Shown: positions 1-39,025, counted from the first letter of the stretch. The stretch: 39,025 bases of DNA from Candidatus Galligastranaerophilus intestinavium (GCA_018716625.1 DVJQ01000071.1:1-39025); one strand, 5' to 3'. The notes: generated from the sequence alone by a model not told the origin. Program-made: numbers and translations.

Positions 1-6
1 TAAAAA

Positions 7-2355
7 ATGAATGATGAAATAATAACAAAACTGGAAAATGCTGACATTCAAAAGGCAACAAGTTCGATTAGGGCTTATATGGAACTTAAAAAAACTTGTG
101 CGGACGCTATTTTGTTTTATCGTGTCGGTGATTTTTATGAAACTTTTTTTGATGATGCAATTTTATTTTCAAAAAATTGCAATATTACCCTTACAAGCAG
201 AAAATACGGCGCTTTAGGACGCGTTGCACTTGCGGGAATACCACAGAAAGCTTTTTGTATTTATGTAAAAAAGTTGTTGGATTTAAACTTTAAAATAGCT
301 CGTGCCGAGCAATTTTGCGATGAAAAAGGAAATTATTACCGAAAGATTGTAAGAGTTTACAGCTCTGCTACAGTCTATGAAAGTGAATTTTTACAAGCGG
401 ACAAAAACAGCTATTTGGCTGCAATATACAAAGACGGCCCAAAATACGGTTTTTCATATGCAGATGTTTCGCAGGGCGGTTTTTATCTGACATGCGGCAC
501 AAAAGAAGAAATTAAATTTGAAATTACAAAACTTAGCCCAAGCGAGCTGCTTTTAAATTCTCAAGAGTTGCTTTTTGAATTTAGAGAACTTATAAAAGAC
601 AGAAAAAATACGCTGATTTGTCCTGATTATTTTTCAGGGCGCAAATTTGATATTAAAAAGGGCGAATTTGCTTTGGGTTATCGCGCCGCCAATGCTGTAC
701 TTGAATATGTTTTGGAAAATCAAAAAGATTTTGCGCCAAAACTTGATGAAATTAAAAAATACAGTGTTTCAAATTTTATGTCTATGGACTATGAAACACG
801 CCGCTCTCTTGAACTTGTCAGAATGCAGGCGGATTTTAAAAAGCAAGGGAGCCTCTTTTGGTTTTTGGATAATACAAAAACTCCTATGGGCAGAAGGCTT
901 TTAAGGGAGTGGATGAGCGCGCCCTTGAATAATTCCGAAATGATTTTAAAAAGGCAGGCGGTAATACAAAAACTTTGCTCAAAAAAATCTTTAAGGACTG
1001 AAATTGAGAGCTTTTTGGACAGTTTTTGCGATATGCTGAGATACAGTGCAAAAATTTCAAATAAAACAATAACATACAAGGAGCTTGTGGAAATATCCAA
1101 AGTGCTCTTTAGGGCTAAAAAACTGGAAGGTATTTTAGGCGAATTTGAAAAAGGTTTTTTTAAAACAGACAGCGAATCTATAGAGCTTTTATATGATTTT
1201 TCTCAAATTATACAAAAAACATTTGATGAGAATATAAATGAGGATTCTTGCGAGCTTTACCCCATAAAAGAGGGAGTTTGCGACAGACTTGACTTTCTAA
1301 GGTTTGAATTAAAAGAAGTGCACGAAAATTTTAAGCTTTTGGAGAAAAAACAGCAGGAAACAGTTCATAAAAATGCAAAAATAAAATTTTTACCAAATAT
1401 CGGATATTATTATGAAGCCCCGCAAAGTGCCGCACAAAATATTGATAACGACTTTATAATTAAACAAAAGTTGTCAAGTACAATAAGATATGCGGATAAT
1501 GAGCTTATAGAATATGAAGAAAAAATAAATTCTCTAAAATATTCAATTTTGCAGCTAGAGAAAGATATCTTTGATAAGCTTTTGACGTATTGTTGCGAGT
1601 TGACGCCAAAAATAAGGGAATTTGCAAGGCTTTGCGCGTATTTTGATGTTACAAACTCTCTTGCAAATTGTATTGTCGAGAATAGTTTTGCGCAGGTAAA
1701 ATACAATAATGACGGTGCTTTTGAGCTTATTGAGGCAATGCATCCTTGTGTGTATAAATTAAAAGAAAACTATGTTAAAAACGATACGCAAATTTTTGCA
1801 AAAAATATTCTGACCATATTAACAGGAGCTAATATGTCAGGAAAATCAACATATTTGAAGCAAAATGCCATCGCGGTTATACTTTCTCAAATGTGCGGTT
1901 ACACTTGTGCAAAAAGCGCTAATATGCCTATTTTTGACAGAATTTTTTTCCATGGGGTAGTTTTTGACAATTTGCGCGATGGGGAGTCAACTTTTTTTGC
2001 CGAAATGAAAAAAATTGCCTACATTTTAAATAATTCAACAAAAGACACCCTTGTAATCTTTGATGAACCTGTTAAAGGAACCAACAAAGAGGAGTCTGAG
2101 GCGTTAATTTGTGCGATACTGGAGTACATTAAACAGAATATTTGTTCAAAAACCATTGTCGCAACTCATTTTGTCAACATTGCAAAGCATTTTTTAAATG
2201 ATAAATTTTCTAAATTAATTTTTGTTGACTTTGAAACAAAAATAATTAAACAAGGGATAGCGCCGCACTCAAGTGCATTTTGTGTGGCACACCAAGCAGG
2301 GTTGGCAGAAAGTATAATTGAAAATGCAAAAAGATACTCTTTGGGGCAATTATAA
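7..2355 (+). CDS. mutS: MutS-family DNA mismatch repair ATPase
   Basis: Recognises mismatched DNA and starts repair through ATP-driven clamp formation. The 782 residues show MutS1 order: mismatch-binding domain with GDFYETFF (Phe43-Tyr-Glu45 equals the F-x-E wedge), connector, lever/clamp, then ATPase with P-loop TGANMSGKST near residue 606, the RDGESTFFAEM signature segment, and Walker B VIFDEP near 684. C-terminal SSAFCVAHQAGL matches the helix-turn-helix region. There is no Smr nuclease domain, so it is not MutS2. The family's usual DEIGRGTS after Walker B is replaced by DEPVKGTN, a divergent feature. At 782 residues it is shorter than E. coli MutS (853), consistent with lacking the tetramerisation tail. 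An in-frame TAA at 1-3 lies just before the ATG, so the gene cannot begin earlier; its ribosome site lies outside the window. No mutL is seen nearby. Confidence 0.9.
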   Translation: MNDEIITKLENADIQKATSSIRAYMELKKTCADAILFYRVGDFYETFFDDAILFSKNCNITLTSRKYGALGRVALAGIPQKAFCIYVKKLLDLNFKIARAEQFCDEKGNYYRKIVRVYSSATVYESEFLQADKNSYLAAIYKDGPKYGFSYADVSQGGFYLTCGTKEEIKFEITKLSPSELLLNSQELLFEFRELIKDRKNTLICPDYFSGRKFDIKKGEFALGYRAANAVLEYVLENQKDFAPKLDEIKKYSVSNFMSMDYETRRSLELVRMQADFKKQGSLFWFLDNTKTPMGRRLLREWMSAPLNNSEMILKRQAVIQKLCSKKSLRTEIESFLDSFCDMLRYSAKISNKTITYKELVEISKVLFRAKKLEGILGEFEKGFFKTDSESIELLYDFSQIIQKTFDENINEDSCELYPIKEGVCDRLDFLRFELKEVHENFKLLEKKQQETVHKNAKIKFLPNIGYYYEAPQSAAQNIDNDFIIKQKLSSTIRYADNELIEYEEKINSLKYSILQLEKDIFDKLLTYCCELTPKIREFARLCAYFDVTNSLANCIVENSFAQVKYNNDGAFELIEAMHPCVYKLKENYVKNDTQIFAKNILTILTGANMSGKSTYLKQNAIAVILSQMCGYTCAKSANMPIFDRIFFHGVVFDNLRDGESTFFAEMKKIAYILNNSTKDTLVIFDEPVKGTNKEESEALICAILEYIKQNICSKTIVATHFVNIAKHFLNDKFSKLIFVDFETKIIKQGIAPHSSAFCVAHQAGLAESIIENAKRYSLGQL

Positions 2356-2380
2356 AATACTTTTTTTGACGGATAATAAA

Positions 2381-2527
2381 ATGTCAAAACACTGTAATAA
2401 TATCCTTATGAACCAGAAAAATATAATTGCATACATATGGAATAATCTTCACCCCGTTACTCACTTTTGGATTATCATAAGCTCTGTCGGTATTATGTGT
2501 CTTTGCACACTTTTTAACATGGGCTAG
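2381..2527 (+). CDS. possible 48-residue membrane peptide
   Basis: This short ORF starts 25 bases after mutS and fills the gap to the convergent barrel gene. It has one hydrophobic stretch near its C terminus (FWIIISSVGIMCLCTLF) that could span a membrane, preceded by a polar N-terminal half. A weak ribosome-binding sequence (GGAT) lies about 9 bases before the ATG at 2381. Its TAG stop overlaps the TAG stop of the opposite-strand gene through the palindrome CTAG at 2524-2527. No family is recognised. It may be a chance ORF or an extended 3' region of the mutS transcript. Confidence 0.3.
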   Translation: MSKHCNNILMNQKNIIAYIWNNLHPVTHFWIIISSVGIMCLCTLFNMG

Positions 2528-3759
2528 ATGAAAAACTGAGTCAGGAAGTAGATAGCGTTAGTGTTTGTGTTTGTTTTTTCATTATTTGAAAAAACGTAGT
2601 TGAGTGCGAATTTCAGCCTTTGTTTGAACACAAAGTAATTGAGCCCCACCGAGTATTCGTGATTGACGTTGTTGTGTGAATTTACATCACTGTCAAAGTA
2701 GTCGTATCTTGCCAAAAGTTGCAGTTTTGGCGTAAAGTTCCAGCCAACCGTTGTAAAAAAGCCCTGACGTTTTCTCGGGTCAAAATAATCTCCGTTTGAG
2801 CCGTTTGCATATGCGTATTCAAAATTCATGAGAAATTTTTTGTACTCGTATGTCATAGCCGCACTGTACACTTCGTAATTATCCCCTCTGTGGCCGACAT
2901 CGGCTCCTGCGTAGAATTTTAAATTTCTAAAATAGCTGCCTTCTTGTTTGTAGAAAGGTTTAACGCCTACTCTGCCGATAAATTCCGCGCCGTCTTTAAA
3001 ACCCTGAGTAAAACGTGTGCTCGTGTATCCGCCAAGGTTGTACTCAAGCGCGCCTTTGTGTCCGATAAATGAAATGCCCGTTGAAATCGCATCGCCGAAT
3101 TCTCTTGATATTTGCGCCCTTTGTGCAAAGGGAAGCGCAAAAGAGCTCATTGAACCTTCAAGACCAATAGGAGAGCGAGAAACACCAAGTCGCATTTTAT
3201 GGTTTGGGTTAAAATTTCTCTCTATGTATAAGTTTGAAAACTTGCCAAAAAATGCATTGTCCAGGTCATCTACATTTCTTGTAAAGGCGTATTCCGTAAA
3301 AAATCTGTACTTATTATCCAAAAACTTTGATTCCACAACTGCATTTATGTCAAAAGGATAGGTAGTATTTAAGTCCCCTCTTTTTTCCTCAAAGCTTGCA
3401 ATACCCTGAAAACGCAGTTCGCCCGATATTTCATTTATGTATTTATTGTCAAACCTGAGCATTTTTTTCTGTGCAAAAGTTTTTTCGCTAAAAAGTTTAA
3501 AGTCTAAGTGGTTGTCGTCCTCAAACTCAACATCTGTAGTTGTGTCGCCGTCAATTGTTTCATCAAGTGTTATTATTTTGTCTTTTAACACTTCTCCTTT
3601 TTTTATATACTCTTTTTCTTCCTTTTGTGCATCTAAAAACGCCCCTTCATTTTCTTCAATCGCAAAAACGGGAGTAAGGGGAAATACCAGTATAACAAGG
3701 AATGTCAGGAGAGTTTTTAAAGAGATATTTTTCATACCGTTAGGTAAATATTTTAACAT
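2524..3759 (-). CDS. outer-membrane beta-barrel, Porin_O_P-like
   Basis: Predicted outer-membrane porin that would let small (perhaps anionic) solutes pass. A signal peptide is clear: basic start, hydrophobic run LLTFLVILVFPLTP, then cleavage after VFA. After an acidic linker (residues about 32-80) the rest is alternating amphipathic strands rich in Tyr, Phe, Asn and Gly, ending in an aromatic-rich strand (YFLTQFFI). Segments such as RLGVSRSPIGLEG and PKLQLLARYDYFDSD resemble the phosphate-selective porin O/P family. The translation could begin at 3759, or at the ATG at 3735 (MKNISLK), which gives a more typical signal peptide; neither has a strong ribosome site. The gene is alone on its strand and divergent from rimP. 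The substrate cannot be told from sequence. Confidence 0.8.
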   Translation of the reverse strand: MLKYLPNGMKNISLKTLLTFLVILVFPLTPVFAIEENEGAFLDAQKEEKEYIKKGEVLKDKIITLDETIDGDTTTDVEFEDDNHLDFKLFSEKTFAQKKMLRFDNKYINEISGELRFQGIASFEEKRGDLNTTYPFDINAVVESKFLDNKYRFFTEYAFTRNVDDLDNAFFGKFSNLYIERNFNPNHKMRLGVSRSPIGLEGSMSSFALPFAQRAQISREFGDAISTGISFIGHKGALEYNLGGYTSTRFTQGFKDGAEFIGRVGVKPFYKQEGSYFRNLKFYAGADVGHRGDNYEVYSAAMTYEYKKFLMNFEYAYANGSNGDYFDPRKRQGFFTTVGWNFTPKLQLLARYDYFDSDVNSHNNVNHEYSVGLNYFVFKQRLKFALNYVFSNNEKTNTNTNAIYFLTQFFI

Positions 3760-3772
3760 AAATCTTAAAATT

Positions 3773-3803
3773 TTGTTTGTTTTTGGCTACTTTATGCTAT
3801 ACT
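3773..3803 (+). promoter_or_regulatory. extended -10 promoter of rimP-nusA
   Basis: TGCTATACT at 3795-3803 is a good extended -10 element. TTG-containing -35 candidates lie at 3773-3778 (spacing 19) and 3777-3782 (spacing 15). Transcription would begin near 3810, leaving a leader of about 97 bases before rimP. Predicted by eye only. Confidence 0.5.
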
Positions 3804-3853
3804 TTATTTAGTGTTTTTTATTAAACACTGACGGATTATTAAAAGAAATTCCG

Positions 3854-3887
3854 GAGCGGCTTTTTAAAAAAAACCGTTCTTTTTTTT
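3854..3887 (+). terminator. terminator-like hairpin in the rimP leader
   Basis: GAGCGG (3854-3859) pairs with CCGTTC (3874-3879), extended inward by T5/A5 pairing, and is followed by T8 at 3880-3887. It is a textbook intrinsic terminator shape, but it lies downstream of the predicted promoter and only 19 bases before the rimP ATG. It may therefore act as an attenuator of the rimP-nusA operon rather than the end of an upstream gene. Confidence 0.65.
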
Positions 3888-3906
3888 CAAAAAAAACAAG
3901 GAACAA

Positions 3907-4425
3907 ATGAAAGAACATTTTAATAAAAAAGAAATAATAGAAAAATTGACTCCTGTGGTTGAGAATACTTCAATGCGATATAATCTCATACCGCTTGAAA
4001 TTTCCCTTGAAAAAGAAAACGGACACTGGTTTTTAAGGATTTTTATATACAGAGCGGACAAGGGAGTTTCTCACCAAGACTGTGAAAACGTTACGCGCTC
4101 TCTGGGTGATCTTCTTGATGAGCTTATACCGTTTAAGTATTACCTTGAAGTGTCATCTCCGGGGTTGAACAGGAAACTGAAAAGTGCCAGAGAGTATATG
4201 ATTTTCAAAGACTTTGATGTCATTGTAAAAGTAAAAAATATGCTTGAGGGTATCAAAACAAAGACAATTAAAGCAGTTTTAAAAGATTACCTTGAAAACG
4301 AGGCGATTGTTATTTTGGCAAAGGAAAATAATATGCAGTATCAAGTTGAGTTTGATAATATTTTTAGTGTAAGACTTGATGAAGACGAGCTGATTAATAA
4401 AAATAAAGGAGAAGATAATGATTAA
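3907..4425 (+). CDS. rimP: ribosome maturation factor RimP
   Basis: RimP assists late assembly of the 30S subunit. The 172-residue protein has the family's N-terminal alpha/beta domain (PLEISLEKENGHWFLRIFIY) with the hallmark LEVSSPGLNRKL motif near residue 80, followed by a small C-terminal SH3-like barrel. The ATG at 3907 is served by an AAGGA ribosome site at 3898-3902. It is the first gene of a three-gene operon, overlapping nusA by 8 bases, which is the conserved bacterial order rimP-nusA. The length is normal to slightly long for the family. A hairpin with a U-tract in its leader may control expression. Confidence 0.95.
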   Translation: MKEHFNKKEIIEKLTPVVENTSMRYNLIPLEISLEKENGHWFLRIFIYRADKGVSHQDCENVTRSLGDLLDELIPFKYYLEVSSPGLNRKLKSAREYMIFKDFDVIVKVKNMLEGIKTKTIKAVLKDYLENEAIVILAKENNMQYQVEFDNIFSVRLDEDELINKNKGEDND

Positions 4426-5638
4426 AATCGGAACAGCGCTTTTTGAAGCGGCAGAGCAGTTGGAACGCGAAAAAGGCATTTCAAAAGATGTTTTGGTAAG
4501 TTCACTTTGCGATGCACTTGTGGCTGCTTATAAAAAGCACATCAGAGATAAAGATGCAGAAAACGTTGAAGCGATTTTAGATGAAACAACAGGTGAAATT
4601 GGCGTTTTTAGAACTAAGGTTGTGGTAAGTGAAGTTGAAAACGAAGACTTGGAAATATCCTTAGAAGATGCAAAAGAAATCGATGAGGAAGTTGAACTTG
4701 ACGATGAAGTTAAAATCGAAGTAACTCCCGAGAACTTTGGAAGAATTGCAGCTCAAAGTGCAAAACAAGTCATTACTCAAAGAATAAGAGAAGCTGAAAG
4801 AAAACTTGTGCTTGACGAGTTTATGTCTAAAAAAGGCACGCTTATTACAGGTATAATTCAAAGAAGGGACGATAGAAACGTTATTGTAAATATTGGTAAA
4901 ACAGACGCTATTATGCCTTCTCGCGAGCAAATCCCCGGAGAATATTACAAACCAGGAAACAGAATAAGAGTATTTGTGCTTGATGTAAAAGAAACGTCCC
5001 GTCTGCCTCAGGTTATTGTTTCTCAGGCTCATCCCGAAATTGTAAGAGAGTTGTTTGAACTTGAAGTACCTGAAATTGAAGACGGCATTGTTGAAATTAA
5101 ATCAATCGCGCGTGAAGCAGGTTTTAGAACTAAGCTTGCGGTATGGTCCAATGACCCCTCGGTTGACTCCGTTGGCGCTTGTATCGGGCCAAGAGGTTCA
5201 AGAATACAGACAATTGTAGGTGAGTTGAAAAACGAAAAAATTGATATTGTAAGATATTCTCAAGATCCTGTTGAATATATTGTCAATGCTCTTTCGCCTG
5301 CTCGCATTATATCTGTAGATATTTTGTCAGATGATGAAAACAAAAAAGAAGTTTTCGTTATTGTTCCTGATGATCAACTCTCACTTGCAATAGGTAGAGA
5401 AGGTCAAAACGTAAGACTTGCTCACCGCTTAACAGGTTGGAAGATTGATATTAAATCAGAAACTCAGGCTCGTGCTATGGAAGATGAGCGTGAAAGACAA
5501 ATGCTTGAAGAAATGAAGGCTCAGCAGGAAGAACAAAACGTGCCCGAGCAAGAAAATGAAGAACAGGTGCAAGAAGTTGCACAGGAAGCAGAACCTCAAG
5601 AAGAACATAACGAGCAAACTGAAGTAGAAAATGCTTAG
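4418..5638 (+). CDS. nusA: transcription termination/antitermination factor NusA
   Basis: NusA binds RNA polymerase and nascent RNA and controls pausing, termination and antitermination. The 406 residues contain the N-terminal polymerase-binding domain (1-125), an S1 domain (about 135-202), KH1 with GPRG at 257-260 and KH2 with GREG at 326-329. The last 55 residues are a Gln/Glu-rich acidic tail that replaces the two C-terminal acidic repeats of E. coli NusA, so the core is a short NusA as in many non-proteobacteria. A GGAG site precedes the ATG inside rimP. The usual downstream ylxR/infB genes are absent; a formyltransferase gene overlaps the nusA stop by 8 bases. Confidence 0.96.
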   Translation: MIKIGTALFEAAEQLEREKGISKDVLVSSLCDALVAAYKKHIRDKDAENVEAILDETTGEIGVFRTKVVVSEVENEDLEISLEDAKEIDEEVELDDEVKIEVTPENFGRIAAQSAKQVITQRIREAERKLVLDEFMSKKGTLITGIIQRRDDRNVIVNIGKTDAIMPSREQIPGEYYKPGNRIRVFVLDVKETSRLPQVIVSQAHPEIVRELFELEVPEIEDGIVEIKSIAREAGFRTKLAVWSNDPSVDSVGACIGPRGSRIQTIVGELKNEKIDIVRYSQDPVEYIVNALSPARIISVDILSDDENKKEVFVIVPDDQLSLAIGREGQNVRLAHRLTGWKIDIKSETQARAMEDERERQMLEEMKAQQEEQNVPEQENEEQVQEVAQEAEPQEEHNEQTEVENA

Positions 5639-6506
5639 GGTTCTTGTTGTCGGATATGATAAAATGCTCAACGCTTTAATCTCGGGCAGTGTTTACTCGG
5701 GACATAGGGTAGTTGGCGCAATGAGAATTGACAGGGTGAATTATTCAAAATTCGCCCTGTTTTTAAAAGATATTTTTGCCCCAAGCCATGATTTAGCCAT
5801 AATAAAAGCCTTTGGTGTCCAAGATATTAATGCTAAATCAATTAATTCAAAAGAATTTAAAAAGGAATTTGAGAGGCTAAGACCCGATGTTATCCTTGTC
5901 GGTTCTTGGGGTGAGAAAATTTCATCCGAAATATTTAATTTGCCCAGACTTGGTACAATTAATTGCCATCCGTCCCTTTTACCTCGTCATCGCGGTGCTA
6001 ATCCTTATTTTTGGACAATTTTTGCAGGGGAAGATTTAAGCGGCGTTACTTTTCATTATGTAAACGAAAAGTTTGACTGTGGGGACATTCTTTTGCAGGA
6101 AGCTGTCATGATTGACCCTGATATGGACTCGGGAGAACTTCGTGACAGATGTTCAAAATTTGCTCAGGGTCTTGTGGGCGAGCTTTTAAACAAGTTGGAA
6201 AAAGGGGAGATTATACCTCAAAAACAAGATGAAAGCCGCGCTACGTATGAGTTTCAGCTATGCGAAAAAGACACTATTGTTGATTTGAGAAGAACAAGAA
6301 AAGAAATTCATAATCATATAAGAGCTCTAAGACCTTGGTATATGCCATCTTTCAGGCGTGGTTCAAGAAGAATTTATTTTAAAAAATATAAATTTCTGGC
6401 GCTTGATGAAAAATATCGGAATAAAAAAATCGGTGCGATAGTTTTCGAAAATGCCAAAACGCTAATTGTTCGCTCCTTTGATTGTCTTATTGAAATTATT
6501 AAGTGA
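5631..6506 (+). CDS. formyltransferase, methionyl-tRNA formyltransferase-like
   Basis: Predicted to move a formyl group from 10-formyltetrahydrofolate to an amine acceptor. The N-terminal Rossmann-like domain carries the catalytic triad pattern of the family: Asn111 and His113 in INCHPSLLPRHRGANP and Asp149 in FDCGDIL. A C-terminal region with RALRPWYMPSFR resembles the Fmt C-terminal domain that binds initiator tRNA. At 291 residues it is shorter than typical Fmt (about 315), and its N terminus (VLVVGYDKM) is atypical. It could be the true Fmt or a paralogue acting on another amine such as a nucleotide sugar. It overlaps nusA by 8 bases, and its neighbours are translation/transcription genes, which favours a tRNA role. 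Its stop region overlaps metF on the other strand. Confidence 0.8.
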   Translation: MLRVLVVGYDKMLNALISGSVYSGHRVVGAMRIDRVNYSKFALFLKDIFAPSHDLAIIKAFGVQDINAKSINSKEFKKEFERLRPDVILVGSWGEKISSEIFNLPRLGTINCHPSLLPRHRGANPYFWTIFAGEDLSGVTFHYVNEKFDCGDILLQEAVMIDPDMDSGELRDRCSKFAQGLVGELLNKLEKGEIIPQKQDESRATYEFQLCEKDTIVDLRRTRKEIHNHIRALRPWYMPSFRRGSRRIYFKKYKFLALDEKYRNKKIGAIVFENAKTLIVRSFDCLIEIIK

Positions 6507-7362
6507 TATTTTTTATGACTTCAAGCGAGCTTTTGGCTTTGTTGAGTGTGTAGAAGTGCATGCCCAAAACTCCAAATTCAAGCAATTTTTGAGTTTGTTT
6601 TGAGGCAAATTCAACCCCTGCTTTGATTGTGTCCTCTTTTGAGTTTTCGTATTTTTCAAAATATTCAAAAACTTTTCTGTCAATTTTTGTGCCTGAAAGC
6701 TCCACAATTCTTTTTAACTGTTTAAAGCTTGTTATTGGCATAACCCCCGGAATAACAGGTATTTTAACTCCTGCGTCTGTGCATTTATCAAAAAAATTAT
6801 AAAAACAGTCGTTGTCAAAAAATACTTGTGTGTACGCAACTTTTGCGCCAAGCTCCTGTTTTTTATACAACACAAGAATATCATCCTCAAGACTTTTTGC
6901 CCTAGGGTGTTTCTCAGGGTATGCCGCAACCGCAAATTCAAGTTCGCTGTGTTTTCTTAAATATTCAATAAGTTCAATTGCGCTTTTAAAATCCCTGTAG
7001 CATACATCTATATCTAAAGGCTCATCGCCTCTTAGCGCCAAGATGTTAGTTATTCCCATCTGTTCAATTTCTTTTATATAATTTTCAATATATTCTCTGC
7101 TTGAGCATACACAGGTAAAATGAGGCATAACGGGTTGTTTTAAATGGTTTGTGAGTTCTTTTACAATCTCAAGAGAGGTATTTTTGTTTGAGCCTCCTGC
7201 GCCATAGGTAACAGAAATGAGCGCAGGCTTTTGTTCATTCATTTTGGCAAGTTCTATAAAGAGATTTTCAACCTTTTTTTTCAAATTTTCGCCCTTTGGC
7301 GGAAAAACTTCAAAAGAAAATACAGGAGCCTTTTGACTTTTGTATATTTCGCTAAGTTTCAT
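6499..7362 (-). CDS. metF: methylenetetrahydrofolate reductase
   Basis: Reduces 5,10-methylene-tetrahydrofolate to 5-methyl-tetrahydrofolate for methionine synthesis, using FAD. The 287 residues match the short bacterial MetF: FSFEVFPPKG with the catalytic Glu18, SVTYGAGGS, PHFTCVC, and LALRGDEP with Asp113 (equivalent to E. coli Asp120, which contacts the flavin). It is the last gene of the mlaE-mlaF-MCE-lpxK-metF string; its ATG overlaps the lpxK stop as ATGA, suggesting coupled translation. No SAM riboswitch can fit upstream because of this overlap. Its 3' end overlaps the convergent formyltransferase gene by 8 bases; both genes use one-carbon folates, possibly by coincidence. Confidence 0.95.
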   Translation of the reverse strand: MKLSEIYKSQKAPVFSFEVFPPKGENLKKKVENLFIELAKMNEQKPALISVTYGAGGSNKNTSLEIVKELTNHLKQPVMPHFTCVCSSREYIENYIKEIEQMGITNILALRGDEPLDIDVCYRDFKSAIELIEYLRKHSELEFAVAAYPEKHPRAKSLEDDILVLYKKQELGAKVAYTQVFFDNDCFYNFFDKCTDAGVKIPVIPGVMPITSFKQLKRIVELSGTKIDRKVFEYFEKYENSKEDTIKAGVEFASKQTQKLLEFGVLGMHFYTLNKAKSSLEVIKNIT

Positions 7363-8459
7363 TTTTTTACCCCTCTCTCAAGCGCATAAAACAAACCATT
7401 GTCAGTAAAGTTTGCACATAGTTTCATACTTAAAAAGTTTATTGCGCTAATATTTTTAACGTACTGTTTTATTTTTACCTCGTCTTTTTGCGTTGTGATT
7501 ATCGTATCTACATTAAGCTCTCGGGCTTTTTTTACTATTTTTTCAATATCATCTTGTGTGTATGAGTAGTGATCGCAAAAAGTTTCCGCATAGACAAGAT
7601 TTAGAGATTTTTTAAGGTAATTGTAGAATTGCTGCGGTTGTCCTATTGCACAAAATGCAATGACTTTTTTGTTGTTTATTTGAACCTCAAGCCCGTTTTT
7701 TATGTTGTAAAAGCCGCCTTGGGTGAAGTTGCATATGACGCTTTTTTTTGTTTTTATTTTTTCTAAAATTTCTTTTTTATTCTCTAAAATATTTTCGTCA
7801 CCTTTGTTTGAAATAACTGCATAATCAGCTCTTTTAGATTCGCCCAGAGGCTCTCTTAATGCGCCAAGGGGAAGCAGAAACCCGTTTGAAAATTGTTTTT
7901 TTGAATCTATGGTAAGAATGGTAAAATCTTTTTTAATTTTTCTGTTTGAAAAGCCGTCATCTAAAACTACAACCTCGCAACCGTAATTTTTGTATGCAAG
8001 TTGCGCTGCCTCTACCCTGTTTTTTGATGTTAAGACTATGCAGTTTTTTGTGTTTTGTGCACATAAAAGCGCTTCATCTCCACATATTGCACCGTCATCA
8101 TAGTAGGTTTTTGTATAATCTTTTATTATATTCACATTTTTGTTGTTAAGTTTTGCGCCGTATCCGCGCGAAATAACGGCAGTTTTTTTCTTTAGCTCAT
8201 TTGCGCAATAATTTGCAAGTTCGCATACTATGGGGGTTTTGCCTACTCCGCCAGTTGTCAGGTTGCCTACACATATTACATATGGTTTAACTTTTTTTTC
8301 TTTTAAAATTTTTATGGAGTATAAAAAATTTTTAGAAATGATTATAATGCCATAGAAAACGCTTATGATGCCAAGCGGTACAAACAGTAACAAGCTTACT
8401 AAAAGCGCAGGCTTCTTTGCGTAATGGTATTTGCTTATAATTACCTTTAAATTTTCCAT
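7359..8459 (-). CDS. lpxK: tetraacyldisaccharide 4'-kinase (lipid A synthesis)
   Basis: Phosphorylates the 4' position of the lipid A disaccharide at the inner membrane. An N-terminal hydrophobic segment (about residues 18-42) anchors it. The LpxK P-loop VGNLTTGGVGKTP is at residues 64-76, followed by SRGYGAK, and VVLDDGFSNRKI holds the conserved Asp-Asp pair used in catalysis. At 366 residues it is close to the family length. Its presence argues for lipopolysaccharide in this organism. It sits 3 bases after the MCE lipid-transport gene and overlaps metF by 4 bases, so lipid A synthesis is co-transcribed with outer-membrane lipid transport. Confidence 0.93.
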   Translation of the reverse strand: MENLKVIISKYHYAKKPALLVSLLLFVPLGIISVFYGIIIISKNFLYSIKILKEKKVKPYVICVGNLTTGGVGKTPIVCELANYCANELKKKTAVISRGYGAKLNNKNVNIIKDYTKTYYDDGAICGDEALLCAQNTKNCIVLTSKNRVEAAQLAYKNYGCEVVVLDDGFSNRKIKKDFTILTIDSKKQFSNGFLLPLGALREPLGESKRADYAVISNKGDENILENKKEILEKIKTKKSVICNFTQGGFYNIKNGLEVQINNKKVIAFCAIGQPQQFYNYLKKSLNLVYAETFCDHYSYTQDDIEKIVKKARELNVDTIITTQKDEVKIKQYVKNISAINFLSMKLCANFTDNGLFYALERGVKK

Positions 8460-8462
8460 GCC

Positions 8463-9824
8463 TTAAAACATTAATCTAAACAGTAAAAATCTTTTGTTCA
8501 GTTTTTCAGAGAATTTTCTTAAATTTCTCGATGTAACAACAGTGTCGGATATAATATTATCAACACTTGCTTTTTGGCAAGGGTCGAGATTATTTAAGTT
8601 GTTGAGTGTTTTATTTATGTTTGCGGAAATTTTATTTATGTTCGAAACTGTTCCCGAGATATCCTTTTTAAGCTTATCATCTTGTGTAAATTCGTTCATA
8701 TAAGATGAAATGTCAGCAAGGTTTCTTGAAATTTCATTCAAGTTGGTGACTATTTCTTTTGTTTTTTTATCTTCTAATAACTTGTTAACATTGTTTGACA
8801 ATTCGCCGACGGATTTTGTTGTTTTTGTTATAGAGTCTTTTAAATCCTCATCCGTTGCTATGTCATTTATGCTGTCTGTTAAAATAATCAGTTTTGAGAT
8901 TAATTTGTTAGATTGCGAAAGTACATCTTCAAGTTCGTCTTTAGATGAGTCAATGAGAATTTGAGCTTTATCGAGAGTTGTTGTTGCACTGATTGTTAAT
9001 TCGTTAATGTTTTTAACGCTTTCTCTTAATTCTCCCACCATCTCGTCAGAGAGAATTTCAGATATTTTTTCATTCGTTTCATTAAGTGATTTTGAAGCTT
9101 TGTAGTTTATCTCCATAAAATCGCTTATTCTCATCGGTTCAATTACCGTATATTTCAAGTCTTTGTCAGGTGCATATAATTTTTCGCCGTCTAAAGTGTA
9201 GAAAATAAGCTCGTTATTTACAACTTTTGCCCCAAGAGCGTCGTTATCCAATATAAGCCCCGGCATTGTTATTGTATATTTTATCCTAAGCGTGTTTTTT
9301 GTATGTATTTTGCTTTTCAGGTCAAAGGGAATTTGGCTTGTCGGTAAAACCATACATTCTTCAACGTAGCCGATTTTATGCAGTTCATCAGAAAGTTCCA
9401 TAAAAATATTCTGACCTTTTTTGATGGCTGTTGTATTTTTCATGGTTTCAACAAAAACCGTTTGTATTTCAGGCGGGGTAATTTCAAGGAATTGTTCGCC
9501 AATAAGGCCTGATTGCTGTATGGAAATTTTAGAGGCTGGAGGTATCTTGACTCCTTTTTCGGTAATTACAAAACGTAATTTGATATAGCTGTCTTTACCG
9601 TTTATAACGGGTGTTATTTCTTCCACCTGCCCTATTCTTAACCCCATCATCTGAACACCGGAGCCTGCACGCATGCCGTTAATATCTTTAAAAATTACGT
9701 CAATTCTTTCTCCGGATGAAAGGCTTCTGCCTTTTATCCACAGGACTGTGAATATGAGTATGAATATGGCACTTAGTGTCAATATGCCTACTTTTAGTGA
9801 TGATGATGTTTTCTTTGGTTCCAT
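8463..9824 (-). CDS. MCE-domain lipid transport protein, MlaD/TGD2-like
   Basis: Substrate-binding subunit of an MCE-type ABC lipid transporter between inner and outer membranes. The order is a cytoplasmic start, a single membrane anchor (about 12-30), one MCE domain (about 39-118, with MRAGSGVQMMGLRIGQVEEI and QQSGLIGEQFLEI), then about 330 residues that include a central insert and a long, heptad-rich helical tail (about 230-440, many Leu/Ile-Asn-Lys repeats). E. coli MlaD has only 183 residues; the long tail is closer to cyanobacterial and plastid TGD2 or PqiB-type proteins, where helices form a tube across the periplasm. It follows mlaE and mlaF in the same operon. The transport direction cannot be deduced. 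Confidence 0.88.
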   Translation of the reverse strand: MEPKKTSSSLKVGILTLSAIFILIFTVLWIKGRSLSSGERIDVIFKDINGMRAGSGVQMMGLRIGQVEEITPVINGKDSYIKLRFVITEKGVKIPPASKISIQQSGLIGEQFLEITPPEIQTVFVETMKNTTAIKKGQNIFMELSDELHKIGYVEECMVLPTSQIPFDLKSKIHTKNTLRIKYTITMPGLILDNDALGAKVVNNELIFYTLDGEKLYAPDKDLKYTVIEPMRISDFMEINYKASKSLNETNEKISEILSDEMVGELRESVKNINELTISATTTLDKAQILIDSSKDELEDVLSQSNKLISKLIILTDSINDIATDEDLKDSITKTTKSVGELSNNVNKLLEDKKTKEIVTNLNEISRNLADISSYMNEFTQDDKLKKDISGTVSNINKISANINKTLNNLNNLDPCQKASVDNIISDTVVTSRNLRKFSEKLNKRFLLFRLMF

Positions 9825-9852
9825 AATACTTTCCTATTATACATAAAAAATA

Positions 9853-10581
9853 TTAAAGTGTCTTAATTTTCATAGGCCCTTTTATTGATGCGTTTACAAA
9901 CTGTTGTGTATATGGGTTTGTACCGTTCAGTAATTCTCTTGTTGAGCCTTTGTATACTATCTCGCCCTCATACAGCATAATTGCCTTGTCTGTTGCGCGT
10001 TTTATTGTTGAGAGTTGGTGTGTAACCACAAGGCAGCTTGCGTTCAATTCTTTTTTTAGTTCAACTATGTAATTTTCAATAAGGGTAGATGAAACAGGAT
10101 CCAGCCCTGCAGTGGGTTCGTCGTATAAAATAATCTTTGGGTTTGTAACAATTGCACGCGCAAAACCGACACGCTTTTGCATACCTCCTGAGAGTTCCGA
10201 AGGATATTTGTTTTCAATTCCTTCAAGCCCTACCAGTTTTAGTTTTTGGGCTACAATTTCTCTTAACTCTTTTTGGCTGTATTTGTTTCTGAATTCTTTT
10301 CTCTCTGTCAGCGGAAAAGCTATATTTTCAAAAACGGTTAAAAAATCAAAAAGTGCGCTGTATTGAAAAGTCATTGCAATATCGGCATTTTTTGGGCTTG
10401 TTATTATCTCACCTGAGTTTGGATATAAAAGTCCGCATATTATTTTTAAAAGAGTGCTCTTGCCGCTTCCTGAAAAGCCTACAACACCGAGCGTTTCTCC
10501 GTCCTCGACTTTAAAACTTATATTGTTTAAAACTTTTTTGTCGTTAAATTCTTTTGTTAAATTTTTTACTTCTATACCCAT
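9853..10581 (-). CDS. mlaF: ABC transporter ATPase MlaF-like
   Basis: Drives MCE-type lipid transport by hydrolysing ATP. With the start chosen here the protein has 242 residues. It shows Walker A GFSGSGKST (35-43), a Q-loop (TFQYSALFDFLTVFENIAFPL), signature LSGGMQKRVGFARAI, Walker B IILYDEPTAGLDP and the H-loop VVTHQ, with the MlaF-type wording in the Q-loop region. A longer reading from 10650 exists but would overlap mlaE by 61 bases; the ATG at 10581 has an ideal ribosome site (TAGGGAATAAA) that includes the mlaE stop codon, and the protein then begins MGIEVKNLTKEF as the family does. It lies 8 bases after mlaE. Confidence 0.93.
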   Translation of the reverse strand: MGIEVKNLTKEFNDKKVLNNISFKVEDGETLGVVGFSGSGKSTLLKIICGLLYPNSGEIITSPKNADIAMTFQYSALFDFLTVFENIAFPLTERKEFRNKYSQKELREIVAQKLKLVGLEGIENKYPSELSGGMQKRVGFARAIVTNPKIILYDEPTAGLDPVSSTLIENYIVELKKELNASCLVVTHQLSTIKRATDKAIMLYEGEIVYKGSTRELLNGTNPYTQQFVNASIKGPMKIKTL

Positions 10582-10589
10582 TTTATTCC

Positions 10590-11387
10590 CTACAGATAAA
10601 ATACCGTTGCAAAGATGTAGTCCCAGATTGCAATTGCTACAAACGACCATACAACCGCCCTTGTTGTTGATATACCTACTTCAAGAGCTCCGCCGCGGGT
10701 TGAATATCCGCAAGAACAGCTGATGAGAGCAATTGTTCCGCCAAAAAAGGAAGATTTTAAAAGTGCTACAAAAATATCTTTTATAAACAAGCCATGCCAC
10801 ATTGAGCTGATAAAGTTAAGATAGGTAATTTCTGCAGTTATATTTGAGATAACCGCTGCGCAAATTAAACCGCAAAATGTTGATACAATAACCATAAAAG
10901 GCATCATTACAACGCCGGATAAGAACCTTGGTACAATAAGATATTCAATAGGGTCTACTTTTAAAACCCTCATGGCGCTTATTTGTTCAGTTACCGCCAT
11001 AGAGGCTATTTCTGAGGCATAGGACGAGCCTATCATGGAAATTATCGCAAAGCCTGACATAATGGCTGAGAGTTCGCGCACCATAACAAGTGCGGATAAT
11101 GAACCGACGTAGTTTCCCGCCCCTTGCTTTGCAAGCTCCGGCGCTATTTGCATGGCAATAATGATTGATGTCATTGCAACGATTGTAAGAGTTATAGGCA
11201 GCGAGTCTACCGAAAACCTTGCACATTGTTCAATTAGCGCTTTTTTGTCAACCTTCAGGGTTGTTAATGTTTTTGCTACACACAAAAAATCCTTACCTAT
11301 GTTGCCAAGGGTAATTAAAAAATCGTTTATCTCTGTCCACAGCAGGTTTATTGTGCGATAGAGCAGTGTTTTTTTAACGTTAATCAT
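10590..11387 (-). CDS. mlaE: MlaE-family permease of the MCE lipid transporter
   Basis: Inner-membrane permease that pairs with MlaF and the MCE protein (plastid counterpart TGD1). The 265 residues contain about five to six hydrophobic helices and the hallmark conserved stretch ALVMVRELSAIMSGFAIISM followed by GSSYASEIASMAVTEQISAM, which contains the coupling-helix region. No MlaB (STAS) or MlaC gene lies nearby, as in cyanobacteria and plastids. It is the first gene of its operon. No Shine-Dalgarno precedes the ATG; instead a TATAAT box ends 9 bases before it, so the message may be leaderless or nearly so. Confidence 0.92.
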   Translation of the reverse strand: MINVKKTLLYRTINLLWTEINDFLITLGNIGKDFLCVAKTLTTLKVDKKALIEQCARFSVDSLPITLTIVAMTSIIIAMQIAPELAKQGAGNYVGSLSALVMVRELSAIMSGFAIISMIGSSYASEIASMAVTEQISAMRVLKVDPIEYLIVPRFLSGVVMMPFMVIVSTFCGLICAAVISNITAEITYLNFISSMWHGLFIKDIFVALLKSSFFGGTIALISCSCGYSTRGGALEVGISTTRAVVWSFVAIAIWDYIFATVFYL

Positions 11388-11396
11388 TATGTATAT

Positions 11397-11423
11397 ATTA
11401 TATTAAGCAAATTATTTTTGCAA
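11397..11423 (-). promoter_or_regulatory. promoter of the mlaE operon
   Basis: On the minus strand TATAAT occupies 11402-11397 and a TTGCAA -35 candidate occupies 11423-11418, with a short 15-base spacing. The -10 ends only 9 bases before the mlaE ATG, predicting a start site within about 3 bases of the start codon. Confidence 0.5.
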
Positions 11424-11434
11424 AAGAATATACT

Positions 11435-11464
11435 AAAAAACCCTGCTTTTATAGCAGGGTTTTT
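11435..11464 (-). terminator. intrinsic terminator after the 155-codon-type small gene
   Basis: CCCTGC (11441-11446) pairs with GCAGGG (11454-11459) with a 7-base loop. On the minus strand the stem is followed by T6 (11440-11435); on the plus strand by T5, so it could work both ways. It closes the unknown small gene that ends at 11501 and lies just before the mlaE promoter. Confidence 0.85.
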
Positions 11465-11500
11465 ATAAAAATTGCAAGTTTTTGTGCTTATTTGACAATT

Positions 11501-12001
11501 CTATACATTTGCAGCTGCTTCGCCGAGGTTTTCTGCTGTTTTACCAGCTTCTTTTGCGGCTTCACCTGCTTCTTTTGTAGCTTTTTCAGCTTTTTTAGCA
11601 AGTTTTTCAGTTAAAGTTTTAATTTTTTCGCCAACTTTATCGATTTTTGCTTTTACGCCTTTAGCAGCATCTTCGCTAAGTGCTTCATATGTACCGTCTT
11701 TTAATTTTTTGCCGTTATCAAGCAAGTCTTGAAGTTTTGTTTGAACTTTTTCCAAATAATTTTTGCGACCTTCGCCTGCAAAAGTTTTGAAACCTTCTTT
11801 TACTTTAGTAAAGAATTTAGCGCCGTCATCAGTAACTAATTTGCCGCGGCTTGCTGCAACGGCTGTAGCACCAACTGCTGCTGCAGCTACAGCTGCGCCT
11901 GCACCTATCGCTGCTGCTGTCTTTTTGTCAATTGTTTTCTTGTCTTCCGCACCACGAAAAGCTTGTACGTTAGAGAAAGAATTGATACCGTTAACTTGCA
12001 T
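11501..12001 (-). CDS. small Ala/Lys-rich protein, unknown function
   Basis: No known family is recognised. The ATG at 12001 is chosen because AAAGGG lies about 9 bases upstream; a TTG-initiated reading from 12031 has no support. The 166-residue protein starts MQVNGINSFSNVQAFRG, then has a very Ala/Gly-rich hydrophobic segment (AAAIGAGAAVAAAAVGATAV), a middle helical part (FFTKVKEGFKTFAGEG), and a C-terminal run of Lys/Ala/Glu repeats typical of amphipathic or apolipoprotein-like helices. The layout parallels the neighbouring gene at 12206-12727 (NGI start, F-x-G motif, small-residue hydrophobic segment, K-x-G-F segment). It has its own extended -10 promoter, a leader of about 134 bases and its own terminator. 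Membrane association is plausible but unproven. Confidence 0.75.
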   Translation of the reverse strand: MQVNGINSFSNVQAFRGAEDKKTIDKKTAAAIGAGAAVAAAAVGATAVAASRGKLVTDDGAKFFTKVKEGFKTFAGEGRKNYLEKVQTKLQDLLDNGKKLKDGTYEALSEDAAKGVKAKIDKVGEKIKTLTEKLAKKAEKATKEAGEAAKEAGKTAENLGEAAANV

Positions 12002-12050
12002 AATATTTTCCCTTTCTAAATTAATTGCCAACTTATTTTCTGCCTTTAAA

Positions 12051-12084
12051 AATCATGTGAATATTATTTATTGCTATCATGATT
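12051..12084 (-). promoter_or_regulatory. inverted repeat in the leader of the small gene
   Basis: AATCATG (12051-12057) and CATGATT (12078-12084) are perfect complements separated by 20 AT-rich bases. The element lies in the predicted 5' leader, 50-83 bases upstream of the ATG at 12001. It could be an RNA hairpin or an operator; function unknown. Confidence 0.3.
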
Positions 12085-12141
12085 CTAAAACAGACCAATT
12101 TTGTTACATTTGTTAACATTTACAACCTAACTATGTGCCAG

Positions 12142-12150
12142 ATTATAGCA
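12142..12150 (-). promoter_or_regulatory. extended -10 promoter of the small gene
   Basis: Read on the minus strand, TGCTATAAT (12150-12142) is a perfect extended -10 box. No good -35 is visible because the upstream position falls in a terminator hairpin. Transcription would start near 12135, giving a long leader to the ATG at 12001. Confidence 0.5.
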
Positions 12151-12155
12151 CAAAA

Positions 12156-12185
12156 AAAATCTCAAGGGAATACCTTGAGATTTTT
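12156..12185 (-). terminator. intrinsic terminator, possibly bidirectional
   Basis: The stem AAAATCTCAAGG (12156-12167) pairs with CCTTGAGATTTT (12173-12184) around a 5-base loop. On the minus strand it is followed by an unbroken T8 run. It ends the transcript of the small gene at 12206-12727 and separates it from the next small gene. Confidence 0.88.
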
Positions 12186-12205
12186 AATTGTAACATTAAT
12201 TGTAT

Positions 12206-12727
12206 TTATTTTAAAATCCTGTACAAATTAATTTCTGTTCCGTTTTCTTTTGCCATATTTGCCAGAATATCTTGATATGGTTTAATTGCAGCTTCTTCAT
12301 ATTCTGTAAGTGTTTTTTCTATATATTCGCTCGAGTTGCCGACTCTTAAATTTTGCACATTTTCTGCTGCCTTCCCTATCTCACTTGTTGAATCTTTTTT
12401 GCCTATTTTACTGATGGTATCTTTTACATTGTCTACCACTTCGCCTGCGGTTTTACTTATTGTTTTGCCTATTGTACTAAAGCCTGTCTTTAAATTTTTC
12501 AAAACAGAAGCGTCTGCACCGTTTACACTTTTACCTTTTTTAAATGCGTAAATACTTGTACCAATTGCAACCGCTGCACCTACACCTGCTGCAATTAAGC
12601 CTTTGTTAACGCCTTCTTTTTCTTCTTTGGTTTCTTGTGTGTTACCTTGAAAATTTGGATTGTAGTAAGCTCCGATGCTTTGCGGGTAGTAACCGTAAGA
12701 GTAACCTGAAATTCCATTCATTGACAT
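12206..12727 (-). CDS. small Gly-hydrophobic protein, unknown function
   Basis: No known family is recognised. The ATG at 12727 is favoured by AGGAAGG nine bases upstream; a TTG at 12736 lies too close to that site. The 173-residue protein starts MSMNGISGYSYGYYP, rich in Tyr, then has the NPNFQGN motif, a small-residue hydrophobic segment (LIAAGVGAAVAIGTSIYAF) and a basic patch KKGK. A polar amphipathic half follows with KNLKTGFSTIGKTISKTAGE and a charged C terminus. The architecture mirrors the adjacent gene at 11501-12001, suggesting an old duplication with strong divergence. It lies between the serA terminator and its own terminator, so it is probably transcribed alone. It may sit in or on a membrane. 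Confidence 0.75.
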   Translation of the reverse strand: MSMNGISGYSYGYYPQSIGAYYNPNFQGNTQETKEEKEGVNKGLIAAGVGAAVAIGTSIYAFKKGKSVNGADASVLKNLKTGFSTIGKTISKTAGEVVDNVKDTISKIGKKDSTSEIGKAAENVQNLRVGNSSEYIEKTLTEYEEAAIKPYQDILANMAKENGTEINLYRILK

Positions 12728-12762
12728 AAAATTCAACCTTCCTAAATTCTAACCTATGTATT

Positions 12763-12799
12763 AATAAAAAATCCTGCCTGAAAAAAATTGACAGGATTT
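12763..12799 (-). terminator. intrinsic terminator after serA
   Basis: AAATCCTG (12769-12776) pairs with CAGGATTT (12792-12799). On the minus strand the stem runs into a T6 tract and further AT bases. It lies 25 bases beyond the serA stop and would end the ribE-to-serA operon. Confidence 0.8.
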
Positions 12800-12824
12800 C
12801 TTAATTTTATTAAGATTTATTAAC

Positions 12825-14435
12825 TTATACATTTAATCTGATATAGCTAGATTCGTATATACCGTTAATTTTGGCTATTTTATCAAGCGTATTTTGTTCG
12901 ACTTTGTCGTCGGTATTTATAATCATAATACTTTTTTCATCTTGCCTTATTTCGCCTTTTGCGTAGGACTTTTGGGCAACTTGCATACGCGATATGTTTA
13001 TGCCGTCATCCCCTAAAACAGTTGCTACTGCTGCAATCATTCCGGGTTTATTTTCGTGAGGTACAAGCAGCATATGTTTTTCGGGTTTAATTGAAGTATT
13101 GTAATCATTAATTTTGACAATTCTTTTTATATGTTTTGCAATTAGCGCGCCTGAAATACTTGTGCAGTCTTTATCTGTGACTAAGTTAACGGTAATTGAG
13201 CCTATGTAGTCTGTTGTTTGTTGAGATTTTTTGGTTGAAATTTCAATTCCGCGTTTTTTAGCCAAAAGTGGCGCGTTAACATAGTTTACACCTGTTATAT
13301 TACTTGAGAGCACGCCTTTTAAAATTGCAGTTTCAAGAGGAGATGTGTCAACTTGGGCTAAAGTTCCCTTTACTTCAATTTCAATAGATTTTAAGCTGCC
13401 TTTTGAAATTTGCGCCGCCATTTGAGCAATGTTTTCGGCTATGGGCATGTAGTCTTTGACAGGTTCGAGTTTTTGCGGTTTTAGTGAGGGTATATTGACT
13501 GCGCTTGTTGCGTCCCCGCCTGATAGTACAGATACAACCTGATTTGCAACATCAAGTGCTACGTTAATTTGCGCTTCATCTGTGCTTGCGCCCAAGTGAG
13601 GTGTGAGAACAACATTTTTGCCAAAGCCTAAAAGCACGTTGTTTTGTATATTTTTTTCATCTTCATACACATCAAGCGCACACGCGGCTACCTGACCGGA
13701 TTCAAGGGCTTCTTTCAGCGCTGTTTCATCGATAATGCCCCCGCGGGCACAGTTTATAATTCTCACACCTTTTTTCATTCTGTTGATTGTATTTCTGTTA
13801 ATCAAAGATGTCGTTTCTTTTGTTTTTGGTGTGTGGATTGTAATAAAGTCGCACTGCGCCCAAAAGTCGTCAAGGTGTTCGGCGTATTTTGCGCCAATGC
13901 CCTCAACCGCTTCGCGCGATGTGTACGGATCAAAAACAATAATTTTCATGCCAAGTGCAAGAGCAACTTGCGCAACATGGTGCCCGATTTTGCCAAGCCC
14001 TATTATGCCTAAGGTTTTACCGTAAACTTCCACGCCTGTGAATTTTGAGCGTTCCCATTTACCTTCTTTTACCGATTTTACTGCCTCAGGGATGTTGCGT
14101 GCCATAGAGAGCATCATAGCAACTGTGTGTTCTGCGGCGGCGTTTGTATTGCCGTCAGGCGAGTTTACAACGATTATACCTTTTGCCGTTGCCGCATCAA
14201 GGTCAATGTTATCTACCCCGACGCCCGCTCTGCCGATAATTTTAAGATTTTTGCCGGCTTCTATAATTTTTGCGGTGACTTTTGTTTGGCTTCTGACCAA
14301 AAGTGCATCGTAGTCGCCTATAATTTTACATAATTCGTCTTCTTCCATTGTAGGAAGATTGTCTGCATGGGCTGCTTTTTCGACAATTTTTATTGCAGCT
14401 TCATTTATTTTATCCGTAATTAAAACTTTTGCCAT
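12825..14435 (-). CDS. serA: D-3-phosphoglycerate dehydrogenase
   Basis: Oxidises 3-phosphoglycerate to 3-phosphohydroxypyruvate, the first step of serine synthesis, with NAD. The 536 residues are the long form: substrate-binding and NAD-binding domains (GLGKIG at 146-151, catalytic Arg231 in CARGG, and His280 in LTPHLGAST), an intervening ASB-type domain (about 330-450) and a C-terminal ACT domain (about 460-536) that usually binds serine for feedback inhibition. The ATG at 14435 has AAGGAAG upstream. It is the last gene of the ribE-ribBA-GNAT-aminotransferase-serA string, 10 bases after an aminotransferase likely to take the next step. A terminator follows. Confidence 0.96.
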   Translation of the reverse strand: MAKVLITDKINEAAIKIVEKAAHADNLPTMEEDELCKIIGDYDALLVRSQTKVTAKIIEAGKNLKIIGRAGVGVDNIDLDAATAKGIIVVNSPDGNTNAAAEHTVAMMLSMARNIPEAVKSVKEGKWERSKFTGVEVYGKTLGIIGLGKIGHHVAQVALALGMKIIVFDPYTSREAVEGIGAKYAEHLDDFWAQCDFITIHTPKTKETTSLINRNTINRMKKGVRIINCARGGIIDETALKEALESGQVAACALDVYEDEKNIQNNVLLGFGKNVVLTPHLGASTDEAQINVALDVANQVVSVLSGGDATSAVNIPSLKPQKLEPVKDYMPIAENIAQMAAQISKGSLKSIEIEVKGTLAQVDTSPLETAILKGVLSSNITGVNYVNAPLLAKKRGIEISTKKSQQTTDYIGSITVNLVTDKDCTSISGALIAKHIKRIVKINDYNTSIKPEKHMLLVPHENKPGMIAAVATVLGDDGINISRMQVAQKSYAKGEIRQDEKSIMIINTDDKVEQNTLDKIAKINGIYESSYIRLNV

Positions 14436-14445
14436 TTTTGCTTCC

Positions 14446-15546
14446 TTATTTTTTAAGTTTATCTATTGTTGCCTTTAAGCTTGCAAGTGCTGTAAGTACG
14501 TCGCGCTCGGATACAAAGCCTAATGTGCCCATTCTGAATATTTTGTCTTTTAAGTCATTTTGACCGTTTGCAACAACAATATTGTAGTCCTCTTTGAGAG
14601 TTTTTCTTATGTCAGGGACACTAACGCCTTCAGGCGGCAAAACAGAAGTTATTGCATAGCTTGCAATTGATTCGTCCTCAACAAAAAGTTTAAGCCCCAT
14701 ATCCTTGATACCTTGCCTTAAAAGCTTTGCATTGTGCTTGTGGCGTGCAAAGATATTTTCAAGACCTTCTTCTCTCATCATTTCAATTGCCGCATCCAGC
14801 GCCACAAAAAGGTTTACTGCGGGTGTCCAAGGTGTTGTGTCCTTGTCTAAATTCTTTTTGTAATCATCCCAATTGAAGTAGAAGCTCGGGTATTTGCATT
14901 GTTTGTGAAGTTCCCATGCTCTGTCGTTTGCAACTAAAAACGCAAGACCGGGGGGAATCATAAATCCTTTTTGTGAACCTGAAATAAGGACGTCAATGCC
15001 CCATTCGTCCATTTTGCAATCTATTGCACCTATTGATGTAATACCGTCCACTATTGATATTGCACCGTGTTCGCGGATAATTTTTGCAAGTTCCCTAACA
15101 GGATTTGTAACGCCCGTTGAAGTTTCGTTATGAGTGAGTGTCACAACTTTTATTTCTTTTTTTGTATCATTATCAAGTATTTTTTTAAGTTCATCAGGTT
15201 TAATTGCTTGACCGTAAGGTACTTCAAGTTTTTGAACATTGGCACCTCGCATAGCGGCAATTTTTGCCCAGCGTGCGCCAAAGTTGCCGATAATAAGCGA
15301 TAAAACCTTGTCGCCTTCGTTTACAAGGTTGGATATAGCTGATTCCATAGCACCTGTGCCTGATGAAGTGTAGATTTGTACATCATATTTTGTTTGAAAG
15401 ACCCACTTTAGACCTTCTTCAACCCTTCTTACAATTTTTGAAAATTCACTGCTTCTGTGACCGATGGGATGTTTTGCCATAGCCAAAAGCACGCTCTCAG
15501 GTACCGGTGTGGGTCCCGGAATCATTAAAAAATCTTTGTCTTTCAT
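14446..15546 (-). CDS. class V aminotransferase, likely phosphoserine or serine/alanine-glyoxylate type
   Basis: PLP-dependent aminotransferase of the alanine-glyoxylate/serine-pyruvate (PucG-like) group. Visible motifs are MIPGPTPVP at the N terminus, TSSGTGAMESA (phosphate-binding cup), Asp167 in SIVDGITSIG and the PLP lysine Lys193 in SGSQKGFMIPPG. The length (366) is normal. It lies 10 bases upstream of serA with a good AAGGAAG site. Similar serA-adjacent enzymes in Thermotoga and cyanobacteria are thought to serve as the phosphoserine aminotransferase in place of canonical SerC. That assignment here is inference from context; an enzyme working on glyoxylate or alanine remains possible. 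Confidence 0.88.
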   Translation of the reverse strand: MKDKDFLMIPGPTPVPESVLLAMAKHPIGHRSSEFSKIVRRVEEGLKWVFQTKYDVQIYTSSGTGAMESAISNLVNEGDKVLSLIIGNFGARWAKIAAMRGANVQKLEVPYGQAIKPDELKKILDNDTKKEIKVVTLTHNETSTGVTNPVRELAKIIREHGAISIVDGITSIGAIDCKMDEWGIDVLISGSQKGFMIPPGLAFLVANDRAWELHKQCKYPSFYFNWDDYKKNLDKDTTPWTPAVNLFVALDAAIEMMREEGLENIFARHKHNAKLLRQGIKDMGLKLFVEDESIASYAITSVLPPEGVSVPDIRKTLKEDYNIVVANGQNDLKDKIFRMGTLGFVSERDVLTALASLKATIDKLKK

Positions 15547-15557
15547 TTTTTCTTCCT

Positions 15558-16553
15558 TTATAAAGCTAAACTACTGTCCATACTTCTTGGTAAATATGCC
15601 TGCGGGTAGTTGTACGATCGGATAAAGCCCGAATCTTCGTACATTTTAACGGCATTTAAGTTGTCAAGATCGACGCTTGCATTTATCTCGCTCAAGTTAA
15701 CAAGTCCTGATTGGTTCAGTTTGATAACGTCGCTTACAACTGATTTTAAAAGTAGTTTAGACAGCCCCATTCCACGATGTTCCTTTAAAATACCTACAAG
15801 CGGAATGTTGCCGATGTGTTCTCCTGTTACATTTGACAGGCAAAAGCCTATAAGTCTGTTTTCATGTAATAAGACTTTTGATGAGTGTGACAAAAATCTT
15901 CCGTAAACCGATTTTGTAATTTTGTCTACAATATCTCTACAACCTTCAATTGAGCCAAATCTGACATCAAAGTTAATATCAGAGGAGTCTGCAAAACTTT
16001 TTAATATTACTCCTGCTAATTCATCTGCATAGATATCGCTATATGGAACAATTTTGTATCCTATGGGAATTGAATACAAGTTTAACTGCTCAATCTCTTT
16101 TATGAGTTTTTTGTCGTTTATGTCAAAAACCATAACGGCAAGCTCAATAAATTTAAACCCGAAAAATGATGCATTGTCTTTGTAATCTGTTTGTACCCCC
16201 AACATAGGGTAACTTACAAGAGCTTGTTTCCTTCTTTCACAAGTATCAAGCATGAATTTTTCCATAAGAGAATTACGTTTTTCGTTTATGTTTTCATTAC
16301 CCAGAATATGTATTAAAAATAGTTCAATTACGTCTTTACTTGCATTGGAATATGCCAAAAACCCTGTTGGTATATCATCTTCCAGTAAAATTACACAGTT
16401 TATAAGTTTTTTTTCAAAATATTCAATAAATTCTTCGTAAGTAAGAGGCTCTATTTCAAATTTGTAGTCTGTGGCGCATTTTAATCTAAAGTCGTTATAC
16501 ACGCCTGCAAAAATTTTAAAGTATTTTTGGCTCAAAACCTGCGTTTCGTACAT
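15558..16553 (-). CDS. tandem GNAT-type acetyltransferase
   Basis: Likely transfers an acetyl group from acetyl-CoA to an unknown amine. Two GNAT-like halves are visible. The first (about 1-160) is degenerate. The second (about 170-331) has a good motif A (VGILKEHRGMGLSKLLLK, near residue 250-265) and the C-terminal motif VDLDNLNAVKMYEDSGF. The start at 16553 is supported by AAGGA within the last codons of ribBA, only 2 bases upstream of the ATG's stop-to-start gap. It sits between riboflavin and serine genes with 2- and 11-base gaps, so it is co-transcribed, but nothing reveals the substrate. Confidence 0.82.
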   Translation of the reverse strand: MYETQVLSQKYFKIFAGVYNDFRLKCATDYKFEIEPLTYEEFIEYFEKKLINCVILLEDDIPTGFLAYSNASKDVIELFLIHILGNENINEKRNSLMEKFMLDTCERRKQALVSYPMLGVQTDYKDNASFFGFKFIELAVMVFDINDKKLIKEIEQLNLYSIPIGYKIVPYSDIYADELAGVILKSFADSSDINFDVRFGSIEGCRDIVDKITKSVYGRFLSHSSKVLLHENRLIGFCLSNVTGEHIGNIPLVGILKEHRGMGLSKLLLKSVVSDVIKLNQSGLVNLSEINASVDLDNLNAVKMYEDSGFIRSYNYPQAYLPRSMDSSLAL

Positions 16554-16555
16554 CC

Positions 16556-17812
16556 CTAGGCTTTCCTTAACTGATTTGTGGCTATTATATCACAGTGGCA
16601 CTTTGTTATCAAATGGTGCATTTTTTCTTTTTTTGTCATAATGTAGCGTTCGTTAAATTTGTTTATATCAGGCTCAATTGATACTCTTTCTTCAATCTCT
16701 ATTCCATAGCCTTTTAGTGCGACAATTTTTGTCGGGTTGTTTGTTATCAGTTTAATTTTCTTGTAACCTAAATCGTAAAGGATTTGTGCTCCGACGCCGT
16801 AGTTGCGCAGGTCGCTTTTAAAGCCGAGTGAAATGTTTGCTTCAATTGTGTCTTGCCCTTTATCTTGCAGGGCATACGCCTTGAGTTTATTTATCAGCCC
16901 TATTCCGCGGCCTTCGTGGTCTAAAATATATACAAGCGCCCCTTTGCCGTATTCGTTAATCATAGTAAGTGACGAGTGCAGTTGCTGGTTGCAGTCGCAT
17001 TTTAAACTGTGAAAAACATCGCCCGTCAGGCAGCATGAGTGGACTCTTACAAGCGGAATTTTGTCCGTACCGTCGTCTTTTACAAGTGCAACATGTTCTT
17101 TTTGGGTTAGTTCGTCAATATAGCCGTAAATTTCAAATTCTCCAAAAAGTGTCGGCAGAGATGTTTTTATCTCTCTTTTTACAAATCTTTCTTCTTTGAG
17201 TCTGTATTCAATTAACTGCGCAACCGTTATAAATTTTAAATTGTGTTCTTTTGCAAACTCTACAAGGTCATCACGACGAGCCATTGTGCCGTCCTCTTTC
17301 ATTATTTCGCACATAACGGACGCTTCATCAAGTCCTGCAAGGCGTGCCAAATCAACCCCTGCTTCTGTGTGTCCGGTGCGTTTTAAAACTCCGCCCTCCC
17401 TTGCTATTATCGGGAAAATATGCCCTGGGCGCCTTAAATCTTCAGGTTTTGAGTTTTTATCAAGTATTACTTTTATTGTTTTTGCTCTGTCAAAAGCGCT
17501 AATTCCTGTTGTAACGCCATATTTAGGGTCGGCATCAACACTTTGGGTAAAATTTGTTCCTTTAACATCCGTATTGTGCTCCACCATTGGATTAATGCCG
17601 ACTTTTTGTGCAAGTTTTTCTGTCAGAGCAAGGCAAATAAGCCCTCTGCATTTTTTTGCCATAAAATTTATTACGTCAGGAGTTACAAAAGATGCCGGAA
17701 AAAGCAGGTCGCCTTCGTTTTCTCTGCTCTCGTCATCTGCAACAATGACACCTTTGCCGTTTTTAAAATCTAAAATAGCTTCCTCAACAGTATTAAAAAT
17801 TATTTTATTCAT
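16556..17812 (-). CDS. ribBA: bifunctional DHBP synthase / GTP cyclohydrolase II
   Basis: Makes both precursors of riboflavin. The N-terminal RibB domain (1 to about 205) converts ribulose 5-phosphate to 3,4-dihydroxy-2-butanone 4-phosphate and shows DDESRENEGD (27-36) and RTGHTEAGVDLARLAGL. The C-terminal RibA domain (about 206-400) opens GTP and carries the zinc cysteines in CCLTGDVFHSLKCDC, DHEGRGIGL and NNPTK. The 418-residue length is typical. AAGGGAT precedes the ATG. It follows ribE after 11 bases; ribD and ribH are not in the window. Confidence 0.96.
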   Translation of the reverse strand: MNKIIFNTVEEAILDFKNGKGVIVADDESRENEGDLLFPASFVTPDVINFMAKKCRGLICLALTEKLAQKVGINPMVEHNTDVKGTNFTQSVDADPKYGVTTGISAFDRAKTIKVILDKNSKPEDLRRPGHIFPIIAREGGVLKRTGHTEAGVDLARLAGLDEASVMCEIMKEDGTMARRDDLVEFAKEHNLKFITVAQLIEYRLKEERFVKREIKTSLPTLFGEFEIYGYIDELTQKEHVALVKDDGTDKIPLVRVHSCCLTGDVFHSLKCDCNQQLHSSLTMINEYGKGALVYILDHEGRGIGLINKLKAYALQDKGQDTIEANISLGFKSDLRNYGVGAQILYDLGYKKIKLITNNPTKIVALKGYGIEIEERVSIEPDINKFNERYIMTKKEKMHHLITKCHCDIIATNQLRKA

Positions 17813-17823
17813 AAATATCCCTT

Positions 17824-18453
17824 TTAAAAGCCGTTTTCTCTCAGAAACTCTAAGCTTATTTTTTCCTTTTTATTATCCTTTGCTGACAAAAATTTTTCAA
17901 CATATTTGGCAAACATATCATTTTCTATATTTACAAAATCCCCGCTTTTTAAAAACTTTAAATTTGTTTTTTCCAAAGTTTGCGGTATTATGCTTACACA
18001 AAAAGAATTTTTGCCGACTTTGCTTATGGTAAGGCTTATTCCGTTTAGTGCTACAGAGCCTTTTTCTATTATATATTTTGTGTCATATTCAATTTCAAAT
18101 ACTTTTGCTCCGCACTCCTCTTTTATCTCTTTTATTTTCCCAATACCGTCAATATGCCCCTGAACAATGTGCCCGTCAAGCCTTTGACCTAAAATCATTG
18201 CTCTTTCAAGGTTCACCTTATTGCCAATTTTTAAATAGTCCAAATTGGTTCTTCTCAGACTTTCTTTCATACAAAAAACGCTGAAAGTGTTTCTTGTGTT
18301 ACTTATAACAGACTGGCATGCCCCGTTTACTGCAACAGATTCTCCTATTTTCAGCTCCCAAGAAAAGTTGGCACCTAAAGTAAAAACTTTTGCGCCGTTT
18401 TTTTGTTCTATATTTACAATTTCGCCAATTTCTTCAATCAATCCGGTGAACAT
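17824..18453 (-). CDS. ribE: riboflavin synthase alpha chain
   Basis: Dismutates two 6,7-dimethyl-8-ribityllumazine molecules to riboflavin. The 209 residues contain two lumazine-binding repeats: the first starts with MFTGLIEEIGEI and the second follows GQRLDGHIVQGHIDGIG. The conserved MFTG start fixes the start codon at 18453. No Shine-Dalgarno precedes it; instead an extended -10 (TGCTATTAT) ends 6 bases before the ATG, so the transcript may begin at the start codon itself. No FMN riboswitch is found upstream. It heads the five-gene riboflavin-serine operon. Confidence 0.95.
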   Translation of the reverse strand: MFTGLIEEIGEIVNIEQKNGAKVFTLGANFSWELKIGESVAVNGACQSVISNTRNTFSVFCMKESLRRTNLDYLKIGNKVNLERAMILGQRLDGHIVQGHIDGIGKIKEIKEECGAKVFEIEYDTKYIIEKGSVALNGISLTISKVGKNSFCVSIIPQTLEKTNLKFLKSGDFVNIENDMFAKYVEKFLSAKDNKKEKISLEFLRENGF

Positions 18454-18459
18454 AATTAA

Positions 18460-18468
18460 ATAATAGCA
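18460..18468 (-). promoter_or_regulatory. extended -10 promoter of the ribE operon
   Basis: On the minus strand TGCTATTAT occupies 18468-18460, ending 6 bases before the ribE ATG. The -35 position falls in the upstream terminator stem (TCTGTG), so the extended TGC element would carry recognition. Transcription would start at or within a base of the ATG. Confidence 0.5.
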
Positions 18469-18470
18469 TG

Positions 18471-18514
18471 AAAAAATAAAAACACAGAGGGGGTTGTTTT
18501 GCTCTCTCTGTGTT
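18471..18514 (-). terminator. intrinsic terminator of the 60-codon gene
   Basis: AACACAGAG (18481-18489) pairs perfectly with CTCTGTGTT (18506-18514), with extra G-T/G-C pairs inside. On the minus strand the stem is followed by T5-A-T6. It closes the small gene ending at 18539 and directly precedes the ribE promoter. Confidence 0.88.
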
Positions 18515-18538
18515 ATTAGGGTGTTGTTAGTGCTTCAT

Positions 18539-18721
18539 TTAGGCCAATACATCAAGTTTTTGCCCGTTGACGCTCAGTTCGCGTCCTCCGCAGCAATTAA
18601 TGTTAAGTTTTTCACCTTTTTCAAAACGGTTCATGGCACTTTGATATTTTTGACCTGCGCCGAATGTAACGGGTTTTGAGCATTGTGTTCTTGAGGCAAT
18701 TGCCTGAATTGGTTTTATCAT
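18539..18721 (-). CDS. 60-residue small protein, unknown
   Basis: No family is recognised. The ATG at 18721 has a well-placed GGGGAAGGG ribosome site; a TTG-started reading from 18769 lacks one and would begin about 3 bases after the predicted transcription start. The protein begins MIKPIQAIASRTQCSKPVTFGAG, has a basic polar middle (QKYQSAMNRFEKGEK) and ends with NCCGGRELSVNGQKLDVLA; it has three Cys (14, 43, 44). No membrane segment is visible. The gene has a nearly ideal promoter and terminator and stands alone, so it is probably well expressed. The VTFGAG stretch loosely recalls the F-x-G motif near the N terminus of the two small proteins at 11501-12727. Confidence 0.7.
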   Translation of the reverse strand: MIKPIQAIASRTQCSKPVTFGAGQKYQSAMNRFEKGEKLNINCCGGRELSVNGQKLDVLA

Positions 18722-18778
18722 TTTTGCCCTTCCCCAGCCTTGTTTGTAACTTCGGCTGTATTTGTTCAACGGACTTTA

Positions 18779-18807
18779 ATTTTATATCTGTAGTAATTTC
18801 ATGTCAA
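18779..18807 (-). promoter_or_regulatory. sigma-70-type promoter of the 60-codon gene
   Basis: On the minus strand a perfect TTGACA -35 (18807-18802) is followed after 17 bases by TAAAAT (18784-18779). Transcription would start near 18772, giving a leader of about 50 bases that can fold CAGCC with GGCTG just before the ribosome site. Confidence 0.75.
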
Positions 18808-18852
18808 TACTATTTTTTAAAAATTTAATATCATCTTTATATTTTTTTGTAT

Positions 18853-18858
18853 TATAAT
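18853..18858 (+). promoter_or_regulatory. -10 box of der
   Basis: A perfect TATAAT lies 7 bases before the der ATG at 18866. No clear -35 is seen at the usual distance. If used, the transcript would begin at or next to the start codon; only a weak CAGG precedes the ATG. Confidence 0.4.
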
Positions 18859-18865
18859 CAGGTTT

Positions 18866-20182
18866 ATGAAAGATAAAATTATTGCAATTGTAGGTCGTCC
18901 GAATGTTGGCAAATCGACACTTGTCAACAGAATTGTCGGTGCAAGAAAATCTATTGTGGATGATATGCCGGGCGTTACTCGCGATAGAATTTATTTTGAC
19001 GCAACTTGGCAGGGTAGGGACTTTGTAATTATTGATACGGGCGGGATTATAACCGATGATGACGACGAGTTTGTGAATAATATACTATCGCAAGCCAAGT
19101 TGGCTGTTGATGAGGCTGATACAATTATTTTTCTCGTTGATGCAAAAAGCGGTTTAAGCCCTTATGATTATGATATTGCAAATATTTTAAGAAAGTCAAA
19201 AAAAGAAATTTTACTTGTTGCAAATAAAGTTGATTCAAATTTGCAAAAAGATGATTTAAGCGAGTTTTACGAGCTTGGTTTTGGTGCGGCTCATCCGCTT
19301 AGTGCTCTGCATGGTTGCGGAGGTGTCGGAGATTTGCTTGACATAATAGTAAAAGACATTGAGCCCAAAAAAAATCCTGAAGATGAGCAGGAAGTTATAA
19401 AAATTGCAATAGTCGGCAAGCCTAATGCAGGCAAAAGCTCAATATTAAACAATCTTTTAAATGAGCAACGTGCAATTGTAAGCGACGTTTCAGGTACTAC
19501 GCGCGACAGTATAAATTCTCGTATTACTTATCAAAATCAAGAGTATATATTAGTTGATACGGCAGGAATAAGAAAAAAATCAAAAGTGGACTATGGCGTT
19601 GAGGCTTTTGCGGTTGACAGAGCAATTAGAGCTATAAGGGAGGCTGATGTTGCACTTTTGGTTATAGATTGTGTAGAAGGTCTTACCGATCAAGACAAAA
19701 AAATTGCTCAAATAGCGCAAGAGGCAGGCTGTGGTTTAATTTTAGCGTTTAACAAGTGGGATTTGAAAAAAGGTGTTCAAACTCATTTGTATGAAAAAGA
19801 CGTTGACTCTGACGCTCCTTTTTTAAACTTTGCAAAAAAACTTTTTGTGAGTGCAAAAACAGGGCAAAGGCTTAACCAGATTTTTGATACCGCGCGCGAA
19901 GTTGCCTTTGAGCGGGCAAAAAGAATTTCGACAGGTTTGTTAAATAAGGTTGTAAACGAAGCTTTTGCACTTAATCCGCCCGTTGCAATTAAAGGTAAAA
20001 TGTTAAGGGTTTATTATACAACGCAACCGAAAACCAAACCGCCGACTTTTGTTTTGTTTATAAATAATAAGGATTTGGTTAAAGATTCGTATAAAAGATA
20101 TTTGCTGAAAAAACTGCGCGACGCGTTTGGTTTCTTTGGCACTCCGATAAGAATTTCTTTTAGAGAAAAGGGGGAGAAGTAG
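18866..20182 (+). CDS. der: ribosome assembly GTPase Der (EngA)
   Basis: Essential GTPase for 50S subunit assembly. The 438 residues have the diagnostic tandem G domains: first GRPNVGKST (9-17 region), PGVTRDR and NKVD; second GKPNAGKSS (about 188-196), SGTTRDS, DTAGIR and NKWD; then the C-terminal KH-like domain (about 350-435). The length is normal. It is the first gene of a plus-strand block and is followed after 3 bases by plsY. A TATAAT box lies 7 bases before the ATG, with no strong Shine-Dalgarno. Confidence 0.97.
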   Translation: MKDKIIAIVGRPNVGKSTLVNRIVGARKSIVDDMPGVTRDRIYFDATWQGRDFVIIDTGGIITDDDDEFVNNILSQAKLAVDEADTIIFLVDAKSGLSPYDYDIANILRKSKKEILLVANKVDSNLQKDDLSEFYELGFGAAHPLSALHGCGGVGDLLDIIVKDIEPKKNPEDEQEVIKIAIVGKPNAGKSSILNNLLNEQRAIVSDVSGTTRDSINSRITYQNQEYILVDTAGIRKKSKVDYGVEAFAVDRAIRAIREADVALLVIDCVEGLTDQDKKIAQIAQEAGCGLILAFNKWDLKKGVQTHLYEKDVDSDAPFLNFAKKLFVSAKTGQRLNQIFDTAREVAFERAKRISTGLLNKVVNEAFALNPPVAIKGKMLRVYYTTQPKTKPPTFVLFINNKDLVKDSYKRYLLKKLRDAFGFFGTPIRISFREKGEK

Positions 20183-20185
20183 CGC

Positions 20186-20839
20186 ATGGAGTTTTTGTTA
20201 AACAGTTTTTTGTCATTTTATTCGATGGAATCTCTTAAATTTTTGGCAGGATTTTGCATTATTGCTTATTTAATAGGCTCAATTCCGACAGGCTATATTA
20301 TTGTAAAATTAAAAACAGGCAAAGATATAAGGCAAGTTGGCTCAGGTTCGACGGGGGCAACAAATGTAAAAAGGGTGCTCGGTAAAAAATGGTTTTTTAT
20401 TGTAATGCTGCTTGATGCAATAAAAGGCGCACTGCCTGTTGTGCTGGCAAAGATGTCGCTTAAAGCAGGATTGCTGCTTGATCCATACGGAATTTATGCT
20501 GTCGCATGTGCAATTTTTGTAATTATAGGACATTCAAAACCCGTATTTTTAAATTTCCGAGGTGGAAAGTCCGTAGCCTCGGGCGTTGGGACGATTTTAG
20601 CACTTTCACCTCTTGCAGGACTTGCTATAGCGCTTATTTGGGGTGTGATTACATATGTAAGCAAATATGTTTCGCTTGGCTCAATTGTGGCTCTTGTTTT
20701 CTCGCCGTTTATTATGTATTTTCTCTCGGCTCCGATTGCATATGTTCTATATTGTGCTATTGCTGCAATCTACATTGTTTATCTGCACAGGGAAAATATA
20801 AAAAGGCTGCTTGCGGGGAATGAAAATAAAGTCAGATAA
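20186..20839 (+). CDS. plsY: glycerol-3-phosphate acyltransferase PlsY
   Basis: Inner-membrane enzyme that acylates glycerol 3-phosphate from acyl-phosphate, the first step of phospholipid synthesis. The 217 residues have about five membrane helices and the three PlsY motifs: GSGSTGATN (52-60), a GHSKPVFLNFRGGKSVA segment, and YVLYCAIAAIYIVYLHRENIKRL at the end. GGGGGAG precedes the ATG. The N terminus is about 14 residues longer than usual; the internal Met14 is an alternative start. It is 3 bases from der, a common pairing, and 154 bases from rpsE. Confidence 0.95.
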   Translation: MEFLLNSFLSFYSMESLKFLAGFCIIAYLIGSIPTGYIIVKLKTGKDIRQVGSGSTGATNVKRVLGKKWFFIVMLLDAIKGALPVVLAKMSLKAGLLLDPYGIYAVACAIFVIIGHSKPVFLNFRGGKSVASGVGTILALSPLAGLAIALIWGVITYVSKYVSLGSIVALVFSPFIMYFLSAPIAYVLYCAIAAIYIVYLHRENIKRLLAGNENKVR

Positions 20840-20840
20840 C

Positions 20841-20868
20841 TTGCAAAAAAAATATGAGCATGTATTAT
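20841..20868 (+). promoter_or_regulatory. promoter of rpsE-rpmD-rplO-secY-adk-map
   Basis: TTGCAA (20841-20846) and TATTAT (20863-20868) are spaced by 16 bases. Transcription would start near 20875, leaving a leader of about 118 bases before the GTG start of rpsE. Confidence 0.5.
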
Positions 20869-20874
20869 TATATA

Positions 20875-20993
20875 TGTCAGAAAAATTCCCGACATCTCCA
20901 ATAGCGTAAATAGCCCTTATAAGGTCTGTTTTGCTGTTTTATTTTTTTGGGAAACAATAAGGTAATAATAATACAATTTGAAAGGTATAAAAC
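20875..20993 (+). promoter_or_regulatory. untranslated leader of rpsE
   Basis: This leader has two small self-complementary elements: ATGTC/GACAT (20874-20895 region) and a perfect palindrome CCTTATAAGG at 20915-20924, then a U-rich stretch. AAAGG at 20981-20985 sits 8 bases before the GTG start. A ribosomal-protein autoregulatory site is possible but no known leader class was recognised. Confidence 0.3.
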
Positions 20994-21650
20994 GTGGAAG
21001 AAAAAGAAACAATCCAAAACGAAGCAGTTGAAGAAGTTGTTGAAACCGTTGAAGCGGAAGTAGAAACAGACGCTGCTGCACAGGAAAAAGAAACAGAAGT
21101 TGAAGTTCAACAACTAAAACCTCAAAGAAGAGGTCAAAGAAGAAGAAAAATCGAAACAGTTGAACCTGTTGAGTCTGAATGGAAAGAACAAGTTGTTCAA
21201 ATTCGTCGTGTAACAAAGGTTGTTAAAGGCGGTAAAAAACTCAGCTTTAGAGCAATTGTTATCGTTGGCAACAAAAAAGGCCAAGTAGGTATGGGTGTTG
21301 CAAAAGCGGCAGAAGTTATTATTGCGATTCAAAAAGCGGTGGCTGATGCAAGAAAAAATCTTATCAGTGTTCCGATTTTCAAAACTACAATACCTCATAT
21401 GGTTACAGGTCGCTCAGGTGCGGGCTCGGTTGTACTTAAACCGGCTTCACAAGGTACCGGTGTAATCGCAGGTGGCGCTGTTCGTGCAGTGCTTGAATTA
21501 TCAGGTATCGAGAACATATTATCAAAATCTTTAGGTTCTAAATCTCCGCTTAATGCGGCAAATGCCACTTTGGAAGCTTTAAAGAGCCTAAGAACATTCT
21601 CCGATGTTGCTCGTGCTCGCGGAATTGATATGAAAAAAATGTTAGGTTAG
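20994..21650 (+). CDS. rpsE: 30S ribosomal protein S5 with acidic N-terminal extension
   Basis: S5 (uS5) of the small ribosomal subunit, important for decoding accuracy. The S5 core begins near residue 63 ([19 protein letters not shown]) and contains the expected [14 protein letters not shown] and [19 protein letters not shown] stretches through to the C terminus MLG. The first ~60 residues are additional: a Glu/Val-rich acidic segment followed by a basic patch QRRGQRRRK. The protein (218) is about 50 residues longer than E. coli S5 (167). Translation starts at GTG, supported by AAAGG 8 bases upstream. It is the first gene of a truncated spc operon; rplR is not upstream. Confidence 0.96.
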
Positions 21651-21664
21651 GAAGCAGGTAACAA

Positions 21665-21853
21665 ATGGCTAAAAAAGAAGAAAAAGTTAAAATAAAATTA
21701 GTAAAAAGTACTATTGGTGCACCTGAAAAACATGTTAAAATTGTACGTGCGCTAGGTTTAACAAAAACAAATCAAATTGTTGAACATTTACCTTCAGCTA
21801 CAATTATGGGCATGGTAAATAAAGTTCCTCACTTGGTACAGGTAGTAGAATAG
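21665..21853 (+). CDS. rpmD: 50S ribosomal protein L30
   Basis: L30 (uL30) of the large subunit. The 62 residues show KIKLVKSTIGAPEKHVKIVRALGL and the C-terminal HLPSATIMGMVNKVPHLVQV typical of bacterial L30. It lies 14 bases after rpsE with GGAAGCAG upstream and 17 bases before rplO, the standard spc order. Confidence 0.96.
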   Translation: MAKKEEKVKIKLVKSTIGAPEKHVKIVRALGLTKTNQIVEHLPSATIMGMVNKVPHLVQVVE

Positions 21854-21870
21854 AAAGTAAAGGTATATAA

Positions 21871-22314
21871 ATGATAACATTGGAAGATTTAAAACCGGCA
21901 GAAGGTTCGGTATCAAAATCTAAAAGAGTTGGCAGAGGTCGTTCTTCAGGTCATGGTAAAACTTCATGCCGCGGCCACAACGGCGAAGGTCAAAGATCAG
22001 GCAGAAGCGCAAAACGCGGTTTTGAAGGCGGACAAATGCCGTCATACCGTCAAATGCCGAAATTAAAAGGCTTTAAAAACAGATTTGCTCTTAAAGCTGC
22101 TGAAATTAACGTTAGTGACTTAAATGGTTTTGATGTTGACAGTATCGATTTAACTTATTTGATTGAAAATAAAAAAGCTCACCCGTCTTGCGTTGTTTTG
22201 CGTGTTTTAGGCAACGGTGAACTTAATAAGGCTGTAAATATCAAGGCTACTTATGTTACACCATCAGCAAAAGAAAAAATTGAAAAAGCAGGCGGAAAGG
22301 TTGAATTAGTTTAA
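21871..22314 (+). CDS. rplO: 50S ribosomal protein L15
   Basis: L15 (uL15) of the large subunit. It has the Gly/Arg-rich N terminus (KRVGRGRSSGHGKTSCRGHNGEG region) that threads into rRNA and the C-terminal globular fold. The 147-residue length is standard. Its TAA stop shares one base with the secY ATG (TAATG), suggesting coupled translation. Confidence 0.96.
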   Translation: MITLEDLKPAEGSVSKSKRVGRGRSSGHGKTSCRGHNGEGQRSGRSAKRGFEGGQMPSYRQMPKLKGFKNRFALKAAEINVSDLNGFDVDSIDLTYLIENKKAHPSCVVLRVLGNGELNKAVNIKATYVTPSAKEKIEKAGGKVELV

Positions 22315-23654
22315 TGCAACAACAAGTAAACAGCCAGCAAATGCTGGAGAGTTTAATGTCAAATTTAAGAGCAAGCGGGCTAAAGCAAAAGCTTATTTTT
22401 ACTTTTGCGATTATCGCGCTGTTTAGATTTGGCGCTCAGTTACCGATTTATGGAATTAACAATGAAGTTTTTCAGGCCATGGCGGCAGGAAATAACATGA
22501 TAGGATTTTTAGACCTGTTTTCAGGCGGTGCTTTGGGTAAAGTTTCAATCTTTGCCCTCGGCATAGGTCCTTACATTACTGCATCAATCATAATGCAGCT
22601 TTTAGCCGTAATTATACCCTATCTTGAAAAACTTCAAAAAGAGGAAGGTGAGGCAGGCAGGCGCAAAATACAACAGTTAACAAGGCAATTTACGGTTGTT
22701 CTTGCACTGTTTCAGTCTTTTGTTTTTGTTACTATACTTACTAAACTTCCAAATTCAATAGTGCATACTGTGAGTACACCACTGTTTTTTATCGGCTCTA
22801 TGGCTGCACTTACGGCAGGTTCTGTATTTGTAATGTGGCTTGCTGAGTTGATTACGGAAAAAGGTGTCGGTAACGGCGGTTCCTTGATTATCTTTATCGG
22901 TATTATATCGGGTATTCCTCTGTACGCTTCAAGAACTGCAACTCTTGTATCTCAAGATACTGCCTTGCAGCTTGGCTTGGTTGGTTTACTTGCAATATTT
23001 GTTGCTACTATAATTTTTATCATCGTATTTCAAGATGCGGTCAGAAAAGTTCCTATTGTCAGTGCCAGACGTCAGGTAGGTAACAAAGTTTATGGCGGCG
23101 CAAATACAAATATCCCGTTTAAATTAAACCCGGGCGGCGTTATGCCTATTATCTTTGCGGTGGCTATACTTTTGTTCCCCGCAACTATTTTGAGTTTTGT
23201 ACAGCAAATGAAGTTGCCTGAGGGCGTTGTAAGAAATGTATTGGAGCAAATGAGTTTGTTTTTAAGCCCGTCTTCAGTCAGCTACTATGTTATATATTTC
23301 CTTTTGATTGTGGCTTTGACTTTCTTTTATGCTTCAATTATTCCAAGCATGCAGCCTAAGGAAATTGCAAATAACCTTAAAAAGTACGGTTCAGCTATCC
23401 CCGGGGTTAAACCGGGTAAACCTACCGCTGATAAGTTGGATGAAATTTTGAGCAGAACAATATTTATTGGCGCAATTTCACTTGGCATAATTGCACTTAT
23501 TCCGACTATTGCAAGTAAAATTACAAATATTACAACCATGCAAGGGCTCGGCGCTACATCTCTTATCATCATGGTTGGTGTTGCGCTTGATTTTATAAAT
23601 CAAATCAAAACACACATGTTGGCAAAAAATTACGAAAGTTTTCTTCAGCAATAA
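22314..23654 (+). CDS. secY: preprotein translocase subunit SecY
   Basis: Channel subunit of the Sec translocon in the inner membrane. The 446 residues contain ten hydrophobic helices, the plug-region phrase FLDLFSGGALGKVSIFALGIGPYI (residues about 63-86), and the conserved cytoplasmic loop IIPSMQPKEIANNLKKYGSAIPG near 340-362. The start at 22314 overlaps the rplO stop; the internal ATG at 22341 is a possible alternative. secE and secG are not in the window. Expressed with the ribosomal genes. Confidence 0.97.
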   Translation: MQQQVNSQQMLESLMSNLRASGLKQKLIFTFAIIALFRFGAQLPIYGINNEVFQAMAAGNNMIGFLDLFSGGALGKVSIFALGIGPYITASIIMQLLAVIIPYLEKLQKEEGEAGRRKIQQLTRQFTVVLALFQSFVFVTILTKLPNSIVHTVSTPLFFIGSMAALTAGSVFVMWLAELITEKGVGNGGSLIIFIGIISGIPLYASRTATLVSQDTALQLGLVGLLAIFVATIIFIIVFQDAVRKVPIVSARRQVGNKVYGGANTNIPFKLNPGGVMPIIFAVAILLFPATILSFVQQMKLPEGVVRNVLEQMSLFLSPSSVSYYVIYFLLIVALTFFYASIIPSMQPKEIANNLKKYGSAIPGVKPGKPTADKLDEILSRTIFIGAISLGIIALIPTIASKITNITTMQGLGATSLIIMVGVALDFINQIKTHMLAKNYESFLQQ

Positions 23655-23667
23655 GGATAGATAGAAA

Positions 23668-24336
23668 ATGAAAAAAATATTTATATTTTTAGGCCCTCCG
23701 GGATGCGGTAAAGGTACTCAAACGGCAAGACTGTCGCAAAAGCTTGATATTCCTCATATTGATACAGGCTCGCTGTTGAGGAAAAATATCCAAGACAACA
23801 CACCTTTTGGCATTGAGGCTAAAAAATATATTGATAAAGGTTTGCTTGTACCCATTGAAGTGGTTCAAAGTGTAATAAAAGACAGAATTAAAAGGGATGA
23901 TTGCAAGGACGGCTTTATTCTTGACGGTTTTCCGCGCTCGGTTGAGCAGGCTGACGCACTAAAGGAAATTTTGTCCGAGGTTACAAGCTTTACCCTTAAG
24001 GATGATGCAATTGCGATTTATTTTGACATTGCAAATGATGTGTTAATTCAAAGGCTTGTAAACAGGCGCTCTTGTCCAAAGTGCGGTATGATATATAACC
24101 TTATAAGTTCTCCGCCAAAAATTATGAACTATTGTGATATTTGTGATACGCAGCTGGTTCAAAGAAAAGACGACAATGAACAGACCGCGAAGGCACGTTT
24201 TGAAACTTATGAGCGCGAAACAAAACCGCTGCTTGAATATTTTGAGAACGAAGGAATTCTTGAAGAAATCAACGCTGACGCGCCGATAAGCGATGTATGG
24301 CAAAGTCTTAAAGAAATTATAATTGATGAAGAGTAG
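23668..24336 (+). CDS. adk: adenylate kinase, zinc-LID type
   Basis: Interconverts ATP, ADP and AMP. It has the P-loop GPPGCGKGTQ (9-18), LDGFPRSVEQ for AMP/ATP binding, and a long LID domain (about 130-170) with four cysteines, Cys136, Cys139, Cys156 and Cys159, that should bind zinc structurally. The 222-residue length is typical. An AAGGATAG region precedes the ATG 13 bases after secY. The order secY-adk-map is conserved in many bacteria. Confidence 0.96.
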   Translation: MKKIFIFLGPPGCGKGTQTARLSQKLDIPHIDTGSLLRKNIQDNTPFGIEAKKYIDKGLLVPIEVVQSVIKDRIKRDDCKDGFILDGFPRSVEQADALKEILSEVTSFTLKDDAIAIYFDIANDVLIQRLVNRRSCPKCGMIYNLISSPPKIMNYCDICDTQLVQRKDDNEQTAKARFETYERETKPLLEYFENEGILEEINADAPISDVWQSLKEIIIDEE

Positions 24337-24345
24337 GGAATAAAA

Positions 24346-25095
24346 TTGATTACAAGAAAATCTCGTGAAGAATTAAAACTAATGCGCCATGCAGGTTCGA
24401 TTGTCGCCCTTGTGCATCAGGAGATGAAAAAAGCTGTTTGTGAAGGAATTTCAACATATGAGCTTGATCAGATTGCTTCAAAAATAATAAGGGATAATAA
24501 AGCAATTCCTACATTTTTAAATTACCATGGTTATCCTGCATCTATTTGCACTTCGGTTAACGAGCAGGTTGTACATGGAATCCCCTCAAAGGATATTGTT
24601 TTGCAGGCGGGCGATATTATATCAATCGATGTTGGTGCAACTTATCGAGGGCTTGTAGGTGACAGTGCTTGGACCTATCCTGTGGGGGAAATTTCTCAAG
24701 ATAAAAAAATGCTTTTAGAAACTACCGAAAAAGCCTTAATGGCAGGTGTTTCAAGGATGATTAGCGGCAATTTATTGGAAGAAGTTTCGGCAGCCGTAGA
24801 GGATGTTGCACTCTCAAAAGGTCTTGGAATTGTACGCCAGTACGGTGGTCATGGCGTTGGCAGAAATATGCATGAGGACCCCTTTGTATTTAACTACCGC
24901 ACAGGCAATAAGACAGTGTTAAAGTCAGGGATGACAATTGCAATAGAGCCTATGTTGAATTTAGGTAAGGACGATGTCTACGTTTTGGACGATGATTGGA
25001 CTGTTGTAACTGCAGATGATATGGCTTCGGCGCATTTTGAGCACACAGTTTTAGTAGGCGATGACGGGCCTGAGATTTTAACAAAGTTAAGTTAG
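24346..25095 (+). CDS. map: methionine aminopeptidase type I, TTG start
   Basis: Removes the initiator Met from new proteins. The five metal ligands are all visible: Asp95 and Asp106 (SIDVGATYRGLVGDSA), His169 (GGHGVG), Glu201 (IEPML) and Glu232 (FEHTV). The start is TTG at 24346: AGGGA lies 8 bases upstream, the adk stop blocks a longer frame, and the next ATG would delete the conserved KSREELKLMRHAG start. At 249 residues it has the standard length without a zinc-finger extension. Its 3' end overlaps the convergent nuclease gene by 9 bases. Confidence 0.96.
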   Translation: MITRKSREELKLMRHAGSIVALVHQEMKKAVCEGISTYELDQIASKIIRDNKAIPTFLNYHGYPASICTSVNEQVVHGIPSKDIVLQAGDIISIDVGATYRGLVGDSAWTYPVGEISQDKKMLLETTEKALMAGVSRMISGNLLEEVSAAVEDVALSKGLGIVRQYGGHGVGRNMHEDPFVFNYRTGNKTVLKSGMTIAIEPMLNLGKDDVYVLDDDWTVVTADDMASAHFEHTVLVGDDGPEILTKLS

Positions 25096-25674
25096 ATATT
25101 TTTTTGGCAGTTTGTCTATTACTTTTGTTATACTTTCAAAATAGTTATTTTCTTTTGAAAAGTTTACTGTAAGAAATTCTGTTTTTTCAAGCGAATAGTA
25201 ACATATTGATATGTTTTGTGTCTTGAAAATTTTTGAGCCGCAGTAAAGATAAACTATGCTTTGCAGGTCGCACTCGGGGCTTTTTGGTATGTTTTTTGAT
25301 TTCCAATCATAGATTATATAGTTGTCTTTATCCTGAAAAATAGCGTCAAATCTGCCTGTCAGATAAAAGTTGTATCCTTTGTGTGTACATTTTACAAGGA
25401 AATTTTCCTCTGATTTTATAAATTTTTCTTTGTTTTTAAAAATTTCATCTCTTAAAACTTTTTCAAGCAGCTCTTGTTCAATTTTTGGCATGTTGCTTTT
25501 AATTTTTGTTATGTCAAAACCTTTGATGTAGTATGAAATCATTGCGTGCAGGCGCTCTCCGCGTTTTGCACTTTCATTTTTGTTTAAAAAATCAAGCTGT
25601 AAAATATATCGGTTGATAAAATTTTCAACATTTTCATCAAGCACTTTGAGTGAATTTGCGCTAAAAGTGTTCAT
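25087..25674 (-). CDS. stand-alone PD-(D/E)XK nuclease, RecB/AddB C-domain-like
   Basis: Predicted DNA exonuclease. The 195 residues follow the RecB/Cas4-like nuclease pattern: His43 in RGERLHAMI, Asp110 in LTGRFDAIF, Asp123 and Lys125 in YDWKSK, and the QxxxY motif DLQSIVYLY (Gln138, Tyr142). There is no Cas4 cluster of four cysteines, and no helicase part in this ORF. Its ATG overlaps the stop of the 1255-residue double helicase gene (ATGA), so the two are translated together and very likely form one complex, with this protein giving the nuclease normally fused to AddA/AddB/RecB. There is only one nuclease, unlike AddAB, which has two. Confidence 0.85.
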   Translation of the reverse strand: MNTFSANSLKVLDENVENFINRYILQLDFLNKNESAKRGERLHAMISYYIKGFDITKIKSNMPKIEQELLEKVLRDEIFKNKEKFIKSEENFLVKCTHKGYNFYLTGRFDAIFQDKDNYIIYDWKSKNIPKSPECDLQSIVYLYCGSKIFKTQNISICYYSLEKTEFLTVNFSKENNYFESITKVIDKLPKKYLT

Positions 25675-28600
25675 CTTGCCTCCTTAATGTTAAAAATTTC
25701 ACTAGGTTCGATACTTTTTTCTTTTTTGAATATTTTGTAAGTTTTTGCACAACTCAATAAAAGCTTGGTTTTTGCCCTTGTAATGCCTACATAAAGCAGT
25801 CTGTAGTTTTCTTCAAGTATTTCTTGTTTTAGTGTTTCACTGTCTTTGGGGTTTGGTTTTAGCGATTCAATAAGCTCCGTATTTTTCTTTAATTTTATGT
25901 CGTCAAGTTTTAGCCCCATATTTTCGCTGTTTAGCTCGGGTATAAAAACAAAGTCAAATTCGTCACCCTTAGCTTTATGCATTGTCATAATCCTTATCGC
26001 GTCTGTTTTTTCTTCGTCTTTTGTGAAAAATTTTACGCTTTTGTTTGCTCTTTCTGATATTTCATTTAAGCGGTTTGTCATCTCCTCAAAAGAGTTGTAG
26101 GATTTTAAAATTTTTTCTGCTATGGAATAAACCATTGATATATTTGCAAATTCAAGTGTGTTTTTAAAATAATAATCCCCAATTTCAAAAATAAGCTCAA
26201 GAGGATTTGTTGTGCTCTTTAGTAAAAAATACCTTAAATCCCACCATAGCGAATATTTTGAAAAATAATCGCAGAGGAAATCTTTTTCTTCTATTTCGAC
26301 TAAAATTTCTCTTTCATCTTGATATTGTTCAATTTCAAGCATAGTTTCAATGCTTTTTTTGATATTTTTTTTGTTTCTTGTGTCATTTATAAAATTAAAT
26401 ACAGCGAGCACAACTCTAAAAACAGCGTTGTTGTTGAGTGTATCTGTGGTTTTTTCGTATTTAATGTTTTTACCCTCAAGAAATTCACCCCATTTTAAAA
26501 CTTGCCAATTGCTTCTGAGCAGTATCCCAATACTTTTATCGGGATGTTCGTTTTTTATTTTTTTAATTTCACTTACAATATAATTTTTCTCATCCTCGCT
26601 TTTTTCAAAGACCTTAAACTCTACCCCGTCAGTGTTTGTTGGGTTTTTGCCTTCGACAGGCTGCATTTTTATGTTTAAAAAAGCCTCAGGTGCAAACTTG
26701 TGTGCTTCATCAATTGTCTTGTTTGCCAGTTCGATAATTTTCAACCCGCACCTTTGTGATTTGTTCATTTCAACATTGTAATTTTCTTTTATAAATTTTT
26801 TAAACCCTCTGACATCAGAATTTGAAAAAGTCGCGGTTATTGCCTGATTTACATCTCCGCACCTTATTATATTTCCGTATTTTTCACCCAAAACAGTTAT
26901 TAATTCCTGTTGAATGGGGGATGAATCCTGCGCTTCATCCTCTATTATAACTCTGCACATGTTCTGATAGTAATTGCGCACATCAGAGTTACTCTTTAGT
27001 AGTTTTAAGGCGTAAGTTAACAAATCGTCATAGTCAAGAAAATTATTTTCTTTCATAAAATTATTGTAAGAGCTGTAAATCCTTTTAAAGCTTGGGCTTT
27101 TAACTTTTTCAAGCTGTACAAGGGAGTTTTTAAAGTCGCTTATTGCTCTTTCGTACAGTTCTGTTTTGTCGTAATCGAGTCCCGAGTTTACAACTGATGT
27201 CATAATCAACTCGCGCCTTTTTATTTCGTCAATAATTTCAAAATCATTGTCAATATTTAAAAAGGCATAGTTATTGTTTTCTTTTAAGATTTTAAGTGCA
27301 AGCCCATGAATAGTCGAAATTTGGGGTAATTCCACCATGTTTGGATAATTTTGTTTTATTCTTTCTCTGAAATTTCTTGCTGCTGATTCCATAAAAGTCA
27401 ACACAAAAATATTTTCGCTCTTTAGGTTTTCTATAACATCTCCCTCAAGCAATTTTAATATTAATGCAAGCATAATGGTTGTTTTGCCTGAGCCTGCAAC
27501 GGCGCTTACTGCCATTTTTCCCGATTTATATTCAAGTACCGGTCTTTGATCGTCGCGCGGGGTTATTTTTTTTGCGAGATTTGTTTTTATATTTTGTTCC
27601 GATTTAAAAAATTTGTCCGTTGCGCCAAAATTTTCAACTCCCAAGGTATCATAAATGCTTGAATATACATATATTTTTTCATCGGAGCACAAAAAGAGTT
27701 TGTATAAAATTCTTGCTGTCCTGTCAAGCGTCAATTCCAAGTTGTCATTTGGCTCAAATGTGCTTTTGTTCCAGTTTTTCTGAAAAACCCAAGAATTGTA
27801 AAGCATTCCTATGTCTTGTTTTATCCAGTCGGAGTTCGAACAATCAAGTAAAAACAGATGTTTTACATTAATTTCATTGTCTATCAACTTTTGGGCACTT
27901 GCAACAATTATTGAACTTTGCGGTATTTCATCTTCGCTTAGGGGGTTTTCCGATATTATTGTATTTTGCAGTTGTTCAATAAGGTTTATTTTTTCAAAAC
28001 CGTTCTCAAAAACTTCCTCAAAATCGTTTATTTGTTTTGCAAGTTTGTTTAACTTTAAAATGGAGCTTTGATTTTCAATGTTTTTTTCTACATATTTATT
28101 GCAAATTTCAAAAAGCTGTCCGCTTAAATTTTGCTCTTTTATTTTTTCGCAAAATTCAAGAAAGTCTCCTATTTTCTCATTTTTTTGCTCTTTTAAAAAT
28201 TCTTTTACGGGTTTTCTGTACAAATAATTTGCCTCGCGATAAAGCTGGGTAAGTTCTATTGCTTCGCTTGGAGTAAGTTTTAAAATTTCAATAAAAATTG
28301 ACTTTAGTACAAAAGGGCTTAAATATGTATCAACTATATTTGCAAGTTTTAAAATCTCTATTACTGTTGAAACAAGCGGGTTTTGGTTTAGTTTTTCGCT
28401 GCCGGAGAGAAAAAACACATCTTGTTTTATTTTTTTAAAGCAAAAGCGCAAATAATCATCCGTAAGCGGTGTTACAACTGCAATGTCAGAGGGTTTTACG
28501 CCGTTTTTAATAAGGGTTTTAATTTCTTCAACGGTGTTAAAAATCATTTCATCTCTGCGAATAAAACTTTTGACTATAGTGTTTTTTTCGCAAAATACTT

Positions 28601-29438
28601 TTTTGTTTTTAACGCAATCAAAAACTCTTTTTGCAATTTTTAATTTTTCGCTATTTTCCCTTAAATCAATTGGTTTTTGTTCTAAAAATTTTTCAAAGTC
28701 AACAATTGTTGCACTTAAATAGCCAAGTCTCGATGAACCCAGAGGGTCTTGTGCTATGAAAAATTCCCTGATTTCATCTTTAATGTATTTTAAATATTCA
28801 AAAACAACCGGCGTAATTTCGTCCCCGTCGTCTAAAATTACGTAGCGGTAAGGGTTTTTGGTATTTTTGTAAAGATATTCAAAAATATTTACTTGTCTTA
28901 AATAGTCAAAAGCCCTAAATTCAAGAGTTTTTAACTTGTATAAATTAATTGCCTCCCTTGCCTCATTTGCGTAGGACTCATTTAAAACTTTTTCGCGTTT
29001 CTTTATTTCATCCTGATTCAGTGCATTTTGTACAATTAAGGAGTAGCGCCTTAAAAGCTGGTGCAAAAGGTTTACTTTAGAATTGTAGCCCTTAAATTCC
29101 ACCTCTTTTATGCAATTTTTAAAAATGTATTGCGATACTTCAAGTCCGCACAGGTGCGCAAAGACTGTGGAGTTGGGGTTTTTTATGTTATTTTCAACAA
29201 GTGCCCAGTTTTTTTCCAAAAAATTCCTTGTAAGTCCAAAAAAGCTAAATACATTTAAGTTTCCGATGTTGCCTGTTTGAGATTTATTTTTGATTTTTTC
29301 CGTAAAATTTTTCTTTTTTCTTCCGTTTTGAACAAGCACGAGAATTTCCTCGGGCTTTGCGCCCAAGTTTACAAGATTGAAAAATTTTTCAACAAGTATA
29401 TCTGTTTTGTTTGAATTTATGGTTGAATAAAATATCAT
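25671..29438 (-). CDS. AddB-AddA-like fused superfamily 1 helicase
   Basis: Likely double-strand-break-processing motor. The C-terminal half (about 630-1255) is a complete UvrD/AddA-type helicase: Walker A AVAGSGKTT (about 643-651), TFMESAARNFRERI, Walker B IIEDEAQDSSPIQ (about 834), GDVNQAI, MTMHKAKGDEFDFVFIP, and LLYVGITRAKTKLLL (about 1218). The N-terminal half (1 to about 620) also looks like a helicase of this fold but degenerate: its P-loop position reads STINSNKT, and segments such as DIAVVTPLTDDYLRFCFKKI and LVSTVIEILKLAN resemble AddB. Thus one chain seems to join an inactive AddB-like module to an active AddA-like motor, without nuclease; the next gene supplies that. It overlaps priA and the nuclease gene by 4 bases each. 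Confidence 0.82.
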   Translation of the reverse strand: MIFYSTINSNKTDILVEKFFNLVNLGAKPEEILVLVQNGRKKKNFTEKIKNKSQTGNIGNLNVFSFFGLTRNFLEKNWALVENNIKNPNSTVFAHLCGLEVSQYIFKNCIKEVEFKGYNSKVNLLHQLLRRYSLIVQNALNQDEIKKREKVLNESYANEAREAINLYKLKTLEFRAFDYLRQVNIFEYLYKNTKNPYRYVILDDGDEITPVVFEYLKYIKDEIREFFIAQDPLGSSRLGYLSATIVDFEKFLEQKPIDLRENSEKLKIAKRVFDCVKNKKVFCEKNTIVKSFIRRDEMIFNTVEEIKTLIKNGVKPSDIAVVTPLTDDYLRFCFKKIKQDVFFLSGSEKLNQNPLVSTVIEILKLANIVDTYLSPFVLKSIFIEILKLTPSEAIELTQLYREANYLYRKPVKEFLKEQKNEKIGDFLEFCEKIKEQNLSGQLFEICNKYVEKNIENQSSILKLNKLAKQINDFEEVFENGFEKINLIEQLQNTIISENPLSEDEIPQSSIIVASAQKLIDNEINVKHLFLLDCSNSDWIKQDIGMLYNSWVFQKNWNKSTFEPNDNLELTLDRTARILYKLFLCSDEKIYVYSSIYDTLGVENFGATDKFFKSEQNIKTNLAKKITPRDDQRPVLEYKSGKMAVSAVAGSGKTTIMLALILKLLEGDVIENLKSENIFVLTFMESAARNFRERIKQNYPNMVELPQISTIHGLALKILKENNNYAFLNIDNDFEIIDEIKRRELIMTSVVNSGLDYDKTELYERAISDFKNSLVQLEKVKSPSFKRIYSSYNNFMKENNFLDYDDLLTYALKLLKSNSDVRNYYQNMCRVIIEDEAQDSSPIQQELITVLGEKYGNIIRCGDVNQAITATFSNSDVRGFKKFIKENYNVEMNKSQRCGLKIIELANKTIDEAHKFAPEAFLNIKMQPVEGKNPTNTDGVEFKVFEKSEDEKNYIVSEIKKIKNEHPDKSIGILLRSNWQVLKWGEFLEGKNIKYEKTTDTLNNNAVFRVVLAVFNFINDTRNKKNIKKSIETMLEIEQYQDEREILVEIEEKDFLCDYFSKYSLWWDLRYFLLKSTTNPLELIFEIGDYYFKNTLEFANISMVYSIAEKILKSYNSFEEMTNRLNEISERANKSVKFFTKDEEKTDAIRIMTMHKAKGDEFDFVFIPELNSENMGLKLDDIKLKKNTELIESLKPNPKDSETLKQEILEENYRLLYVGITRAKTKLLLSCAKTYKIFKKEKSIEPSEIFNIKEAR

Positions 29439-31453
29439 AATATGTCAGTAGGATCGACATCCACAGTCATTTTAATTTCTTTGTGCAAACTTATTCTCCT
29501 TAAAAAACCAAGTACTGTGTCATGCCCTTTTTGTCCGAGTTTATTTTTTATAAGAATATTGTAGCGGTACTCTCCCCTTATTTTTCCTATTACGCAAGGA
29601 ACTGGGCCAAGCGTGATTATTCTTTCATCAAGTGAGAGTTTTTTTATGTAATTTTCAAGATGCGCAGCTATTTCCACACAGGCATGCTCTGCCATAAAGT
29701 CCTCGCTTGAGCTTATGATTATTCTTATTATTTTTGAATAAGGGGGGTAATCGTACTCTTGTCTTAGTTCTTTTTCTTTTTCAAAAAAGCTCAAATAATC
29801 CTGTTCTTTTGCTTTTTGCAAGAATAAATTGTCAGGGTTGTAAGTTTGAAAAATTACTTTGCCTTTGTGTTCTCCTCTGCCTGAGCGTCCCGCAACCTGT
29901 GTCAAAAGCGAAAAGCCGCGCTCCGAGCTTCTGTAGTCGGGCAAATTAAAACTTAAATCTGCGTTAATTACCCCGACAAGCGTTACATTTGGGTTATCCA
30001 GACCCTTTGCAATCATTTGAGTGCCTATTAAAATATTTATTTCGCCCTGTTGAAATTTTTGTAAAATTTCTATGTGTTCGTTTTTTGTATTCAGACTGTC
30101 ACTGTCAAGACGTGCGATTGTCATATCACTAAAGATTTTTCTTGCTATTTCTTCAACCCTTTGTGAGCCTGTGCCGAAATTTTCAAGTTCTTCGCTCGAA
30201 CACTTTGCGCATTTTGCCGCTTTTGTTTCATAACCGCAGTAGTGGCATTTGTATGAATTTGTTTGTGAGTGGTAAATTAAGGGTATTGCACATTTTTTAC
30301 ACTCCAGAACTTCTCCGCATTCCATACATTGAGTATAGCTTGAAAAACCGCGCCTGTTTATTAGGAAAATAACTTGTTCGCCACGCTCTACGGTTTGTTT
30401 GGTTTTTTCAACAAGCGTACGAGAAAAAATCCCCAAGTTGCCTTCCAGCCTTTCACTTTTCATATCAATTATGCTTACATCGGGCAATTGGGCATTGTTA
30501 TATCTGTTTTTTAGTTCAAAAAGCGAATTTGTGTTTTGTGCCTCCCAAAAACTTTCCACATCGGGAGTTGCGCTGCCTGAAATAATTTTAGCGCCATAGA
30601 GTTGCGCCAGTTTTTTTGCAACATTTTTTGCGCAATACCTCGGGTTTGGCATGGTTTGTTTGTAACTTGTGTCGTGTTCTTCATCGATTATAATAAGCCC
30701 CAAGTTTGCAATTGGTGCAAATACTGCCGAGCGTGCACCAAAGAGAATTTTTATCTCATTTTGTCTTAATCTTTGCCATACGCTGTATTTTTCTGCCTCT
30801 GAAATGGATGAGTGCCATATGGCAACGTTTTGCGAGCCAAAGCGATTTATTGTGCGCATGGTGAGTTGAGATACAAGCGCAATCTCAGGTGCCATAAAAA
30901 GCACGTTTTTACCTTCTTTTATGGTATCTTCTATTAATTTAAAATAAATCTCGGTTTTGCCTGAGCCTGTAATACCCCAAAGTAAAGAGTTTTGAGCATT
31001 TACATGTTTTATTTCTTCATAAACTTTTTGTTGTTCATCGCTCAAATTATGCTCTATAAGCCCGCTTTCTTCTTTGAGAGCTGCGTTTTCTTTTTTTGGT
31101 TTTCTGTATTTTTTTACATTTTTTTCAAAAAACTTTTGAGGGAGTGCCGTTTTTAAAACTGTTGCAATGTCGCAAAAATAGTAGTTTGCAACCCACTCAA
31201 GCAGCTTTAAATACTCAATATCAAAAAGCGGTTCGCTCTCAAGAATTTCGTCTATATATTTTGCCTTAATACTCTCATCAAGGTAGTTTGAAAACCCTAC
31301 AACATAACCCTTTATTTTTCTTTTTGGCCCAAAAGGCACGCTGAGCGCCTGTCCGATTTTAATTTTGTCCTTAAAATCTTTGGGTATTAAATAACTGAAT
31401 GTTTTTGTACCGAGTTTTGCAACATCAACCAGTACAAGTGCATATTTATACAT
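29435..31453 (-). CDS. priA: primosomal helicase PriA
   Basis: Restarts stalled replication forks by loading the replicative helicase. The 672 residues have the N-terminal 3' DNA-binding domain (KTFSYLIPKDF, VPFGPKRKIKGYVVG), Walker A GITGSGKTEIY (about 159-169), DEEHD, GSATPD, and a zinc module between about 374 and 425 with paired cysteines (CMECGEVLECKKC, KCHYCGYE, AAKCAKCSS), then RIAGRSGRG-type and C-terminal domains. It starts right after the stop of the small exported protein gene (TAGATG), with AAAGG upstream, and overlaps the double helicase by 4 bases. Co-expression with polA and a recombination machine makes functional sense. Confidence 0.95.
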   Translation of the reverse strand: MYKYALVLVDVAKLGTKTFSYLIPKDFKDKIKIGQALSVPFGPKRKIKGYVVGFSNYLDESIKAKYIDEILESEPLFDIEYLKLLEWVANYYFCDIATVLKTALPQKFFEKNVKKYRKPKKENAALKEESGLIEHNLSDEQQKVYEEIKHVNAQNSLLWGITGSGKTEIYFKLIEDTIKEGKNVLFMAPEIALVSQLTMRTINRFGSQNVAIWHSSISEAEKYSVWQRLRQNEIKILFGARSAVFAPIANLGLIIIDEEHDTSYKQTMPNPRYCAKNVAKKLAQLYGAKIISGSATPDVESFWEAQNTNSLFELKNRYNNAQLPDVSIIDMKSERLEGNLGIFSRTLVEKTKQTVERGEQVIFLINRRGFSSYTQCMECGEVLECKKCAIPLIYHSQTNSYKCHYCGYETKAAKCAKCSSEELENFGTGSQRVEEIARKIFSDMTIARLDSDSLNTKNEHIEILQKFQQGEINILIGTQMIAKGLDNPNVTLVGVINADLSFNLPDYRSSERGFSLLTQVAGRSGRGEHKGKVIFQTYNPDNLFLQKAKEQDYLSFFEKEKELRQEYDYPPYSKIIRIIISSSEDFMAEHACVEIAAHLENYIKKLSLDERIITLGPVPCVIGKIRGEYRYNILIKNKLGQKGHDTVLGFLRRISLHKEIKMTVDVDPTDIL

Positions 31454-31822
31454 CTATAGTACCTTTTGAGGGATATTTTTAATATTTAAGTCAATAGTGT
31501 CAAAAATGGCTTTTTGTATTCCGGTACCTGAGGTAAAATCGCTGTTTGCAGGTAAAATCTTTATGCTTGAGCTGTTTGTACCTTCTTTTGAAACGGTTAC
31601 AATGTAGTTTTTGTTTAGTGTTTTAAACATTATGTACCCGCTTTTTGACTGCATTTCAATTATGTCATATTGTCCTGTGGAGTTAAGTGCGCTTAGCGTA
31701 AGCAAATATAAATTGTCCGCACTTACGGAGTAGTTTTTATTACAGCTTGAAAGCATTGACTCGTTTGCATTTGCGCTAAGCGAAAAAAGTATTAAAGTAA
31801 ATAATGTTAAAATTCTTTTCAT
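31454..31822 (-). CDS. small exported protein, unknown
   Basis: No family is recognised. The ATG at 31822 is chosen: AAGGAGAG lies just upstream and it overlaps the polA stop by one base (TAATG). The 122-residue product has a typical Sec signal peptide (MKRILTLFTLILFSLSANA) cleaved before NES, without a lipobox. The mature part (about 103 residues) is a small alpha/beta-looking domain with strands such as GYIMFKTLNKNYIVTV and SSIKILPANSD; it has one Cys. It should be periplasmic. Its place between polA and priA is odd for an exported protein and gives no hint of function. Confidence 0.8.
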   Translation of the reverse strand: MKRILTLFTLILFSLSANANESMLSSCNKNYSVSADNLYLLTLSALNSTGQYDIIEMQSKSGYIMFKTLNKNYIVTVSKEGTNSSSIKILPANSDFTSGTGIQKAIFDTIDLNIKNIPQKVL

Positions 31823-34488
31823 TACTCTCCTTCTCTCCAAGTTTTTGCACATTTTGTGTCGACCTTGAGCGGAACCCTAAGGGGCTGATTTAACTCCATT
31901 GCTTTTATTGTAAGTTCTTTTACTTCTTCAAGCTCGTTTTTTGGCACTTCAAGCACAAGTTCGTCGTGTACTTGAAGAATCATTTTTGATTTGTATTTTT
32001 TTAAATCATCGTGTAATTTTACCATTGCCATTTTAATTAAGTCCGCGCTTGTGCCTTGCAGCGGTGCATTTACGGCAGCACGCTGGGCAAATTCTCTTAT
32101 TTTTGCGTTTCTTGAGTTCAGTTCTGCACCCAGATACCTTTTTCTTCCGTAGAGTGTTTCTACATAGCCCTCCTGATGGGCTTCTATAAGGGTGTTATTA
32201 ATATAGGAGTTAATTTTTGGATATGTTGCAAAATATTTATCTATAAACTCTTGGGCTTCAAGCGGTGTTATCCCGAGAACAGATGAGAGTCCGTAGCGTG
32301 TTTGACCGTATATAAGTCCGAAATTTACCGCTTTTGCTTTTCTTCTCATTTCTTTTGTAACTTCTTCTTTTTTGACTTCAAAAATCTTTGATGCGGTAAT
32401 TAAATGTATGTCTTCGTCATTACAAAAGGCGTCTATGAGAACTTCATCTGCGGAAAAATGCGCCAACAATCTTAGTTCAATTTGTGAGTAATCAGCAGAG
32501 AGAATGTAAGAATTTTCTCTGTCTGTAGGCACAAAAGCTGCTCGAATGCGGTTTGAAAACTCTGTTCTTGTAGGTATACTTTGCAAATTAGGGTCAGAGC
32601 TTGAGAGTCTGCCTGTGGTTGTTACTATTTGGTTAAAATGGGTGTGAATTTTGCCGTCATCTTTTATTAGTTTTGGCAAGTTATCAATATATGTTGTTTT
32701 AAGCTTCATTAGCTGTCTGTGCTCTAAAATATCTCTTGCAATCTGGTGTTCAAGCGCAAGTTCGTCAAGAATTTTTGCCGAGGTTGAAAAGCCTGTTTTG
32801 TTCTTTTTTGACGGTTTTATTTTAAGAGTATTAAAAAGTATCTCGGAAACTTGTTTTGGAGAATTTATGTTAAAAGTTGTGCCTGCCTGATTGTAGATTT
32901 TTTCTTCAAAATTAAGTATTTTTTCGTTAACTTCCAGACTCAGCGTTTTTAAGTAATTAACATCAAGGCTCACCCCTGTGTCCTCCATGTCTTTTAAAAC
33001 ATATGCCAAGGGCAACTCAACTTTATTTATCAGATTTTTTTCTTTTTCATTTAATGAGTTTTGGTAAAACTCATATAAGCTTAAAATATTTCTTGTCAGC
33101 TTAAAACCGTCGTTTTCATCCGGCATGAAATTCAGATAATTTTGTATTTGCGAAACTATATCATGTTTTCTTGAGGAATCTTTAACGTAGCTTGTTAACA
33201 TAATATCCGATATTACGCCTTTTGGGTTGATGTAATTAAGCTCATTTTTAATATCATATACAACTTTTTTTATGTTTGGATTTTCAAGAATTTCAATGAC
33301 CTTATTGTCGTCTTTTTTTACAAGTGCGCAAGTATTATTTTGAGCCAGATAAAGGGAGTTTGGCATTTGGGGTAAAATGGCGCTCAGTGCAATAATATCA
33401 CCGTCTTTTATATTATTTAAAAACTCATAATACTCCTCTTGGCTTGTAAGTTTTGTAATTTCTTCATCCTCTTTTTGTTCTTGATGAAAAAGCCCGAGCT
33501 GGACTTGGGTTTGTGCTTGTTCGTCTTTTATTGTTACAAAATTTTCCGCTTTGGTTTCTGTGCAACTTGTCTCAAAAGGTGCGAGCAATTTATCTATATT
33601 TTTTACAAAGCTGTAGAACTGAACACTTTGGAAAAAGTCTGTAACGGCTTGCTTGTTTGGTATTTCAAGGCAGGTTCGAGAAAAGTCAAAATCAATTTCA
33701 ACATCTCTTTTAATTGTTGCCAAAAATTGCGACAAATACGCCATTTCTTTTTGTTCGATAAGTTTTTCTTTTATAGCTTTTTTTGTTATGTTTTCAATAT
33801 TTTCATACACGCCCTCAAGTGTTTTGTATTCTTGCAAAAGCCATTGAGCTGTTTTTGCACCAATACCTTTTACTCCGGGGATGTTGTCGGAACTGTCGCC
33901 GCAAAGAGCCTTGTAGTCTACAACTTGAGAGGGGTATACCCCTAAGTTTTCAAAAACTTCATCCCACCCCAGACAACTAAGCACGCCTTTTTGGGGAATA
34001 AGCACTTTTATTGTGCCTTCCTTGTCTACAAGTTGCAAGCTGTCTTTATCGCCTGTCAAAATATAGGTGTTATGCCCCATTTGTTTTGCTTTTGATGAAA
34101 TTGTGCCGATAATGTCATCGCCTTCAAAGCCTTCTTTTGTGTAAATTGGTATATTGAGGGCTTTTAGTCCTTCCATTATTAAAGAAAGTTGCGAGCGCAA
34201 TGTATCAGGCATGGTTTGTCTGTTTGCCTTGTAATCTTGGTATTTTTCGAGCCTGAAAGTGTGTCTTGAGACATCAAAGGCAACAGCAATGGAGTTTGGC
34301 TTGATATCGGCTCCGCCTTTTGAGGATGATGAGAGCAAGTCAAAAATTGATTTAAAAAACCCGTAAATTGCCCATGTAGGTTGATGTTGCGTTGTTTGCA
34401 TATTGGTACGCTCAAGCGCAAAAAACATCCTGAAAGCAAGCGCATGTCCGTCTATCAGTATTAGAGTTTTTTTATCCTCGCTCCTCAT
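31822..34488 (-). CDS. polA: DNA polymerase I, probably without proofreading
   Basis: Fills gaps and removes RNA primers. The 888 residues have an N-terminal 5' nuclease domain (1 to about 290, LILIDGHALAFRMFFA, YKANRQTMP, GDSSDNIPGVKGIG), a 3'-5' exonuclease-like domain (about 340-500), and the polymerase domain with motif A DYSQIELRLLAH (about 671), motif B RRKAKAVNFGLIYG and motif C QVHDELVLEV (about 842). The exonuclease-like domain lacks the DxE metal site (IIALSAILP at its place), so proofreading seems lost, as in Taq and Bacillus enzymes. AAAGGTGGGAT precedes the ATG. It lies in the long pnp-to-nuclease gene string. Confidence 0.95.
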   Translation of the reverse strand: MRSEDKKTLILIDGHALAFRMFFALERTNMQTTQHQPTWAIYGFFKSIFDLLSSSSKGGADIKPNSIAVAFDVSRHTFRLEKYQDYKANRQTMPDTLRSQLSLIMEGLKALNIPIYTKEGFEGDDIIGTISSKAKQMGHNTYILTGDKDSLQLVDKEGTIKVLIPQKGVLSCLGWDEVFENLGVYPSQVVDYKALCGDSSDNIPGVKGIGAKTAQWLLQEYKTLEGVYENIENITKKAIKEKLIEQKEMAYLSQFLATIKRDVEIDFDFSRTCLEIPNKQAVTDFFQSVQFYSFVKNIDKLLAPFETSCTETKAENFVTIKDEQAQTQVQLGLFHQEQKEDEEITKLTSQEEYYEFLNNIKDGDIIALSAILPQMPNSLYLAQNNTCALVKKDDNKVIEILENPNIKKVVYDIKNELNYINPKGVISDIMLTSYVKDSSRKHDIVSQIQNYLNFMPDENDGFKLTRNILSLYEFYQNSLNEKEKNLINKVELPLAYVLKDMEDTGVSLDVNYLKTLSLEVNEKILNFEEKIYNQAGTTFNINSPKQVSEILFNTLKIKPSKKNKTGFSTSAKILDELALEHQIARDILEHRQLMKLKTTYIDNLPKLIKDDGKIHTHFNQIVTTTGRLSSSDPNLQSIPTRTEFSNRIRAAFVPTDRENSYILSADYSQIELRLLAHFSADEVLIDAFCNDEDIHLITASKIFEVKKEEVTKEMRRKAKAVNFGLIYGQTRYGLSSVLGITPLEAQEFIDKYFATYPKINSYINNTLIEAHQEGYVETLYGRKRYLGAELNSRNAKIREFAQRAAVNAPLQGTSADLIKMAMVKLHDDLKKYKSKMILQVHDELVLEVPKNELEEVKELTIKAMELNQPLRVPLKVDTKCAKTWREGE

Positions 34489-34513
34489 ATCCCACCTTTT
34501 ATTTTATTTTACC

Positions 34514-35344
34514 TTAAAAATCATCCTTTGTAATCAGTTTTGTATTATTTAATATTTTTACCTCAAAATTTCCACTGTTTGAGCCGCTTTGTTCTGTTAT
34601 AGCTCCCTTTGATAAACACTCACCTTGATTAGCTGAGTATATTTTTATGTAGTTTGCAATATTTATGTCACTGTTTTCGCTGCAAGTTCTTGAAAAATCA
34701 AATTTTGCTTCATTAGAACATACAAGATAAAACGAGTTTGCACCTACTGTGGTTTTATAGCTGTTAACATTTGCTTTGCAGCCTATGTCTTGCCAGATGA
34801 ACTCATTATTATCATCTTTTATCCCTGCAAAAATAAAATATCCGTCAGGGTTTGCATCGGTTATAACTTCTATTTCGTCAGAATTTTTGTCTGTAATAAT
34901 GCTGTCTGATTCAACAATATCTTCAAAATTTATATTTTCTTGAATTTGTTCGTATGTTTGGGCATAGGAGTTTGCCTTAATTTTTATATTTTTAAGACCT
35001 GCAAATCTTAGAAAATATGTCGGTAATTCAAGTTGGGCTTCTATTTTAACCTTTTTTTCTCCGCTTTCTTCTTCTTTGTAATATACATTTAGCAATTGTG
35101 CGTCTTTTAGAGTGTCAAATTCAGCTTTATATAGACTGAAGTACTTTTTGCTGTAGTCCTGTGAGTTTTCTTTGTATTTTGCAATACTTGCAAGTGCTGT
35201 TGTTTCGACTGCACGCTGCAATTTTACTCTGTTCATTGTTACAAAAGCCATGTCAATTGCAAATGCACTAAATACTATAAAAGAAAAGCAAAATACTGCA
35301 ACTAAAATTGAAACATTTGCACGTTTTTTATTAAGTTTAATCAT
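34514..35344 (-). CDS. TadG-like pilus-assembly/surface protein
   Basis: The N terminus matches TadE/TadG-type proteins: a basic start, one membrane helix (about 11-33: VSILVAVFCFSFIVFSAFAID), and then MAFVTMNRVKLQRAVETTALASI, the usual pseudopilin-like helix with an Ala-rich patch. About 240 residues follow outside the membrane, predicted as beta-rich with a Cys-rich C-terminal part (four Cys between about 190 and 252). TadG has a VWA domain in many species; none is visible here, so this is a short version. It overlaps the TadE-like gene by 4 bases (ATGA). A role in a Tad/Flp pilus or another surface structure is inferred; no TadA, TadB or Flp gene is in the window. Confidence 0.65.
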   Translation of the reverse strand: MIKLNKKRANVSILVAVFCFSFIVFSAFAIDMAFVTMNRVKLQRAVETTALASIAKYKENSQDYSKKYFSLYKAEFDTLKDAQLLNVYYKEEESGEKKVKIEAQLELPTYFLRFAGLKNIKIKANSYAQTYEQIQENINFEDIVESDSIITDKNSDEIEVITDANPDGYFIFAGIKDDNNEFIWQDIGCKANVNSYKTTVGANSFYLVCSNEAKFDFSRTCSENSDINIANYIKIYSANQGECLSKGAITEQSGSNSGNFEVKILNNTKLITKDDF

Positions 35345-35907
35345 GTTTGCGGGCTTTCTTCATTTTGCTGGGCAGTATTTCTATAGTCAGTAAAATCATT
35401 TGCAAGATTAGTATCGGTAATATTATAAGAATTTGGCAAAAAGAGTGCTTTGTTTGATATAACTATGCTCTTGAAATGAAACTCATCCGGTATTGCTCCA
35501 AAAAATGTATTTACAAGGGTGAAAGCATATGTATAAGTGTATGTTGCAACACTTATCGTGAAATCTTCCACTTCAAAAGTCTGAACCTTTACTGTGTCGG
35601 AGTACGGAACTTTTCTTGAGGCGAGAATTTTTCGAGTGTTGTCTTGTATTTCTTTTGATATGTCTTTGTAAGAGGAGTTGTTGTTATTTCTGTATATGCT
35701 TGAGGCAGCCCCTACTGCACGATTTAGCGCACTGTTAAGCTCAATCCCCGCGTTTATTCCGTAGCCTATTTCGCTTAGCAGTGCAATTATTCCGACTAAA
35801 AAAGGAAAAAACAAAACAAATTCAACAAGATGTTGAGCCTTTGAGCGTTTTTGCCCAAAGGCTTTAAAATCTTGTTTATTTTTAATCGTCGTCTTCTTGA
35901 ACTCCAT
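35341..35907 (-). CDS. TadE-like pilus-assembly protein
   Basis: The 188 residues carry the TadE pattern: after a basic start, QHLVEFVLFFPFLVGIIALL is a membrane helix with the conserved Glu-Phe near its beginning, followed by EIGYGINAGIELNSALNRAVGAASS. The rest is extracytoplasmic and ends in an Asn/Gln-rich tail. TadE-like pseudopilins support Flp pilus assembly. The ATG at 35907 lies within the lipoprotein gene (26-base overlap) with AAGGG only 2 bases upstream, a tight spacing. It probably works with the TadG-like protein next to it. Confidence 0.7.
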   Translation of the reverse strand: MEFKKTTIKNKQDFKAFGQKRSKAQHLVEFVLFFPFLVGIIALLSEIGYGINAGIELNSALNRAVGAASSIYRNNNNSSYKDISKEIQDNTRKILASRKVPYSDTVKVQTFEVEDFTISVATYTYTYAFTLVNTFFGAIPDEFHFKSIVISNKALFLPNSYNITDTNLANDFTDYRNTAQQNEESPQT

Positions 35908-36601
35908 TACCCTTAACCATAAAGCTGTATGACAAATCTTTATAGGTTACATTAATCGGGTATACCCCGGGGTCTTTTAAGAAAAGGTAAAAGAATTTAT
36001 TTTCTTTAGGTTTAACTACTGCTGCCGTATTTATTGTATGTTGGCTTATGCCTTCAACAACAGTACTTATTTGTTTGTACGCTCCGTCACTTGATGATAC
36101 GCTTGTGGTTTCAGCAATAGGGTTTGTTTGGTTTAAGCGTTGATAATTGTTTGCAATATTTGCAATGTTGCTTAGTGTGCCTGAGGCTTGTGACATTGAA
36201 GCAAGCGCACCTGCTTGTGAACTTTGGTATGCCCCCAAATAGTTTGATGAGCTGATTAAGCTTATTGGGGTGTTGTTTGCGCTTAATTCAAAGTCTTTTG
36301 TATAAAATACGTAGTCATTTGCACTTGAGTTGTTGTTTATTTGAACATATGCAGCCAGTACATCAGGTACGGGGGTTTTTGAAATTCCTACCCGCATTGA
36401 AATATCTTCGCCTGCCGATGTTTTATTGTATGTTGAAAAATAAAACATTTCGTCAGTTTGGATGAGTGCCGAATTTTTTGCATCAAAATCCTCTCCGACA
36501 TAGGACAATGTTGAACAGCCGCCAAGTGCGAACGCGCTGAGTACTACTGCACCGAGCGTTAACATGGTTTTTTTCAGCCTATTGGCAATTTGCTTTTTCA
36601 T
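35882..36601 (-). CDS. lipoprotein of unknown function
   Basis: No family is recognised. The 239-residue product begins with a lipoprotein signal peptide: MKKQIANRLKK, hydrophobic core MLTLGAVVLSAFA and lipobox LGGC (Cys29). The mature protein is about 210 residues: a beta-rich N-terminal part, a Ser/Ala/Gln-rich middle (about 120-165, YQSSQAGALASMSQASGTL), a second beta part, and an acidic C terminus (QEDDD). AAGGAG lies 9 bases upstream of the ATG, which is inside pnp (23-base overlap), and the 3' end overlaps the TadE-like gene. Context suggests a surface partner of the Tad-like proteins, for example a secretin-associated lipoprotein, but this is only a guess. Confidence 0.75.
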   Translation of the reverse strand: MKKQIANRLKKTMLTLGAVVLSAFALGGCSTLSYVGEDFDAKNSALIQTDEMFYFSTYNKTSAGEDISMRVGISKTPVPDVLAAYVQINNNSSANDYVFYTKDFELSANNTPISLISSSNYLGAYQSSQAGALASMSQASGTLSNIANIANNYQRLNQTNPIAETTSVSSSDGAYKQISTVVEGISQHTINTAAVVKPKENKFFYLFLKDPGVYPINVTYKDLSYSFMVKGNGVQEDDD

Positions 36602-38729
36602 CTTCGCTTACTCCTTTGATTGTAAGGTTAACTCTGCCTTTATCATCTATTTTGATAACTTTGACAATTACCTCTTGACCAATTGATAAGTGAGGTTCTA
36701 TTGTTTCAATTCTTTCGTTGCATACTTGAGAAATGTGAACCATACCGTCTTTTCCGGGTGCAAGTTCAACAAAAGCGCCGATTGGGATGATTCTAACTAC
36801 CTTGCCTTTTACTACCATGCCAACTTCAGGTTTAAAAGTAAGGTCTTTAATCATTTTAATTGCGATATCTGCACCTTCTTTATCATTTGATGTAACAGTT
36901 ACAGTACCGTCATCTTGAATATCAATTTCAGCGCCTGACGCGTCAATTATGCTTCTAATCATTTTTCCGCCGGGTCCGATTACTGTTCCTATATCATCTT
37001 GCGGGATGGTTAGAGTATATAATCTCGGTGCAAAAGGTGATAAATCGGCTCTTGGTGCGCTTATTGCTTCTTTCATGCATTCCATAATGTGTAATCTGCC
37101 GTCTTTTGCCTGATATAGCGCACGTCTTAGCGTTTCGTTAGATATGCCTTTAATTTTCATATCCATTTGTAGAGCTGTAATACCTTCAGAGTTGCCTGTG
37201 ACTTTAAAGTCCATATCGCCCAAGAAGTCTTCTATACCTTGAATATCCGTTAAAACAATATCTGTGTCGCCTTCTTTTATAAGTCCCATTGCAACGCCCG
37301 AAATCATACATTTAACGGGAACACCAGCGTCCATAAGTGCCATTGAGCTTGCACAAGTTGAACCCATTGAGGTTGAACCGTTTGACTCAAGGACATCGGA
37401 TGTTACGCGAATTGCATAAGGGAATTCTTTTTCATCGGGAAGTGCAGGAACATTAGCACGCTCTGCCAAGTTTCCATGACCTACTTCGCGGCGTCCGGGG
37501 CCTCTTAGTGGTTTTACTTCGCCAACAGAGAAACCGGGGAAAATGTATTTGTGCATATAAGATTTTTTAAGAAGCGGGTCAACTCCGTCAAGCTCTTGAG
37601 CCATATTGGGACCTGCAAGAGTTGCACAGGATAGGATTTGTGTTTGACCCCTTGTAAATACCGCAGAACCATGAGCACGCGGAATAACACCGACTTCGCA
37701 CCAAATAGGACGAACATCCGTAATTTTTCTGCCATCGGCACGAACGCCTTCATCTTTAATCATTGCACGCATTATTTTCTTTTCTAATGCTTTAAATTCT
37801 TCCGCAACAAAGTCGATGCCCGTTTCTTCCATCATTTTTTTAATCGGGTGTTCATCATCCAGTGCTTCAATTTTCTCTTTTACTATGTTTTTTGCTTCTT
37901 CAAGTTTGTTTTGTCTGTACTCTCTGTCAAAATTGTGATAAGCATCAACAATCATATCGTAAGTGTTATCTTTAATGATTTGAGCTAATTCTGATGTGTC
38001 ATAAGGATTTACAAAGTTTTCTTTTTCAACTCCGCAAGCTCGTGCAAATTCAAGTTGAGCGTCGCACTGTTTTCTTATTTCAACTTGTGCAAATTCAACA
38101 GCTGCCATAATATCATCTTCGGTTACAAATTTGCAGCCTGCCTCAACCATAATAACACTGTCATGAGTTCCTGCTATAACGATATCCATATCAGATTTTT
38201 CGCACTCTTGGTGTGTCGGGTTGGCAATCATTTGACCGTCAATTCTACCGACACGAATTGCGCCTACAGGACCTTCAAAAGGTGCACCTGTTAGCATAAG
38301 AGCAGCTGAAGCACCAAGGATTGATAAAACATCGGGTTGATTTTTTTGGTCATAGCTGAATAATTGTGAAACAATTTGAACGTCGTTTCTGTAACCTTTT
38401 GGCCATAGCGGGCGTATCGGTCTGTCTATTAACCTTGAAACCAAAATTGCTTTTTCGCTTGAGCGGCCTTCTGTTCTTGTATATCCTCCGGGGATTCTGC
38501 CAATTGCAGACATTCTTTCTTCATAATCTATTAACAATGGGAAAAAGTCTATACCTACACGCGGCTCTTTACTTACTATCGCGTGGATAAAAAGCATTGT
38601 ATCTTCGCATCTTACTGTAACGGATGATGTTGCCTGTTTTGCGTATTTGCCTGTTTCAATTGTTACAAGCTTATCGCCTATTGTAACTTCCATCCTTTTA
38701 ACTTCCGGTTTTTCTGTCATCATTGTCAT
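36579..38729 (-). CDS. pnp: polyribonucleotide nucleotidyltransferase (PNPase)
   Basis: Degrades mRNA 3' to 5' by phosphorolysis. The 716 residues have two RNase PH domains (about 10-240 and 320-560) with RADGRKITDVRPIWCEVG, RGPGRREVGHGNLAERA and the catalytic Asp pair in GIEDFLGDMDFKVTG; a KH domain (GTVIGPGGKMIRSI, about 580-600) and an S1 domain (about 633-709, GMVVKGKVVRIIPIGAFVEL). Three Met codons lie near the start; 38729 was used. A purine-rich A/G stretch is the only ribosome site. No rpsO is found within the 296 bases upstream, unlike the usual rpsO-pnp pair. It is the first gene of the nine-gene string. Confidence 0.96.
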   Translation of the reverse strand: MTMMTEKPEVKRMEVTIGDKLVTIETGKYAKQATSSVTVRCEDTMLFIHAIVSKEPRVGIDFFPLLIDYEERMSAIGRIPGGYTRTEGRSSEKAILVSRLIDRPIRPLWPKGYRNDVQIVSQLFSYDQKNQPDVLSILGASAALMLTGAPFEGPVGAIRVGRIDGQMIANPTHQECEKSDMDIVIAGTHDSVIMVEAGCKFVTEDDIMAAVEFAQVEIRKQCDAQLEFARACGVEKENFVNPYDTSELAQIIKDNTYDMIVDAYHNFDREYRQNKLEEAKNIVKEKIEALDDEHPIKKMMEETGIDFVAEEFKALEKKIMRAMIKDEGVRADGRKITDVRPIWCEVGVIPRAHGSAVFTRGQTQILSCATLAGPNMAQELDGVDPLLKKSYMHKYIFPGFSVGEVKPLRGPGRREVGHGNLAERANVPALPDEKEFPYAIRVTSDVLESNGSTSMGSTCASSMALMDAGVPVKCMISGVAMGLIKEGDTDIVLTDIQGIEDFLGDMDFKVTGNSEGITALQMDMKIKGISNETLRRALYQAKDGRLHIMECMKEAISAPRADLSPFAPRLYTLTIPQDDIGTVIGPGGKMIRSIIDASGAEIDIQDDGTVTVTSNDKEGADIAIKMIKDLTFKPEVGMVVKGKVVRIIPIGAFVELAPGKDGMVHISQVCNERIETIEPHLSIGQEVIVKVIKIDDKGRVNLTIKGVSEDEKANCQ

Positions 38730-38757
38730 TTTCTTTTTTCTTTCTATGTTTTACACT

Positions 38758-38786
38758 TCTATATCTCAATTAAAATTTTATAACAA
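38758..38786 (-). promoter_or_regulatory. promoter of the pnp operon
   Basis: On the minus strand TTGTTA (38786-38781) and TATAGA (38763-38758) are spaced by exactly 17 bases. Transcription would start near 38751, giving a leader of about 22 bases to the pnp ATG. Confidence 0.55.
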
Positions 38787-38823
38787 ACACAACAAGATGA
38801 AAAGAAAAAAGTATTTTTTAAGC

Positions 38824-38879
38824 AAAAAAAAGAGGCGCTGTTGAATAGATTGTTGTCTATTTACCTGGAGTGCGCCTCT
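38824..38879 (-). terminator. strong terminator of a transcript from beyond the window
   Basis: AGAGGCGC (38831-38838) pairs perfectly with GCGCCTCT (38872-38879); the loop contains a second hairpin AATAGA/TCTATT (38844-38849, 38856-38861). On the minus strand the stem is followed by T8 (38831-38823 side). It would end a minus-strand transcript entering from the right edge, just upstream of the pnp promoter. Confidence 0.75.
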
Positions 38880-38913
38880 AAGAAATAAGATACGAAATTT
38901 ATTTTATTAACCC

Positions 38914-39025
38914 GTCACCCTGACTTACTCTCCTGCCACCCTGACATGTTTTGAGTGTCTAATTTTCGTCACCCTGAACTTGTTTCAGGGTCTGATAAAC
39001 TTTGTTTACCCTGTGTCTGTCACCC
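38914..39025. repeat. cluster of degenerate palindromic repeats
   Basis: The intergenic end of the window has repeated GTCACCCTGA units at 38914-38923 and 38968-38977, a variant CCACCCTGAC at 38936-38945, and a truncated GTCACCC at 39019-39025. The best copy is a palindrome, CCCTGAACTTGTTTCAGGG at 38972-38990 (7-base arms, 5-base loop); the copy at 38939-38957 is a decayed version. Spacing is irregular (22-51 bases), so this is not CRISPR. It resembles REP-type dispersed palindromes seen in many genomes and may continue past the window. No ORF is seen in 38730-39025. Confidence 0.6.

Follow-up and report, generated by a model that had tools for sequence, protein, structure and literature searches.

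AddB-type nucleases, as established from AddAB, cut the 5'-ended strand of DNA. An ionic latch has been described in AddAB, and a wedge or scanner role has been assigned to its AddB subunit (PMC4824097). UvrD-type helicases also occur in single-chain UvrD-Cas4 fusions (pfam12705), and in Clostridiales operons that encode unfused UvrD and Cas4-like proteins (PMC5704561). The recBCD genes are poorly conserved in cyanobacteria (PMC5101192).

Here we describe a gene pair in a 39,025-nt stretch of DNA (the window) from Candidatus Galligastranaerophilus intestinavium (GCA_018716625.1, DVJQ01000071.1:1-39025). One gene encodes a fused double helicase, with its N-terminal and C-terminal halves denoted H1 and H2, and the other a separate nuclease, denoted N. 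A sequence-only reading of this DNA had taken the pair for a rearranged AddAB. On the computational evidence presented here, we think it probable that the pair instead represents, in fused form, a helicase-nuclease of three parts that is native to the Cyanobacteriota, resembles AddAB and AdnAB in its action and is a member of neither.

Gene layout and conservation of the pair

The minus strand of the window carries in succession polA (31822-34488), a small ORF, priA, the 1255-aa fused ORF and the 195-aa nuclease ORF (Table 1), opposed by a methionine aminopeptidase-like gene (judged by its sequence). Both ORFs and their ATGA overlap were found where the sequence-only reading had placed them. 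The 4-nt overlaps that join priA, the fused gene and the nuclease gene, together with the AAGGAGG preceding the nuclease, suggest that the three are translated together; the link to priA was observed in the window's genus alone. The pair stands behind polA and priA, and no defence neighbours were found in the window. Small TadE/TadG-like ORFs are arranged in series between polA and pnp (34514-36601).

Table 1. Positions of the genes, protein halves and motifs in the window.
Feature	Position	Strand	Basis or remark
priA, upstream of the fused gene, 4-nt overlap	29435..31453	-	
Double helicase with H1 fused to H2, 1255 aa	25671..29438	-	ORF, Pfam, orthologues
H1, the N-half (residues 1-622), with inactivated UvrD fold	27573..29438	-	PF00580, AlphaFold, structure matches
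Degenerate P-loop STINSNKT, residues 5-12	29403..29426	-	relatives elsewhere EGPxGSGKT
Motif II remnant DDGDE of N-half, residues 203-207	28818..28832	-	D206, E207 invariant
H2, the C-half (residues 623-1255), a complete UvrD-type helicase	25674..27572	-	Pfam, alignment, trees
C-half Walker A AVAGSGKT, residues 646-653	27480..27503	-	G649, G651, K652, T653 invariant
C-half Walker B EDEAQD, residues 833-838	26925..26942	-	invariant
C-half motif VI YVGITRAK, residues 1216-1223	25770..25793	-	Y1216, V1217, T1220, R1221, A1222 invariant
Shine-Dalgarno AAGGAGG (perfect, strong) of the nuclease, inside the end of the helicase gene	25679..25685	-	
ATGA stop/start overlap of fused gene and nuclease gene, 4 nt	25671..25674	-	
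Separate PD-(D/E)XK nuclease (N), 195 aa	25087..25674	-	PF12705 37.9 bits, alignments
Nuclease His43	25546..25548	-	invariant
Nuclease Asp110 (GRFDA)	25345..25347	-	invariant
Nuclease Asp123-Trp-Lys125	25300..25308	-	D123, K125 invariant
Nuclease QxxxY motif (Gln138-Tyr142)	25249..25263	-	invariant

The closest named relatives of the 1255-aa gene belong to Candidatus Gastranaerophilales, an order of the class Vampirovibrionia within the Cyanobacteriota. The fused gene is present in 53 of 58 related genomes and at 384 loci of a species-level collection, so that the ORF is not a product of chance, and the absence of the pair from relatives that the sequence-only reading had named as grounds for doubt was not found. 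The nuclease lies downstream at 35 of the 46 loci examined, and for nine of the remaining 11 it is encoded elsewhere in the genome. Nuclease and fused gene are inherited together: the former is encoded in 50/53 genomes with the fused gene, compared with 0/5 of those without it (Fisher p 1e-5, a value that ignores relatedness). The three genomes with a fused gene and no free nuclease are G018 (75% complete), G026 and G030. Both parts are missing from two genomes of at least 98% completeness, G022 and G037 (the latter having only a weakly matching nuclease fragment), and also from G184 (99% complete, with the nuclease searched by PF12705 only). Since the highly complete G022 and G184 lack both parts and encode a single-chain UvrD-nuclease, the system is dispensable.

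The two helicase halves and the nuclease

The N-half is genuinely related to UvrD, with a PF00580 match of 28-31 bits (cut-off 23) at residues 11-232, and AlphaFold modelled residues 1-622 with confidence (pLDDT 88.3, pTM 0.86), bearing out the view of it as a degenerate helicase-like half with STINSNKT in place of a P-loop. The best TM-score of this model is to AdnB (0.71), followed by AddB (0.67) and UvrD (about 0.60), while the Z-scores (VIA) are 28 for UvrD, 23.6 for AdnB and 21.9 for AddB, across residues 1-618, with 573 residues aligned to AddB. The rmsd values to AdnB (4.3 Å) and AddB (5.4 Å) are lower than those to most UvrD entries (about 10 Å), suggesting that the modelled domains are arranged as in AdnB and AddB. 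These whole-length matches to UvrD, AddB and AdnB were the outcome of a structural comparison that the sequence-only reading had proposed, and they left its fold assignment intact. The model thus points to an AddB-like inactivated UvrD fold, in which AddB is not singled out, UvrD and AdnB fitting equally. A PDB profile search with the N-half gave a weak Rep match alone (E 0.012), and no AddB match to it was found in NCBIfam.

The P-loop of the N-half has decayed to a variable extent across the window's order. An intact P-loop (EGPxGSGKT or similar) nevertheless occurs in several families of that order as well as in other orders, and most free homologues have one too, while the DE of motif II is retained. 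ATP binding by the N-half therefore looks ancestral, and lost in the window's lineage. In one relative (G025, L056:4261-8685), a DUF559 endonuclease-like domain is inserted in frame in the N-half (residues 288-395, E 4e-36); SPLEGE-like repeat peptides border this insert, and a similar repeat peptide is present in the C-half encoded on L053.

The C-half is matched by PF00580 (residues 630-884, 177 bits) and UvrD_C (residues 1096-1232, 92 bits), and its catalytic motifs are invariant in an alignment of 24 diverse relatives. It accordingly has the complete motifs of an SF1A UvrD-type helicase, in line with the complete UvrD/AddA-like half first noticed. It stops 32 residues past motif VI, and its Pfam domains are those of a helicase only. 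In a longer model, which covers residues 1-1200 only, the two halves were matched separately; its pTM of 0.73 is too low to judge the packing of the halves. In a tree of 44 proteins, the C-halves and the free H2 proteins of other classes (see below) form one clade with 100/100 support, and AddA/RecB, PcrA and the single-chain UvrD-nucleases all fall outside it. A further tree agrees in not grouping the C-half with AddA/RecB. The fused C-halves form a single clade inside the H2 clade (99/98), which shows one fusion event, in the window's class.

The 195-residue nuclease is matched by PF12705 at 37.9 bits (cut-off 22), and His43, Asp110, Asp123, Lys125, Gln138 and Tyr142, all of them noted in the sequence-only reading, are invariant in an alignment of 17 relatives. 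It thus carries the PD-(D/E)XK signature of the family (H, D, D-x-K and QxxxY). Its resemblance to Cas4 and AddB is weak. Most of its orthologues have cysteines arranged like those of the Fe-S site in AddB and Cas4, one being N-terminal and three C-terminal. These cysteines are gone in the window's genus and in G016 (g3) and G017 (g4), with the catalytic residues retained. The nuclease tree, built on a short domain with long branches, branches without resolution, and an AddB origin of the nuclease is therefore not claimed. Structures 9iab and 9iac, found as weak matches of the nuclease profile, were dropped because two photosynthetic N proteins gave no match to them.

A search of the window's own genome for AddA, AddB, RecB and RecC, of a kind also proposed beforehand, found no canonical form of any of them. 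The RecC family (PF04257) is absent from this genome, with a positive control in E. coli matched. The genome also encodes PcrA and a single-chain UvrD-nuclease, and no further PF12705 proteins were found in it. The single-chain protein (C52, L007:1939-4968) is a 1009-aa UvrD helicase with an Fe-S PD-(D/E)XK domain, of the UvrD-Cas4 kind, and belongs to a clade of its own in the helicase tree.

Unfused H1, H2 and N, and the alternative readings

Outside the window's class, the N-half profile run over the phylum found free ORFs of about 640-770 aa, and once these free H1 proteins were included in the profile, H1 was also detected in 11/12 additional genomes that had fallen below the first threshold (weakly in one of them). 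In 25/25 other-class genomes tested, profiles of the C-half and the nuclease detected both free H2 (680-890 aa in most cases) and free N (230-340 aa in most cases); all of these genomes have H1, and 22 of them were picked for having it. All counts given here refer to samples and not to exhaustive surveys. Among the proteins tested from photosynthetic members, H1 matches no Pfam or NCBIfam family. What we define as the H1-H2-N family of Cyanobacteriota requires that one genome encode orthologues of H1, H2 and N, and the window's pair belongs to it. With the three parts separate in the rest of the phylum, what is new in the window's class is that H1 and H2 are fused, and the sequence-only reading's picture of a nuclease freed from AddAB had to be given up.

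The three genes form H1-H2-N operons, each a single cluster, in early lineages (G202, G220 and G226), and H2 and N adjoin in G216. They are dispersed in genomes where H1 adjoins a gene of the CemA family, which is typical of oxygenic cyanobacteria; in photosynthetic genomes H1 is repeatedly divergent beside this gene (L190, L192, L193 and L195). Outside the phylum, the Salinibacter ruber plasmid pSR56 has genes for H1, H2 and N (matched at 342, 352 and 99 bits, respectively) in series with recJ, and the same H1-H2-N-RecJ order is found in L198. In G220 and G366, too, RecJ comes after N, and in G228 it lies beside H1, with RecJ adjacency seen in four contexts only. A system that runs unfused through the phylum and occurs on a Salinibacter plasmid is not the lineage-specific machine that had been envisaged. 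No phage or viral origin was found. On the Ilyobacter polytropus plasmid pILYOP01 lies the gene of a 657-aa UvrD-like protein (L184:7974-9947) with a nearly whole-length match to H1 (21-23% identity). It stands alone, with neither H2 nor a nuclease as neighbour, and is left as a distant relative. In G064 (L159:74-6327), a gene for an 828-aa protein directly precedes one for an AddA-type helicase-nuclease (1256 aa); the 828-aa protein was considered as AddB and rejected, being RecJ.

In a transposon screen in Synechococcus elongatus, RSF1010 transfer or maintenance as well as natural transformation increased upon loss of ago, cas4, uvrD, recJcy, rpoD2 or Synpcc7942_0992 (PMC10653904). Synpcc7942_0992 is a PD-(D/E)XK gene, and the uvrD of this organism has a separate paralogue, PcrA (PMC10653904). 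In the sampled genomes the main UvrD-type match other than H2 is PcrA-like, and S. elongatus uvrD is therefore probably H2; N is probably Synpcc7942_0992 or cas4. The shared phenotype of uvrD, recJcy and the PD-(D/E)XK gene fits H2, RecJ and N acting together. Because this phenotype is common also to cas4 and ago (PMC10653904), the system might be mainly a barrier to plasmids, transforming DNA and phages, like Gabija or Argonaute-linked nucleases, with break repair secondary. The plasmid-borne H1-H2-N-RecJ operon would agree with such a role, as would the GajB-like scores of the C-half in PADLOC, though these are common to any UvrD. We regard it as unlikely, however, for a system that is near-universal in the phylum and has no defence neighbours in the window; moreover, RecBCD and AddAB too restrict linear DNA of foreign origin, and the phenotype therefore does not separate the two roles.

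The origin first proposed for the pair was a true AddAB with its subunits rearranged, the AddB and AddA helicases having been fused, one nuclease lost and the other freed. In profile comparisons with equal-sized sets, the N-half indeed pairs with AddB (120 vs 50 for AddA), the C-half with AddA (330 vs 63 for AddB) and the nuclease with the AddB nuclease (110 vs 29 for AddA); the AddB structure matches the N-half across residues 1-618, and the window's own genome is without canonical AddAB. This profile pairing describes resemblance, whereas the trees bear on descent, and they place the C-half outside the AddA/RecB clade. The fused gene also coexists with canonical AddB-AddA pairs in other orders of the class (families f9, f14 and f15) and with an AddB-AddA-like pair in G030, a member of the window's own family, and unfused sets of the three genes range across the rest of the phylum, the fused form being one clade within them. 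What stands of the original proposal is a chain with two helicase modules, the first inactive, and a separate nuclease of the AddB/Cas4 type; its descent from AddAB we hold to be quite improbable. The pair of G030 (L151:2765-8852) consists of chains of 931 and 1125 aa, both ending in a nuclease domain; the fused helicase of this genome has no free nuclease beside it.

That the proteins act apart, as an accessory UvrD-like fork helicase and a Cas4-like nuclease that is its neighbour by chance, would suit the dispersed genes of photosynthetic genomes and of 11/46 fused loci, but is very hard to reconcile with their co-inheritance and co-loss, the ATGA coupling and the recurrent operons in distant groups.

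Proposed action and comparison with known systems

For the three-part helicase-nuclease that we prefer, we infer a physical complex in which H2 would be the sole live motor, of the SF1A type, expected to move 3'-to-5' along one strand from DNA ends. H1, predicted to keep the UvrD fold and to have lost its ATP site in the window's lineage, might hold, split or read one strand as AddB and RecC do, serving as a wedge or scanner in the manner of AddB. N would sit on the complex as its single nuclease and, as a member of the AddB/Cas4 type, cut the 5'-ended strand, possibly with the help of RecJ. The outcome would be either a 3' tail for RecA or the destruction of incoming DNA, and the role could accordingly lie in break repair, in a barrier to foreign DNA, or in both. 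Since there is no second nuclease, the complex may make 3' tails without a Chi-like switch.

The near-universal presence of the set in the phylum, as three largely unannotated genes, suggests that it is probably the phylum's own processor of broken or foreign DNA ends. The chances seem to us evenly balanced that H1-H2-N, often with RecJ, near-universal in Cyanobacteriota and fused in Vampirovibrionia, is another bacterial complex for processing DNA ends, alongside RecBCD, AddAB and AdnAB, and the missing end-resection machine of recBCD-less cyanobacteria. The proposal names three near-universal genes, including H1 with its lack of a family match in the photosynthetic members tested, predicts their joint action, also with RecJ, and offers a single explanation for several published transposon-screen hits left unexplained. 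It is testable in transformable model cyanobacteria, where look-alike genes limit DNA uptake and plasmid use.

Among the known systems, RecBCD likewise has an inactivated helicase subunit (RecC) next to a live SF1A motor (RecB), but its nuclease is fused to RecB, and the RecC family is absent from the window's own genome. The UvrD-Cas4 proteins share the partnership of a UvrD helicase with a Cas4/AddB-type nuclease. In contrast to their single-chain fusions, helicase and nuclease are here separate ORFs, and the helicase belongs to a different clade; no H1 partner is described for the UvrD-Cas4 types in PMC5704561, and the open-access literature yielded no published description of the H1-H2-N set. 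AdnAB resembles the fused protein in its tandem of UvrD-sized motors, and the N-half has its highest TM-score to AdnB, but AdnA and AdnB each combine motor and nuclease, whereas the nuclease here is free. With AddAB (RexAB) the set shares a single live SF1A motor, a single inactivated helicase fold, an AddB-type Fe-S nuclease and the presumed processing of ends. AddA, however, joins helicase and C-terminal nuclease on one chain and the C-half does not, and AddB joins an inactive helicase to an Fe-S nuclease, whereas the N-half continues into a second helicase. H2 falls outside the AddA/RecB clade, and both systems coexist in some genomes. AddAB thus consists of two chains, each with its own nuclease, while in the H1-H2-N family the motors lie on one chain or on two free chains, accompanied by one free nuclease.
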